This document shows positions 1-64,000 of a DNA stretch of 64,000 nt, piece by piece. Under the pieces are notes generated by a model that searched no databases, was not told where the DNA came from, and saw nothing but the letters and a program-made list of their open reading frames with translations. Made by a program: the position numbers and the translations under genes. How positions within the stretch are numbered: the first letter of the stretch is position 1; each line of letters starts with the position of its first letter. This DNA comes from Zymoseptoria tritici IPO323. Taxonomy: Eukaryota; Ascomycota; Dothideomycetes; Mycosphaerellales; Mycosphaerellaceae. The stretch is from the NCBI RefSeq assembly GCF_000219625.1, contig NC_018216.1:2914001-2978000 (forward strand), in the 5' to 3' direction.

Positions 1-1145
1 ATTCTTCTTGCCATTGGGGACGGAGCCAACGATGTGTCCATGATTCAAGCCGCGCATATCGGTATTGGTATCTCTGGCGTGGAAGGGCTACAGGCAGCAC
101 GATCAGCCGATGTCTCCATCGCTCAATTCCGCTTCCTGCGAAAACTCCTCCTTGTCCACGGCGCCTGGTCATACCAGCGAATCAGCAAAGTCATCTTGTA
201 CTTCTACTACAAGAACACGGCCCTGTTCATCACACAATTCTGGTACTCCTTTCAGAACGCCTTCTCTGGACAGGTCATTTACGAATCATGGACGCTGTCC
301 TTTTTCAACGTCGTCTTCACCGTCATGCCACCATTTGTCCTCGGAATCTTCGACCAATTCGTCAATGCGCGCTTGCTCGATCGCTACCCACAACTGTACC
401 AGCTCAGTCAGAAGGGCGTCTTCTTCCGCACGCGCAATTTCTGGAGTTGGGTCGGCAACGGCTTCTATCACTCCGTCCTCCTCTACTTCATTTCCGAGCT
501 TATCTACTGGAACGACGGCCCCTTGTCAAACGGCACCACAGCCGGCCATTGGGTCTGGGGAACGGCCCTCTACACGGCAAGTCTGGTCACAGTCCTCGGC
601 AAAGCCGCCCTGATCACCAACATGTGGACAAAGTACACCGTCATCGCCATTCCTGGCTCCCTGGCCGTGTGGTTCATCTTCCTCCCCGTCTACGCCATCG
701 TTGCGCCCAAGTTGGGCTTCTCAACTGAATACAGGAATACTCTGTCTGTGATCGTCACCGATCCGAAGTTCTGGCTCATGATGGTCATCCTGCCGATGCT
801 GTGTCTCATCCGGGACTTCGCTTGGAAGTACGCCAAGCGCATGTACTATCCGCAAGCATACCACCACGTGCAGGAGATTCAAAAGTACAACATTCAAGAC
901 TACAGACCGCGGTATGTCTCGTCCTACAAGTTAGCAAAGTTTGGACCATTCTTACTGACGTGTACTCCTCTAGAATGGAACAATTCCAAAAAGCCATCCG
1001 CAAAGTCCGCCAGGTCCAACGCATGCGGAAACAGCGCGGGTACGCGTTTTCGCAGACGGATGAAAGTCAGGCGAGAGTGCTGCAGGCTTATGATACAACG
1101 AGGGAGAGAGGAAGGTATGGTGAGATGGCGAGTAGTCGTCGATGA
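1..1145 (+). CDS. DRS2: Drs2-type phospholipid-translocating P4-ATPase, C-terminal part
   Basis: The 3' end of a P4-ATPase that flips aminophospholipids to the cytosolic leaflet of Golgi/endosomal membranes. The frame is open from base 1, so the gene starts upstream. Two exons, <1-911 and 974-1145, with a 62-bp intron (GTATGT...CTCTAG). The segment opens with the P-type hinge motif GDGANDVSMIQAAH, followed by VHGAWSYQRISKVILYFYYKN and about six membrane helices. The cytosolic tail reads EQFQKAIRKVRQVQRMRKQRG after the splice, and this conserved tail places it in the Drs2 subgroup rather than Dnf or Neo1. Without splicing, translation runs into an unrelated 77-residue tail, so the intron is well supported. 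The phosphorylation site (DKTGT) and actuator domain lie outside the window. Confidence 0.93.
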
Positions 1146-1390
1146 TGACCATGATAGGACACTATGAAAAGGGTCGCTGTGTGTTCGTGCGTTTGCTTGG
1201 AGCGGGCTGTTTAGAAATCGCTGCAGCAGCGGTGTTGGAAGGAAACCAGGGAGGGACACCTGGCATGTCTGTAAATGTATGGTAATCCGTGCGTGGGGAT
1301 GTTTGCCGACGCATCGGAGTCAAAGGAATCTATTGAACAATGTGTGGTATCAAGAATGATCGAATGCTCATTGCTGCTATCCTAAAGTCT

Positions 1391-1930
1391 TTATGAAAAC
1401 TCCGGCTTCTGGTCCGCACCCTCCACAGGCTTCGAGTACCCCAACCGATCGCGAGTGTAGAACTAAAAGGTAGTCATGGTCAGCAAGACCCCACAACATC
1501 AACGACATCCTTCCACCCTCGAATCAACCTACCTCAACCTTGATATCATGGTTCGCAGCACCGCCGTCCAAACCACCCGACTTGACGCACGTCACATCCG
1601 GCATGATCTCCAGCTCGGTATACAAGCTACTGCCACAAGTTCCGCAGAACCAGTGCTTGTTGATCTTGCCGGATGCGCCCACAGCATCATAGTCCTTGGG
1701 GCTGCCCTTGGTGACTTTGAAGGAAGTGCGTGGGACGACGACGTTGGAAGTGTAGGCTGCGCCGGTCCACTTTTGACAGTCGGTGCCTGGGAAAAAGAAG
1801 AGTGAGAGGTTAGTTTTTGAGGAGGAGGGAGAGAGGGGTGTGAGTGCATACAATGGCACAGCGCTGTTGTGGCGGGTTCGCCGGTGTATTCGTAGCCGAT
1901 TTGGCCGCACATGCAGCTTCCTTTTGCCAT
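1391..1930 (-). CDS. GFA/CENP-V-type zinc protein
   Basis: A 134-residue member of the glutathione-dependent formaldehyde-activating (GFA) family, a small zinc-binding beta fold. Three exons read right to left: 1930-1852, 1786-1533 and 1462-1391. All introns are GT-AG and the phases close exactly. Zinc ligands are visible as CMCG near the N-terminus, CHCTDCQKWTG created by the first splice, and WFCGTCGSSLY in the middle. The last exon supplies FYTRDRLGY followed by the family-typical GADQ ending. Most fungal GFA-domain proteins lack a proven substrate, so a role in formaldehyde metabolism is only inferred from the family name. Stopping without the third exon would remove the conserved C-terminus. 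Confidence 0.88.
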
Positions 1931-2479
1931 GGTTGTAGAGTTTGCAATTGGATCTTTGAGAGTGCTTTTCTGGGTTTCGGGACAGGTTTCGTTTGACGAA
2001 ATGCAGGCAATGGTAAAGAAACGAGGAATGGGAAACTCAAGCTCCTACTTATGCCTACCTGCTTCCCTCGCCGGATCGACCCATATGGCGCTCTTTGCAA
2101 TTCCTACGGCTACCCCTCTCATGCGTCCGCACACGATAGGTGAGGTCGAAGGGAAAGCTGCCCATTCAGGCTTAAGCTCCCAATGGGCGAGGGCGTTGTC
2201 AGCTGGAAGAGAGCTCTGTCGGGCCTAGGCTTCGAGAGGGGCTGCGTCGATCGACGAGGAGAGCTCTCGGGCTTGTGGAAAGCTGCTCCAGTGACCCAGA
2301 CAGGTCTCTGCCATACTTCAAAAGAGGATGTTGAGATTGCATGGAGAAGGGAAGAAGATGAGATGGAAGGAAGAGTCGGGACATGTAGCAAAGGGAGTAG
2401 ATGTGAAAGCGTAGCGTCGTTTAAGCTCCTTCTTGTCGCGGCGAATCAGACAGCTCTCAATCACGCAATTCGACCTTGA
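1931..2479. other. intergenic spacer, no gene recognised
   Basis: About 550 bp between the GFA gene start and a degraded coding patch. Short open frames exist on both strands but none carries a recognisable motif or plausible splice partners. It probably contains the promoter of the minus-strand GFA gene. Confidence 0.4.
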
Positions 2480-3184
2480 TGGTCCTCATCAAGGTGTCGT
2501 CCCGTCCGAGGAGTCTTAATCCGACCTCATTGCAAGAGCACCCGCTGCAGTGTGACCATTGCATAAATACCGACCAGGCTTGGCTGGCAAAAATGGCCTT
2601 GATGCTCCAAGCGGCAGGAGCTTTCCTGGTCCGCGTCGATGACCACAGACAGTGGTAGCCGACGGCTGTCGTGTAGAAAGATGTGCTCCAGTTGATGTCC
2701 GTCATCATTGTTGTCGAAAAGGAGAAGAACAGAAAGTTGAGGAAGTCGAAATGGAACATTGAAGCATGACTCAGCTTCATGTCTCCAAACTCCCGTCACG
2801 TCGAGAGCTAGACGCATGTGCATACCACGCTCTTTGTACTTCTCGAGCTTTTTGGAACGTCAGGACTTGTGCGCGACTCGAAAGCAGCATAGTACACAGT
2901 CCCTATCTTGGTCGCCTCGGACCGGCGAGAGATGAGCTGTTGGCGCTCGACGAGATGGTCAAGCTACCCTCCCGTGGGCGATATCTTGCCCGTTGTTTGT
3001 GCTGAGCGTGTGACAAGAGCAATGTTACCAGCGCGCTCCTTATGTCCAGTGATATGCGACTATTGCACGTATATCGGGTCTTCTCGAGCAAAAATGGCAC
3101 CGACTCAAGCTCAAGCATATACGCATCATCGATGGGCAGCGGCTTGGAGATGATGTAACGAGTACAATGTAAGGGATTGATCAA
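2480..3184 (-). pseudogene. possible frameshifted gene remnant of unknown family
   Basis: On the minus strand, protein-like stretches appear successively in different frames. One segment near 3184-3040 contains ISKPLPIDDAYMLELESVPF. Another near 2990-2860 contains LDHLVERQQLISRRSEATKI. A third near 2870-2530 contains RSKKLEKYKERG and RLPQLSVLLLFDNND. No intron signals join them cleanly, so I read this as one decayed gene rather than spliced exons. I do not recognise the family. It could also be chance open frames, and confidence is low. Confidence 0.3.
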
Positions 3185-3301
3185 CCGCTATAGCACTTCA
3201 TCAACACACAGGCACACCAAGATAAAGCCACCTGGGAAATCGTTCAATCGAAGCCGACGCAAGCCTTCTTCCAACGCCGAGCTCTCACCACAACCCTCGC
3301 C

Positions 3302-3574
3302 ATGGCCTCCAAGCACCTTCTCGCCCACCTAGCCACGTCGCTGACTGCCATTGGCGGTTCGACCTACCTCCTTCGCAAACAACTCGACTACAACCTGGAA
3401 GAGCAAGAGGCGCGATTCGATGAGGTTGAGGGACTGTTGAGAGGACACATCGGACTCATTGAAGAAGCACTGGAGAGATTGGAGAAGAAAGTCGGGTCTG
3501 GAGGCATTCCGAAGGGAGGATTGCAGAATCGGGAGATGTATGAGCAGAGGGGGAAGGATGATAGGAAGAAGTGA
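3302..3574 (+). CDS. small coiled-coil protein of unknown function
   Basis: An intronless 90-codon frame. The start at 3302 follows a pyrimidine-rich leader and sits in a good fungal context (CGCCATGG). The N-terminal 25 residues are hydrophobic and could be a membrane or mitochondrial segment (HLLAHLATSLTAIGGSTYLL). They are followed by a strongly heptad-like charged helix (LEEQEARFDEVEGLLRGHI and onward) and a basic, Lys-rich tail. No enzymatic motif is visible. The layout (short hydrophobic N-terminus plus coiled coil) suits a small membrane-associated scaffold or respiratory-complex accessory protein, but that is inference. Confidence 0.6.
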   Translation: MASKHLLAHLATSLTAIGGSTYLLRKQLDYNLEEQEARFDEVEGLLRGHIGLIEEALERLEKKVGSGGIPKGGLQNREMYEQRGKDDRKK

Positions 3575-4640
3575 AGACGGGGTGGAGCTTCATTGGTGAG
3601 ACATGGTGGGATTCGTGCACATGGTGAAAGAGGAAGGTCGCTGATGGCGGACATATGGACGGCCTTGGACAGTGGTTGAGATTGAGAAACTCGGCCTTCC
3701 ATTTGGACCAGTTGTCAATGCATTGTGTATCAGACGTCTGAAAGCCTCAGTGATACTGTCTGCGTGGGCATCCTTCACTTCCTTTCCTGGACTGGCAATG
3801 CGTCCTGGACCTTTAGTGGAAGATGCATTGTCTCCACATGCCGAGAATAACAGCAAAAAAAAAAAGACTCCACATTGTCCAGATCTGTCGATGTCTAGCG
3901 TTGTATCTACCGCGACACGAATCTCCAACCTGTTCTTTGGACGTCTCCGCCAGACAAGGCGAGAAGTGATATGGACGAGGAAATGCTACGGCCTCGAAGC
4001 TGACATTCTTTGGTCTAGATATCCTATCTGCGCTCAAGTCAAAAGACATTCAAAGGACATTCATCGATGCTCTTACATCGAATGCCGTGAATCTGCCGAC
4101 AGAAAAGACATGGGATGTCGAGGCGAAGACCAATGCCTGCATGTTTGTGCATATCTGTGGAACCCTTCCATTTTTCTGACGGCGCTTAGATCTCGATCGG
4201 TCTGGACTTCGATATCAATATCATCTCCAAAGCAGACCCAGTGCTCTCCGCGCTGTTCTTCTCGCCATCGGCAGCATGATGAAGTGCTCTACGGAGACTG
4301 CTCTTTGAGCTTCTCTTCGAGCAAGAGTGACCGATCTTCGTTGCCACTGCAAGTGTCCGCCGGGTGTTGCGAAGTGAATGTCTCCCGAGCGACGGTGGTG
4401 CGACCGTGTCGTCAATATCGAGTGGGCGCAGAAAGACGAGACCATGTGGAGTCGAAAAGTAAATAGCGCCGTGATGTCCTACAAGGTCAGTTTGGGCGCC
4501 TCGTTCCTTCCTCCTTTGATCAACTTTCCACTTCACTTCACTTCACTTCACCTCAAGCTTCGCACCTCTTGCCAGACAGCACCAAGGGCTAAAGAAAAGA
4601 CCCGCCTCCAAGGCCCTTCGCAACAATTTCTCTGCCCGCC
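3575..4640. other. 1.07-kb spacer, no gene accepted
   Basis: A long open frame at 3672-4466 (+) is present but has no domain and a composition unlike its neighbours, so I did not accept it. The stretch holds a 10-bp A run near 3856 and a CTTCA microsatellite at about 4529-4552, just upstream of the next gene, probably in its 5' leader. Confidence 0.4.
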
Positions 4641-5529
4641 ATGCGCACCACCATAGCGGCTTCCGCTGCTCTCTTCCTCTCAACTTCCCTCGCCCTCGAC
4701 AGCCTCGTCGCACCTTCCTCCATCATCGCAAATCAAAACTTCACTCTCACGGCCAACAACCCCGATTCCAGCGCCCTCTACCGCATCTACCTCGCCGCCA
4801 CCCTCTCCGACACAACCGGCCCAACCTGTATCAACTCCCCAACTTCCCCCCCAAAAATCCCAAATCAGCTAACATCTCCTCCACTCTTCAGGCTTCCTCC
4901 TAAACTCCACCACCCTCCCCCCCTCCGGCGCCCTCTCCCTCTCCATCCCCGCCTCAGTCGGCCCAGACGCATCCTACTACAGCATCGCCATCTCGCCCCT
5001 CCCCTCCTCCTCCTCCTCCTCCTCCGCCACCTCCATCATCTACACCCCTCAAATCAACATCACGGGCCTCACAGCTTCCTACACCCCTTACGAAACCTCA
5101 CTCCGCGGCGCGCCATTCTACGACGCGGATATGTTGCCTTGCAATTCGTACGCTTGCGCGAGGAAGTGTGCGGATCGGGAATTCCCGGCGGGGAGTGAGG
5201 GGGATGGGGAGGAGGAGAAGGGGGAGAGGTATGGACGGATGGTGGAGTGTTTTGGGGGGTGTGAGGGGGTGGGGGTTGAGGTTAAGGGTGCGAGTGGGGT
5301 GGAGAGTCAGGGCGGGATGGGGATGGGGATGACGATGACTGTGTCTACGAGCGCGGAGGGGGAGGCGACGGCGACTGCGACGACGACCACGACGGAGATG
5401 GGGCCGAGTGAGGCTGATGCTACGGAGGAGGCGGCTGCGGCGACGAGTTCTGGGGTGGCGGCGCCGAGGCAGGCGAGGCTTGCGGGTGTGATTGCTATTG
5501 CGGGGCTCGCGGTGGTGGGGGTTTGTTGA
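4641..5529 (+). CDS. secreted, probably GPI-anchored cell-surface protein
   Basis: Two exons, 4641-4827 and 4892-5529, joined by a 64-bp GT-AG intron, give 274 residues. The N-terminus is a clear signal peptide (MRTTIAASAALFLSTSLALD). The mature part contains N-glycosylation sequons (NQNFTLT, NSTTL, NITGLT), a Ser run, and a cysteine cluster (LPCNSYACARKCADREF, later VECFGGCEGV). A Thr/Ala/Glu-rich stalk follows. The last 16 residues (LAGVIAIAGLAVVGVC) are hydrophobic, as expected of a GPI-attachment signal. Together these suggest a cell-wall or plasma-membrane surface protein. No catalytic domain is recognised. Codon use in the second half is unusually G-rich, matching the low-complexity stalk. 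Confidence 0.8.
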
Positions 5530-5665
5530 TGAACATGTTCCTCGATCGTCCAATGCGAGTTACTGGAATGGTGCTATTGGTGGTGGGAAGTGGTTGCGCC
5601 GTGAAGAGGAAGGTCCTGGTGGCGTATCTAATGTTAATAATGCAAGAACCTCGAGGCGTCCAACC

Positions 5666-6937
5666 TCACAATGTCTCCAAGAACTTCAGCACCGCTTCAA
5701 TGACCTTCTCACTCTGCTCCTGCTGCACCCAATGTCCAGCATGATCGATCAGCGTCATCCCTCGGAAGCATCCTTTCTTCACGACCTTATCGTTCTCGTA
5801 CGAGTCAAAGGCACCAGGTTGCTAAACCACACCGTCAGCACGACAACTCACAGAACTCCTCTTGCGATGTCAATAGCAACTCACCTGATGATTCCCCCAA
5901 TCCTGCTTACCACTGATAAACGCCACCGGAACCACAATCCTCGCTCCCGCATACAACAGCATATCCTTCTTACTCTGCGGCGTGCTCGCCGTCTGCGCGC
6001 GATACCAATTCAACGCCGCCTGGAACCCCGTCCGACTCCACTCCTGCACGTACACGGCGAGATCCTCCTTGGACAACCATGCCTCCGTCTTGGAATAGTC
6101 TTCACCCTGCATGTTCTTCTCAATCGTCTCTGGGAACGGGTCGTCTTTCGCCATGACGTAGTACTCCGGCATGACAGCGATGGCCTCCGCGCTCCATTCG
6201 GACAACGGATGGGGATTGTTCTTATCCCAGTCAGCGGATTTGAGATGGAAGTAACCGCGGAGGTACCGTTCGAGGCCTTGTGGTGGGTTGTCCCAGTGCG
6301 AGGCGGCGACGGAGGTGGAGTTGTACCATTTGTAGTGTTTCCGGGGTGGGGTGAGGGCGGCCAGGTCGGATTGGATGTTGACCGGGGGTTTCTTGGGGGC
6401 GTTGCCGAGTTGAGGGCTGGGCGGAGCGTGGTAGGGGTGGCTCATTTGGATGGTGGATTTGAAGATGTCGGGGCGGATGAGGGCGCACATTGCAGAGGAC
6501 ACTCCGCCGAAGTCGTGGCCGATGATGGCTGGGTCGTGTTAGTTGCTGATGTTGATTGGTTTTGCTTGTTGGAACTTTGAGCACGTACATGCCACTTCGG
6601 TGTAGCCAAGTCGGTACACCAAGCAGACTAGATCTCGAACGAGGTTCGTCATGGTATATTGATTGAGATCAACTTCATGGAATGGTTTATCTTCCCAGCC
6701 TGTTGTTCGGCCATATCCTCGCTGGTCCATGGCAACGCAATAGTAGCCGGCTTTGGCCACAGCGGGTAGAATCTTGCGCCATGAAAAGGCCAATTCGGGA
6801 TAGCCATGACAAAAGAGTATCAAAGGTTGCCCGGGTTCGCCAGCCTGGAGGATATGGAAGTTCAGGCCGCATGAAGAAGTACAGTCGATCTGATCCTCGG
6901 TAACTCCATCTGGAAGTGGCAGTGGTGGGAGAGACAT
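5666..6937 (-). CDS. epoxide hydrolase-like alpha/beta hydrolase
   Basis: A 382-residue alpha/beta hydrolase of the soluble epoxide hydrolase type. Exons read right to left: 6937-6589, 6528-5885 and 5821-5666, all GT-AG with consistent phase. Family landmarks are the oxyanion motif HGYPELAFSWR, the strand MDQRGYGRTTG, the nucleophile elbow GHDFGG (Asp nucleophile, formed only after splicing) and the terminal catalytic His in DHAGHWVQQEQ. A lid region lies between roughly residues 160 and 290. The enzyme is expected to hydrolyse epoxides to vicinal diols in the cytosol; the substrate is unknown. An in-frame ATG 15 codons upstream (6982) is an alternative start. I chose 6937 because its context is better and the protein begins directly with the fold. 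Confidence 0.9.
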
Positions 6938-7704
6938 GTTGTTCGATTGAAGATGCTGCTTTAATTGCTGTGTTCGTTGCATCAATTCAGAGTGAGCTGA
7001 CGATCTTCGAAGTGCAAGACATCGATGTGAGTATTGGAGCTGGGGGGATATGAGTTGAGGTGCTGACTGCACATTTCAGTGAGGGGTGCGACTTCGGCAA
7101 AGCTCCTCATGCTCGGCTCAAGAACCACTCCAAGCTTTCCACCCGCAGTAAGCAGTGGTTGAACGAACATAAACGACGAGACAGTGATGTAAGGCTAATG
7201 TGGCGGCATAGACCACTGCCAAGAATTTGCGCCAGGTCGAAGCACATCGGATACGATAGCATGATTCGCAGAAGGCTGGACGGATACACTGACGGGAGCG
7301 AGGCGAGAAATGGCCAACATGCAACGAGCACAGTCGCACACGCTAGGGCGTCCACATACTGGCGAACACCATCCCGTCGCTTCCACATGCTTCGCGCGAA
7401 CGGTTCGGATGGCGCGGGAGCCCGTGACGATCTTGTTTGACATTGGCCGATCAATGTTCATGTTTGCCCTGTGGAAGGATCGTCGCCAGATCCTTTCGTG
7501 GGCGAGTTGTCACTGCAGCATGTGTGGTCGTACACAGGATGGTGACACGGCGACGTAAAGGGGCGATCCGGATAGAACCTGCACCGTGATAGGTGTCACG
7601 GCGTCGAGCCAAGGAATCTTTGCGGTCGAAACATCAATTCCCTGGTCATCATCAATTCATGAGTCTGTCGATATGACGATTCTGTCACTGTCGCGTGACC
7701 ATCT
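6938..7704. other. intergenic spacer, no gene recognised
   Basis: Roughly 770 bp between the hydrolase start and the cyclophilin remnant. Short overlapping frames occur on both strands without motifs, signal peptides or splice structure. Confidence 0.4.
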
Positions 7705-8257
7705 TCAACAGATCCCAGCGCTGACAATAGTCGGCGGAACATCTGGGTGTATGAGCTTGCCGCTTGGGGTGCCCCAGGCCTCGATGGACACGACGATGTC
7801 CTCAAAAGCGTTGTCTCCCTTCAGCACAGCTCCAAAGACCACGTATTTGAAAGACCACGTTTGTTATCCAGCCATTTCGTATACAACAAGTGGTGGTGGA
7901 GAACTGGGAGCCGTTCGTGTTCGGACCGGAATTGGCCATGGGGGAATGGCCTGTCGTGTCGGAGCTTGAAGTTTTTGTCCGCGAACTTCGCTCCGTGGAT
8001 GGACTTTCCGCCTGTACCATTCCCGCGGGTGAAATCACCGCCTTGAAGCATGAGATCCGGAATCACACAGCGGAAGCTGGAACCGGCACAGCCGAAGCCT
8101 TTCTCGCCCGTGCAGAGGGCACGGAAGTTTTCGACAGTCTTGGGAACGATGTCGTCGTACAGCTCGAAATTGATTCGTCCCAAGCGTTGCCTCTTCTCGT
8201 GGATCCGGTGAACTGTGGACCTGTCCAAGTCACATCGAAGTAAGCGTGGACAACCAT
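7705..8257 (-). pseudogene. cyclophilin (peptidyl-prolyl isomerase) pseudogene
   Basis: Clear cyclophilin sequence on the minus strand, split over three frames. It starts at an ATG at 8257 with a family-like [15 protein letters not shown]. It then shifts frame into [20 protein letters not shown] and [20 protein letters not shown] second shift leads to [13 protein letters not shown], and a third to [20 protein letters not shown] with a C-terminal stop at 7705-7707. The gaps between segments are far too short for introns, so at least three frame breaks exist. The intact parental gene would act in protein folding. Substitution patterns do not look like RIP, so decay was by small insertions or deletions. 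Sequencing error is possible but unlikely for several breaks. Confidence 0.82.
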
Positions 8258-9232
8258 CTCTGTCGTGAGAGCTGCGGATCAGAGGTGATGTAGTCGCCTT
8301 GTCGGTATGTCGCATTGAATGTCAAGCAAATCGGGAGGATGGAAACCTGAAAGGTGGAGCTCTCCCTGCTGACGTAAGCAGACGAGATCGACAACTTGCC
8401 GTCCATGGTTCATTCGCATCCTTCTCACTTCTTGCCGGGGTCTTAGAAACTTGAACAGAACGTCAAGTTCATCATCCATCCGTCTGCACAGACTTCACGT
8501 TTGCATGGCGGGAATGGACGAATGCTGCTCAAAACCTCTTGGCCGTCTGCTCTCGGCCCTCGCGGTCGCACAGAGGCTCAGCGACGGAGCGCGACAGAAC
8601 GCTGGGTCAGATCATCAGGGCGAATGCAGAGGCCAGCCAGCTGATCTTTCCCACCATTGGAGCATTGCCCAATGGATGTCCTTATTACAAGATCGAACAA
8701 ACAAGAAGGAAGAAGGTATCAAGATTCGAAACCCGTGCCGTATTGGCAGCTTGTCGCAAGGGGAGATTGTGAAGCACTGCTTGGCCACGCTGCCCTGAGT
8801 TGACTTGCAGATTCTGCCTCTTTGTGCTCCTTGCAGACATTTTCATCAAAAGCCATTGCATGGGATTCCAATGGCTGCCACTGCATGCATTCAATCGGAA
8901 TACACCCGGACCTCTGTAGGTAAACTTCTCATTTCTCCCGCATGGTTCCTGTCACGGATGATGGTTCTGTACCACGACAACGCCACGAACTGTCATTCGG
9001 GAAGCCATCTGTCACCGGGCCTCTCCCGTCTCCAAGATCCCTGCCGAGCAATGCATGCATACATCAAACGTCGTGTTACTCCAAACGGCGCAGTCGACCG
9101 TGCTGTAAGGGCACATGGCGGGGCGGTTTATATCTGGCCACCACCGCCGTCAACCCTGCCATTTGAGAAGAGCCCCGCTGGCATTGCTATCGGTCCCACT
9201 CTCCTCCAGCACCATCATCACCACACCTCGCC
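8258..9232. other. 975-bp spacer, probable promoter region
   Basis: No supportable gene on either strand. The last 120 bp before 9233 are pyrimidine- and CACC-rich and contain a TATA-like GTTTATATC near 9125, fitting a promoter and leader for the downstream transporter. Confidence 0.4.
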
Positions 9233-11035
9233 ATGGCACACTCCTCGGACATGAACACGGATGCCTCCGTCACCTCGTCGCCCACCATGAGCTCGCCGAG
9301 GAAGCACGAGGACCATGACCAGTGGAGCGTCAACTTGGAGACGCCGCGCGGGTGGAAGTACAAGCGCTGGCTCGGACTGCCATATCCTGCCTCGCCACAG
9401 TTTCAGCTTGTCTTGGTGGCCTTCATCTGTTTCCTCTGTCCAGGTGAGTCGATCCACGCCTCTCCAAAACACCTTGACTCAACACTGACCGCCGCAATGT
9501 AGGCATGTTCAACGCTATCAACGGTCTCGGCGGCGGTGGGCAGGACTTTGCCAATTCAAAAGCCAGCTCCGATGCCAATAGCGCCGTGTACGCTACTTTC
9601 GCTGTTGTCGGCTTCTTCTCCGGCACGATCACCAATATGCTTGGTGTGAAGTTTGCGCTTTCCTTTGGTGGGATTGGATATTCGGTCTATGTCTCGGCGT
9701 ATCTCTGCTACAACCACACCAAAAACTACGGATATATTGTCTTTGCTGGCTTCCTTCTTGGTTGCTGCGCTGGTATTTTGTGGAGTGCACAGGGTGAGGA
9801 CATGGTTTGAACGTTGATCCCGTTGAATGATATGCTGATACACACCAGGACAAATCATGATGTCGTACCCGAACGAAGCAACCAAAGGACGCTACATCTC
9901 CATCTTCTGGATCATCTTCAACTTTGGTAGTGTCATTGGAAGCTTGGTCGGTCTTCGCCCTTCCTTTCTCACAACGTCATTTATCCTGACTGATTCTCTC
10001 CTACTAGATCCCTCTCGCGCAAAACATCAACCGCGAGCCCACGACCCGCGTCAACGACTACACCTACATCGCCTTTCTAATCCTCACCCTCTTCGGCGCT
10101 ATCCTTGCCTGGACCCTCGTCGACGCCCGCCACGTTATTCGCCCCGACGGAACCCGCATCATCCTGATGAAGAACCCGACCTGGAAATCCGAACTCCTCG
10201 GTCTTTGGGAGACCATCTTCACCGACCCGTACATCCTCTGCTTGTTTCCCATGTTCTTCGCTTCGAACTGGTTTTACACTTATCAATTCAACGCCGTCAA
10301 TCTCGCGCGGTTCAACATCCGAACGAGAAGCTTGAACAACACCGTCTACTGGATCGCACAGATCTTCGGCGCGAGTGTGTTCGGTTTCGCCTTGGACATC
10401 GCTCGCCTGCGACGCACGACGAGAGCGATGTTGGCGTGGGCGGTGCTGATGGTATTGACCATGGCGATCTGGGGCGGCGGGTACGCTTTCCAGAAGGGTT
10501 TCACGAGGCACGACGTCAACAATGGCACGCCGGCGGATAAGTCCGACGACTTTGTGGGTATGGACTGGGAAGACGACGGGTATTTGGGCCCGATGTTCTT
10601 GTACATTTTCTACGGGTTTTATGATGCGAGTTGGCAGACTTGTGTTTATTGGTGAGTCGTCCTCAACCCTGACCTCCCGGACTTTGGAACGGGAGATGAT
10701 GCTGACATTGATGCGATAGGTTCATGGGCGCCATGACCAACAACGGCCGCAAACTGGCCAATTTCGCGGGGTTTTACAAGGGTATTCAATCGGCTGGCGC
10801 CGCCATCATCTGGGCGTTGGACTCCAAGGGCGTGCCGTACATGCATCTCTTCGTGTCGACTTGGGTGTTACTGGCGGGAAGTCTGATTGTTGCGGCGCCG
10901 GTGATGGTGTGGAAGATCAAGGACACGGTGGCGCTGGAGGAGGATTTGAGGTTCACGGATGGAGCGACGGAGGATGTTATGCCGAGGTATGAGAGGAAGA
11001 TTGTTGGTGGGGAGGATGGGTTGGAGATGAAGTGA
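9233..11035 (+). CDS. UNC93-like membrane transporter (DUF895/MFS)
   Basis: Five exons (9233-9443, 9503-9793, 9849-9946, 10008-10651, 10720-11035) encode 519 residues. The protein belongs to the fungal UNC93-like branch of the major facilitator superfamily, with 10-12 membrane segments and hydrophilic ends. Landmarks include FNAINGLGGGGQ after helix 1, the helix FLLGCCAGILWSAQG, the conserved NEATKGRYISIFWIIFNFGS, and WFMGAMTNNGRKLANFAGFY late in the protein. Four introns are short; the third donor is the weaker GTCGGT but its acceptor and phase fit. Family members are plasma-membrane or vacuolar proteins of uncertain substrate. The acidic C-terminal tail is cytosolic by prediction. Confidence 0.9.
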
Positions 11036-13373
11036 GAGTGAGAGGGTGAGAGGTGGATGTCATGATTGAGTGGAGGTGGTCGGTGGTTGGTGAGATGGAG
11101 CTCGAGAGGAGCTCTGATGGGGGTTGCAAGAGGAGGTCCAGTGGAGAGGATTTGCGGCGGAGGCGAACAGGACTCTACGATCACAAATGTACACTGTGGA
11201 GGAGGCAGGACTTCAGCTAAAGAGACAACGACAGATCGAATACGACATCCATTAGCGATCATCCTGACTGGCGACCGAGCTCCATCACTGGGCAGGCTTC
11301 TCTCGCATACCTGGAACCCATCGACGCGGCACTTGCAATATTCTCGGCGAGGATCAGGACCCAGATGTCTCCCTTCTCCACGATAATCGCCGCGTGCATT
11401 GAGATAGCATGAGGCGTACTTGCTTCGTGGTGGAACAGGTGACTGCCCTGCTTCAGGCAGGCTTTCGTGGTGGATGGATCCCTGCTGACACCCAAAATCT
11501 ATGGACTCGTTCCCTTGACTTCTAGCATGCGGTACCCAGCTGCAGCTTGTCTCTTTGCCTTGCAGCTTGTCTCTCCCACTCGTACGAATACCGACGGAGC
11601 CTCCAGTCCTCTGGCCTCGACCTACCGCTTCATTGCGACCACAATGCATCACCGGACGTATTCGCCCCAAATGGACGTTGACGATTCAAACCAGTGCACC
11701 ATTCCTGCATACAAGTCCCGGGCCACAGCAGGAAGCGAACTGTGCCCAGCTTCGACTCAACTCAAACTTCCTGAAGCACTGACATATCTCTCCGGCAGGC
11801 ATGACGTTTCTGTCCAGCCGGCTGTCGACGAACCATCCCCGCCAGTCTGTGTGAACGTACGCATCAACACTGCACGATCCCCAAACCAATGTCGCTCCAC
11901 GCCTTTCCCTACGGAACTGTGTGCAAGGCATAGGTCCCTCGCTGGACATGGGCCATGCTACAACCAACCCGTCTCCTGCATACAGGAATAGCGCAGACGG
12001 TCGAACAAAAGTCTCTCTACCCTGCTTGAGCACATCTCGGCATTGTGATTGAGAGATCGCATTGGCGCGGAAAGGGCAGGTGACATGCCCCAAGGGGCTA
12101 TGCACCACTTTCTCGCTTTTCGTCCCGGTGGTTGTCTATCTCGGTGAATTGACGGAATTACGGTAGGCAAAGCATCGGGCGACTCTGACTTGCCGAATGA
12201 TGCGGATCAAAGATCGATTACCCTTGCTTGAATATCGAGATAGACGGTGGTATATAAAAAGAGCGAAGAAAGACCTCCAGTCTCGCTCGAGAGTCAAACC
12301 AACCACAATCGCCCCAGTTTTTTGCACTTCCTCGCTTGCGAAAGCAAAAACACACTCGTCCACCCTCCGAGCTTTCCTTTCCCCTATCGTTCTTCAACTC
12401 TTCAAGATCCTCTCGTCATCCATTCCTCATCACGACGCTGCTGGTCGGTCGGGTCGTCGTCCAAGCGATACCTCTGAAAGGGCACGCCTTCCCCCCCGGA
12501 AAGCCCGCCCGCTGGGCCATCCCTTAACCGGCGAGAAGAAAACCGCGTGACGACCGCCCCCAAAGAAATCTCCCAGATCCCCCCGTGCGCGCGCGGAGAC
12601 GAGACCCACGGCAGTGGGAACCGATTGAGCGCCTGCCTGCCACCTTTACTCGCAGTGCCCCCGTTCCGCAACTTCCGCCGCCGGTTCGGTCGTCTGGTCT
12701 CGTCGATGCTCAGCCAGTTTGTCTGCTAGCAATGATGAGATTGATCGAAGTCGAGATCCAGAAACGCGGGCCGACCGATAGCGGGAGTTTTGGAAAACCG
12801 GGAAAAAAAATCCTCTCTCCGGATTCTACAACACACTTTCAAATCCCACCCATATTCATGTCTTAACGAGAAACATGGAGTCGGAGGGAGACTCGGCACT
12901 ACCTACCAGCCCAGGTCCTGCACACCGGAAGATTCCGCGTCCGCGCATACCGCGAGCCTGTCTGTCGCTTCCCCGACTTCGAAGCCCTGCGTGCGACGCT
13001 TGGATTGTCGCGCGAAGAACCCCATGTTGGCGAAGAAAACCGGACCGTAGACGGAGCAAGTGAGTGAGACACCATGCCGTGAAATGCGGGAAAACTTTTG
13101 TGTTTAGGAGGAGGAGGGAATGGTGATGAAATGACGGAGGGAGGCGAGGAGTTAAGAGAGAAATGCGGTTGAAAGACAACCTTTAGTTTTCGAAATGGTT
13201 TATCTGATGTCTCTCGCCCAAGCAGGCTCCTCCACCAAATGTGTCCTCCACCACCGAGTCCTTCTCCACCGATAGTCGGATACACTAACGGCAATCCATC
13301 ACATGACGCACACTCGCACACTCAGATTGTACAAAACCCTTGGAGAAGAATCCAAAATCCCCAGCAGCACCTC

Positions 13374-13421
<48 letters not shown>

Positions 13422-13566
13422 GCCAAGGCCCATGGTCTCTGCCCGAGCTCTTCCTTCATATGGTCTGGGAAGGTCGTTGGTCTCAACGGATGACTGGTTG
13501 AGGGGTTCGGGTACAGACAACCTGCGTGGCTAACCCCCCCGGCAGTGGAAGCCGCGCTTCGCATCG
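11036..13566. other. 2.5-kb stretch without a confident gene
   Basis: No gene can be supported. A TATA-like TATATAAAAAG lies at about 12251 and is followed by a pyrimidine-rich leader-like tract. Coding-like codons appear at about 12911-13075 (+), reading for example RVRAYREPVCRFPDFEALRA, possibly the second exon of a small gene starting near 12732, but no complete model closes. A GTT-type microsatellite lies at 13374-13423. Confidence 0.35.
13374..13423. repeat. (TTG)n trinucleotide microsatellite
   Basis: About 16 near-perfect TTG/GTT triplets with one TGATGT interruption. On the minus strand it would read as a Thr or Asn/Gln run, but it lies outside any accepted gene. Confidence 0.9.
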
Positions 13567-13810
13567 CTATTGATGAAGCGGTCAGTTGAGGATCGTTCGT
13601 GAGGCAAAAAGATGGAATTCGGAATGGAGCTTTGGATGCGTACAATTGACATGTACCCCGAGGGGAGGAGAACACGACAGCATGGGTAACGGGATCTCTG
13701 CAGACGAACTTGCAGGCTTCGCCCTGGACGCCGCAAGGATCGTATCCGCAATTGCCGGCGGCGGCCTGAGAGGTCCAAATGGCGATGGCGGCGAGGATGG
13801 TGAAACGCAT
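13530..13810 (-). CDS. candidate tiny secreted cysteine-rich peptide
   Basis: An ATG at 13810 opens a textbook signal peptide (MRFTILAAIAIWTSQAAAG) followed by a short Cys-rich segment, NCGYDPCGVQGEAC. Two splice readings are plausible. With a donor at 13709 (GTTCGT) and acceptor ending at 13567, the protein ends after about 45 residues in DAKRGFHCRGG, giving four cysteines. With a donor at 13656 (GTACAT) the frame continues into a longer Thr-rich tail over the microsatellite. A branch-like CTGAC precedes the acceptor. I favour the short form. Small secreted Cys-rich peptides of this size are often effectors or self-recognition peptides, but no function can be read here. Confidence 0.5.
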
Positions 13811-15259
13811 GGTGATTCGATTCGGAGTGGTAGTGGTGATGGGAAGGTTGTCGTGGTGGTAGCCGAAAGAGTGGTTGAGAGAGAGCGGGAGCTGCGAGTC
13901 CGGAAGAATCAGAATGCCTTGGATCGAGGAAGATGTTGAGAAAGTCTTGAGGAGGAGGAAAGAAAGCTGAAGCAGAGCGTGGGACGAGTTGACATTTGTA
14001 TCCCACTCCCCGCAGGCCAGCGCGATCGATTCCTCTGTCATTCATGCATACGACATCCAGTCGGACGATCTTGCCTCGCCTGTGACGAATGTTAGGTAGC
14101 AGGTGAAGTCGCGAGATACCTCGTACCAAGCTCGGATGTTGGACGACCTGGCGGCCGATCGTCGTCTCTGGGCAGGACAGGGCAAGCTCCGGGTGGTTCG
14201 GTAGATGGCAATGGCATGGAACTAAGCGAGATCCTTGTTGGATCTGTGCTTGTCCATCGCCGCGTGGAGTCTGGCGAGTTTTCGGTCGTTGAAATGTTCG
14301 TGGCTCGTGCGAAATGTACAGTAGATATGCGTGATCGTGACTCTCGCGGGAACACATGGCAACACTCGGGAGCCAGGGCAGCTGTGCACACTGGAGTTTG
14401 GTGTTGGAACCGGGAATCGGGGGGTTGGCGCTTATTACTCAAGAGCATGGTGTGTGTGGTGCTCGGTGGTGCAATGGAGAAGGTTTAGGTTTGGTGACTA
14501 TTTCTTGCAGCAAGAGTGACGACGACGACAACGTCCGCCAACCGGATCTACCTTACGTCCCATCTAGTCTAGCAAATGCCATCGAAATCACGAGTCAAAT
14601 ACTCGAGACATGTCCTGTTGCTTCCATTCCTCCTTTGACCTCACCGTCGTCGACATTGTCGTCCGTTCCACCCCCTGTCCCTGTCTCATCTCCGGCCCAC
14701 ATCTTGACGTGGACAAAGACGTGTGGAGATTTTCTGGAGAATCATCCATCAATTGCGCCACGATTCCCACGGCCGGGCGTCATTCATTCGGCTTCCGATT
14801 CCTCGCACTAGCCACATCACATCACACACAGACCACCTCACCGACCGCGCTCCCGCCATCCGGTTCGATTCCTCTGGACTCCCATCACGGACCATACCTT
14901 GGACGATTGTTATTATTCCTCGCTCCTCGACCTCCTCGCACTCCCGCCCACCGCGACGCTCTCGTTGATTCCCTCCGCGTCTTCACCCTCATTGTTTCTT
15001 CTCATCCGTCCATTCCTCTGGCCTGCACTCACTCCAATCTCGTCAGAATGCACGTCCGATCCTCCCGATAGTTTCAGGAGCAGCTGCCCCATTGCACAGC
15101 CATACGCCCAGACCGTCTTGCATACGTGCACATCTCAACATCCCTGCAGCGCATCATCCTTAAGACCGTCTAGAGCGTCCGCCCCGGCATTATTGCAGCG
15201 GAGTTGTATTATTGTTGTTTGCCAGCGAGCGACAGCGATCTCACCGACCAGCCGTCACC
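13811..15259. other. 1.4-kb spacer, probable promoter and leader
   Basis: No gene accepted. The final 700 bp are rich in TC/CT tracts and short CCTCC motifs typical of long fungal 5' leaders, and probably belong to the large gene that starts at 15260. Confidence 0.4.
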
Positions 15260-18200
15260 ATGCCGAGCATGAGCATGTTCTCGCGCTCCTCGTCGCGTCA
15301 ACGAGGCAGCTCCACCAGTCGCACGCGGGTACGTATCCAGTTCTCTTCCCTTTTCCCGCTTATTGCTATTGGAGACCTGTCCGGTCTTGGTAAGGATAAA
15401 CCCGGCTGACGGAGAGCTTTACTCGCTTGTTGCAGTCCCAATCCATGGACCAGAGCACCATTTCCAACGCCGCCCTCGCTGCCAACACTGCTTTTGCACA
15501 ACGCAACACCTCCTCCAGCAATCTCTCCGCCGCTGCCGCCGCCGCCGCCCTTCGCTCTCGACCCACCTCTCCCGAGCCCGTAGGCAGCCTTCAAACCAAG
15601 CGCATGGTCAGGAGAGGCTCGCAATCCTCCATTGGCAGCGGGAGCGTCATCAGTACAATAAATCGCGGTGGACCTTCACAACGCGGTCTGGTTAGGCAAA
15701 CTAGCAGTGGGTCTATGACCGATCGCACCTTCCGATCTCCATCACCGGGAAGAAACACCTCCCTGAACGGCGCACGATCACCGGATCGTTACGCGCCGCC
15801 CGTCCCACCCATACCAGCGAGCGTCCATCGACGCGCAGCGAGTGTGGACCCGTCTCAACGACGCGTGATATCCACACCGCCTTCGTCGTCACGTTCAAGA
15901 GGCGTCAGTGCGGATCGAGCGAGCAGCATGTCTACACGCAAACCGCCGAGGTTGTCGGATGTCGCAGAAGAGATGCTGGATCGAGGAGAAAGCCAACGGA
16001 AGATGAACTTCTCACGTCCGCGGCCAGGAAGTCCTGGTGGCTCGGTCGCGGGATCGGTCACTGGATCTGTGGCAGGAGATAGAGGATTGACACACGGGAC
16101 TGGCGCTTGGTTCTCCGAACCTGTCGGCAACAAGGCGGCAAATGGAGACGAGCCTACCAGCCCGACTGCTCTCGAGCAGAAGATTGCGAGGATACAAGCT
16201 GCTCAAGGACAAGGACGACCCGCGTCGAGCAGGCAAAACAGCACTCAGTCACAACAAGGCGCGTATCTCACAAAAGCGAATTTGGAGGCAGCATCGGCTG
16301 CGGCTGCAAGAGGACCTGCGCCGGTACAATACGAGACGGTCATGGTGTTTGATGCGGGCACGAGGACATTTCAACCGCAACAACGAGTGAAGACGACGCC
16401 CGATGAACCTCCATCGCCCATCAAACCCCAGGCGCCTAGACTCGCCCCGGGTTCTTACGATCCTAACACTCGAACAATTGTGCCTGGAGCAAAGCCTGCG
16501 CAAAAGGCTACTCAACAGCCGATACCTCGTCCTCAGTCGCAACAATCTGCTCGTCCAGACATGCTGCCACCTCCACGCAATCCAGCTCGTCTGTCGCCGA
16601 ACAGCAGCCCAAGAAACTCCTACATCGGAACTTCCCCGGCCGAACCGCAGACTCCTGCTGCACCAACCAGGCCGAGTACTGCTGGGAATAATGCTGTGCA
16701 GCTCAAAACCACACTGAGGCATACGAGATCCTCCAGCCTTGATGTCCCACGCGGCGGACTCGAGAGCGCGAACCACGTGCGTAATGTGTCTGCATCTCCC
16801 AGTCCCCACCGAGCACATTTCTCCGCCTCGCCTGTCGTGGCAACCACCATCCATAATCCACCGACCCGCGCTCTTTCGCCAGCCAAGTCCGCCATGAAGC
16901 ATTCTCCAGCACCTTCGGAACGTACCGCCTCGCCGTTATACAACTACAAGGGACCGGCCAGTGAGACCTCCGAGACGCCATCGAAAGCGTCCGACGATGG
17001 TGCGAAGAAGAAGAGGTCTGTTCGCGTCAGCTTCGATGAGAACCCAGCTGTGGCACCGATTGTCAGCGCCGCATCCACTCCTAGCAGACCCGCACTGGAC
17101 GATATCGATGATGAGGACTTTTCAAAGCCTCGACCTGCATTACCGAGCTTTGGCAGTGTGAGGAAAGGACGTGCCACACCTGCGTTCGCAGAAAAAGTCA
17201 CAGAGATGGCGCCAGAAAGTCAGGATTCAAGCAGTGATCATGCCGTTGGTGGAATGCTTCACCAGGCAAATGGCATTGCCAAAGGCGGAAACGATGGTCA
17301 CGATGAATTGGAGAACAGTGGTAGTGACATGTCTATTGTCGACAACACTCGAGCCAAACAGCAGGACGGGTCGGAAACGGCCACGAGAGATTTCGCTGCT
17401 ATTGCGACCAAGGATGGCAACGGCGATGTGCCTGCTATCAACCTCTCGCCTCCAACGCCAGGTGTCGAAGAGGAAGGCAAACGCCTGAATGAGCAAGACG
17501 CACAGGTAGCCAATGTCAGACACTCCAATGAGGTAGTCGTACCTGGCGGTTGGAGCGCTCCCGATGCGGAAGGTGACGTTGACGATGAGCCTACAATACA
17601 CGAGGAACCGAGCTCGATGGATAGTCCGATAATGGCAAGACCAACGTCGCCAACTCTGGACCCCATCAATGAGTATACCGACAGTGAAGCCGAAGACGCC
17701 TTTAGCGACGCTGCCGAAGACTTGTCCGAGTATGATAATGGTGGCTTCGCCTCACTCGATGCCATTGCCATCAGTCCAGTCGTGCAAGCCACGCAGAATA
17801 CCAAGGCTGCGGCAGCTGCCTCCTCGCCTCCAGACACCCCTACCGGCAAGCGTGCTGCCCGCCAAAATGACAGCATCGACTCGACGGCAAGCAACGATGC
17901 CTCTGGCGACTGGTCCAAAGCTACTGCGTACTGGTCCACCCTCAGCCGGCAGCAGCGCGAGGAGATTGAGCGTCAGCATTTCTCTTCCGATGACGAGTCG
18001 ACGCCCCAGGCTAGGAAGACCAAGAAGAAGGTTTCCACACCGCAGTTCGACAGATCATCCTCAGTGCAGAAGTCTGTTCCACAGTCTAATGCTCAACCCA
18101 CGAAGCCGGCTTTGAAGAAGACTATGCGCGCTGCGCCGGAGCCTGTGGCTGTGCCTGTTGAGAAGCCAGTGCAGTTGAGAAGCTCGATGAGAGCTGGTGG

Positions 18201-19854
18201 CGGAAGCGGATTGGCATCTTCTCTCCGCGACGGACCAAAACGACAGACTTCCGTCAAGACTGCGCTACAGACGAATAGTGATTCGCGTCCACCGAGTCAA
18301 GTCGGCAGCAATGGCTTACCAATCGCCGCCGCGCGACCTGCTCCCGCCCAACGGCAGGAAAGTCGCAACTCGATGACGAGCACGACGAGCCTTACAAGCA
18401 TGAAACCTCACCCAGCGCCAGTCATGACTGCGAGATTGAAGAAGGAAATCGGCAACGACTCCGACTCGGACAGCAGCTTCAAGAAACAGCGTCGTCCGCG
18501 TTCTAGTGGAAACACCATGAAAACGAGCATGCGGGCTCGCGCTCCTCCCGCTCAGGAGCAGCGACGTGCACCTTCCCCAGAACCAATCCGAAAGAAGGGA
18601 CGAGACTCGTTTAGTATTCGATCTCTATCTCCCACTGGATCGCTATTCGGCAGGAAGAAGCTCAAGGATCAAATTCGTGGTCAGTCTGTTGACACTGGTG
18701 GCCGTACGACTCTGCGCGGTGCACCTCCCGAACCAAAGCGAAGCACTCTACGTGCTGCTCCAGCTCCAGCTCCCAAGCCTGCTCCCAAAGCGGCTCCGAA
18801 GTCCGCTCCTCGCGCATCCAAGTTCAAATCACGCTTCAACGACTCGGATTCGGGCGACGATGCACCAGCAGGCGGTCGTTTCCAAAGCCGATTCGCAGAC
18901 TCCGACGACTCCGACGACGATGTCTTCACCCCCTCCAAGCTCGCGCCCGTGCGCGGCATTCCACGAACCCAAGGCCGCGATGACGGCGACTCGACGGATC
19001 TCGAAGGCGAAGAACCAGACGCCGCGATGTTCGCCCGCCGAGAGAAGATGCAGACTCCCCTCGTACCCGACCCATCCGACATTGACAAAGCCATGGAAGC
19101 CGCCCGCAAGAAACTAGGCATGCCCGCCCCATCGGCCTCGACTCCCCACATCCCCCAAGAAGGCTCCGCTCTCAAGACTGGTAGTCTTCGCCGCCAGGCC
19201 CAATCCACCGTCGACGTCTCCTCACGTCCCGAACCCAAGTCCCGCCCCGAAGACATGGCAGCCGACACAACGCCCAAAAAGCGAGGATTCATGGGCTCCA
19301 TCCTCCGTCGCAACCGCAACTCCACCCAATCCGTCTCCACCGTGTCCAACTACCGTCCTTCCTCTGAAGTCGTCGTCCCACCCACCCCGACTCTCCCCCG
19401 AGAAGAAGCTACCACTTCCAAACCCAGCACGCCCACCTCTCCCAGCGCTGTCGCTACTCCGCCCCCATCTCGAGGTAAACTCGTCCGCCGCTCCTCCGCC
19501 ATGTCCGACTCACCTCAAACCTCCCAACTCCCCACCACCCGCTTGAAACGCGGCGACTCGTCGTTCAGCACAGCCACCGCTCCTGCATCTTCCATCGAAC
19601 GCGCGGAAACGAACGAGTGGTCGATTCCGGCGGTTCCGAAAATCCCGGCGGGTTTCGACCGGGATGGAAGACCGGATACGAGCGATGGGACGATGACGGG
19701 GGTGAGGTTCGTTGAGGAGAATGGGTCGAAAGTGAGGGTGCAGGATTTTGGAAGTCCCGAGGCTGGCGCTGGGGGAGGTGTGATTTATAGTCGGAGGACG
19801 GGGAAGAAGAAGAGATTTGGGTTGTTGAGGAAGGCTTTTGGGTTGGAGGATTGA
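15260..19854 (+). CDS. very large, predicted disordered Ser/Pro/Arg-rich protein, possibly eisosome-associated
   Basis: Two exons (15260-15328 and 15436-19854, 107-bp intron) encode 1,495 residues, almost all low complexity. The first exon gives MPSMSMFSRSSSRQRGSS. Long stretches are Ser/Pro/Arg-rich (residues about 1-480), acidic (about 540-850) and basic with repeated ALKKTMRA/SSMRAG-like patches (about 870-1080). Two tandem motifs read FKSRFNDSDSGDD and FQSRFADSDDSDD near residue 1140. The C-terminus ends in a basic helix, GKKKRFGLLRKAFGLED. The SRF-Asp-Ser-Asp motifs and basic patches recall Seg1/Sle1-type eisosome proteins at the plasma membrane, but this is a weak resemblance. No catalytic domain is visible. 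Confidence 0.8.
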
Positions 19855-20214
19855 TTTGATGAGGGGGGATGAGGTCAGCTGAGGGATGAAATGAATGAGG
19901 GGGGGATATGTGAAGGAGTGGTGTGAGAAGGGGCCTCGGGGGGTTTTTATTTAATGTGTAATTCTCCCATTTTTTCGTTGAGTTGAGGTGGAATGGAGTG
20001 TAAGTGAGAAGGAGAGAGAGAGGGAAAGACAAGGCAGACCATGTATACGACAGAGAAGAAAAACAAGTTCTGCTACTGCTACTTGCGTTCTTGTCGCAGA
20101 AGAGAAGCACAAATCTCAATCTCAACCTCACCCATCCACCCTTCAGTCCACCTCCACCCTATTCCATCTCAATCAACCCCCCATAGCCAAGACATCCAAC
20201 TGCCACCGTCTCAG
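19855..20214. other. convergent 3' intergenic region
   Basis: About 360 bp between the stops of a plus-strand and a minus-strand gene, so both terminators lie here. It is T- and C-rich but I see no further gene. Confidence 0.45.
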
Positions 20215-21213
20215 TCAAAAGATCCTCTTCATCCCCCCCGTCACTTCCTCCCCATGCACGACTTTCACCATCTTGCCCTCATCCATGTCGTCGAAAGCGG
20301 TCGAGGATAGGATTTCCCACATTTTATTGACGTTTTGAGAAATGTGGCAGCCTTTGCGGGCGGCAAAGGCGCGGCGTAGACAGGAGGTTAGAGTGGGGGG
20401 TTTGGGCAGGCCGGAGGGGGAGGGGAGTTGGCGGGAGATCATGCCGGCGATTTCGGTTGTGAGGGCGCTGTTTTTGGGAGGTTAGAGGGGTTGGGGGGAG
20501 GGGAGAGGTGGGGTGGGAGGTACGTACGTTGTTGCCCAGCAGGGGTTGGAGGAGGGGGAGGATTTACCCGTTCTGAGCAGGGTGGTGAAGAAATCCGGAC
20601 CGTGGGAGAGGAGCATTTCCTCGCAGGCGAGTTCGATGTCGCTGCGGGTTAGGATGTCTCCCGCGGCGTGGGTGCCGTTGATGGGATCCGGACCGTAGAT
20701 TCGTAGAATTTTGATGGAGGAGATGAGTTTGAAGAGGAGGCAGGCGAGACTCGTAAGGGGAAGACCGTTGATCAACGCGACTTTGTAGGCGTACGATCCC
20801 GTGTCTTGGAGGCGGTGGAGGAGGAGGAGACCGGCTTTGTGGATCCCCTCCCACCGGCCTTTGAGCCAGTGCAGTTCGGGGCCGTGGGAGGTGATGTGTA
20901 GCCATTGGGTGTGGAGGTCTTCCAGGCTGGAGAGACGTTTGTGGAGGACTGTGAGGCCGGAGAAGGTGGTTGTGTCGAGGGAGGGGAAGAGCCGGAGGAT
21001 GGAGGTGTAGTCTTGACATTGCTTGATGGAGAGGACGAGGCTCTTTTCGTGTTCTTTGACGAGGATGTTGAGGCGGGTGCAGGTCAGGCAGAGGCAGTGG
21101 AGGGCGTGGGGGGTGTAGGTGTAGGGGATGATTTCGAGGAGGAGCTCGGCTGGGAGGAGGTCGAGTGGTGCGTATTGTTGAAGAGTGGTGGGTGGGGGTC
21201 GGATGGCGATCAT
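20215..21213 (-). CDS. F-box protein
   Basis: Two exons read right to left (21213-20528 and 20467-20215) encode 312 residues; the 60-bp intron uses GTACGT and a CAG acceptor. The N-terminal F-box reads DLLPAELLLEIIPYTY followed by HCLCLTCTRLNILV, the helical module that binds Skp1 in SCF ubiquitin ligases. The remainder is helical and Leu-rich without a recognised substrate-binding repeat, as in many Pezizomycotina F-box proteins. It probably selects a protein for ubiquitination; the target is unknown. The start at 21213 is the only in-frame ATG before the F-box. Confidence 0.8.
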
Positions 21214-22176
21214 TGTGGTGAATGAATTTGTGGCAAGGATGTGATTTTGAGGAGGAAGAGTAATGGGGTGTTTTTGTTAGGGATATGGAGGCTGAAAAGA
21301 TACCTTACTCCTCGTGATGTTCTCATTGTTGTCATGACTTGACCTTGATGGAACATCTTGGTGGGCAGTGAATACACCTTGATGAGTTACAAAGCCCCGC
21401 GGACCGTTATGGCTTGTTGTGAGCCGCGACTGCAAAGTCCATCGCTCGTTGCGTGCTTGCATGTCACGTCACGCGTCCCATGGCGGTTGCTTGCAAGGTC
21501 GCCGGGGCGAATGGAGGGCTGGACGGGCCCGCTCGTACCTCAACCTCTTCCTCCGTTGTGAGTACGGTCTTCACGTGGCGGAGTGCGCCTTGTTGAACGG
21601 CGGCTCAGGATGATATCCATCCGAATGCATAGGGTTGAACGTGCTCGCCGTGGCCATAGTCCTCTTGACGCCTTTGCAATGGTCAGAAGTCTCAGGGGTC
21701 TTCGCATGTTCCAGTCAAGTTCTATGACCGGCCTTGAAGCCTGACAGGCGAGTCGCGACATGCGAATGACAACAACATGCTGCAGGCTTCATGGAATGGA
21801 ATGCGTCTGTTTGATTCTTGATTTGTTGTTGGACGGACGAAGAAGGTGAGGTTCAAGTTGTGTCAAGAGGTGTCAAGCATACTGACTAAGCCGACTCATC
21901 CCTTCCCAGACGAAGAGATTGGAGAAAGAACTCGGACCGTCTACATTCCCAACACACGACTGTCAATGTCCTCTGGTTGCAGGATTCTGGAGACGATACA
22001 GTCGTATGACATACGATACCTTATTAGGCACAAACAGTGATCTGTGACCGAAGCCGTGTCCCTAGAGACCGTGATGGTAGGACTGGATGGCACCAATTCT
22101 CTCTTTCTCTCCCAACTTTTCGATTTCTCTCAAGTCTCACCTTTCACGAGTCACCACACAGCATCTACAACGAACG
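21214..22176. other. divergent promoter region
   Basis: About 960 bp between the divergent starts of the F-box and SRR1-like genes, so it holds both promoters. No coding signal is recognised. Confidence 0.45.
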
Positions 22177-22929
22177 ATGGACCATGCCGAAAATGAAGAC
22201 TGGACACACGTTCCTGCCAAAGGCAAGCGAAAGGCGAAATCCACCGCGTTTTCGAATCCCACCAATCCGCCCGCTCGAGACCTCACACTCCAGAAACTCA
22301 ACCTCGAATTCCAGACGAAGACCAAAACATACCGACAAACGACCTGCCGCAGGACAGTCACCCACATACTCAACCGCATACGTCCGGACTCAGGTTGGAA
22401 GCTCGATAAGGCACTTTGTCTAGGAATTGGGAGTTTGAGCAGGGAGAATATCGAGTGCAGAAGGAGGAGCATGTGGCAGTTTGTTGTGTTTTGCGACTTG
22501 GTGGAGCAGATGCGAGGAGAGGGCGTAGAGCTGGAGGTTCTTGCTCAAGAGCCGGGGTTCACGGAGTTGGATGTGGAGTTTCTTGATGTTCTGGGAGTGA
22601 AAGTGCTGGAGACGAGATTGGGAGACGGGACAATGGGTTTGGGGCCGGCGAAGGAACAGCTTGGAGAGGGAACATTGGTCTATGAGCCCTTCATCGATAT
22701 GAACGCTGTCATGCTGGAGGAGATGGTGAGTGCTGGAGTGGGATTATACGTTGGAAGCTCGATCGGTGGAATACTAGGGAGAAGAGGTGAGAACGAGGCG
22801 AGCAGATTGGTGGAGAAGTTTCGTGCAGGTCGCGAGATGTTGCGCTTTCCGACTTTCGATGTCGATCCTAATGTCTTCGACGGGATTCAGGTCTACTGGA
22901 CCGAGGAGAAGGATGATCAGGACGATTGA
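22177..22929 (+). CDS. SRR1-like domain protein
   Basis: An intronless frame of 250 residues. An upstream in-frame ATG at 22087 is possible, but 22177 begins with MDHAENEDWTHVPAKGKRKA, the charged opening I consider natural. The domain matches the SRR1-like pattern: KALCLGIGSLSREN near residue 85, then EPGFTELDVEFLDVLGVKVL, then an aromatic/acidic segment VYEPFIDMNAVMLEEM and VGLYVGSSIGG. SRR1 was first described in plant light signalling and clock control; fungal and animal members are linked to transcription and heme/iron regulation. Biochemical activity is unknown. It ends just before the convergent isochorismatase gene. Confidence 0.75.
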   Translation: MDHAENEDWTHVPAKGKRKAKSTAFSNPTNPPARDLTLQKLNLEFQTKTKTYRQTTCRRTVTHILNRIRPDSGWKLDKALCLGIGSLSRENIECRRRSMWQFVVFCDLVEQMRGEGVELEVLAQEPGFTELDVEFLDVLGVKVLETRLGDGTMGLGPAKEQLGEGTLVYEPFIDMNAVMLEEMVSAGVGLYVGSSIGGILGRRGENEASRLVEKFRAGREMLRFPTFDVDPNVFDGIQVYWTEEKDDQDD

Positions 22930-23063
22930 ATGAAGAGTCTTGTTTTTATATTGGACACAGAGCTACTGGCTCCGCTGCGAGGGTTCTAGACCTCTGTCCA
23001 TTGTCGAATCTGGAACTTGCTATGCAGCGACTCAAGACTGTCGACTCTGGCTCATCAGACAAT

Positions 23064-23695
23064 CTACTTGATATCCTTGCTCTGCACAATCGTGCCAAAA
23101 GCATCACCCAGCTCCTTGGCCACCATATCGACAACCTCATCACCTTTAGCACCAGGAATGTCCCGATCACCAATGCAGTCCAACGGAATCACGACATCGT
23201 ATCCCAAGCGAGCAGCATCTCTTGCCGTTGTGCTGACACACACATGCGCCATGTATCCCGTGAGCACAATCTTCGACTTGGCCTCAAGAGTCTCCTCCAA
23301 TTTGGTGTCCGCAAAGGCCGATGGGTGGTTCTTCTTGATGACGGCCTCGGAGCCTTGTGGCTTCAATTCGGGGAGGATATCGCCGAGGGGAGTGTCGGGC
23401 GTGAAGATCTGGTATAACCCGGATCAGTCGCTTGTTCTCTGTCATGCAGGTGTCCTCGGTGTCTACTCACCGGCGTGCCGTCCGGAACAATGTGCTGCAC
23501 GTGGACGACCTTGCCGTTCGCATCGCGGTACTTCTGCAACAGGTTGGCGATCGCTTTGCGAGAGGAGGCAATGTTGGAGACGTGCAGAGCTCCGTCGGCG
23601 TACTCGCCCTGAGCATCAATAATGACGAGGGTCGAGTCGGAGGGGCTGGCGGTTGAAGGCTGAGCGCCGATGAGCTGGCGGAATGATTGAGCCAT
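23064..23695 (-). CDS. isochorismatase-like cysteine hydrolase
   Basis: Two exons read right to left (23695-23471 and 23408-23064) encode 189 residues. The family's catalytic triad is visible: Asp27 in [12 protein letters not shown], a Lys in [10 protein letters not shown] (residue 100 or 101) and Cys132 in [15 protein letters not shown]. These proteins hydrolyse isochorismate, nicotinamide or related amides. The length matches stand-alone fungal members, several of which are secreted or cytosolic salicylate-pathway modulators. No signal peptide is seen, so a cytosolic location is likely. The substrate cannot be told from sequence. The 62-bp intron (GTGAGT...CCAG) keeps phase 0. Confidence 0.9.
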
Positions 23696-25068
23696 TGTGT
23701 CGTGGGTTGTTCGAAGTTTTTTGATGATAGGAACTGGAAGAGTATTCTTGCCGTCTTCTGTTGCGTATATCTTGTTACTTGGCTCCTCGAAAGACGTCCG
23801 AGGAGCTCGAGAGCTTTGTAATGGACGATTACCTCAGTGTTCAGATTGTACCCTTGGGACAACTTCAACCCCGCCTACCGAATCGTCATCTTGCCGTCGG
23901 TCTTCGTATACTTCCTTCTAGCCTTCTGGGCGTTGGCCCACCGTTCCGCTCGTCCATTGCTTCTCGACAAATTGATCGACCTCACGCCGAGGCTTTCATC
24001 ATCAGCATCGGAAGTTTTTGCGGCGGCATGATACTTTGGTTGCTGTTGATGCAGGTGAGCTGCTGCTGCAGGAACTCTTTCTCGGCGTCCATGCGCGAGC
24101 GCGATATAACAGGAACCCCGACTTCTTATCGATCCTGCTGGAGCTGAGAACCACTTGGGGAAGTTCGACGCTGGACATGCATCTCCTGGGAAGATTGCAG
24201 GGATCGTCCTCTGTAAGACAGACCTTTCTGATGCCACGCAGGAACTCAAAGATGAGCCAGAACTAAGTCAAGGACGGAGAAAATGTGACAAGAGTGCCTT
24301 CAGCGCATGACCATTGACCTCGATCTTCCCGAAGCTTTCCTAACCCTCATGGATTCTCCATATCGACCACCGAGCACGGGTTCCCGAGTCTCACTCCGCA
24401 ACGGCCCAACCAGCGATACCGCAGAACACCCGTCGGACGCTCGACAGGCTAGTCTTTGCATCCCCTGCATCCACAGCCCTGTCGCAGCGGCAGATGTCCA
24501 CTGACGAGGCGGAGTGGTATCTCTTGGCGACTGATAACACAGGCCCTCTCCAGGCAAGTCCAGGATAACTTACTCCACACTTTGCCGGCCCTTCTACGCC
24601 ATCACCGCACCGATACGATCCCAGATCCATGTAATTCACGCTTTCGACCTGGCTTTGGTGTCTCGTCGCGTGGGCGAAGCGATTGATCGTGCACCGATTG
24701 CTGATAGCTGAAGGTAAGATTGGATGGGTATGGGGTAAATAGTGCTTGGGTTCAACCCTTCGACGACACCAAGCCCGGTGTATTTCTTCTGCTTAAAAGA
24801 CCGCGGCGAGCCTGTTCTGATCGCAACCCTTTCTTTCTCCTCGTGTTCATCATTTGTGTTACAATCTCCTGGGGCTGTACGAACTCTGTCGAACACCCTG
24901 CCGTCTTACTCCTTGACCCCGCTGACTTTTCCGCCTCATTGTTTACGCTTCTGTCTTCATTCCCTCTGCCCGCTGACGGAGCGAGCAAAAGGAGGCCGGA
25001 GCGAGAGACATAACCTCCACCTCAGCGGAAAGAGGCAACGTCCACAAGGAATCAAAGCAGACGTCACG
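23696..25068. other. 1.4-kb spacer with possible degraded coding patches
   Basis: On the plus strand, protein-like fragments appear at about 23837-24031 (PAYRIVILPSVFVYFLLAFW) and 24018-24266 (GELLLQELFLGVHARARYN), in different frames and with stops between. They may be remnants of a membrane protein gene or chance frames. The last 350 bp are a TC-rich leader of the permease gene. Confidence 0.35.
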
Positions 25069-27289
25069 ATGTCCATCCGTCCGGACCCGACCACGGGTTC
25101 CAAAGACTTTGTCGAAAAGTCGCCTCCTCGCTACAACGACCAGCCAGACCCGGAGAAGTCGGCACTCCGCCAGAGAAGCGATGCCGCCAAACGAGACAAG
25201 GTCCCGGACGTCGCGGCTGGAGAGCTCATCCTCGACGTGGAGCGCGATGGTGTCACCCAGCGTGGTCTCAAGAGTCGACATGCGCAGATGATTGCCCTTG
25301 GAGGGACGATCGGCACGGGACTGTTCGTTGGATCTGGCCAGACGCTTGCGAGAGGTGGTCCGGCGTTCATTTTGGGATGCTACACGGTCATGGCTTTTGG
25401 GGTTTGGTGTGTTGTTAGTGGGATCGTGGAATTGGCCGCTTGGGTGCCCACGCCGGGTTGCTCGATGAACTTGTGAGTTGAGATTCTTGGTTGGAAGATT
25501 GAGGGTGATGATCGAGAGGACTGATAATTTGCTAGATTCGGCCATCGATACGTGAGTCGCACGATGGGCTTCAGTATGGGGTGAGATGTGCTCCGCGTCT
25601 GCTGCAGTCGTCGTTTTCTAACGTATGTCTAGTTGGCTGTACTTCTACAGCCTGGGAATCTTGGTGCCATACGAGATTACTGCCGCTGGATTGGTTATCG
25701 AGTATTGGCAAGTGAACATCAGCATCGCCGTATGGATCTCGATTATGATCGTGGTTATCGTCGGACTCAATGTGCTGCCTGTCAAATTCTATGGCGTAAG
25801 TCAGCATGTCGTTAGCTTTGCACGATAGAATTCTAGCTAACAATCACGACAGGAAACGGAATTCTGGTAGGCATTTGACATTGGTGTTACTGTCGAGAGT
25901 CAAGGCTGATATTCCGTTAGGTTTGCCGGGCTCAAAGTCATCATGATGCTGGGACTTTTGCTGATGTCTGTTGTGCTGTTTTGTGAGTATCATCTTCTGA
26001 GCTGAGGCCTCAATCAACCTAACACTTCTCCAGTTGGCGGTGGACCAAACAAGGACCGTCTTGGATTCCGATGTAAGTTCTCGATCCCACTCTGATCTTG
26101 AGCAAACCCTAACATCAATCCCAGACTGGGAGAATCCTGGAGCCGCCAACACATATCTCGAGACAGGCGATAAAGGTCGCTTCGTGGCGCTGCTTTCGAC
26201 CTTCGTCTTGAGCGCTTTCCCATTCGTATTCGCTCCTGAGCTCCTGATCGCGACTGGTATGTTTCTGAGCATCAACAGTTCTCGACACATCTGCTGACAT
26301 TCCGCTTCCAGGTGGCGAGATGGAGAGCCCACGTCGCAACCTGCCCACTGCGGCTAAGCGCTACATCTGGCGTCTGGTCATCTTCTACATCTTCTCCGTG
26401 TTCGCTATTGGTGTCATTTGCCCGTCAAACGAGCCGCGCTTGACTAGTGGTGGAGCTGGTGCTGGTTCTTCTCCATTTGTTGTGGCTATCGTAAGTCCTG
26501 TCCTGCTTGCGGGTCGTTCGAGAGTTTGCTGACTTTTGTTTTTCTCACCATCAGAAAGATGCTGGAATCCCTGTGCTCGACCACATCATCAACGCTGGCA
26601 TCATCATCTCCGCATGGTCGTCTGGAAACTCCTTCCTCTTCCTTTCCAGTCGATCACTCTATGCGCTCGCTCTCGGTGGGAATGCACCGGCATTCTTCCG
26701 AGTCTGCACGAAGGGCGGAGTGTAAGCAAAGTCCTCTTCTCATTCCCGAACCCACATCAGCTGACACAACAACCACAGACCTCTTCGAGCCGTCATCTGC
26801 AGCGCTCTCTTCTGCGCCCTCGCCTACCTCAACGTCGGAAGCAGCAGCGCCGTCGTCTTCAACTGGTTCGTGAACCTCACCAACACCTCCGGTTTCATCT
26901 CCTGGATCTGCTGCGGGATCGTCTACCTCCGCTTCCGCGCGGCCGTCAAAGCGCAGAACATCCCGCTCGAAGAGCTGCCATATCGCTCGTGGATGCAACC
27001 ATGGGGCAGCTGGTGTGCCATCGTCGGCTTTTCGTTCTTGTTGATCATCAATGGCTTCACGGTCTTTTGGCCGGAGAAGTGGAGTGTCAGCAACTTCATG
27101 ACGGCTTATGTTGGGATTCCGCTTTTCTTGTGCTTCTTCGTGGGACATAAGATTTACGCTTGGTCTGATCCGTGGGCTATCCCCTCGGAACAGGTGGACA
27201 TGGTTACGGGTCTGGATGAGTTGATTGCCGATGAGAGGCCGAGAAAGGTGTTCAGGAACTGGCAGAAGGTTAGGTATATCTGGGAGTAG
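25069..27289 (+). CDS. amino-acid permease (GAP1-like AAT family)
   Basis: Ten exons encode 571 residues: 25069-25472, 25536-25580, 25633-25795, 25853-25866, 25921-25982, 26034-26072, 26125-26256, 26312-26490, 26555-26721, 26779-27289. All introns are GT-AG and the frame closes only with the 14-bp fourth exon included. The protein is a 12-helix plasma-membrane permease importing amino acids with protons. Landmarks are the start of helix 1 (LKSRHAQMIALGGTIGTGLFVG), AAGLVIEYWQVNI, GGEMESPRRNLPTAAKRY after helix 5-6, and SSRSLYALALGGNAPAFF. The N-terminal 70 residues are hydrophilic and Lys-containing, as in permeases down-regulated by ubiquitination. Its 3' end lies 216 bp from the giant transposon. 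Confidence 0.93.
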
Positions 27290-27496
27290 GCGGACAATGG
27301 TATCTGCCGTGCAGCTGCGATGTAGGCGAGGATTGGAAGACACGTATATAACGTTCTGGTAGCGTGAGACTGGTCGTAGATTCCTGTCGAGTCGTGGATC
27401 TTCCCCATTGAGCAAGTGCATCGAATGCTCTTCCCAGAATGTCTATCGTAAAGTGGTCTGTCGTGTAGAGCGATGAACCGAACAACACCCAGCAAC

Positions 27497-27505
27497 CCCA
27501 CCTCT
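27497..27505. repeat. left 9-bp target-site duplication of the giant transposon
   Basis: CCCACCTCT immediately precedes the left terminal repeat; the same nine bases follow the right terminal repeat at 47785-47793. Confidence 0.88.
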
Positions 27506-27524
27506 TAGTCTCAGACGCTCAGAC
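27506..27524 (+). repeat. left terminal inverted repeat
   Basis: Nineteen bases beginning TAGTCTCAGACGC pair with the complement of 47766-47784, differing only at position 14 (T versus A). Confidence 0.85.
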
Positions 27525-27545
27525 CACCTCGCGTATCAGGCTAAT

Positions 27546-27561
27546 CAGGTGCAAGCACCTG
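27546..27561. repeat. subterminal perfect hairpin
   Basis: CAGGTGC-AA-GCACCTG is a perfect 7-bp stem with a 2-base loop, 21 bp inside the left terminal repeat. It has escaped CpA/TpG mutation. It may be a transposase-binding or structural end element. Confidence 0.6.
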
Positions 27562-27952
27562 GCCCTACTGTAGGTAGTCTGAGGGCCTAACTAGTGTTTT
27601 TTGGTAATAGAGTGTTAGCTTTATATATAAATTACACTAACATAGAGTGTTAGCACCTAAACGCGTCTATACGACTAACGGCGACGACAGCATTACTAGG
27701 TATAAAATCTGAAAATCCGGCTTAGTTATCTAATACAGATTAACGTGCTCTACAACCTCCTACTATTTGTTTTAACCTAATGCGTTAGACGAACAAAGAG
27801 TAGGCTTTCGCGTATCTTTAGTCTAACCGACGCGTTTATATAGCGAGACGGCAATGCCTACTCCTCCTTTAGTTTTTGTCTAATACTAACTAAAATTTGT
27901 CTATTAGATAGCTAGCTGTCCGCTCCCTAACTTAACTAAAGCCGATTTTAGG

Positions 27953-29050
27953 ATGCCGCGCTATAAATCTCGTCTTTCTAGGTTAAATTCTAACCTAACC
28001 CGATCTTTCGCGACGAGTACCTCGAGCAGCTTTGGCGCTAGCGAGTCCGGACAAGTTAGCAATACGTTAGATAAGGCGACTAATAAGGAGGATCGATCGG
28101 ACGAGTCGTTTTCGCGTATAGAAATTACTACTTTTACTAGCGTACCTAAGCGCATTCGGGTAGTCGACGACGACGACGACGACGACAGTAATAGTCTATC
28201 TAACGTCCTAAGTAACTACGATAATAGCGAGGACCTCTAGGGTAGTCTGCAAAACCCTATAGAACTATTAGCATTAGACATTGCCCTTTAGACGATTTTG
28301 TATAGGGGTAGTATAAAAGTGCATTTTATTCGGCAGGAAGGATAGCTAGAGAAGATAGTGTTAGTACTAACCGAAGAGATTCCGGTCGAAGAAGACGACG
28401 TGTTAGTTAGGCAGCTGCTAGAGCGGGTATTCTAATCGGCGTAGAGGAATGCCTATAATGTAGACGCAGTCGAAGCCGCTTAGGTCGGGGCCCCTAACGA
28501 ATACTATACACCGACGGCCGAACAGACTGCACCTTCACGCGGTGGCCGTCGTAAGTACCTTCCTCGGAAGGGAAACTAAGACAGTCTAGAAGAAACCTCC
28601 TCGAAAACCTCTCGAATCCGCCCGAAATCCTTCTCGAAATCCGCCTCGAAATATAAGCACAGAATAATAGTACGATTCGAACGAATAGCCCTCTACGCTA
28701 CGAACAAGAAGAAGAAGAAGAAGAAAAAGAAGTAGTCTACTCTACCCTATACGCGTACCTCCTCGAAATCCGAATCGAAATCGTATGTCCCTAGAGACGT
28801 CGTCGCCCTCGAAAGGAAGTATATATACACTTTAAAGAGCTAGAACTCGGTAGAATCTATAACTCTGCGATTAACCTGCGTTGTCGTAGATAGAACTGCT
28901 ACTACGATACTACAAAGGCATATTAAGGATAAGAGAAGATAGCGAGTCTAGATAGCTGCTTTAGGCGCCTTTGCCCTCTCTTTCGAATTCGTAGCGTGCG
29001 TACGAAGCGGAAGGATCTACTAAAAATTCTACAAAAAGCTTAGCGCGAAA
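27953..29050 (+). pseudogene. element ORF A: acidic N-terminus, unknown function (RIP-degraded)
   Basis: An ATG at 27953 opens 95 uninterrupted codons (MPRYKSRLSRLNSNLTRSFA at the start, a run of eight Asp near residue 80). After a TAG at 28238-28240, coding-like sequence appears to continue, through a Lys/Glu-encoding GAA/AAG run near 28706-28732 and a segment reading TLKSQNSVESITLRLTCVVV at about 28830. No domain is recognised. The 3' half of this ORF lies inside the left arm of the inverted repeat around the helicase, so an inverted copy of it exists on the other side. The first 95 codons lacking stops inside a heavily mutated block is notable. The end coordinate is approximate. Confidence 0.5.
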
Positions 29051-29286
29051 ATTCTACAGCCTTAGGCTGTAACACTCGTTTAATTTCCTTTGTCTTGCAT
29101 TTGTTTAAAGTCCTATAGCATTGCCTTAGGCACGGGGTTTTCCCCTAAGGTTAAAGAATACCGAAAGAATTTAATTGTAAATAGATCTACCGCTTTGCCT
29201 TTAGGGCAAGGCCGTCCTACATAGTCTTAGACTCCGAAAGGACGTAAATGGAACAAACAAACAAACAAACAAACAAACAAACAAAC
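28511..29286 (+). repeat. left arm of large inverted repeat flanking the helicase
   Basis: The reverse complement of this arm aligns with about 31081-31941. Shared landmarks in order are a CGGCCG...ACGCGGTG start, TACGATTCGAACGAATAG, the GAA-repeat tract, TTCGAATTCGTAGCGTGCGTACG, a palindromic CAGCCTTAGGCTG, and the outermost AAATGGAACAAACAAACAAAC run. Mismatches include many TA versus CA/TG differences, as expected from RIP. The outer limit is approximate. Confidence 0.75.
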
Positions 29287-29321
29287 AATACTATACACCT
29301 TCTATTTCTCTACCTGCTAAT

Positions 29322-31085
29322 ATGCTAGACTAGCTAGTTGCAATAGCGCGCCGCCGCGCGTTCGATAAGGTGTGCCGCTAGATTAACTATACCGTCGAAA
29401 CGCCCGTACTTCTAGACGGACAACAAGCTACAAGTATAGCGGAGTAGGTAGACATAACTAAGCGCGCGGTCCGTCTAATATATCCGTATTATGCCCGAAA
29501 GCTACAAGTCCGTATACTACGGCACCTACTCTTCGAGAAGAAAGACCTAGTCTAGATTGCGGCTACCTCGGCGGGCAAGAGTCTAGCATATTAGTTATAG
29601 GCGCTAATACGGAAGAAGATGTCGATCTTAGTGCTTCTACTTAATTAGATTAGTAAGGAACAGCTTAAGAAGATCGAGTGTCTAAAGGGAAAACCGTTAG
29701 TATTAAACTTAAACACTAAGGCGGAGCTTACCGACTAGTAGTAGAAGCTACTATATTCCGGGAAGTGTACCTACCTAATATTGTCTCCTAAGATAGCGAT
29801 ATAGTCGTAGTTTATAAAACTAATAGTTAAACCGGCGGTAAGGCAAAGGCTCGGCCTCTTTATATTAGACGAGTTCTACCTAGTTTACTAGTAGGGGATA
29901 GAGGGTAGAGGATTTCGGAAAGAATATGCCCGTCTAAAGAATCTTCGGTCTACCCTAACTAATTGTGTTCGCTTCTTTAGTTGTTTAGCGACTCTTAAGC
30001 CGGATACCCTTATAAAGTGTCGGACGGCCTCTAGCTTTTACGACGATACAGTTGTCGTACAGGATTCGATTAACTAATCTAAGATATCTATACGATATTG
30101 CGCTATTCTAGATAGTATGCTCGGGAACTACAAGACGCTTCGATATCTAACCGATCGCCTTACCGGAGCTAATAGCGTACCGAATCCCTAGTCGATTAAG
30201 AAAATAGTAGTGTTTATCGACAGTCGCTCGGGTATCTACACCGCGGCGTCTAGCCTCCGGTCCTACCTACATACCTAATTCTCTAGAAGCCTAACAATTA
30301 ACTAGATCTATACTATAGTAAGAACCTACTACGGTAGGACGGCTAGGCGAACGTAGGCGAATATAATTAAGGAGTTCTAGAAACTAGACTCGAAGATCCG
30401 GATCCTGTTCGCGACTAAGGCTCTTAGTCTAGGCGTCGACCTGCCTAACATTAAACAGGTCGTTTAATACCGCCTTCCGCAGAACGCTAGCATACAGACT
30501 ATTATATAGCGAGCCGGGCGCGCTATACGTAACAGCAAGCGGTAGGGCACCGGAACTTTTACCTTCCTTTACGACTAATAGATCGTAGGCCCCCGGTCGC
30601 CGGCCCGACTAAACTAGACTCGTATAGTCCCGGACAGATTCTTAAACTCGGAGCAGGAGAAAGAGGCTAGTAATCTCGCCGATGCGCTATCTGACGCTAG
30701 ATTAGATGCTAACGAGCCGGCGCCTGTCGGACTGCCGTCGGCGGCACGTAAGAAGCCGAGGGCGAAACTAGGTCCTTAGTAGAAGCGCGATAATATAAAC
30801 TATTCCGTGTAGGAGTTTGTAAACGCTAGACGTAATGTAGATAGTCCGGTCGACTGTCGTCGCGTCGCTGCTTTAAAGCCCTTCGTAGAGCTACTGCCTA
30901 AAGGGCGTATCCGTAAGAACTACTACGATATCTACGACTAGGATATAATATTGCCTACCGACCGCTTTTCCGAATAGATTCTGTCTTCGGCGGACCTAGA
31001 TGCCGCCTATACTAGACGCCCGTATAAGAAGATAATCCGCGAGGGTCTAAATAAATAGGAGCCTAGCATAGCTAAATTGTATTTG
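29322..31085 (+). pseudogene. RecQ-like superfamily 2 helicase (RIP-degraded)
   Basis: A single plus-strand frame can be followed from an ATG at 29322 for about 1.7 kb, broken only by TAG/TAA codons attributable to RIP. Helicase motifs remain readable. There is a Walker A-like IAATSAGKSLAY near 29560. Motif II is LFILDEFYLVY followed by two stops and GIEGRGFRKEYARL, the RecQ-type DE.H...QWG....FR.EY arrangement. Motif III-V lies in RILFATKALSLGVDLPN, and motif VI in RAGRAIRN. The spacing and the motif II extension fit RecQ rather than DEAD-box RNA helicases. Intact versions would unwind DNA 3'-5'. Telomere-linked and transposon-linked RecQ helicases are known in fungi. No HRDC domain is recognised. 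The 3' end is approximate. Confidence 0.78.
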
Positions 31086-31941
31086 TTTGTTTGTTTGTTT
31101 GTTCCATTTACGTCCTTTTGGAGTCTAAGACTATGTAGGACGGCTTTGCCCTAAAGGCAAAGCAGTAGATCTAGTTACAATTAGATTCTTTAGTATTCTT
31201 TGACCTTAGGGGAAACCCCGTGCCTAAGGCAGGACCTATAAGTAGAATCTGCCGAAGGACTTTAAAACAGCGCAAGACAAAGGAAATCAAACGAGTGTTG
31301 CAGCCTAGGGCTGCAGAATTTTCGCGCTAAGCTTTTTGCAGAATTTTTAGCGGATCCTTCCGCTTCGTACGCACGCTACGAATTCGAAAGAGAGAGAGAG
31401 AGGAAATGCATTGCAGTACAGAAAGCAGTGCAGGAGCGACGTAGCTGCTATGCAAGCAGCTACGCAAGCAGCTATCTAACCCGCTGTCTCTTTCTCTTGT
31501 CCTTAATATGCCTTTGTAGAACTGTATGCCGCTTCTAAACGCATACAGCTACGTAGGTTAATCGCAGAGTTATAGATTCTACCGAGTTCTAGCTCTTTAA
31601 AGTGTATATATGCTTCCTTTCGAGGGCAACGACGTCTCTACTAGAGAAGGGACATGCGATTTCGATTCGGATTTCGAGGAGGTGCGCGTATAGGACAGAG
31701 TAGACTGCCTCTTCTTCTTCTTCTTCTTCTTCTTGTTCGTAGCGTAGAGAGCTATTCGTTCGAATCGTGCTATTGTTCTGTAGCTTGTGTTTTCGAGGGG
31801 AGGCGTGCCTCCAGGTTGTGTTGTTGTTGTAAGGGAAGAGGGATCGACGGCCTCTCCAATCCTCCGGAGGAAACTTAGCTCTGCGATAGTATCGCAGGTT
31901 CGTAGCCGGCACCGCGTACAGGTGTTCCTCGTCGCCGGCCG
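31081..31941 (-). repeat. right arm of large inverted repeat flanking the helicase
   Basis: Inverted partner of 28511-29286. It keeps more CA/TG dinucleotides than the left arm: around 31290-31345 it has GTTGCAGCC and TTTTTGCAGAA where the left arm shows the TA versions. It still contains an uninterrupted 107-codon minus-strand frame (31912-31589) corresponding to part of ORF A, including a nine-Glu run. A CA/TG-rich patch at 31410-31480 (repeated AAGCAGCTA/GTAGCTGCT) is absent from the left arm. Confidence 0.75.
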
Positions 31942-31976
31942 CTAAATTGTATTATAAAAAGGCACTGTTCCCTAGT

Positions 31977-34900
31977 ATGCCTAGTTCTCTTCTGCCTTAG
32001 ACGGTAATCGCGCATCTTGCTTCTATATTTGGCTCGCCTAGTACGAAGGGAGACGTAATAGCTCGCTAGGTCGAGCTAGCCTATTCTGCCGTAGACTTCC
32101 GACCGTCTCCTAAGCTTGTAACTATACTAGTTTTAAAGCTGTCGGTATTACTTAAGCTAGCGTAATTAGTCGAGGCCTAGGAATTGTAGGAGAGTTAAGA
32201 ACGCGTCGGGGCGCATCGTATTCGTACGTAGAAGCGCTATCTAAGTCTCGAACTCTCTATAAGTCCTAAGCGATCTCCTAGGTCCGCTTCGGACGATATA
32301 AGGGCTGCTAGTAAGCTAGACTATAAGCTTGCTACTTAGTCCGTCTATAGTCCTTACGCCGGTCCGGTACGAGAGCCTAGCCCTCTAGTCGGTAAGCCGC
32401 CTACGCCTATCCCTAAAAGGCTAAAGGTTATATAGGCGCAATCTAGTAGAGCCGTCCTCCCTCCTAATCGCGCGCCTAGCTCTTCCGTCCGCCGTCCTAC
32501 CCCGCCGCCTAGAGCGTATTCTAGAGTTTCTACCAGCTATCTAAAGGCTACGCCTAAAGCATCCGACAATAGAGTTCGTTCGGACGGCCGTCGTTTCGGC
32601 ACTATGTTAAATCCGAACTAGATTTGGCTAGCTAGACGTCGGTTAGCTTCTCTAGTGCCGGCTATAGTATCGCCCGAACCGATAATCGTAATAACGTTGC
32701 GCGGTCGGACGCGGGTAGCGAACGCAGTGCCCTAAAAGCATCGGTTTAGTTAGTAGGGTTAAGGTGTCGATAGTATCTATAAAGAGGTCGACTAGTTGAA
32801 GATGTAGACTGTTTTGCTAAGGATTTCAGATTTTAGCGTATTATAATAATAGCCCTACTCGAGCCCTTAACATCGCCTCGTTATCTCTCTCTACTAGTAT
32901 ATTGTCCTTGTATATATGTCTACAGTTATAGAAGCCTCGACTCTAGCCGCCTAAAGGGGGCGTCCGTAGCGTAAACGTAAATTACCTAAGCCGGCGCCTC
33001 TAGTTCGAACGCCCTCCTAGTCGACGTCGAATGCTAGCGGGTCTAGATCGAGCAAGAGTTAGGATGCTAGTATCCGGAGACCGAGAAATCGTTACGGCGA
33101 AGGCAAGACGAAGAGAGAGAAGGTAGACCTCCTACTAGCCTAAATAAAGGAGTTAGGGATAACATTCGGGACCTTTATAGAGCTATATATCTTATATAAG
33201 AAGGGCGCCTCGTCGTCTAATTAGGCAGAGACGGCAGCTACTAGGACTAAGAGGTTAGCTAGTCTGTTGTAGAAAGATTAGATATATATAAGAGTATCTA
33301 AGCATATGCCTCCCGGTAAGTAGATAAATACGGAAGCAGTATATAACGAACTAAAGATGTTGCGGGGGCGCTAGGTAAGGAGGTCCGGTATATATACAGA
33401 TACATGCTTACGTTTTTAGGAGTTTAGGTAGTAGGACTAAAAGATGCCCGCGGAAGATCTAGATTATAAGAGTATAGTTTAGTCGATAGGAGAGTGCGTA
33501 CTGTTAATATAGGCACTCTTTAAGGGGATATTAGGTCTGCTACGGAAGGCTGTCCTAGCTAATTATATGCTTAGGCGCGTAGGTCTAGTTGCTAGCTTAC
33601 TCGGACGGACATAGCATCCGCGATACTATAGTTAGTTCCCGAACTAGCTAGGATTATATCTCTAGAGCTAGGGCGTAAAGCGGCGGGTAATCGTAGTGCT
33701 GTCCGGAATAGGTGTCTACGCGTTACCAAAAAGCATATACCGCTATAATCGACAACTGTACTCCCTAGCGAAGGACTGTATTACCGGCTTTAGACGAGAT
33801 TGCTATATATATAGTATCCACGATAACCTAGACATCTACTGCAAAACCGGGGAGTATAGGCATAACTGTAAGGATAAACTAAAGCATATTACGATTAGCA
33901 TAGTGCTTAAAAGCATCGAGGTGCTGCAGACTAGTCTAAAGTAGGAGTATTTTCGTAAGGACAAGCCTCTTTAGCTCGTAGACGTACTCGAAGGAGACGG
34001 CAATTAATACGACGCTGTCTAGAAACAAATCTTACGCAGCCTTATTGCCTCGGCTATCGTTAGATTGTATCCTAACGTAGTCGCGTATTATTTAGGTATC
34101 GATACTACTGCCGATAACGATCCTCCGCGTCGCGGTAATCGAACAGGAGTGTCTAGTACTAACCCGGGTACTAGTAGGGAGACCGCTATATATAATAAGC
34201 ATAGAAAGAGTAAGATCGACTAGGATAATATTACTAGCTTCCCTACATTTCCTACAATTAACCGGCTAGAGAAGCAGAAAAGCGTAACGTATATACTAAA
34301 TCTTATATTCGAATACGAAGGTACGACTAAAGGCATATATGCCGTAATCGAGCATATTCTCGAGCGCTAACTCGGATATAGAGACATATATAACGAGTTC
34401 TTACGGTACTAAGACGCACAATCCTCGAGGGCTAGAGGGGATACTATTTATAACTACTAAGGCGCTACTAGCAGCTAGCAAATCTACTACCGGAATCCTT
34501 ATCCTGCCGCTAATAGCGACGCTATCTAAGATACGGAAGGTCGTCCTATTAAACACTCCTAGCAACCCTATTAGTTATACCTAGCGACCTAGTCTACTAT
34601 TTAACTATCCTAACAGTAGTATCCGGCAACCTAGTCTACTTTCTAGCTATCCTAATAGTAGTATCCGGCAACCTAGTCTACTTTCTAGCTATCTTAACAG
34701 TAGTATCCGGCAACCTAGTCTACTTTCTAGCTATCCTAATAGTAGTATCTAGCGACCTAGTCGACTTTCTAGCTATCCTAGTAGTAATATCCGGCAACCT
34801 AGTTTACTTTTTAGCTATCCTAGAGCACGCCTATAACCTCCTAACTACTATATCCGGCGATATAGTCGACTTCTACGTCCGCCTAGAGTACCCCTACGAC

Positions 34901-36689
34901 TTCCTAACAGCTATCCGCGGCAACGAGTAGTAGTTTTCTATACGGCAGACGCGATTTGTTAGCCCTACGTAGTTATAGTACACCTAGCGGACCCCCGAGG
35001 GCGCTTAGATAGTCGCCGGGTACAGTACTATACATTCTACGAACGCGGTCGCTAAGAGAGAAGCTAGAATACTATATATACGATCGGACGAATGTTATCT
35101 TCCTAATGTATAGCGACTAGTTGTTAGTAAAGAACATCCGGACATGCCTTAAGGAGGCTCGAGAGAACGACGACGCATTCGACAAGATGCAATAGGTACT
35201 ACTATTGCTAGGTTTGTTCTACCTAAAGATATACCTTATTTAGGTAATCGAGAATAACTTTAATAGGCGGGAAGGCTGCGCTGCCAAATCTTTATTAATA
35301 GTCTATTAAGGACTAATAGAAAGGAAGATATGCCCCTTATTCTATGCACCCTATAGCTACCTAGAGCGTCTAACCTTAGATAGTTTTAATGCTAGAATAC
35401 TCGCATTTGTATACGAAGAGCTTAAGCTAGTCGTGTGTAGTCGGATAGCGATATCGACCTACATTCGCGCACTTACTCGCTAAGGGTTTACTAGTCTAAT
35501 AGATAAGGTCTACGAGAAGGCCTTCTCGCACAAGGCCCGCTTGTTAGATACGGACTACCTAGAGGGAGACACTATTAAGGCAAAGAACTCGTATTTATTA
35601 AAGAGGCATTAGTCGAAGAAGGCTAGTGCGACTAACAAGGCTGCCGCTATAGCCGACGGCAACGAAGAGCGCAGGAATTACATCCGATTCCTTTATGTCG
35701 TCGAGACGTATTAGATACTGTCGCGAGCCGTAAAGTATGCGGATATCGGACTACTCCGCCGGGTAATTAACTAATACATCTTAATCTTCTACGCTAGATT
35801 ACACAAGAATTACGCATTTATTATACTATAGATAAAGTAGTTAACGGACACCGAGACGTCTTATCTGATACTGCAGCGGGCTATACTAGCTAACGGACTG
35901 GTAAATATAGCCGGTGCGGACGATAGTTAGTTCGAGATCGACAGGGCGAATAAGTTTCTTAACCGGTATCTAAAGACATTAATAGCTAGCCGGCGCAACG
36001 GCACGTTCGACGTCGAGAACTAACTAGAAGAAGCCGCGCTTTTAGCGACCTATACTAGCTACCTACGAGAGGTTATCGAGGCTAGGTTCGGGGAGGTAAC
36101 GAATACTAAGCATACCTTACTAAAGTTAGTCGAGGAGATATATGCAGTCGTAACGATTTGTTACTAGGAAACACTGCCGACGAAGGCAGTCGATCTAGAT
36201 GCGAATATAGTCCTCCCTTTTTACGCTATAGACTTATATGCTATAGGTGTTAAGAACCTAGTAACTAACGTAAAGGGTAGCAGTCGACTAGAGAGGTTTA
36301 ATAAGAATGTAGTTGTAAAGGACTGTTAGATTGTACAGGTAGACTAAGATCTAATCCTAGTAAATATAGAACTACCGGACCTAATAACGGATCCTTACCT
36401 CCGCCGCATAGCAGCGATAGACATTACTCCTGGACTAATAAGGACGCCTTAGGATCCTAATAGCGAAGACGAGGCAGGTAATGTTTACTTCGATAGCGAC
36501 TAACCTTACTTGCTAATAGCTATACTATTACCTACCTCGCATATGTATACGTTAGACGCCCTTAACATTATATTTAGGCACTTACTAACCGCCCTTTTAG
36601 GCATTAGCACGACTAATTTACGTATAGACGCCCTTTACGAGACGCAGATTAGTTATACACCTATATACGTACTACGTCGACGACGTTAA
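31977..36689 (+). pseudogene. DUF6589-like large protein with Gln-rich tandem repeat (RIP-degraded)
   Basis: An ATG at 31977, 18 bp after a TATA-like TATTATAAAAAGG, starts one frame that remains coherent for about 1,570 codons despite many TAG/TAA. The N-terminal third is Ser/Pro/Arg-rich. The central part resembles fungal DUF6589 proteins: SGIGVYALPKSIYRYNRQLY, then IHDNLDIYCKTGEYRHNCKD, and after the repeat a segment reading YSD, stop, LLVKNIRTCLKEARENDDAF and LGLFYLKIYLI. These match the family's pattern of a YDN.D block and a GDQLTV...D..F..L...GLFHL block. Between them lies a 42-bp repeat at 34587-34830. DUF6589 has no proven function; its presence in a TIR element makes it a candidate transposase or accessory. 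The 3' end is approximate. Confidence 0.68.
34587..34830 (+). repeat. 42-bp coding minisatellite (Gln-rich)
   Basis: Five to six copies of a 42-bp unit containing CCTAGTCTACTTTCTAGCTA and AGTAGTATCCGGCAA. In the frame of the surrounding gene the stops fall where Gln codons would have been, leaving a 14-residue unit with ST-F, LS and YPAT. Confidence 0.8.
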
Positions 36690-36884
36690 TTGTACAGCTC
36701 GTAGAGGCAGCAAGACGCCTACTTCTACCCGACTTTAGTTACTAAACTTCCTTCCTTCTTTATTAACCTTCTTATACTATCCGATTGCCCTTCTATCCCT
36801 CTATTAACTATTACTTTATCTATCCTTTACTACACTACTCGTTATACTACTTATCTATCCTTACTAACTACCTTACGCTTTTGA

Positions 36885-38309
36885 TAGACGGAGAATCTCG
36901 TTGGTAGACTATATTTAAGCGTAAGTTTCGCTACGCCTATAAAGACAGAGATTTACTAATACGTAAATAGTTTTACTATAGCACCTAGCGTGTAGAAGAA
37001 GCTAGCCGACTAGGGCATCTCGGCGGAGGGTTAAGATATATACGATATATACGCTAAGTAGTTTTAGACAGAATAGTACAGCTAGGCAAAAGTTACGCTC
37101 TATAAGGGCAATATCGTTAAGTTCGTTTAAGGGCTTTACCGCGTAGTATGTTAGAAATCCGGCTCGGTAATTAGGGACGTAAACAAGCGCGTAGGGCGTT
37201 AAGGGCGCATACATTCTAGTATTATAGAACTAGTAGACGATTCCCGAACCGGTCTATACGCGCTCGTATCTAGTAAGGAGATTCTAAGGCGCTTCGGCAA
37301 TTAGATACGTACCTTCGTACCTAGCACCTCTGCTACGAAGCTAGTAGCTATTCTAGCTACTTTCTAGATAGGCGGTGCTATTATGTCAGCTACTAAGACT
37401 TGCACGAAGTGCGGCCTAGCTAACGATCCGAATAGATTCGCAAACGACTATATCGTCTAGCTACATCCTATATAGGAGAGGGCTAGGGATAGAGAGTTCC
37501 TCTTCTTAGGTGCCTATACTAACTACCTACTTTATAGCAATTATAATAAGTGTAGTCTAGCTACGAATAGTCTAGCTACGAAGTATACGAAGGAAGCGAC
37601 GCTAGACTATAAGGAGAGTAAGGAGGACGAAGAGACGGAGCGTCTTCCTAGCTTAGGAGACGCTTAAATAAAGATCTCCGATATGTTACTCTTTATAAGT
37701 ATAGAGAATGTCCCCGAGGTTGTAACGCACTATAGTAGCGGACGCGTCTTAGGCAAACATAAGAAGTATAGGTGTATTATAGTCCCGTTTAGATACGACG
37801 CTCGATTCGACGCGGAAGAGTATACCGACTGCCTAAAAACCGCCCTAAAGGAAGCGTAGGGAGAGGTTAACAAAGTAATTAACTAAGACTACTCCCGTCG
37901 CGACCTTCTAGATCTAGATAGTCCTCTAGTAACGATAGCGCCGCCTTCTATCTAGCTAAAGACGCCTATATATAATAGGCGTATAAGCACTTGTTCGATA
38001 GGCGCTCTATAATTAGACGTAGAGATAGCGGATGCGCCTAAGGTTACAGGTCGTAGGACAACTCGCCGCATAAGTAATAAAGTGCGCGAGGACAAGGCGC
38101 GGTTAGCGGACGAGATTAGGGAGGAGCGGGAGGAGGCTGCCCGCAAGGAGGCTAGAATAAGGTCCTCTCGGAAGGAGAGGCCGGCGAAGAAGCAGACGCC
38201 TAAGGATACGCCTACGAAGTCCCGGCATAACGATCCGCATACTCTAATAGCTAACTCTACTAAGCGAAGCGGGAAGAAGTTATTTACCCTATTCGGATTC
38301 GACGTCTAG
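36885..38309 (+). pseudogene. element ORF C: Cys-containing protein with charged tail (RIP-degraded)
   Basis: One frame runs from just after a TGA near 36881 to a stop at 38307-38309. Coherent stretches include YNRRISTCSIGAL and IIVPFRYDARFDAEEY. A possible zinc-binding region begins with KTCTKCGLANDPNRFANDY at about 37400 and includes a later NKCSLA. The last 75 codons (38082-38309) are intact and extremely charged: EEREEAARKEARIRSSRKER, then a KKLFTLFGFDV terminus. A nucleic-acid-binding role is plausible from the Cys residues and basic tail, but no family is recognised. The start is unclear; a 170-bp AT- and pyrimidine-rich spacer separates it from the preceding gene. Confidence 0.5.
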
Positions 38310-38636
38310 TAGGATAGCCCTTCCGGCGGAAGATACGTCTTAGAGGGCGGCGAACTAACCGGCACGTTCTTCTCGCCTAGATAGGTTAACCTAAGCCCGG
38401 GACGTAAGCGAAACGAGGGTTCGATCGACTTAGATAGACACGTCGTCCGAAGCATCTTTTCGTACTAGGACTAGAGTTATAGTAGCCGGGTTCCTCCTAG
38501 TAGTAGGCTAAAGAAGTTAGATAGGCGTAGAGGCAAATAATTTAGAGGTAGCGAGCGCGAGCGTTAACTGCATTTAACTAATTTTATAAGCATGTTTGTA
38601 GCACTTAGGTAAGATGCGATACGAGCATTCTTTATA

Positions 38637-38780
38637 GCTTACCTGTCTCTAGGATAGCCCTACAGGTGTTAGCTTTAGTGTTTATTTCGCGAGTCCCTTT
38701 TAATAGTAAAGTGCATAGAACCTTTAGCACTACTATTAGTTGCTTACCTGTCGTTAGGATAGCCCTATAGGCGATAGCTC
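38637..38780. repeat. duplicated stem-loop motif
   Basis: A segment of about 37 bp starting GCTTACCTGTC and containing AGGATAGCCCTA appears twice (about 38637-38674 and 38742-38780), and the first copy folds as CCTGT...ACAGG. It may be a 3' processing or regulatory repeat downstream of ORF C. Confidence 0.5.
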
Positions 38781-39194
38781 GAGCGTTTAGTTAAGTGGAT
38801 TTTAATTAAACCCTAAAAGCCTGCTTATGTCTACTAGTTTCTTATTAAAAGTATTATATACCGTAATATAACCTAAGCTAGGCTACGACGACAACTTAGA
38901 TATATTAACCTTCGCCTAATAGCCGATAGTAAGGGGGACGGGCCTAATACAAAGAACCGGACTAAGGAGTCTAACATAGCCTTTAGCCTCGGCGTAGTAG
39001 AGCGCCCGGCTACCTGTATAGCCCGTATAGCAATGTAGTAATAGCAGAACCGACACAATACTAGCTAGACAGTCCTCGGCCGGCAAAACTTATTAATAAC
39101 CTCGCTAGGTTACTTAAGAAGTAGAGCATCTAGATAGGCGCACGTTATCCGACGTAAGACTATTACCTAGAGCCTCTAACAACGCAGACTTAGT

Positions 39195-39325
39195 AGTAGA
39201 ACGACAAGTAGTAGAACGATAAGTAGCTAAACGGCAAGCAGCTAAACGGCAAGTAGCTAAACGGCAAGCAGCTGAACGGCAAGCAGCTGAACGGCAAGCA
39301 GCTGAACGGCAAGCAGCTAAAGCAG
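39195..39325 (+). repeat. 15-bp coding minisatellite
   Basis: About eight copies of a 15-bp unit of the form AGCTGAACGGCAAGC, encoding a heptad-poor Ala/Glu/Arg/Gln helix. It ends 24 bp before the chromovirus insertion point. Confidence 0.85.
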
Positions 39326-39349
39326 CATCGCCTAGAGCCCTAGGCTACA

Positions 39350-39727
39350 TGTTAGGATTGCCTCGTAATAAGGCAGGGAAAGACTGAAGTAGGGAAGTAT
39401 CGAACAATAGGTTTCAGAATGTAACGACTCGATTCGTTAAAGGAGGGAATAGAGGAGGAGAGCCTCCTTCGCTATATACATAGCTACTACTAGGTTCCAT
39501 TCCCCTATCCTTTACTTCTCTCGTTATAAGCGGGATCGTCTGTCCCTTCGTAGCCCTTCGATCCTTATCGTTAGGCATTAAGAGGCAAGCTAGATCGGAC
39601 TGCCTTAATCCGTACGCTGTTGCGCTCTTCGTAACTAGGATAGCTCGTTGTTACGTTCTTCGAAACTAGGTTAGCCCAGCTTAGGGGAGATAAGGCTAGA
39701 CTGCGCTTACGTAAGGGGATCCTTACA
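39350..39727 (-). repeat. 3' LTR of the chromovirus (left copy)
   Basis: 378 bp from TGTTAGGATTG to GGGGATCCTTACA. The internal polypurine tract follows directly at 39728-39747. Confidence 0.92.
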
Positions 39728-40006
39728 TTACCCCCCTCCCCCCGGTGCAACTAACCTTAGTTACGTGCGCGAATCTTTAGCAGCGTTTAGCTACAGGTTT
39801 AATTTACTAACTGCTAACGTTGCTAGGCTAGCTGCTCGGTATCCCGATTAGGAAATAAAAGTAGGTCCCTCGCGCATATACTACTCTTTCTCGCCCTCGA
39901 ATTCTTCTCTTCTTACAAACACCTACTAAAAGTAAGTATTAGCAGCTAGCTCCAGAACGGTCTAGATTAGCGCTAGATTAGCTAACATTGCGACTAGACT
40001 AGCATA

Positions 40007-41000
40007 ATGTCCGGCGCACTCTACTATCTTCGCGACAAGTACTACAAGAAAGTCCGAGCTAGTAGGTAGAACGAGAATCCGTGCTCGTTATGCCTCTCTA
40101 GCGTTAAGGAGGGCTAGGACCTGTCTAAGATCTGCTAGATTGCGGCAGAGAAGCCCCTACCCGGCAATATCCTGGCTAAGTGTTCCGGATGCCTAACTAG
40201 CAAGAATGCGGACTATCTTTAGGTAGGTCGGTTTAGTTAATTCTAGCGTGTTCTGCCGCTAACTGTCCTACTTAGATACCGGTCGACTAGGAGCCCGCCT
40301 AGAAAGCTATTAAGCAGGACATCGACACCGTCTACGGCCGCACTACCTAGTCTAAGGCTAAGAAGGAAGACTTGCTAGATCGTGTTCTGTGTTTTACAGG
40401 CTCTGTAGAGGCGTAAGTGTCCCTTTCTAGCGTATTCTAGACTAGCAGCTAATTAGGATAGTTAAACAGGAAGTTAGATAGCAGTTTCTATAGCGAGGAC
40501 GGTCTCTCCTAGCACCCTAGCACTGCTACCTAGGAGGATACTAGACAGAAGGTGCCTAAGAGGGACCGCTCGGCTAGTGCGATCTTAGCGAAGGCTATAT
40601 ATACTAATCCTAGCTTAATCTAGCCCTTACTAATATTCTTTGTAGCAGTCTAGTAGCACCCCTAGCAAGAAGCGCCGCTTAATAGACGTGCGCGGCCGCA
40701 AGTCGGACTGTAAGCGTGCTAAGGAGGCCGAGGATCGCCTAATCGCGGTTAGCACTGCCTTAGAGGCGTTTAACTGCATTATTATAAGCGACCAGGCTCT
40801 AAAGAAGGGATAGTTGCGCAAGATAGTCTTTCCGACGACCGCTAAGGACTGTAGTAAGGTAGAGGACCCGAACTAGGGCGACTCCGACTTTAATTAAGCT
40901 ATTCTAGACTAGAATAGCGGGCGTAGGTCTTCCGGGACTAGGGGTATAACAGATAACGTCGACATAGCATATTAAGACTATAGCGGGGCCTAGATAGTTG
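40007..41000 (+). pseudogene. additional opposite-strand ORF inside the chromovirus
   Basis: Between the chromodomain end and the left LTR there is about 1.3 kb that gag-pol does not use. On the plus strand, opposite to gag-pol, an ATG at 40007 opens MSGALYYLRDKYYKKVRAS. The same frame holds coherent sequence for about 330 codons, broken by TAG/TAA. It includes Cys pairs in NPCSLCLSS and AKCSGCLTSKNADYL and a charged stretch with KSDCKRAKEAEDRLIAVST. The paired cysteines suggest a zinc-binding module. Antisense accessory ORFs are known in some plant Ty3/Gypsy groups; I cannot name a fungal equivalent. It could instead be captured host sequence. The end is approximate. Confidence 0.5.
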
Positions 41001-41099
41001 TTAAATAGCGCAGGGTTAGTTAACTTAGACTAGATTAGACTAGAATAAAGCCGATTCCGCCCTTCGAATTTTTAAATTTAAGTAATTTTATCTAAGTCC

Positions 41100-44000
41100 C
41101 TTAGAAATCCTCGGGATTTTTCTTACATCTTCCTACGCCTTTTTAGCTCCTTCTGGCCTATCTTGCGGCGGAATGCTCTTATTGCCGCCGGGCTTATGTT
41201 ATATCTAGGCTCCTAGGAGTTCTCGTGCTCCCCGAAGCCCTTCTACTTAATTAGGTAACTAAAGTTGTGTAGGTCGTCCTCTTTTTTATCTAAGATGTCT
41301 TCTACCTCCTATTCGTCCCCGTCCCCTACGTCGTACCGCTTTATTTTGTCCTATTTACGGCTAGAGTAGTCCGGGATAGACTTCTTAAGGAGCGAGACGT
41401 AGAAGGTAGGGTAGATGCTTAGCGAGCTAGGGAGGTCGAGTATATATGTTACGTAGTTAACTATTGCCTTAACCTTATATAGTCCGATGTACTTATAGTC
41501 GAGCTTAGGTAATAGCCGCATAGACTTAATGTTCTTTGTGTTTAGGTAGACTTCGTTACCTACGTTAAAGGAGACGTCCTTCCTATACTTGTTCGCCTAC
41601 TTAGCCATCTGTTTCTTCGTCTTAGCTAGTCTTTCGCGCATCTTCTTCTAGTTAGTAATTATCTGCTCCGCGAGTTAGATAGCCTTTAGCGCCTTGCCAT
41701 CTTTCTAGCGCATTCTAGGCTAGTAGGACCTTCGTAGGTCCCTCGTTGTGTATGCTTAGAACGGCGTTAGCCCGGTTGCCGTATGCATACTATTATTATA
41801 GGCGAATTCCGCCGTCGACAGCAGAGAGGCCTAGTTGTCCTGCTTATAGTTGTAGTACGTCCGTAAATACTGCTCTAGTGTCTAGTTCTGCCTTTCCGTC
41901 TAACTATCCGTCTACGGATAGAATGCCGTACTTAGCTTCCGGTGTACCCCGAGGCAGTAGTAGAAGGTGCTCTAGAATTTAGAGGTAAGGATTGGCCCGC
42001 GGTCGGACGTAATTATAGCCGGCTGGCTATAGAGGCGGACAACCTCTCTTATTATAAGTTTAGCGAGGTCAGCTAACGTAATCGTTTTCCGGCATAGTAC
42101 GTAATAGACTATCTTAGTGTAGCGGTCTACTACTACTAGTATACAGTCGTAAGACTAGCTTAGGAACTTGCTCGGCGGGAGGTTAGTAATAAAATCCAGC
42201 GTAATGTCGGCCTAGGGAGTTAGCAAGGGGGGTTCGGGGTGCAGTAGGCTGTGCGGTTTGTACCTTCGTAGCTTCGCTCTTTCGTACGCCTAGCAGGTCC
42301 TTACGAACTCCTTAACATACTTCCGCATCCTGGGCTAGTAGAAACTACGCTAAAGCAACTTTAGGGTCCTTGTAAAGCCGAAATGTCCGGAGAGGGGGTC
42401 GTCGTAGTATTCCTAGAGTAGCTAGAGCCTTATAGCGCCTTCTAGTACGTATGCCTTGCTATTTATGTACGCAACGCCCTCTTCTAGGGACTACCTCTCC
42501 GCCTAGAAGGCAGGCTCGGCGATAGCCTTCTCCTAGACTATCCTCTTATAGGTAGGGTCCTTACTAAGGGCTTTCTTAAGCCGCTCTAGAAGGTTCGGGG
42601 TCCTTACCGCTGCCCTAACGTACCGGACTAGGCTATCCTGCCCTGTCGGCAGTGCAAATACCTTTCGGAAGAGGCGGACGCTAGCGTCTGCTTCCTCCTC
42701 GGTAGCCTATTAGCCCGAATGCGACTCCTTAGTAAGGTCTAGTCTCCTACTAAGTGCGTCGGCAGCGCTATTCGCCTTACCCGGCCTATACGTAGTCCTA
42801 AAATCGATCTGCGACAGCTATTTAGCCTATCTAACTTGCCTCCTCGAGAGGGTCTTCGTCGTTATAAGGGTCTAAAGGTTCGCATAGTCGGTTAGCAACT
42901 CTACTTAGTAGCGGGCGCCCTCGAGGTAGTGCCTAAAGTGTTTAAAGGAGTCTACTATAGCGAGGAGCTCGCTATCTTCTGTTCCGTAGTTCCTTTCTGC
43001 CGTAATTATCTTCCTTAAGAAGTAGGCGACCGGGAACTACTACAGTTTGCCCCCCTCGTTATAAGGCTAGGAAAGGATGCCCGATATTGCTTCCCCCGAT
43101 GCGTCGGTCTCTACCTAACAAGGGAGCTCTAGGTTATAGTAGCGCAGAACGGGCTCTTCTGCGAACTTACGGCGTAGCTTATAGAAGGACTAGATCGCCC
43201 TGTCGTCTAATTCGAGATAAGCACGCTCTCTTCGGCGCTAGTTCGCCGCCTTCTTGCCTTTAGTGTAGCGGTTTAGGGCGGCTGCTAGCTGCGAGAAGCC
43301 CTTAATAAAGCGTCGGTAGTAGTTAGTAAAACTAATAAAGACCCTTATGTCGTAGATAGACGTAGGGACTAGCTACTCCTAGACTAATTTAATGCGTTCT
43401 AGGTCGATCCGCAGCCTATCCTAGGTAACTACGTAGCCTAGGTATTCGACCTAGCTTTTGTAGAACTTGCATTTAGCTAGGTTAGCGTATAGTTTGTGCC
43501 GTCGCAGCCGTTCTAAGACCTGCCGGACGTAATCCTCGTGCTCTTTAAGCGTTCTAGAGTAAATCAGGATGTCGTTAAGGTATACAACGCAGAAGACATT
43601 AACTAGTCCTACTAGGACGCTATTAATAAAGTTCTGGAACACTACTAGGGCATTATAAAGCCCGAATAGTATTACCGTATATTTAAAATGGCCGTACCTG
43701 GTCCGGAATGCCGTCTTCCACTCGTCGCCTTCCCTAATACGCACCCGATAGTACGTATAGCGTAGGTCGACCTTGGTAAAGTACCTAGCACCGGCTAGCT
43801 AGTCGAGGGACTCGCTAATAAGAGGTAGACCCCCCCTGTTCTTAACTGTTACCGCGTTTAGACTGCGGTAGTTAATATATAGGCGGAGGGTACTATCCTT
43901 CTTCCGTGCGAAGAGGACTAGAGCGCTAGCCGACGACGTCGACCGCTTAATAAACCCGTTCTTCAGGTGTTTAGGTAGCTAGGTCCGTATAGCCTCTATC

Positions 44001-44720
44001 TCTACCTCGGATAGGGCGTACATCGGACTAAAGGGGACCTTTCCTCCTTCTACTAGCTCGATCTTTAGATTATGTGGACCGTAGGGAGCTAACTCGCCTG
44101 CGAGTTCCTCCGAGAAGACATCCGCGAAGTTAGAGTAGGCGCTCGGAACGCCCCCCTAACCCGGACTAGCTTCTTCCGACGCGTCCTAGATCGTTATAAC
44201 ATAAAGTGCCGCATTTACTTCGCTAAGGTACTCCCTATAGAACCTCTCTAGCCTAACAACAGCTATCGCCTATCGTTTTCGGGGCTTCGTTCTCTAGTCG
44301 ACCCTTTTTAGGGTGAAATCTACGTTTAGATTGTATTTCTCGAGCTAAGGCATCCCTAAGACGACCTTATAGCTATAGATGCGCCCTACTCTAAAGGTGT
44401 CGATGTATCTGTGTATTCGTCCTAAGTTGTCCCGGGCCTTATATAAGCTCCGCGTTTCGCTAAGGACCTAAAGGCTTTACCCGTTTAGCGTCTTGTACGC
44501 GACCCTAGCGGGCGGCTCCTAGATAACCTAGTCTATGTCCTTTGCTAATAAGGAGTTATAGAAGTTATCCTGCGCGCCGCTGTCGATTAGTCCCGCAACC
44601 GTTCTAGTCCTCCCTAGACTATTTAAGGTTAGCGTAACTTCGATAAGGCGCCTACGCTTATAGCGGCGCCGACCCGGCTCCGCTATCCTGCGCTGCTCCT
44701 TAGTATAGAGAACCTAGCCT
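41100..44720 (-). pseudogene. chromovirus pol (protease-RT-RNase H-integrase-chromodomain)
   Basis: Read on the minus strand, the aspartic protease signature VAGLIDSGAQDNFYNSLLAK lies at about 44525-44600. RT spans about 44100-43440; its best-preserved 97 codons (43744-43451) include FGLYNALVVFQNFINSVL and the catalytic box as VVYLNDILIYS, one Asp changed to Asn by a TpG to TpA-type mutation. RNase H follows with ETDASGEAISGILS near 43100. Integrase shows the zinc-binding GHFGFTRTLKLLRY near 42380 and the core segments ITLDFITNLPPSKF and ITSDRGPILTSKF. A chromodomain (EVEDILDKKEDD, then EPRYNISPAAI) lies at about 41310-41155. Stops throughout show inactivity. Confidence 0.88.
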
Positions 44721-45879
44721 ACTAAGACAGCAGCGTCTACTTAGGGGGCGCCTCTTTTTCCGAGTCCTTCTAGAGGGAAGGGTTAGGGCAATCGCGCTTA
44801 ATATACCCGACCTAGCGGCAACTATAGTAAGTAGCCTTAGCTAGGCCCCTCTAGTCCGATCCGTCCTCCGACTTAGACTTCTTAGGGTCCTAGTCGTCGA
44901 TACTGTTGCTTCTACGTCTCTTTCGGTTGCCCTTACCTCTTCTACGGCCCGGGTTGTCCCTTAACTCCTGCTTCTAACCCTCGATAATCCTATAGGTTTT
45001 GTTAACCCTCTCTTAGGCCTTAATAAGCGTAGTAGCCGGAGCCGGGTAATTAGAGAGGCGGGAGCGGTAGTTCTATAGCAAGGAGGCCTTAAAGTTAAGG
45101 ATCTTGCGCCCCTCGTTCTCTTCTTCTAACTCCTTCTAAAGGATCTTTAGCTCTTCGAGGAGCTAGTCGGGGGTGCGGTCTCCGAGGGAGGCCTTCCGCA
45201 ATTGTTCGTAGGCCTTCTCGTAGCGTTCCGCCTCTGTCCCTATAGAGTTAAGCATAACTCCCTTTATTATAGTCTAGGTTAGCGTAGTCTAGCCGTCGAG
45301 CTAATCTACGTAGCGCTCCTAGTAGTCTTGCTAGAGCTTGCCTATATAGTCGGCGGCGTAGTCGACCTTTCGGTCCTCCCGGTTAGAGAATCTATAGTGT
45401 CTGCGGAAGTTACGTTCTACCGCGCGGAGCTAGTCTTCGTAATTAGCACGGGTCTTCCCTTCGAATACGGGTAGTTCCTTAGACTTAGGGAGGCTGTCCT
45501 TGTTCTTGTCGAAATAGTCCGTTTCTACGAAGAGTTTAGCAAGTTTCTCCCTCCTTAGGGTAATTAGGCTATATAAGGCTAGTTCGCTCTAGAGTTCCTT
45601 AATCTTTTGCTAGAGTTTGAGGAATTCGTATTCCGCCTAGGCTTCCTAGTTCCGTTTCTTACGGGTTAGTGCGTCCCCTTGAACTAGGTTAGCCTAAGTA
45701 GTCGAGTCGGTGCCTTCCTAGGTCGTTCCGGCATCGTCTACGGTTTCCGCAATAGAGGTAGCGCTTAGCTAGCGGGCGGCGGCGTCCGCGTCGGACTTAG
45801 CGGCTAGTATAGCACCCTGCTAGCGAGCGGAGGTGTCGGAAGGAGATTCCTCGCGTCTGCGAGTGGCCTTAGGTGCTAT
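44720..45879 (-). pseudogene. chromovirus gag with zinc knuckle
   Basis: Minus-strand coding begins at an ATA at 45879-45877 where ATG is expected before APKATRRREESPSD, consistent with RIP of TpG in the start codon. The capsid-like part contains KLFVETDYFDKNKDSLPKS and AVERNFRRHYRFSNRED. Near 44835-44785 a CCHC-type zinc knuckle remains as YYSCR, stop, VGYIKRDCP. This is the usual position of the nucleocapsid domain just ahead of protease. Confidence 0.82.
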
Positions 45880-45927
45880 GTCGATCGGGGGTTCGATACT
45901 GTAGTATATAAGTTTAAACGAATCGCG

Positions 45928-46305
45928 TGTTAGGATTGCCTTATAATAAGGTAGGGAAAGACTAAAGTAGGGAAGTATCGAACAATAGGTTTTAGAATGT
46001 AACGACTCGATTCGTTAAAGGAGGGAATAGAGGAGGAGAGCCTCCTTCGCTATATACATAGCTACTGCTAGGTTCTATTCCCCTATCCTTTACTTCTCTC
46101 GTTATAAGCGGGATCGTCTGTCCCTTCGTAGCCCTTCGATCCTTATCGTTAGGCATTAAGAGGCAAGCTAGATCGGACTGCCTTAATCCGTACGCTGTTG
46201 CGCTCTTCGTAACTAGGATAGCTCGTTGTTGCGTTCTTCGAAACCAGGTTAGCCCAGCTTAGGGGAGATGAGGCCAGACTGCGCTCACGTGAGGGGATCC
46301 TCACA
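45928..46305 (-). repeat. 5' LTR of the chromovirus (right copy)
   Basis: 378 bp from TGTTAGGATTG to GGGGATCCTCACA. This copy keeps CA/TG at several 3' positions where the left copy has TA, for example GATGAGGCCAG versus GATAAGGCTAG. Confidence 0.92.
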
Positions 46306-47725
46306 CTACAATCGATAGGCGGAGCGGCACGCAGCATATAGGTAGTTAGGTAGAGTATTAGCTACGATATTTGCGACCAGTAGACTAATAGCCAAACTGC
46401 ACATTAGTCGGATCGTCTAGCGAGATTATACGATAGCTAACATAGATTAAGGAAATAATCCGACATTACGCACGCGTAACGCCCGCGTAGACCTACACAT
46501 TTACTAGGCAAACAAGACGACGACGCGAAGATAAAACAGACGCGACAGGGCGAAGCATTTATCTCTTAGACATTAATAACGTTTAAATATATCGCATCGA
46601 CATTAACAACGATCGCCTTCTACCGGTCTAGCCTAATTATCCTCTTCCGCATCTACTTATTAATTACTACCTATTTAGGTACGTATCGAGCCTAACTAGT
46701 CGCTCGCAGCTACTAATATCTAAAGATTAGTATATACTAGTAATATAAAGAGACTGTCGAGCGCAATCCTTATAAAGGAACTCTCTAGAGAGTACGCTAG
46801 CGCGTCCGACGCTAGATAGAAGTACTACTATCGAGCACCTTCCTAGACTACGAGTACGACAACGTATACGAGATAGCAGCTCCTCGCCCTAGGGGAATAT
46901 ACGGCAGCCGCGTAGGCGTCGGCGACAGGCGTAGCGCCGTACTAGAAGACGTCCGCAACCGAAACCCGCTATCCTACTATGCTACTATAGCATAGCTAGT
47001 ACGCGAGACTATAAGCAGATACCTCGCGCCTAGGATTCCGCACTACGAACCGAAGCCTACGCATACTAGGAACATTTAGAAGAAGGTAGATACTATTTAG
47101 CTAGGCAGCTTAGTATCGTAGAGGCCGGAGTATAGCGGAAATGCGCTAGACGGCAGTAGAGTTAGGCATAGAGAGAGACGAGAGCCAAGCGTTAGACGTT
47201 AGTTAGTTACTGTACTACCGGCGGCTACTAGGCGTCGAGACCTAACCCCAAGTGCTAATATAAACGTCGTTTTAACCTCTTTAGGTCGCGGGTCTAGTAT
47301 AGCTACCCGCGCTTAGCGGGAGGTAGAGGATAGAGCGGTTAGATAGCAGAAGAGGGAAGCCCTAATAGCACGTATAAACGCATAGGCTTAGTCGAGTACC
47401 CTACGGTATAACTAAGTATAAGTTATATAATAGCTACCTTCGCCGGATAGGTACAGACGACTAGCAGCGCAAAGGCGGGTAGAGGTAGTATTACATAAAG
47501 GGAGGATATAATACATCTAGAGGTCTAGGAGCGGCTAGAGATTCCCTTTTAGGCGACTAAGGTACGGCTATTGCGATTAGGCGTAAACAAATTACATTAG
47601 ATTAATTCTACAAGTTATACGAATCGTTTACGGGTATTAGACAGGCGTTTAGACTAATATACAAGTTTTTAGATTTTAGCTAACCCTCTATTACCTAGTT
47701 CGGCTGTTGCGCTCTTAGACTATAT

Positions 47726-47757
47726 AGGAAGGCGCCCCCGAAGGGGATTAGCGCCGC
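47726..47757. repeat. right subterminal hairpin
   Basis: GGCGC...GCGCC arms enclose a CCCC-GA-AGGGG stem just inside the right terminal repeat, mirroring the hairpin near the left end. Confidence 0.5.
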
Positions 47758-47765
47758 CAAGTATA

Positions 47766-47784
47766 GTCTGTGCGTCTGAGACTA
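47766..47784 (-). repeat. right terminal inverted repeat
   Basis: GTCTGTGCGTCTGAGACTA, the inverted partner of 27506-27524, followed directly by the CCCACCTCT duplication. Confidence 0.85.
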
Positions 47785-47793
47785 CCCACCTCT
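47785..47793. repeat. right 9-bp target-site duplication
   Basis: CCCACCTCT, identical to 27497-27505; the bases just outside differ (C before the left copy, A at the matching place on the right), so the match is exactly nine. Confidence 0.88.
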
Positions 47794-47842
47794 CAAGCTC
47801 GGCTTCACAACTCCACTCCTTCCCATCACGCCTTCGCCCCAC

Positions 47843-47851
47843 TCATATATA
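47843..47851 (+). promoter_or_regulatory. TATA-like box of the cupin gene
   Basis: CATATATAC lies about 75 bp upstream of the cupin start and 50 bp after the transposon's right end. It is followed by a pyrimidine-rich leader. Confidence 0.45.
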
Positions 47852-47923
47852 CCACGACGTACCCTCTTGCCCATACAACTTCTTCTTCCTCGCAGGATCA
47901 ACGATTCCCAGAAGTCCACAAAG

Positions 47924-48653
47924 ATGTCCGACTCCCACTCTCACGAGCACACCCACGATGACGGCCACTCCCACTCCCACGACCATACCGCTCCCCCCAA
48001 CGACGACTGGAAGACCACCGGCGTCCGCGTGATCCCCGCCGACTCGCTGGACAGCAACACTGCGCAAACGCCCGGTATGGATCGTGCTGCTGCCATCAAC
48101 TTTGCTCGGGTGGGAGCACAGAAGATCTGGGCGGGGACGGTCAATATTCATCCGGATGCGAAGACGGGGGCGCATCATCATGGGTGAGTTTATGCGGGGT
48201 GTGATGTTCGTTTATAGTGTAGCTCCGCAGAAATCGTGGACGCATACAGACGGCGGACTGGGATTAGATGATGGAGATTGGAGCGTTGTTGCAAAGAAGC
48301 CGCTGGCTAACAATGTGTTGCGTGCAGACACCTCGAATCTGTCATCTACATTCTCAAAGGCAAAGCTCGCATGCGCTGGGGTGAGAAGTTGGAGTTCACA
48401 GCCGAAGCAGGTCCCGGAGACTTCATCTAGTGAGGCTCGACCATCGCCCTGACAGCGACCACAGCTGGATACTGACCATCTCAGTGTACCTCCATATGTT
48501 CCCCACCAGGAGATCAACGCGAGCGCAGACGAGAAGTTGGAGTGCGTGTTGATGCGCAGCGACAGCGAGGCGATCGCGGTGAATTTGCCGGACTTGGAGC
48601 CGATTGAGAAACCTACGACGGTGAAGTGGATTGATCCGACGCATACTACATAG
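47924..48653 (+). CDS. cupin-domain protein with His-rich N-terminus
   Basis: Three exons (47924-48183, 48328-48429, 48485-48653) encode 176 residues. The protein begins MSDSHSHEHTHDDGHSHSHDH, a His/Asp-rich metal-binding-like tail. A single cupin barrel follows. Motif 1 is split by the first intron, giving GAHHHGHLESVIYILKGKA, and motif 2 is GPGDFIYVPPYVPHQEIN. The His residues of both motifs are present, so metal binding is expected. Family members include dioxygenases, isomerases and storage-like proteins; the reaction here is unknown. The second exon ends in TA and needs the third intron boundary to make Tyr, which confirms the model. The giant transposon ends 130 bp upstream of the start codon. 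Confidence 0.88.
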
Positions 48654-49224
48654 ATGTAGCAGAGGCAGAATCAAAAAGATTTGATTTTCGAGTCTTGCGT
48701 GTCTTGTTGTTGCCCATCAGGTGAGTTGCATATCGAGGAGCGACTTGGTGTGTGGTCGATCGTTCTGAGAAACGATCTCGATGATCAGCGAAAGACATGG
48801 AGCTGCGATGGCAGATCGACGTTGCTCGCCCGGCTAGGCAGTTCAGTATGCTCGAGGACGAAGCAAAGAAAGCAGCGGAAGAGTGAGTAATAAGAAGCCA
48901 TTGATTCCTTCTAGATTTCCTACTCTCACTTCTCAACAGAATCAATCAGCTTCCATAGCGTACAGCGCTTTCCCAATGAGCGGAACAATGCGAGCAATGG
49001 GGTATCTCGAACTTGAACGAAAGCATTGCATCAGTCTTGACAGCCGAAAAGACTGTCTTCCACCTCCCTCGACCTCTCCTTTGCACTTCATTCTCTCAAC
49101 GCCTCTGTCCGCAGAACCACAACTCCGTCCATACATTAGACACACAGCCATCATGCGAATGAAATGTTCGATAGTCCAAAGCCATGTCAAGCCACGTCCA
49201 TGCAGACCAGGCAGCAGCGAAACC
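48654..49224. other. convergent spacer
   Basis: About 570 bp between convergent stop codons. No additional gene is supported; both 3' ends lie here. Confidence 0.45.
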
Positions 49225-50019
49225 TCACGATTCGTCCGTCCAATGCTTGTCGCCGATGCGCTCAAACTGCGACTCATCAATCGGGTCCCGCTTGAATGCA
49301 GACTTGAACGCAGACTTGAATCGCGACCCGAACTTGCCACGCTCAATGTTTTCCTTCTTCGGAGCTGTAGCTTCGCGGTCCGTGATGGGAGGGTCCGACC
49401 AGCTACGAGGTGCAGTCTGACGGTCTGCGGCGGATTGAGTCCGACTTCGACGGTGAGGAGTATCGTGGTGAGACATCGTTCCGGGAAATTGCGAGGGAGC
49501 GACGGGAGCGGATGGAGGACCTTGATCGGATGCGTAAGGCTGCGAGCCGGTCGAGAATACAGTCTTGTCGGATCCGGCGGAGCTGCTGAAGCTTTCTGGT
49601 GGAGAGGGCGGGCCTTTGACCCATGCTGGTAGTTGCGAATCAAGTTTTGGGTCGGACTGGACCGCACGATGGTAGTCTTTTGAAGGAAGTTCCGGCGGCG
49701 ACCCCGATGCGAAGGGCGGAGCAGTCTTGGGAATTGAGTGACGCCAGTCATTTTCTCTGTCCTCGTGGTGAAGCTGATTCATCATCCGGTCTGTCGATCG
49801 TTGACCCTTGCTGTGAGTGCGTGGTCGGTGCTGTTCGGCGTTCTGCCGACCATCGGCTGCCCAGTAAGCAGGCAGGGCTTCCTTCTCAGCCATGGTCAGA
49901 GGTTCGGTTTTGGAGGTCAGGTATGGCACGCGAGCTACGCTGCGCTGTTCCCATGGCGGCTGTGACGTGTTGTCATCGTAGGATGCTGGTACGTGAGATT
50001 TGCCAGAGGAGCCCGACAT
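49225..50019 (-). CDS. disordered protein with conserved basic C-terminal motif, tandem copy 1
   Basis: Intronless, 264 residues from ATG 50019; an upstream in-frame ATG at 50091 is less likely because the neighbouring paralog also starts with M-(S/R)-SSG-type sequence. Most of the chain is polar and Pro/Ser/Gln-rich, with SQPPWEQRS near the N-terminus and FPGTMSHHD in the middle. The C-terminal 40 residues look folded: GSRFKSAFKSAFKRDPIDES followed by QFERIGDKHWTDES. The same ending occurs in the gene at 51384-51998. I do not recognise the family. Amphipathic repeats FKSAF suggest membrane or protein binding. Confidence 0.7.
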   Translation of the reverse strand: MSGSSGKSHVPASYDDNTSQPPWEQRSVARVPYLTSKTEPLTMAEKEALPAYWAADGRQNAEQHRPRTHSKGQRSTDRMMNQLHHEDRENDWRHSIPKTAPPFASGSPPELPSKDYHRAVQSDPKLDSQLPAWVKGPPSPPESFSSSAGSDKTVFSTGSQPYASDQGPPSAPVAPSQFPGTMSHHDTPHRRSRTQSAADRQTAPRSWSDPPITDREATAPKKENIERGKFGSRFKSAFKSAFKRDPIDESQFERIGDKHWTDES

Positions 50020-51383
50020 TGATTCATTCGGATTTTGGAGATGAAGTAGGCCAAAATGTCCAGGGAGGAAGGTTTGTAGGGATGACTTCAAAAGGGTAGC
50101 ACCGTGCGGCGCAGTCGATTGATGACTTCGGGAGGCTTTGGGTTAGAATGAGGAGCTGGCCTGCAGCTCGAAGGCACGCTATCGACAGATCCTGGTCTGC
50201 AGCTGTGCTCGTTGCACAGCGAGCGGGGAGTGATGTCGTCGTTAGTCCGGTGATCTGCCGAGGAGGAGTATGTTCGCTTTGATGAGAAAGTCGCTTCGCA
50301 GGTGAACAAAACGCCAATCGCAGGAGCCGAAATCAGGAAGCACAAGCAAAACCCAAGCTCAAACAAAAGATGACGGAAAGGAATGGTGGTGAGGCTGACG
50401 TTACACTATCGTCGGGCACCTTCTGAGTAATATCTCGCTCCCCCAGCGGCGCAGTCGGCAATCATGATCCGTGAGTATATGCACACCAGAATCTGCGGCG
50501 CTACCACCAGCAATGGTGAGATGGCTGACCTGGAAGGATCCTGCCTGCGTGGACACGCGATCTCCGTATGCCGCTGGAGCTTGTTTCAGCAGAGCAGGAA
50601 ACTCTGGTACCCATGTCTACACATATTTGGGTGAGATGGCGTGCGGCGTGCGGTTGGGCGCAGCTGTGAGCAGGTGTTCGTGGGTCGAGATTGTCCAATC
50701 GAGGAGCTTCCTCTCATTTGCCGGCCATAGACCGAGAGGTACCAACAAGGATACCCAGTGATCATGTTGCAACGGAGAAGGCGTCGACAAAGGATGCGAG
50801 CGGCAGAGGACGACGCGCAGTGGAGAGGTGAGGTGGGTGAAGAGATGTGAGTGGATGCCATACTTTCGGGTACGGCTACGAAGCGCCCGCGCTAAGGAGG
50901 AACCAGGTGAATCGACAGGGGTCTTCTGTTTGAACCACTGAAACCACATGTTCCGTGTCTGAGCTGCACCGTAGTTTGGCGGCAGCGATGATGACTGCAG
51001 ATTTCGCTATGCCTCATTCAAGCCATTGCTGTTGGTGTTACCGTGTCAGATACTGACAAGCTTTGTTGTTGTAAAGAAGCAATGCAGAACGCGGCGGTGT
51101 GACTTGGCGGGACTATAGTGTGTATATGCCAGCAGCTTTTGGCCTCATTGATGAATGACCAGCACGAAGACAATATTGACCGAAAGAAGTTGGAATTGTC
51201 GTCATCTGATGGTGACATGCAACAGCGGCGGCAATTTGACAATGTGTTCATTTGAAAACCCATCCAAAATCCCTTCCTCAAACACCGTACTCCTCAAGCC
51301 TTCAGTGCGACAATACCATGGTAAGCCGTAACGCAGCGATCGCAGGAGCGCCTTCTACGTGCAATATTTCCTCCACCTCAAGC
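50020..51383. other. 1.36-kb spacer between tandem paralogs
   Basis: Short frames on both strands lack motifs. It should hold the promoter of the minus-strand gene ending at 49225 and the 3' region of the next. No repeat is evident. Confidence 0.4.
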
Positions 51384-51998
51384 TCAATCAGAATCATCCG
51401 CCCAATGTCGTCCCGAGATCGTCTCAAACTGCCTTTCATCCACGTGCCGCTTCTTGAAGAAGCTTCTGAACGCCGACTTCATCCTTTTCAGCTTGCCAGT
51501 ATCCTGGCGGTCAGGATCTTCCGTCGACTCTTCGACATCGTCGTGACCTTTGGACCTTCGGATATGTGTGTACTCCTGGCTCTCGTGCCGAGCTGACATT
51601 GTACCGGGGAATGCCTGAATCCTCTGAGGATCAAACGAGCCGGACGAAGTGCCAGAGGAGTCGGACAAGTGAGGAGACATTCTCGAACTTGGAGGGCCAG
51701 TCAAGGCAGGTCTTGTGGCATCTGGCACCGAGGCATTCGCGTTGTAGCACTCAGAAGCCAAAGTTGGCGATCGACGGATATCATGGTAAGTCGGTGCTCT
51801 CGCGGAATACTGTTGTCTTGGAACCGATGCGTGATGGTTGTCATCAGCGTAGACGTCCCGATCAGCGGCTGACGAAGGAGTCCTGGTGGCGTCGCTTATG
51901 CCGATCTTGGCGGTGAGTTCCCATGGCGGAGTATGCATGTTTTCAGATGCGTATCGGTGGTGCGCATGGTGGTCGTTGGTACTCCCGCTCGACCTCAT
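51384..51998 (-). CDS. disordered protein with conserved basic C-terminal motif, tandem copy 2
   Basis: Intronless, 204 residues, same strand as and 1.36 kb from the related gene at 49225-50019. Shared features in order: a Ser-rich start (MRSSGS), TPPWELTAK matching SQPPWEQRS, AFPGTMSARH matching FPGTMSHHD, and the C-terminal block KRMKSAFRSFFKKRHVDERQ followed by FETISGRHWADDSD. The central part is His/Tyr/Pro-rich and poorly conserved. The pair looks like an old tandem duplication. Function is unknown. Confidence 0.7.
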   Translation of the reverse strand: MRSSGSTNDHHAHHRYASENMHTPPWELTAKIGISDATRTPSSAADRDVYADDNHHASVPRQQYSARAPTYHDIRRSPTLASECYNANASVPDATRPALTGPPSSRMSPHLSDSSGTSSGSFDPQRIQAFPGTMSARHESQEYTHIRRSKGHDDVEESTEDPDRQDTGKLKRMKSAFRSFFKKRHVDERQFETISGRHWADDSD

Positions 51999-53428
51999 AG
52001 CTTCGTGTGGGTGTCGAGCGTTGATTCATGAGAGTAATGTTCTGCTGACGGCCGAGTGTCGTGGTATAAGAGCTGCCTTGATACTCCCTGTGTGCTCTCC
52101 TCGTCAACACCAAGGGTAGCCCCATTCTGGAGTGCCCTGCAAGTGTGCGGCACGTACGAACAAAGTTCGAGACGTGACGGGCAGGCATTGAGCTCAAAGC
52201 TACCTAGATGTGATGATTAACGTTGCATGCTAGACTGAGCATTGCGGAGGCCAGATGCTGCGATATCCCGGAGCGTGCTCTGGACCGGTGTATAGCCTGT
52301 CTGCAACGTAGCACCATGGCAGACGCATGTGATATACAGGCTCGGAGGTACCATAGCGCTTGAACGGCACTCATGAAGGGCTGCATTCCCCAACCGCACA
52401 GAGCCGAGCGACCTGTGAGCCTCAGATACAATCCTGCCTTCCTCTTGCGCGCTGCGACACAGATCAGCGTCCTCGCACAAACGACTTTGGCACGCGGACA
52501 GCATGTGCCATGTGGACTCTTTGTTCACACTTGTGCCATGTTGGGCGCAGTGCAGGTGGATCTCGAGTGTTGGTGTGTGTTGTGGTTTACAAGGATATAC
52601 GTTGTTGCGAAGTGCAGTTGCAGGCCTGCCGATTGGCTCGGCTGTGCTGAGCGCCAGCTGGTGTCAAAAATCCTTGAGGCACAGCACAAACACGCAACGA
52701 ACTCTTCCTCTCTTCCTCTCCAATGATCGACGACCCTGCGAGCCAGGCTCTGTGTGATTGCTGAGACGAAGCGAGCGACAAATGCCCTGAGCCTTGCCCG
52801 ACCAGCAATGTCGCTATCGCAATCCGCTGCGGACGAATGAATGCAGACTGACCTTGCGCGGCACACGCATGCAGAATGGCAAGTCTGATGCCACAGAGAC
52901 CCATCCAAGCCGATCACTTGTTGGTCTGGCTGTGACCAACAATTCAATGCGGGACTGCAGTTGCCGCTTGACGACGAGCCGCCATTCCGATAGGCCAGCA
53001 TTGACCTCATGTCCACTGCTCGTTCGCATTTGCCGAGACATGCCGGCAGCATTGGATTGGAGTCTGGACGTCGCCGCCTTGTCGAGACAAGGTACTGATG
53101 ATGTGATTAAGAAAACCATCGACCTTTGACCCTCCATTCATCCTCAGCACCAAGCACTGCGACAGATACGCTTGAACATCGAGAAGCATCAATGCATCTT
53201 CCCGTGCCAAGCCGACGATCGCCTCATCGTGGGGCGAAAGTCGGCCTTATCGTACCGCTCATGTCGTATATTGGACCTGCATGCGATAGGCCTGGTCTTG
53301 ATATCAACGCACCTTTGATGGTACACAGGATATTCTTCAGCATGTCCTGAACACAGGTCACGGCGAGTTCTCAGACATCTCTTCGCAGCATCTTCGACCC
53401 TGTTTTCTCAGTTACCACAATCTTCACA
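51999..53428. other. 1.4-kb spacer, no gene recognised
   Basis: Divergent region between the tandem-copy gene and the MFS transporter. Several overlapping short frames occur but none has a motif. It probably carries both promoters. Confidence 0.4.
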
Positions 53429-55072
53429 ATGGATGACATGAAGAATGAGAAAGTGGTCAGAGATTCCTCTCCTGTGGCAAATGAAGATGCAAAGAAAGCA
53501 GCACCGATCCTGAGAGATGTTGGCGCGGATCTCTACCTTGAGATCCAGGATTACACAGGCGAAGAGCTCGAGGCTGAGAGGAAGATTGTCCTGCGAAAGA
53601 TAGACCGGGTCATCATGCCGCTGGTATGAATTACCTGAGTTGGACGAAGAATGACACTAAATCAGGAGCAGATCTGTGTTACGTACATGATCCAGTTCTT
53701 GAACAAGCTTTCACTCAATGTAAGCTCGCTTTGACATTCCAGCTATCGAGCAACAGCTGACATCAACCTACAGTACGCCTCTGCATACGGCCTCATCGCA
53801 GACTTAGGACTCCAGGGCCAACGATACTCCTGGGTTGCCGCGATATTCAACTTCGGTTATCTAGGAGCCGCGATTCCAGCCAATCTACTGCTCCAACGAG
53901 TACCGGTGGGCAAGTTCACGGGAGGCTGTCTCGTGGTCTGGAGTATTCTACTCTGCTGCCATGCCGCCGTTCACAACTATGCCGGCATGCTGGTCATCCG
54001 ATTCATGCTCGGTGTATGCGAGGCCGGCATTTCTCCAGCAATCATGAGTATCTGTGCCATGTTCTACACGAGGCAGGAGCAGCCATTGCGGATGTGTACG
54101 TTCCTGGCGTTCAACGGTATGGCAACGATGGTGGGTGCTTTACTTGGTTTCGGGCTGGGCCATGTCAACAGCAAAGCTATCACCTCCTGGGAGCTCATTT
54201 TCGTGGTCATCGGCCTCATGAACTTCGTCTGGAGCTTTGTGTTCTTGGCTTTTATGCCCGACTCTCCAGCGAACGCACGCTTCCTCACGCACAAGCAGAA
54301 GGTCGTTGCTGTGCATCGCATCGCAGCAAATATGACCGGAGTCAAGTCGAGTGCGTTCAACGCTGCTCAGGCCGTGGAGGCGTGTCTGGACATCAAAGTC
54401 TGGTGTCTGACATTGATCGGGCTGGCCATGGGAATCATCAATGGAGGAGTGTCCAACTTCCTATCGGCGCTGATCAAAGGGTTCGGATTTTCGGGAATTA
54501 ATGCGACCCTATTACAATTGCCAACTGGTGCTCTAGAATTCCTTCTCGTCCCACTCCTAGGAATTGCTGCTGGCTTCTGGCGAAACACTCGTTGTCTGTT
54601 CCTGGCAGTGGCCTGCTTGCCTGGACTGGGTGGTCTGCTTGGCATTCGGTTCACCAATCTCGACCATCGCTGGTCTCTGGTCGGATCATGCTGGCTTCAG
54701 TTCATCTTCGGCGGCGCTGTAATTCTATGCTGGAATCTAATGACAACGAATATCGCAGGGCATACCAAGCGATCAGTCACGAATGGACTGTGGTTTGCTT
54801 TCTATGCCGCTGGCAACATCATCGGTCCCAACATCTTCTTTGCCCGCGAGGCACCAAGATATCAGTCTGCCATCACAGGTCTAGTGGTCTGCATGATCGG
54901 CTCGGTCGTACTTGCTGGTGTTCTTGCCGCACATATGGCGTGGGAGAACAGACGGCGAGATCGAGCCATGGCCGCGGATGAGACTGTGGCGCACGGTATC
55001 GAGGAAGCCATCCTCGAAGGCTTCCAAGATCGTACGGACAAAGAAAGCAAGGGCTTCAGGTACTGTCTTTAG
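53429..55072 (+). CDS. MFS transporter, anion:cation symporter (allantoate/Dal5-like) family
   Basis: Three exons (53429-53623, 53666-53719, 53774-55072) encode 515 residues with about 12 membrane helices. The hydrophilic N-terminus ends in ERKIVLRKIDRVIMPL, the canonical opening of this fungal family. Then come CVTYMIQFLNKLSLNYASAY, LQGQRYSWVAAIFNFGYL, and FMLGVCEAGISPAIM after helix 4. The conserved mid-protein loop reads FMPDSPANARFLTHKQK. Members import allantoate, nicotinate, pantothenate, biotin or other organic anions with protons at the plasma membrane; the substrate here cannot be told. The small 54-bp second exon is required to keep helix 1 intact. Confidence 0.9.
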
Positions 55073-56117
55073 AGTTTCGACAACAAGACTGGCGCTGGAG
55101 CTTGCTCTTGCTCACTCTTTATACGCAAGATTTTACTTGGTGTTTGGCGTTCAAGAAGAAGCAGGGTGACGTTGTGGAGCACGTCGAAGAAGTTCGTTTC
55201 GTCAGTGGCTGGGCTTCTTCTGGACCCAACTTCCAAAGAATCAGATCTTTTACACGTTTCCGAGCCGATAGGGTCTGGAGCTGCTCACAGACTACCTTTG
55301 TGGTTCTGTCTTGAGCGAAAACACCACTGCCTACATTCATTCGACGTGGCTCGGCGACCTCATCACAGTCTGGTGTTTTACCTTGGCACGGGCGTCTTTC
55401 TATCCGAGAAGTTCGCGGTCCGCGGACATGCCTCGAGAGTCAGGGGTGCATGGAGGTATGTTAAGGTTGGGAGCCCCGTGGGGAATCAGGAATGGCCTTC
55501 ACGCTTCTGCAGATTGTTGGAGATGCAACAGCATTCTTTGTAGCTCGTCAAGACTGGGCAATTGCAAATGTGCAGCCAATGGACGATCCGCTCTCATGCT
55601 GCTTTTGGTCCATCGCTCATATCGACAAGCTATTGGATCCAGGCACCGCATTCGAGAGTTCCTCCCGGGATCTTGGCCGCCGCGCCATCCGCCTCTTCGG
55701 TGTCGATCAATGCGGGGCACCGGATTTAGGTCTACCGGAACCACTTATCAAGGGGCCGCTCATCATAAGCTTTGACTGACGTGCGCTAGCAACTAGCTAT
55801 CGAAAGCAGCTTCTCACTTGAGTCTTGGGTTGCAATGCGAGTGTCGTCTGCAGAACCAATGCGATCCTCCGATTTTGTCGATTCTGGTCAGACAGAGTTC
55901 TCGACCACGCTTGGACTATCAACCTCCGGACGGCGTCACGGTACATTTGGACACACGGCCCTCATAACCGATCGACACCTTGCGACAGCTGAGCTAGTTC
56001 GAAGTGCAGCACGCGAAGGATCGCGGCATTTACTGTCTATATATCCCTTCGTCGCCAGTCCTTCGCTGCTATGCACGCCTCCTTACGGATGTCTTCGCAG
56101 CTCTACGAACGCCGACC
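55073..56117. other. 1.0-kb spacer with one doubtful small ORF
   Basis: A 95-codon plus-strand frame at 55492-55779 (MAFTLLQIVGDATAFFVARQ at its start) has gene-like codon choice but no homologous motif, no signal peptide and no clear promoter. I leave it unassigned. Otherwise nothing is seen. Confidence 0.35.
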
Positions 56118-57665
56118 ATGGCATCCAGCATCTTTTTCATCCTCATCCTAAGCCTCTTACGCTCGACGGCCTGGGCGCAGATACAACTGAGCCCTGAAGC
56201 TGCCGAAGCCGCGCTCCATCTTCCACCCTGCGTGTCGAAATGCGGTCTCGACATTCTGCCACAGTTTAACTGCACAATCGGCGAGGACTGCTATTGCGCG
56301 CGTACGGGGCCGCTCGAGGACGCTCTCGCTTCCTGTGTCATTGGAGGATGTCCGTCGCTGGGCGATGCCTTGGCCGGCCTCAAGTTCCAGGCTCTGTCTT
56401 GCAATTATCGGACGGATCGGAACATTACGCCACTCATGTTCAGCATCGTAGTTGCGATGTTCTCGGTGGCGACTTTCTTCACCATCGCTCGCTTCATATC
56501 CCGCTGGCCGAGACTGAGAGGTGCTGGGCTGAGTTGGGATGATGGTAAGTATCGATGTCGCCGAGAGCTGGAAAGTTTGCAAAAGCTGATGGGATCGCAG
56601 GCGTTGTCCTATTCTGTTTTCTACCTGTGACCGGACTCACGATCATGGCATTGACGATGATGCACTATGGTGTTGGGAAAGACATGTGGACTTTGGAGAT
56701 CGATACAATTCTCACATACGCAAAAGTAAGACCATCACCTGCCTTGGGAAACAGCGTCGCTGATCAGCATCCTAGTACTTCTACGCTACCCAACCACTGT
56801 ACAATTGTTCTGTACTCTGCACGAAGCTCTCACTGGTGCTTCTCTACCTTCGCATCTGGCCGCGAGAGAAAGGCAAGGGATGGACCAGTTTTCATGTGAC
56901 TTGCTGCATCATGATCTTTGCGCTCATCGGAACGACCATCGCCATCACGTTGGCCACGACTTTTGCTTGCCATCCCCTCCACAATGCGTGGCGTTACGCC
57001 AATCGTGCAGGAGGAACATGCACGGATCGGGTTGCCGGTGTCTACGCCTACGGCGGTCTGAACATTTCATACGATATCATCGTCTTGGCTTTGCCTATCA
57101 CGCGACTGCTCAGGTTGAAGGTCTCAACAACCCAGAAGCTCGGGTATGTAACGAATTTCAGCACTGACCCTTCAATGGATACCGAACTGACTGCGTGTGT
57201 AGCTTCATTGCTTGCTTCTTGGTCGGAATTGTCGCCACGGGCTGCAGTATCTATCGCATGTTCACGATTTACGGCCTCACGACCGCTCGAAACATCACGT
57301 AAGTTTCGCCTCAAGACCTGGCTCTCCGAGTACCCGCTGACACCTTGTAAAGTTGGGATTTCACATCCGTTGGACTCTGGAGCCTGATTGAAGTGTACGT
57401 GAGCATGATCTGCTGTTGCATGCCAGCTACGGCCGGCCTCTTGACACGATGCTGGCACCGTGCAAGAAAGCGAGACTCGATGGGTCGATTGAAGGTCGCC
57501 AGATCGCCGAGCTTCATCATGTTGACTTCAGAGAAGATGCAAGGAGACAGTACATGGGGGTCTGATGAAGAGTCTCAGGGCATTGCGGCCATGCCGGCCA
57601 TTGAGCCGCTTCAGATTCAGGACGAAGACATGAAAGATCCCGAGGGCCATTCTGAAGACGCATGA
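56118..57665 (+). CDS. CFEM-domain, PTH11-like seven-helix receptor
   Basis: Five exons (56118-56544, 56601-56725, 56776-57143, 57203-57298, 57353-57665) encode 442 residues. A signal peptide (ILILSLLRSTAWA) precedes a CFEM domain with all eight cysteines: PPCVSKCGLDIL, FNCTIGEDCYCAR, ASCVIGGCPS and ALSC. Seven membrane segments follow, including LSLVLLYLRIWPREKG and the FACHPLHNAW and NISYDIIVLALPI loops typical of fungal PTH11-type receptors. The cytosolic tail is acidic. Such receptors sense surface or nutrient cues and, in some plant pathogens, control infection structures. The first splice joins D-G at GDDG before helix 2 and all phases close. Confidence 0.9.
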
Positions 57666-58560
57666 TGGGTTGACGATGGATTACACGTCGTATATGTAAA
57701 TATCTTCCGCTTTCCTGCTCGCAATACCAATGATGTTCCGGTCCGACAAGATGTCCTGAAATGATGGCAAAGATCCCTCTCCTGACAGGAGAGGGAAGCT
57801 TCTACTCCTATATACACTTTTCACCGTATTCGAGACCACAAGTCTAGACTTTGCCCATTATTACATTCGTTCCTTGGTCGGCCATACATCCGAAGCACAG
57901 TAAGCCACAGCATCCACGCCAAAGTGTACAGGCCCAGTGATTGGCTGGCTTCCATCTGCACCATCCTGGAATAGACTTCGGATCACATCTCCACCTCCAC
58001 CAACCCTGAACCTCACCAGCACACTGCAGCTGTCCCGGGCGCTTAGAAGCTGCACTCTCACACTGCGTCCGCTCACAAATCAGCGCGCAGATGCGTGTGA
58101 GACTGCACGACGGCGACTCCGCTGCGACCACATGCAGGGCTTGGTGTGCCGTGCTTTCACCCGGCGAGACGCTATGCGGTGTGCCCGCTTGTGCCACTTG
58201 CGGCCGTGGGTCATGGAGCTGAGCGCTTACTTGTTGGTGCTTGCTTAAGGATGGGGTGGGTGTTCCTTTCGCCTTGATGGTGATCCTGTGGTGTTTCTTG
58301 TTTCGTGTCTATCTACCTCTTACACCTCCTGGTGATTCGCTCTTACTGCCTTCGCGACTGCGATACTGCGAGCATACCTCTCAGGAAGACCTCCGACCTT
58401 GAGACCGAGGAGACTTGAGCCGCCTCCGTTCTGACTTCGGAGTACTGCTGGAGACGACGACGAGAGATTGCTTTGAGGAGTCGGGAGGATTGGCCGCACG
58501 GCGCAGCTTTGCAGGAAGAATCGGCCGTGTGCATTCGGCACAGCAATAGCAACGAGCAAT
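57666..58560. other. 895-bp spacer, probable promoter
   Basis: No gene supported. A short palindrome at about 57775-57796 (CTCTCCTGACAGGAGAG) just after the receptor gene could help 3' end formation. The right half should contain the promoter of the copper protein gene. Confidence 0.45.
57774..57796. terminator. hairpin downstream of the receptor gene
   Basis: CTCTCCTG-ACAGGAGAG-type inverted repeat about 110 bp after the stop. In eukaryotes this is not a classic terminator; it is noted as a possible 3' UTR structure. Confidence 0.3.
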
Positions 58561-59590
58561 ATGGTTGGCATCGGCAGACTATGCGCCTTTGCGGCGGCGT
58601 GGAGTTCCGCAGTGGCTCACACAGTCATCACATATCCAGTATGAACGAGTCTGGCGACAAGATTGATGGATCTTGGACATGACTGACATGACTGAAGGGC
58701 TGGAGAGGGAACAATCTACACACGAACGGCACATTACCTCAATTCAATCCCGTATGTCCGCTTTCGAGCCATATGCTCTGCAGCTCGAACTGACAATCGA
58801 TGACAGGACACGGTCGGTATTGATACCTACGAGAATGGAACACACGGCTTCCCGTTCGGCGTAAGCTCGACCGCAATGCATCTTCCATGTTCCATGACTG
58901 ACCCTCCCTCCAGATGCAATGGATTTACCCATGCGGCGGCATGCCCTTGACCACAAATCGAACGAAATGGCCAGTCGGCGGTGGCGCCTTATCCTTCCAA
59001 CCCGGCTGGTTTCCCGGTCACTCCAAAGCCTTGGTCTATGTGAACATTGGTATCACAGAACCGAACATGCAGGCGCCGCCGAATTATTCGCATCCCGTCG
59101 TACCGCCTTTTCAGATCGTCGGACCGACCAATACATATTACAACGGTCAAGTCTGCCTACCGCAAGTACGCATGCCTGCGAATCTGTCGTTGCAGGTAGG
59201 AGACAACATTACAATCCAAGTCATCGAGACGGCGCAGCATGGAGCGGCATTGTACAGTGTAAGCCCTTTGCACCTTCGAACTGGCATGTTGAGACTCGTG
59301 AGATGCTGACTCGAGCAATAGTGCGTGGACGTCACTCTCGTGGAGCCGGAAGAAATCTCCGAAGATCCAGCAATGGAAGTCACGCCGCAGAACTGGTGAG
59401 TCTTCATCTCCAATTCTGCCACCCAGGAGCAAGATACTGACAAGCCTTTCTTAGCTACAATTCCACCAACATCAAATTCAACAAGATGTTCACCACGAGC
59501 GACATCACCTCGGCCGGCGTCGCATCCTACACCACCTCGACGATGATTCTGGTCTCGGCCTTGACGTTCTCGATGATTTCGCTACTATGA
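58561..59590 (+). CDS. BIM1-like (LPMO-related) copper protein, GPI-anchored
   Basis: Six exons (58561-58638, 58698-58751, 58807-58860, 58914-59258, 59322-59395, 59455-59590) encode 246 residues. The signal peptide ends at VAHTVITYPGWRG, so the mature protein would begin with the copper-coordinating histidine. Family landmarks follow: MQWIYPCGGMPLTTNRTKWP, SFQPGWFPGHSKALVYVNIG, and VCLPQVRMPANLSLQVGDN. The C-terminus is Ser/Thr-rich and ends in a hydrophobic GPI signal (TMILVSALTFSMISLL). BIM1/X325 proteins resemble lytic polysaccharide monooxygenases but act in copper acquisition at the cell wall. The first three tiny exons are supported by exact phase and by conservation of each piece. Other Cu ligands are inferred. 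Confidence 0.9.
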
Positions 59591-60229
59591 TGACAAGAAG
59601 AGTTGGTATCGAACTTGGAGTTGGATCGGGTCATGGTTCTCGGAAAATCATCTTTCTGGATAAGCCCAGGCGTGGTCTTGTCGACCCGTCCGGAGGGGGA
59701 TTGGAGGTGCTTCGACAGCTCGAATCAAGGTCAGAGGAAATGAGCTGCCGACCATGTCGTGAGGGACTGCTCGCAGAGGGCGAGAGCAATGCAGCATGAC
59801 CAGGACAGTGGTCCGATATGCATGCTGTGGAGACTGGTGGCATCATGAGCTGAGTTGGAGATGCACTGTATATACCCAATGATTAATCAAGTGAGGAGAT
59901 TCTCGATCAAGTCCGATCCCACTGCCGAAGGTCTTTCTGTCAGTCCGAAGCAAGTTATTTTGACAATTCTCGCAGTGGTGTTAATCTGGACCCCGAAGGC
60001 AACGTGCGAGTGACTTTTCTGAGGAACGAAGTCTCCTTTGTTTACAAGATCAGATAATGATCGCGGAGGTGACATCAACATCCGCAAGCTCCCTTAGACT
60101 TTTGGAAAAAGAGCCATGACGTGCCATCAATGAACGAAGCCGACTTCGGAAGACGACGTAGGAAACATATAACGACTGTGAAGTCTGCCATCGCACACGG
60201 TGCTCAAAGCAACAACAACGAAGTACACC
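59591..60229. other. intergenic spacer
   Basis: About 640 bp, no gene supported. It contains the 3' region of the copper protein gene and the promoter of the tautomerase gene. Confidence 0.45.
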
Positions 60230-60680
60230 ATGCCTTACTTTCAAATCCACACGTTCCGGGGATTGCGCAGCAAAGAGGAGATCCGCAAACTGGCCGATGT
60301 CGTGCAAGAGTGCAGTCTGAAGCACTTTCATGCTCCTTCGAAAGATCGCTACCAGGTACTATCGGCACTGTATCCATCCCCGCCCAGAGTTCCGAGTCTA
60401 ACACCTCCCCCAGATCATCACCCAACATGAGCCCGGCGAGATGATCTGCGAAGACACAAACCTCGGACTCGAACGAACCGACAAGTTGGTCTTCATCCAG
60501 GTCTTCCAGCAAGGCAGAGACGCGGAGACGAAGCAGGCATTGTACGCGGCATTGGCGGAACAGCTGAAGAAGGAGTGTGGCGTGGAAGGCAACGATTTGA
60601 TCGTGACCGTCAGCCGTAATGAAAAGGAAGACTGGAGTTTCGGGAATGGAAGGGCGCAGTTCTTGACCGGGGAGTTATAG
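60230..60680 (+). CDS. tautomerase-superfamily protein
   Basis: Two exons (60230-60355 and 60414-60680, 58-bp intron) encode 130 residues. The protein starts MPYFQIHTF, placing the family's catalytic proline at position 2, exposed after removal of the initiator Met. The sequence KLADVVQECSLKHFHAPSKD RYQIITQ and the later DKLVFIQVFQQGRD fit the two beta-alpha-beta units of the 4-oxalocrotonate tautomerase fold (Tautomerase_2-like), with NGRAQFLTGEL at the end. Members catalyse keto-enol tautomerisation or related dehalogenation; the substrate is unknown. The start is the only one that puts Pro at position 2. Confidence 0.8.
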
Positions 60681-60752
60681 GAGCGGTAGCTGACGATAGT
60701 GCTTATGATACAACGACAAAAGCAAAGATTGTACCGAGCCATTGTATCGCCA

Positions 60753-61562
60753 TCAAGCTCCGTTCCTTGCCCGCGGATCCGGATTCCACTCCTCCGACTC
60801 AATACTGACCCTCAGTCCCTCCATCAACGGCAGGATTCCTGTCAGATACTCCTCTTCGCTGACCAACGGCTTACTCGGCCTCGCTTCCAGACAGAAACTC
60901 TCTCCAGCCTCGTCGTACGACCACGTCCACCACGTCGTCTCCAAGTTCGGAGTTGCCCTCTCGTAGCGTTCGTAGTGGTCCACTTTAAGCATCAGGCCGA
61001 CGAGCCGATTGTACCAGGTCTTGAAACTACCTTTTACGCGAGCTCCGTTGCGAATGAAGACGAGGCGCTTGACGGAGGTGAGATTTCGAAGAAGCTTGAC
61101 GAGATCCGAGGTGTAGTCGAAGAGGTAGTGCCAGAAGCTGGAGCGATGGAGAATGATCGTGAGAGTGGTCAGGTTCAGAGTGGAGAGGCCAAAGGGATGT
61201 TCACCCCATCGCACGAGTTTCCTGAAATGGCGAGCATCGGCCAAGAAAGCAATGCTGCCTATTGCTTGGGTTTGTTTCTCGCACAGAACCGACAGTCGGT
61301 CGGGAACGTGGAAGAACAAGTTGGAGACGAGAAAGGTCGATCGATTGAAAGCCAGAAGTCTCCCGTCGTGGTACATTTGCTTGCACACCAGTAGGGGTTG
61401 TAGCGATCGACTCGCGCTGTGGTTCTCGTCGATGCAACGAGAGTTGTACCGATTGAGACCTCTTTCATCGTCGAAGTCGGCGAAGACATACTCCATAATC
61501 TGGTTTCGAATCTCAGCTGGGAGTTCGAAGCCGAGCTTCTGGTGTTGAATTGGAGCGGACAT
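60753..61562 (-). CDS. F-box-like/DUF protein of unknown function
   Basis: Intronless. From ATG 61562 it encodes 269 residues; an in-frame ATG at 61715 would add 51 polar residues. The opening FELPAEIRNQIMEYVFADFD is the F-box-like helix common in large Pezizomycotina families, followed by LQPLLVCKQMYHDGRLLAFN. The rest has TLNLTTLTIILHRSSFWHYL and a Trp-rich ETTWWTWSYDEAGESF near the C-terminus. No substrate-binding repeats are recognised. It may act as an SCF adaptor, but many relatives have no proven function. It converges with the tautomerase gene, with 72 bp between stops. Confidence 0.65.
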   Translation of the reverse strand: MSAPIQHQKLGFELPAEIRNQIMEYVFADFDDERGLNRYNSRCIDENHSASRSLQPLLVCKQMYHDGRLLAFNRSTFLVSNLFFHVPDRLSVLCEKQTQAIGSIAFLADARHFRKLVRWGEHPFGLSTLNLTTLTIILHRSSFWHYLFDYTSDLVKLLRNLTSVKRLVFIRNGARVKGSFKTWYNRLVGLMLKVDHYERYERATPNLETTWWTWSYDEAGESFCLEARPSKPLVSEEEYLTGILPLMEGLRVSIESEEWNPDPRARNGA

Positions 61563-62432
61563 GTTCTCTCGCGGGTCAACGGAGATTCGACGGTTCTCTG
61601 GTGTCTCACTGCTCTCCTGCTCGTGGTAGTAGCTTGCGGTCTGTTCTGTATCGCGAACGATAGAGATGCCCCTCTTGACACAACCCCTCACACCTCTCTC
61701 ACACCCTGGCCCCATACTTCCGAGGTCGGCAGTAGCAGGTGGTCCAAGCTCACAACACGTGAAAGCGTTTTCCAGGACACCTCTCGTCGCACTACACTTG
61801 ATCCAAAGCCAGGGGGATTGCTCTTGTCAATCATCGCGGTATTGAGCACAGTGCCTCCGTATCATGCCGGTCGATGCAGAACGTACAAGGCTTGACTTTG
61901 CCAGGCGGCTCATCCTTGCGAAGGGAGGTGCGGCAGAGCTGGTGTCTTTGATTTACTTCCAGTCCCTGGACGATGCCATCTACCACGGCTGGACAGACCG
62001 TCAAAGTTGGATGCTAGACGAGGCCGTGTGTGCTCAAAGATCAAAAGGCGAGGAGCGCGTGGTCGCAACACAATGTCGACGTCGTTGCTCGGCTGGAGCA
62101 CGGGGCGGAAGACAGCCGCAGGCCAGGGGAATCGCTGAGAACGCGAATGGGGATGCCGCGTACTCGGGTTCGGCGGACGTAGGGCCTCCTGCGGATGTTA
62201 TGGCGGCCTTCGGAAACGACTTCTCCATCTCTGGTGACGTGGCACGAGCTGAACCAAATGAAGAAGTTCCGCCTCCATCCGAGAATCCCATCCCGGTCCG
62301 GCGATTTTGAGCCCGTGCATCTCGAGCGAACACCTGTTTGTCACAATAGACCTTTCCTCTTCTCTTCTGCTAATCTGCAGTCATCTCTGGACGGACACAA
62401 TCTGCCCATCACCATCGTTCAAGCCGATCATC
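61563..62432. other. 870-bp divergent spacer
   Basis: An open plus-strand frame at 61864-62310 has no motif and is not accepted. The region should contain promoters of the F-box-like gene and the acyltransferase gene. Confidence 0.4.
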
Positions 62433-63657
62433 ATGTATCTCTCCACCCTTGATCTCGCTCTGGTTGTGGTCGCGCAGCATGTTCTGATCGCAATTTCGGT
62501 CGGCTTCACGAAACCTGGATCGATGCTCCGCGCCTTATCTCTGCCTCTCTCAGTCGCCCTGATGCTGCTTTCCGAGTCTTCTTCTAAGAAAGACAATGAT
62601 ATGCTCACTCTGCTATTGGTCGCCACGACACCCGTACTGGTGCTACATCATCTTAACATCGTCCTGCTCCGCCGATGGGATTTTGTCTCCGCCGGACCAC
62701 AGCCTCGCGACGCTGGGAAGAAGCAAGTTCGGTTGGCGGTACCAGACACGGTGTGGAATCGCTTCGCCTTTGGCCTGTCGGTGGCCATCAGTCGCCGACA
62801 TTGTGGGCAGCCGTTCGAGCTTGACAATGTCCCACACTTTCGGAAGCAGGATCCTGATTTTGTGCCCTCGCGACGCCGATTTTTGATCGAAAGGGGACTA
62901 CTGTACTTCTCGACATACATTGTCCTGGATTATCTTGGTTCCTTGAAGCCCCAGAACGACCCAGGATCAGCAGATACGGCGATGGAGCAGGTCGCGATCG
63001 CTGTGATGCTCTGGGCCGCCGCTGTCCCCTACTTGACGATGATTTTCGCTTTTCCCGGTTGGGTACTGGTGTTGTTGGGCCTGTCTGAGCCGAAGTACTG
63101 GCGGCCTGTGTTCAATTTCGAACATGGTATGCCGTACTCCATCCGACGTTTCTGGAGGCGAGTATAATCCGAGCGCGACTGTTTCTTGTATGCTGATGGT
63201 TAGTAGCCACTACTGGCATCTGTGCATCAAGGACATGCTTTATCAGCCTGCCAAGTTTGTTGCAGACGATATGCTCCACCTTCGTAGAGGTAGTGCCATA
63301 CGGAGATACACCCTCATCGTCTTGAGCTTCGCCGTGTCCGGACTGCTTCACATGATGCACGACTTTGGCTTTGGTGTTCCTTTTCAAGAATCTCGTTCCA
63401 TGTTCTTCTTCTTGAGCCAGGCATTTGCGATCATGGTGGAAGATGCCGTAGCGCATTTCTGGAAGGCCCTGACAAGAGGAGGAAGTCGTCCCGACGCCGC
63501 AAGCAATGGCCTTGCTGCCTGGCAAGTCTGGACTGGTCGCCTTTGGGTCTTCCTCGTCTTGGTCTACACCACATCACCGTGGGCTGCGCCGCGAACGCTG
63601 CATTACGAAGGAGATCTCGCCGCTATGCCATTTCCGATATTCTCCCGGCGGAGCTGA
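62433..63657 (+). CDS. wax-synthase-like membrane O-acyltransferase
   Basis: Two exons (62433-63157 and 63207-63657) encode 391 residues with about eight membrane helices. The conserved wax synthase-type region reads LGLSEPKYWRPVFNFEHGMP, YSIRRFW, then after splicing SHYWHLCIKDMLYQP, with the active-site-like His in SGLLHMMHDF. Fungal members transfer acyl groups in lipid or secondary metabolite synthesis, as in meroterpenoid and trichothecene clusters. No other cluster gene is obvious beside it. The intron is best read as GC-AG (AG|GCGAGT...TTAGTAG|C), because neither nearby GT donor keeps frame into the second exon. The substrate is unknown. Confidence 0.82.
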
Positions 63658-64000
63658 TGGCTGCGCGCACGAATATATCGCACATGCGTTGCATTTAAGG
63701 CCAGCGAGCAGCCTTCTGATGATGCCGTGATGAGTGTCTCTGGCTGAAACGATGTGCAAAGCGGCGGTTTCGCACTTGTGGATATTGCAAGTAAAGGAAA
63801 TCGCGGCCATCTGAGTCCAGCAACACGCCTTGTCGCTGGGAATCTGGCACTGCACTCTCTTCATCGTGTGTCAACCTGTTCGGGAGTGAAGTAATTGGGT
63901 CCCTTGCCATGGATGATGATGCTGGTGTCAGAAACTTGCAAGTGAAGTGGCTGCAGACCGCGACTTCCTTTGCGCCAGTGGTCTGCCTGCAGCGGCACTT
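63658..64000. other. window end, no gene seen
   Basis: About 340 bp after the acyltransferase stop. No coding signal or repeat is recognised. Confidence 0.45.

Follow-up and report, generated by a model that had tools for sequence, protein, structure and literature searches.

AcademH is reportedly a lineage of Academ, recognised by Kojima in 2020. The RecQ helicase of Academ elements had been published by 2013, with credit given to Kapitonov et al. (PMC3627910), and fungal Academ copies match PF00270 and recQ_fam (PMC6416283). Citing papers describe AcademH with target-site duplications (TSDs) of 9 or 10 bp (PMC10045372), occurring at low copy number in Basidiomycota, Ascomycota and Mucoromycota (PMC10799480). 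For Zymoseptoria tritici, the available sections of a 2014 survey give no terminal inverted repeat (TIR) or TSD for the DNA-transposon families, MITEs apart, and report a subtelomeric RecQ gene family of 13 copies (PMC4522978). The available sections of that survey and of five others (PMC7014611, PMC8759822, PMC9970103, PMC12612061, PMC10652580) describe no element like the one presented here; its family may stand in survey libraries or supplements under another label.

We analysed a window of 64,000 nucleotides from Z. tritici IPO323, which contains an element of 20,279 bp at 27506-47784. Like AcademH, this element has a RecQ-type (SF2) helicase, TIRs, a 9-bp TSD and an Ascomycota host (PMC10045372, PMC10799480, PMC6416283, PMC3627910), and by the predicted fold of a relative of its DUF6589 protein it would also carry a DDE transposase. 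We regard it as a Z. tritici DNA transposon of Academ/AcademH type, in a copy inactivated by RIP, with a probability of about 0.8, AcademH being compared by its descriptions in citing papers. The sequence-only reading had held that no named superfamily shows this combination, a claim left unsupported because a RecQ helicase and a 9-10-bp TSD are already known as Academ/AcademH traits in the published passages (PMC3627910, PMC10045372, PMC10799480, PMC6416283). What is new is a likely function for DUF6589. The borders of the window element are as follows.

27497 to 27505, no strand: left TSD CCCACCTCT, matching the right flank
27506 to 27524, plus strand: left TIR TAGTCTCAGACGCTCAGAC, shared by all 11 paired copies
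47766 to 47784, minus strand: right TIR TAGTCTCAGACGCACAGAC (read inward), exact in 10 of 11 paired copies, with a C-to-T change in one
47785 to 47793, no strand: right TSD CCCACCTCT, matching the left flank

The inverted pairing of 18 of the first 19 inside bases and the nine identical outer bases, from which these borders had been proposed, were both reproduced. A RIP-tolerant TIR pattern was searched against the 39,686,251-base genome (21 contigs) and occurred at 24 places, compared with one for a control pattern. Twenty-two of these places formed 11 pairs, here called family 1, and C14:69869 and C15:534742 were unpaired. Every pair was flanked by an identical 9-bp duplication whose sequence differed from pair to pair; because the borders are replicated across copies in this way, chance is excluded for those in the window. 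Among the sequences analysed, the joined flanks of the 11 copies matched their own loci only, bar short pieces of the C17 flank, and no empty site was found.

Seven of the 11 family 1 copies are 11,574-11,651 bp long, and the others (14.1, 17.2, 18.6 and 20.3 kb) contain extra internal DNA. Compared with the copy at C3:1996126, which was used as the reference for mapping, the window copy has three insertions:

28513 to 29283: retroposon-like insertion 1 (0.8 kb), within the helicase gene, with an (AAAC)n tail and a duplication of at least 13 bp
31084 to 31940: retroposon-like insertion 2 (0.8 kb), within the helicase gene, an inverted relative of insertion 1, with an (AAAC)n tail and a 13-bp duplication
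39350 to 46305, minus strand: Gypsy-type LTR retrotransposon (7.0 kb), with 378-bp LTRs that are 96% alike and a 5-bp duplication CTACA

The Gypsy-type element has minus-strand matches to reverse transcriptase, RNase H, integrase and chromodomain. Without all three insertions the core of the window copy is 11.6 kb. The size of about 13.3 kb given in the sequence-only reading is what remains when the LTR element alone is subtracted, and falls short of the real length.

No ORF of 200 or more amino acids (ATG, GTG or TTG starts) was found within 27506-47784, and the genes of the window copy come into view only when their many TAG and TAA stops are ignored. In place of the four or more long plus-strand ORFs once proposed, there are relics of three element genes, all on the plus strand, among them the expected RecQ-like helicase and DUF6589 genes:

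27806 to 28519, plus strand: RecQ-type helicase relic, part 1 (query residues 1-238), with 6 TAG and 4 TAA
29283 to 31100, plus strand: RecQ-type helicase relic, part 2 (query residues 231-836), with 28 TAG and 4 TAA
31932 to 32612, plus strand: RecQ-type helicase relic, part 3 (query residues 824-1050), with 7 TAG and 2 TAA
32943 to 36662 (ends approximate, transferred from the C3:1996126 copy), plus strand: DUF6589 gene relic
34517 to 34852, plus strand: 42-bp tandem repeats (D1) inside the DUF6589 gene
35088 to 36113, plus strand: Pfam DUF6589 match in the window copy, with 8 TAG and 4 TAA
36963 to 38342, plus strand: third gene relic, without a Pfam match, with 15 TAG and 6 TAA

When the C3:1996126 copy was translated in six frames with X at stops, Pfam matches to DEAD (6.3e-6), Helicase_C (1e-11) and DUF6589 (9.4e-36) were obtained, all on the plus strand; a helicase relative, Cas3-like_C_2 (0.0079), matched below threshold. 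At E 0.1 the minus-strand frames matched no Pfam family. PDB and NCBIfam matches identify the helicase as RecQ-type, the NCBIfam score lying below the curated cut-off. Helicase, DUF6589 and third protein are present, RIP-ruined, in all 11 family 1 elements. The 42-bp repeat region shows small length differences among copies.

The mark of RIP is plain across the element. TpA/ApT was 1.71-2.70 in the ten 2-kb bins at 28-48 kb of the window, 0.92 in the bin straddling the left border and 0.36-0.60 in the other bins. Seven family 1 copies are 93.8-95.2% identical and differ per pair by 549-715 transitions and 3-20 transversions, the transitions lying mostly in CpA/TpG and CpG context. We infer from the alignment that the family spread recently and that nearly all the damage was done by RIP. 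In the one-kb flanks of family 1 copies TpA/ApT was below 1 in 20 of 21 and 1.27 in one (the 22nd flank has 34 bp); the insertions therefore lie mostly in DNA free of RIP. An ATG at ~47924, some 130 bp past the right TSD of the window copy, opens a His-rich reading frame, MSDSHSHEHTHDDGHSHSHDH, whose promoter may hold the insertion.

With up to three mismatches allowed, the TIR pattern occurred at 107 or more places (control, 28). Among the matches listed, at least 19 pairs form a sister family, family 2, with ends TAGTCTCAGGCGCTCAGAC and TAGTCTCAGAAGCACAGAC that are near-identical to those of family 1; two or three of the listed pairs have one further C-to-T change in these ends. Sixteen of the at least 19 pairs are 13.4-15.3 kb long, two are 26.5 and 28.4 kb and one is 1,371 bp. 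The TSD is an identical 9 bp in 18 of the 19 listed pairs and matches at 8 of 9 positions in the remaining pair. The matches listed also include two short derivatives, 421 and 123 bp long, which are internally deleted but have family-2-type ends and perfect 9-bp duplications. Taken together, 31 of the 32 elements (family 1, family 2 and the two derivatives) have an identical 9-bp TSD and the other has an 8/9 match. The 32 TSDs are all different, with a weak symmetrical preference for G at position 1 and C at position 9. AcademH is described as low in copy number (PMC10799480), whereas 11 and at least 19 paired copies occur here.

Some ends stand alone among the matches listed. Right-type ends without a partner also exist, and a third end type, TAGTCTCAGGCGCACAGAC, occurs at seven or more places with no recognised partner (C1:735702, C1:4903039, C3:2836846, C3:3424741, C5:908221, C5:2688976 and C12:926150); it perhaps marks another family or short derivatives. 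The unpaired end at C14:69869 resembles the family 2 right end, and a second copy of its 9-bp flank, AAAAAATGA, follows ...GACTA at a distance of 566 bp. This may be a short element whose ends are unequal, although the flank is of low complexity.

The 2014 survey filed helicase-bearing repeats as three Helitron families (98, 765 and 637; 390,961 bp in total), two of which, in the sections available, begin with a 5' TA and carry a hairpin close to their 3' end (PMC4522978). Families 1 and 2 sum to a similar 430,813 bp with their nested insertions, and they also have a TA start and hairpins; from this size and these features, the three surveyed families may be these transposons. That the elements themselves are Helitrons is barely conceivable: a Helitron is expected to have neither TIR nor TSD, whereas these have both, and in six frames of one full copy neither Rep/HUH nor Pif1 was matched in Pfam at E 0.1. 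Zisupton and the Cryptococcus elements KDZ1-KDZ3 are likewise large fungal TIR elements of ~9-11 kb (PMC12810828), but their TSDs are 8 bp (Zisupton, KDZ1) or 4-8 bp (KDZ2, KDZ3), they carry KDZ and CxC1 domains, and their TIRs are 139-241 bp long against 19 bp here (PMC12730594, PMC12810828). KDZ/Zisupton was rejected on its 8-bp TSD (PMC12730594), and Plavaka was set aside on TSD and domains. Six read-through frames of the C3:1996126 copy gave no KDZ/CxC Pfam match at E 0.1, at a sensitivity lowered by RIP damage.

In family 2 (at least 19 listed elements) the helicase matched in 19 of 19, DUF6589 in 18 of 19 and the third protein weakly in 10 of 19, at 22-28% identity. The helicase lies upstream of DUF6589 in both families. 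Kolobok elements duplicate TTAA; since the TSDs here are 9 bp with no fixed sequence, an assignment to KolobokH is contradicted. This Kolobok lineage, confined to fungi, shares the RecQ helicase, but its helicase is described downstream of the transposase (PMC9587614), and we hold this assignment to be very improbable.

The transposition context that had been suggested for DUF6589 is borne out by its presence in 29 of the 30 paired elements of families 1 and 2 (family 2 pairs among the matches listed) and by the predicted structure of a relative (pLDDT 83), whose fold resembles DDE transposases. Because of this predicted fold, DUF6589 is probably the DDE transposase of the element. In the model, as in Hermes and P element transposases, there are strands with the two Asp and a long helical stretch ahead of the helix with the Glu; the putative triad is D19, D186 and E440. 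The best 22 rows of the structure comparison were Hermes, P element, Tn5, RAG and Transib; Academ structures are absent from the rows listed, and the comparison carries no weight on Academ kinship. Hermes (hAT) and the P element were the best-scoring solved structures for the predicted fold, but have only ~10% identity to DUF6589. hAT and P elements make 8-bp duplications and, to our knowledge, carry no helicase. A PDB sequence search with DUF6589 gave a best match of E 0.98, and a scan of viral_contigs with the DUF6589 alignment gave no relative. Two earlier candidates for the third catalytic residue were rejected. In place of the E of NYGREM, the family 1 and 2 rows have Ile, and P0008 and F3_L004 have Met; in place of E358, F3_L006 has Lys and P0021 has Leu.

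Genome-wide, there are at least 41 DUF6589 matches, nine of them outside paired elements (counts of DUF6589 and helicase matches are lower bounds). All six outside helicase matches lie 5.0-13.0 kb from an outside DUF6589 match and are convergent with it; at three of the nine outside DUF6589 loci (C7:708859, C18:474716 and C3:1594739) there is no helicase match within 13 kb. One pair almost free of stops, at C18:114284-122852, combines a DUF6589 gene that is stop-free in its Pfam part with a helicase match interrupted by a single TAG; the two are convergent, ~5 kb apart, and adjoin RIP-hit DNA. TIRs and a TSD were looked for at this locus and not found. The C18 DUF6589 gene also has a repetitive stretch near its middle. 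The protein product of a gene on contig C18 is 100% identical, over 95% of the query, to a Z. tritici ST99CH_1E4 record.

The element ends contain nested palindromes at about bases 11-80, which lie in the window copy at:

27516 to 27585: left subterminal nested palindrome, with arms CAGACCACCT and AGGTGGTCTG in the C3:1996126 copy, fold z -1.27
47710 to 47774: right subterminal nested palindrome, fold z -1.40

Folding of these two RIP-hit window ends was not beyond shuffles (the outside flanks gave z of 0.49 and 0.20), whereas the family 2 left end (z -4.46) and the 123-bp derivative (z -3.08) were both beyond shuffles. The left outer arms, CAGACCACCT/AGGTGGTCTG, are found in families 1 and 2. 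The right outer arms are CAGACTATAC/GTATAGTCT in family 1 and CAGACCCTCT/AGAGGGTCT in family 2; compared by eye, the letters differ and the pairing is kept.

We know of no Academ description that includes such palindromic ends or the third protein. This bears on a rival reading, in which DUF6589 elements form a separate, unnamed DDE superfamily that is like AcademH only in the RecQ helicase and the 9-bp TSD, with helicase and DUF6589 in changing order, a third protein and palindromic ends; it would have been overlooked, with RIP and the helicase causing it to be filed as Helitron, unclassified or host gene. Besides the palindromes, the gene arrangement (tandem separate genes here, convergent at six other DUF6589 loci) speaks for it, as does the literature searched, where DUF6589 is not found by name, although four papers contain the string pf20231. 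On the other side, TSD length, helicase type and host group all fit AcademH as published (PMC10045372, PMC6416283, PMC10799480), and we consider a separate superfamily unlikely.

For an Academ/AcademH-type element, the following course may be proposed. The DUF6589 protein, as putative DDE transposase, would bind the TIRs and perhaps the subterminal palindromes, cut or nick both element ends and attach them to the target at strand positions 9 bp apart, and filling of the gaps would create the TSD. A probable role of the RecQ-type helicase is to unwind the ends or to aid repair of the gap or of the donor site. After insertion, the copies accumulated C-to-T and G-to-A changes through RIP, which left the window copy without an open gene, and three retroelements landed inside it.

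The orphan Pfam family DUF6589 thereby gains a probable function, that of a DDE transposase by predicted fold, and DUF6589 genes are therefore likely markers of helicase-bearing transposons. The genome of this wheat-pathogen model gains two well-bounded families, of ~11.6 and ~13.7 kb, along with short derivatives. Such bounded copies and derivatives make it possible to test why a RecQ helicase should be needed by a TIR transposon.
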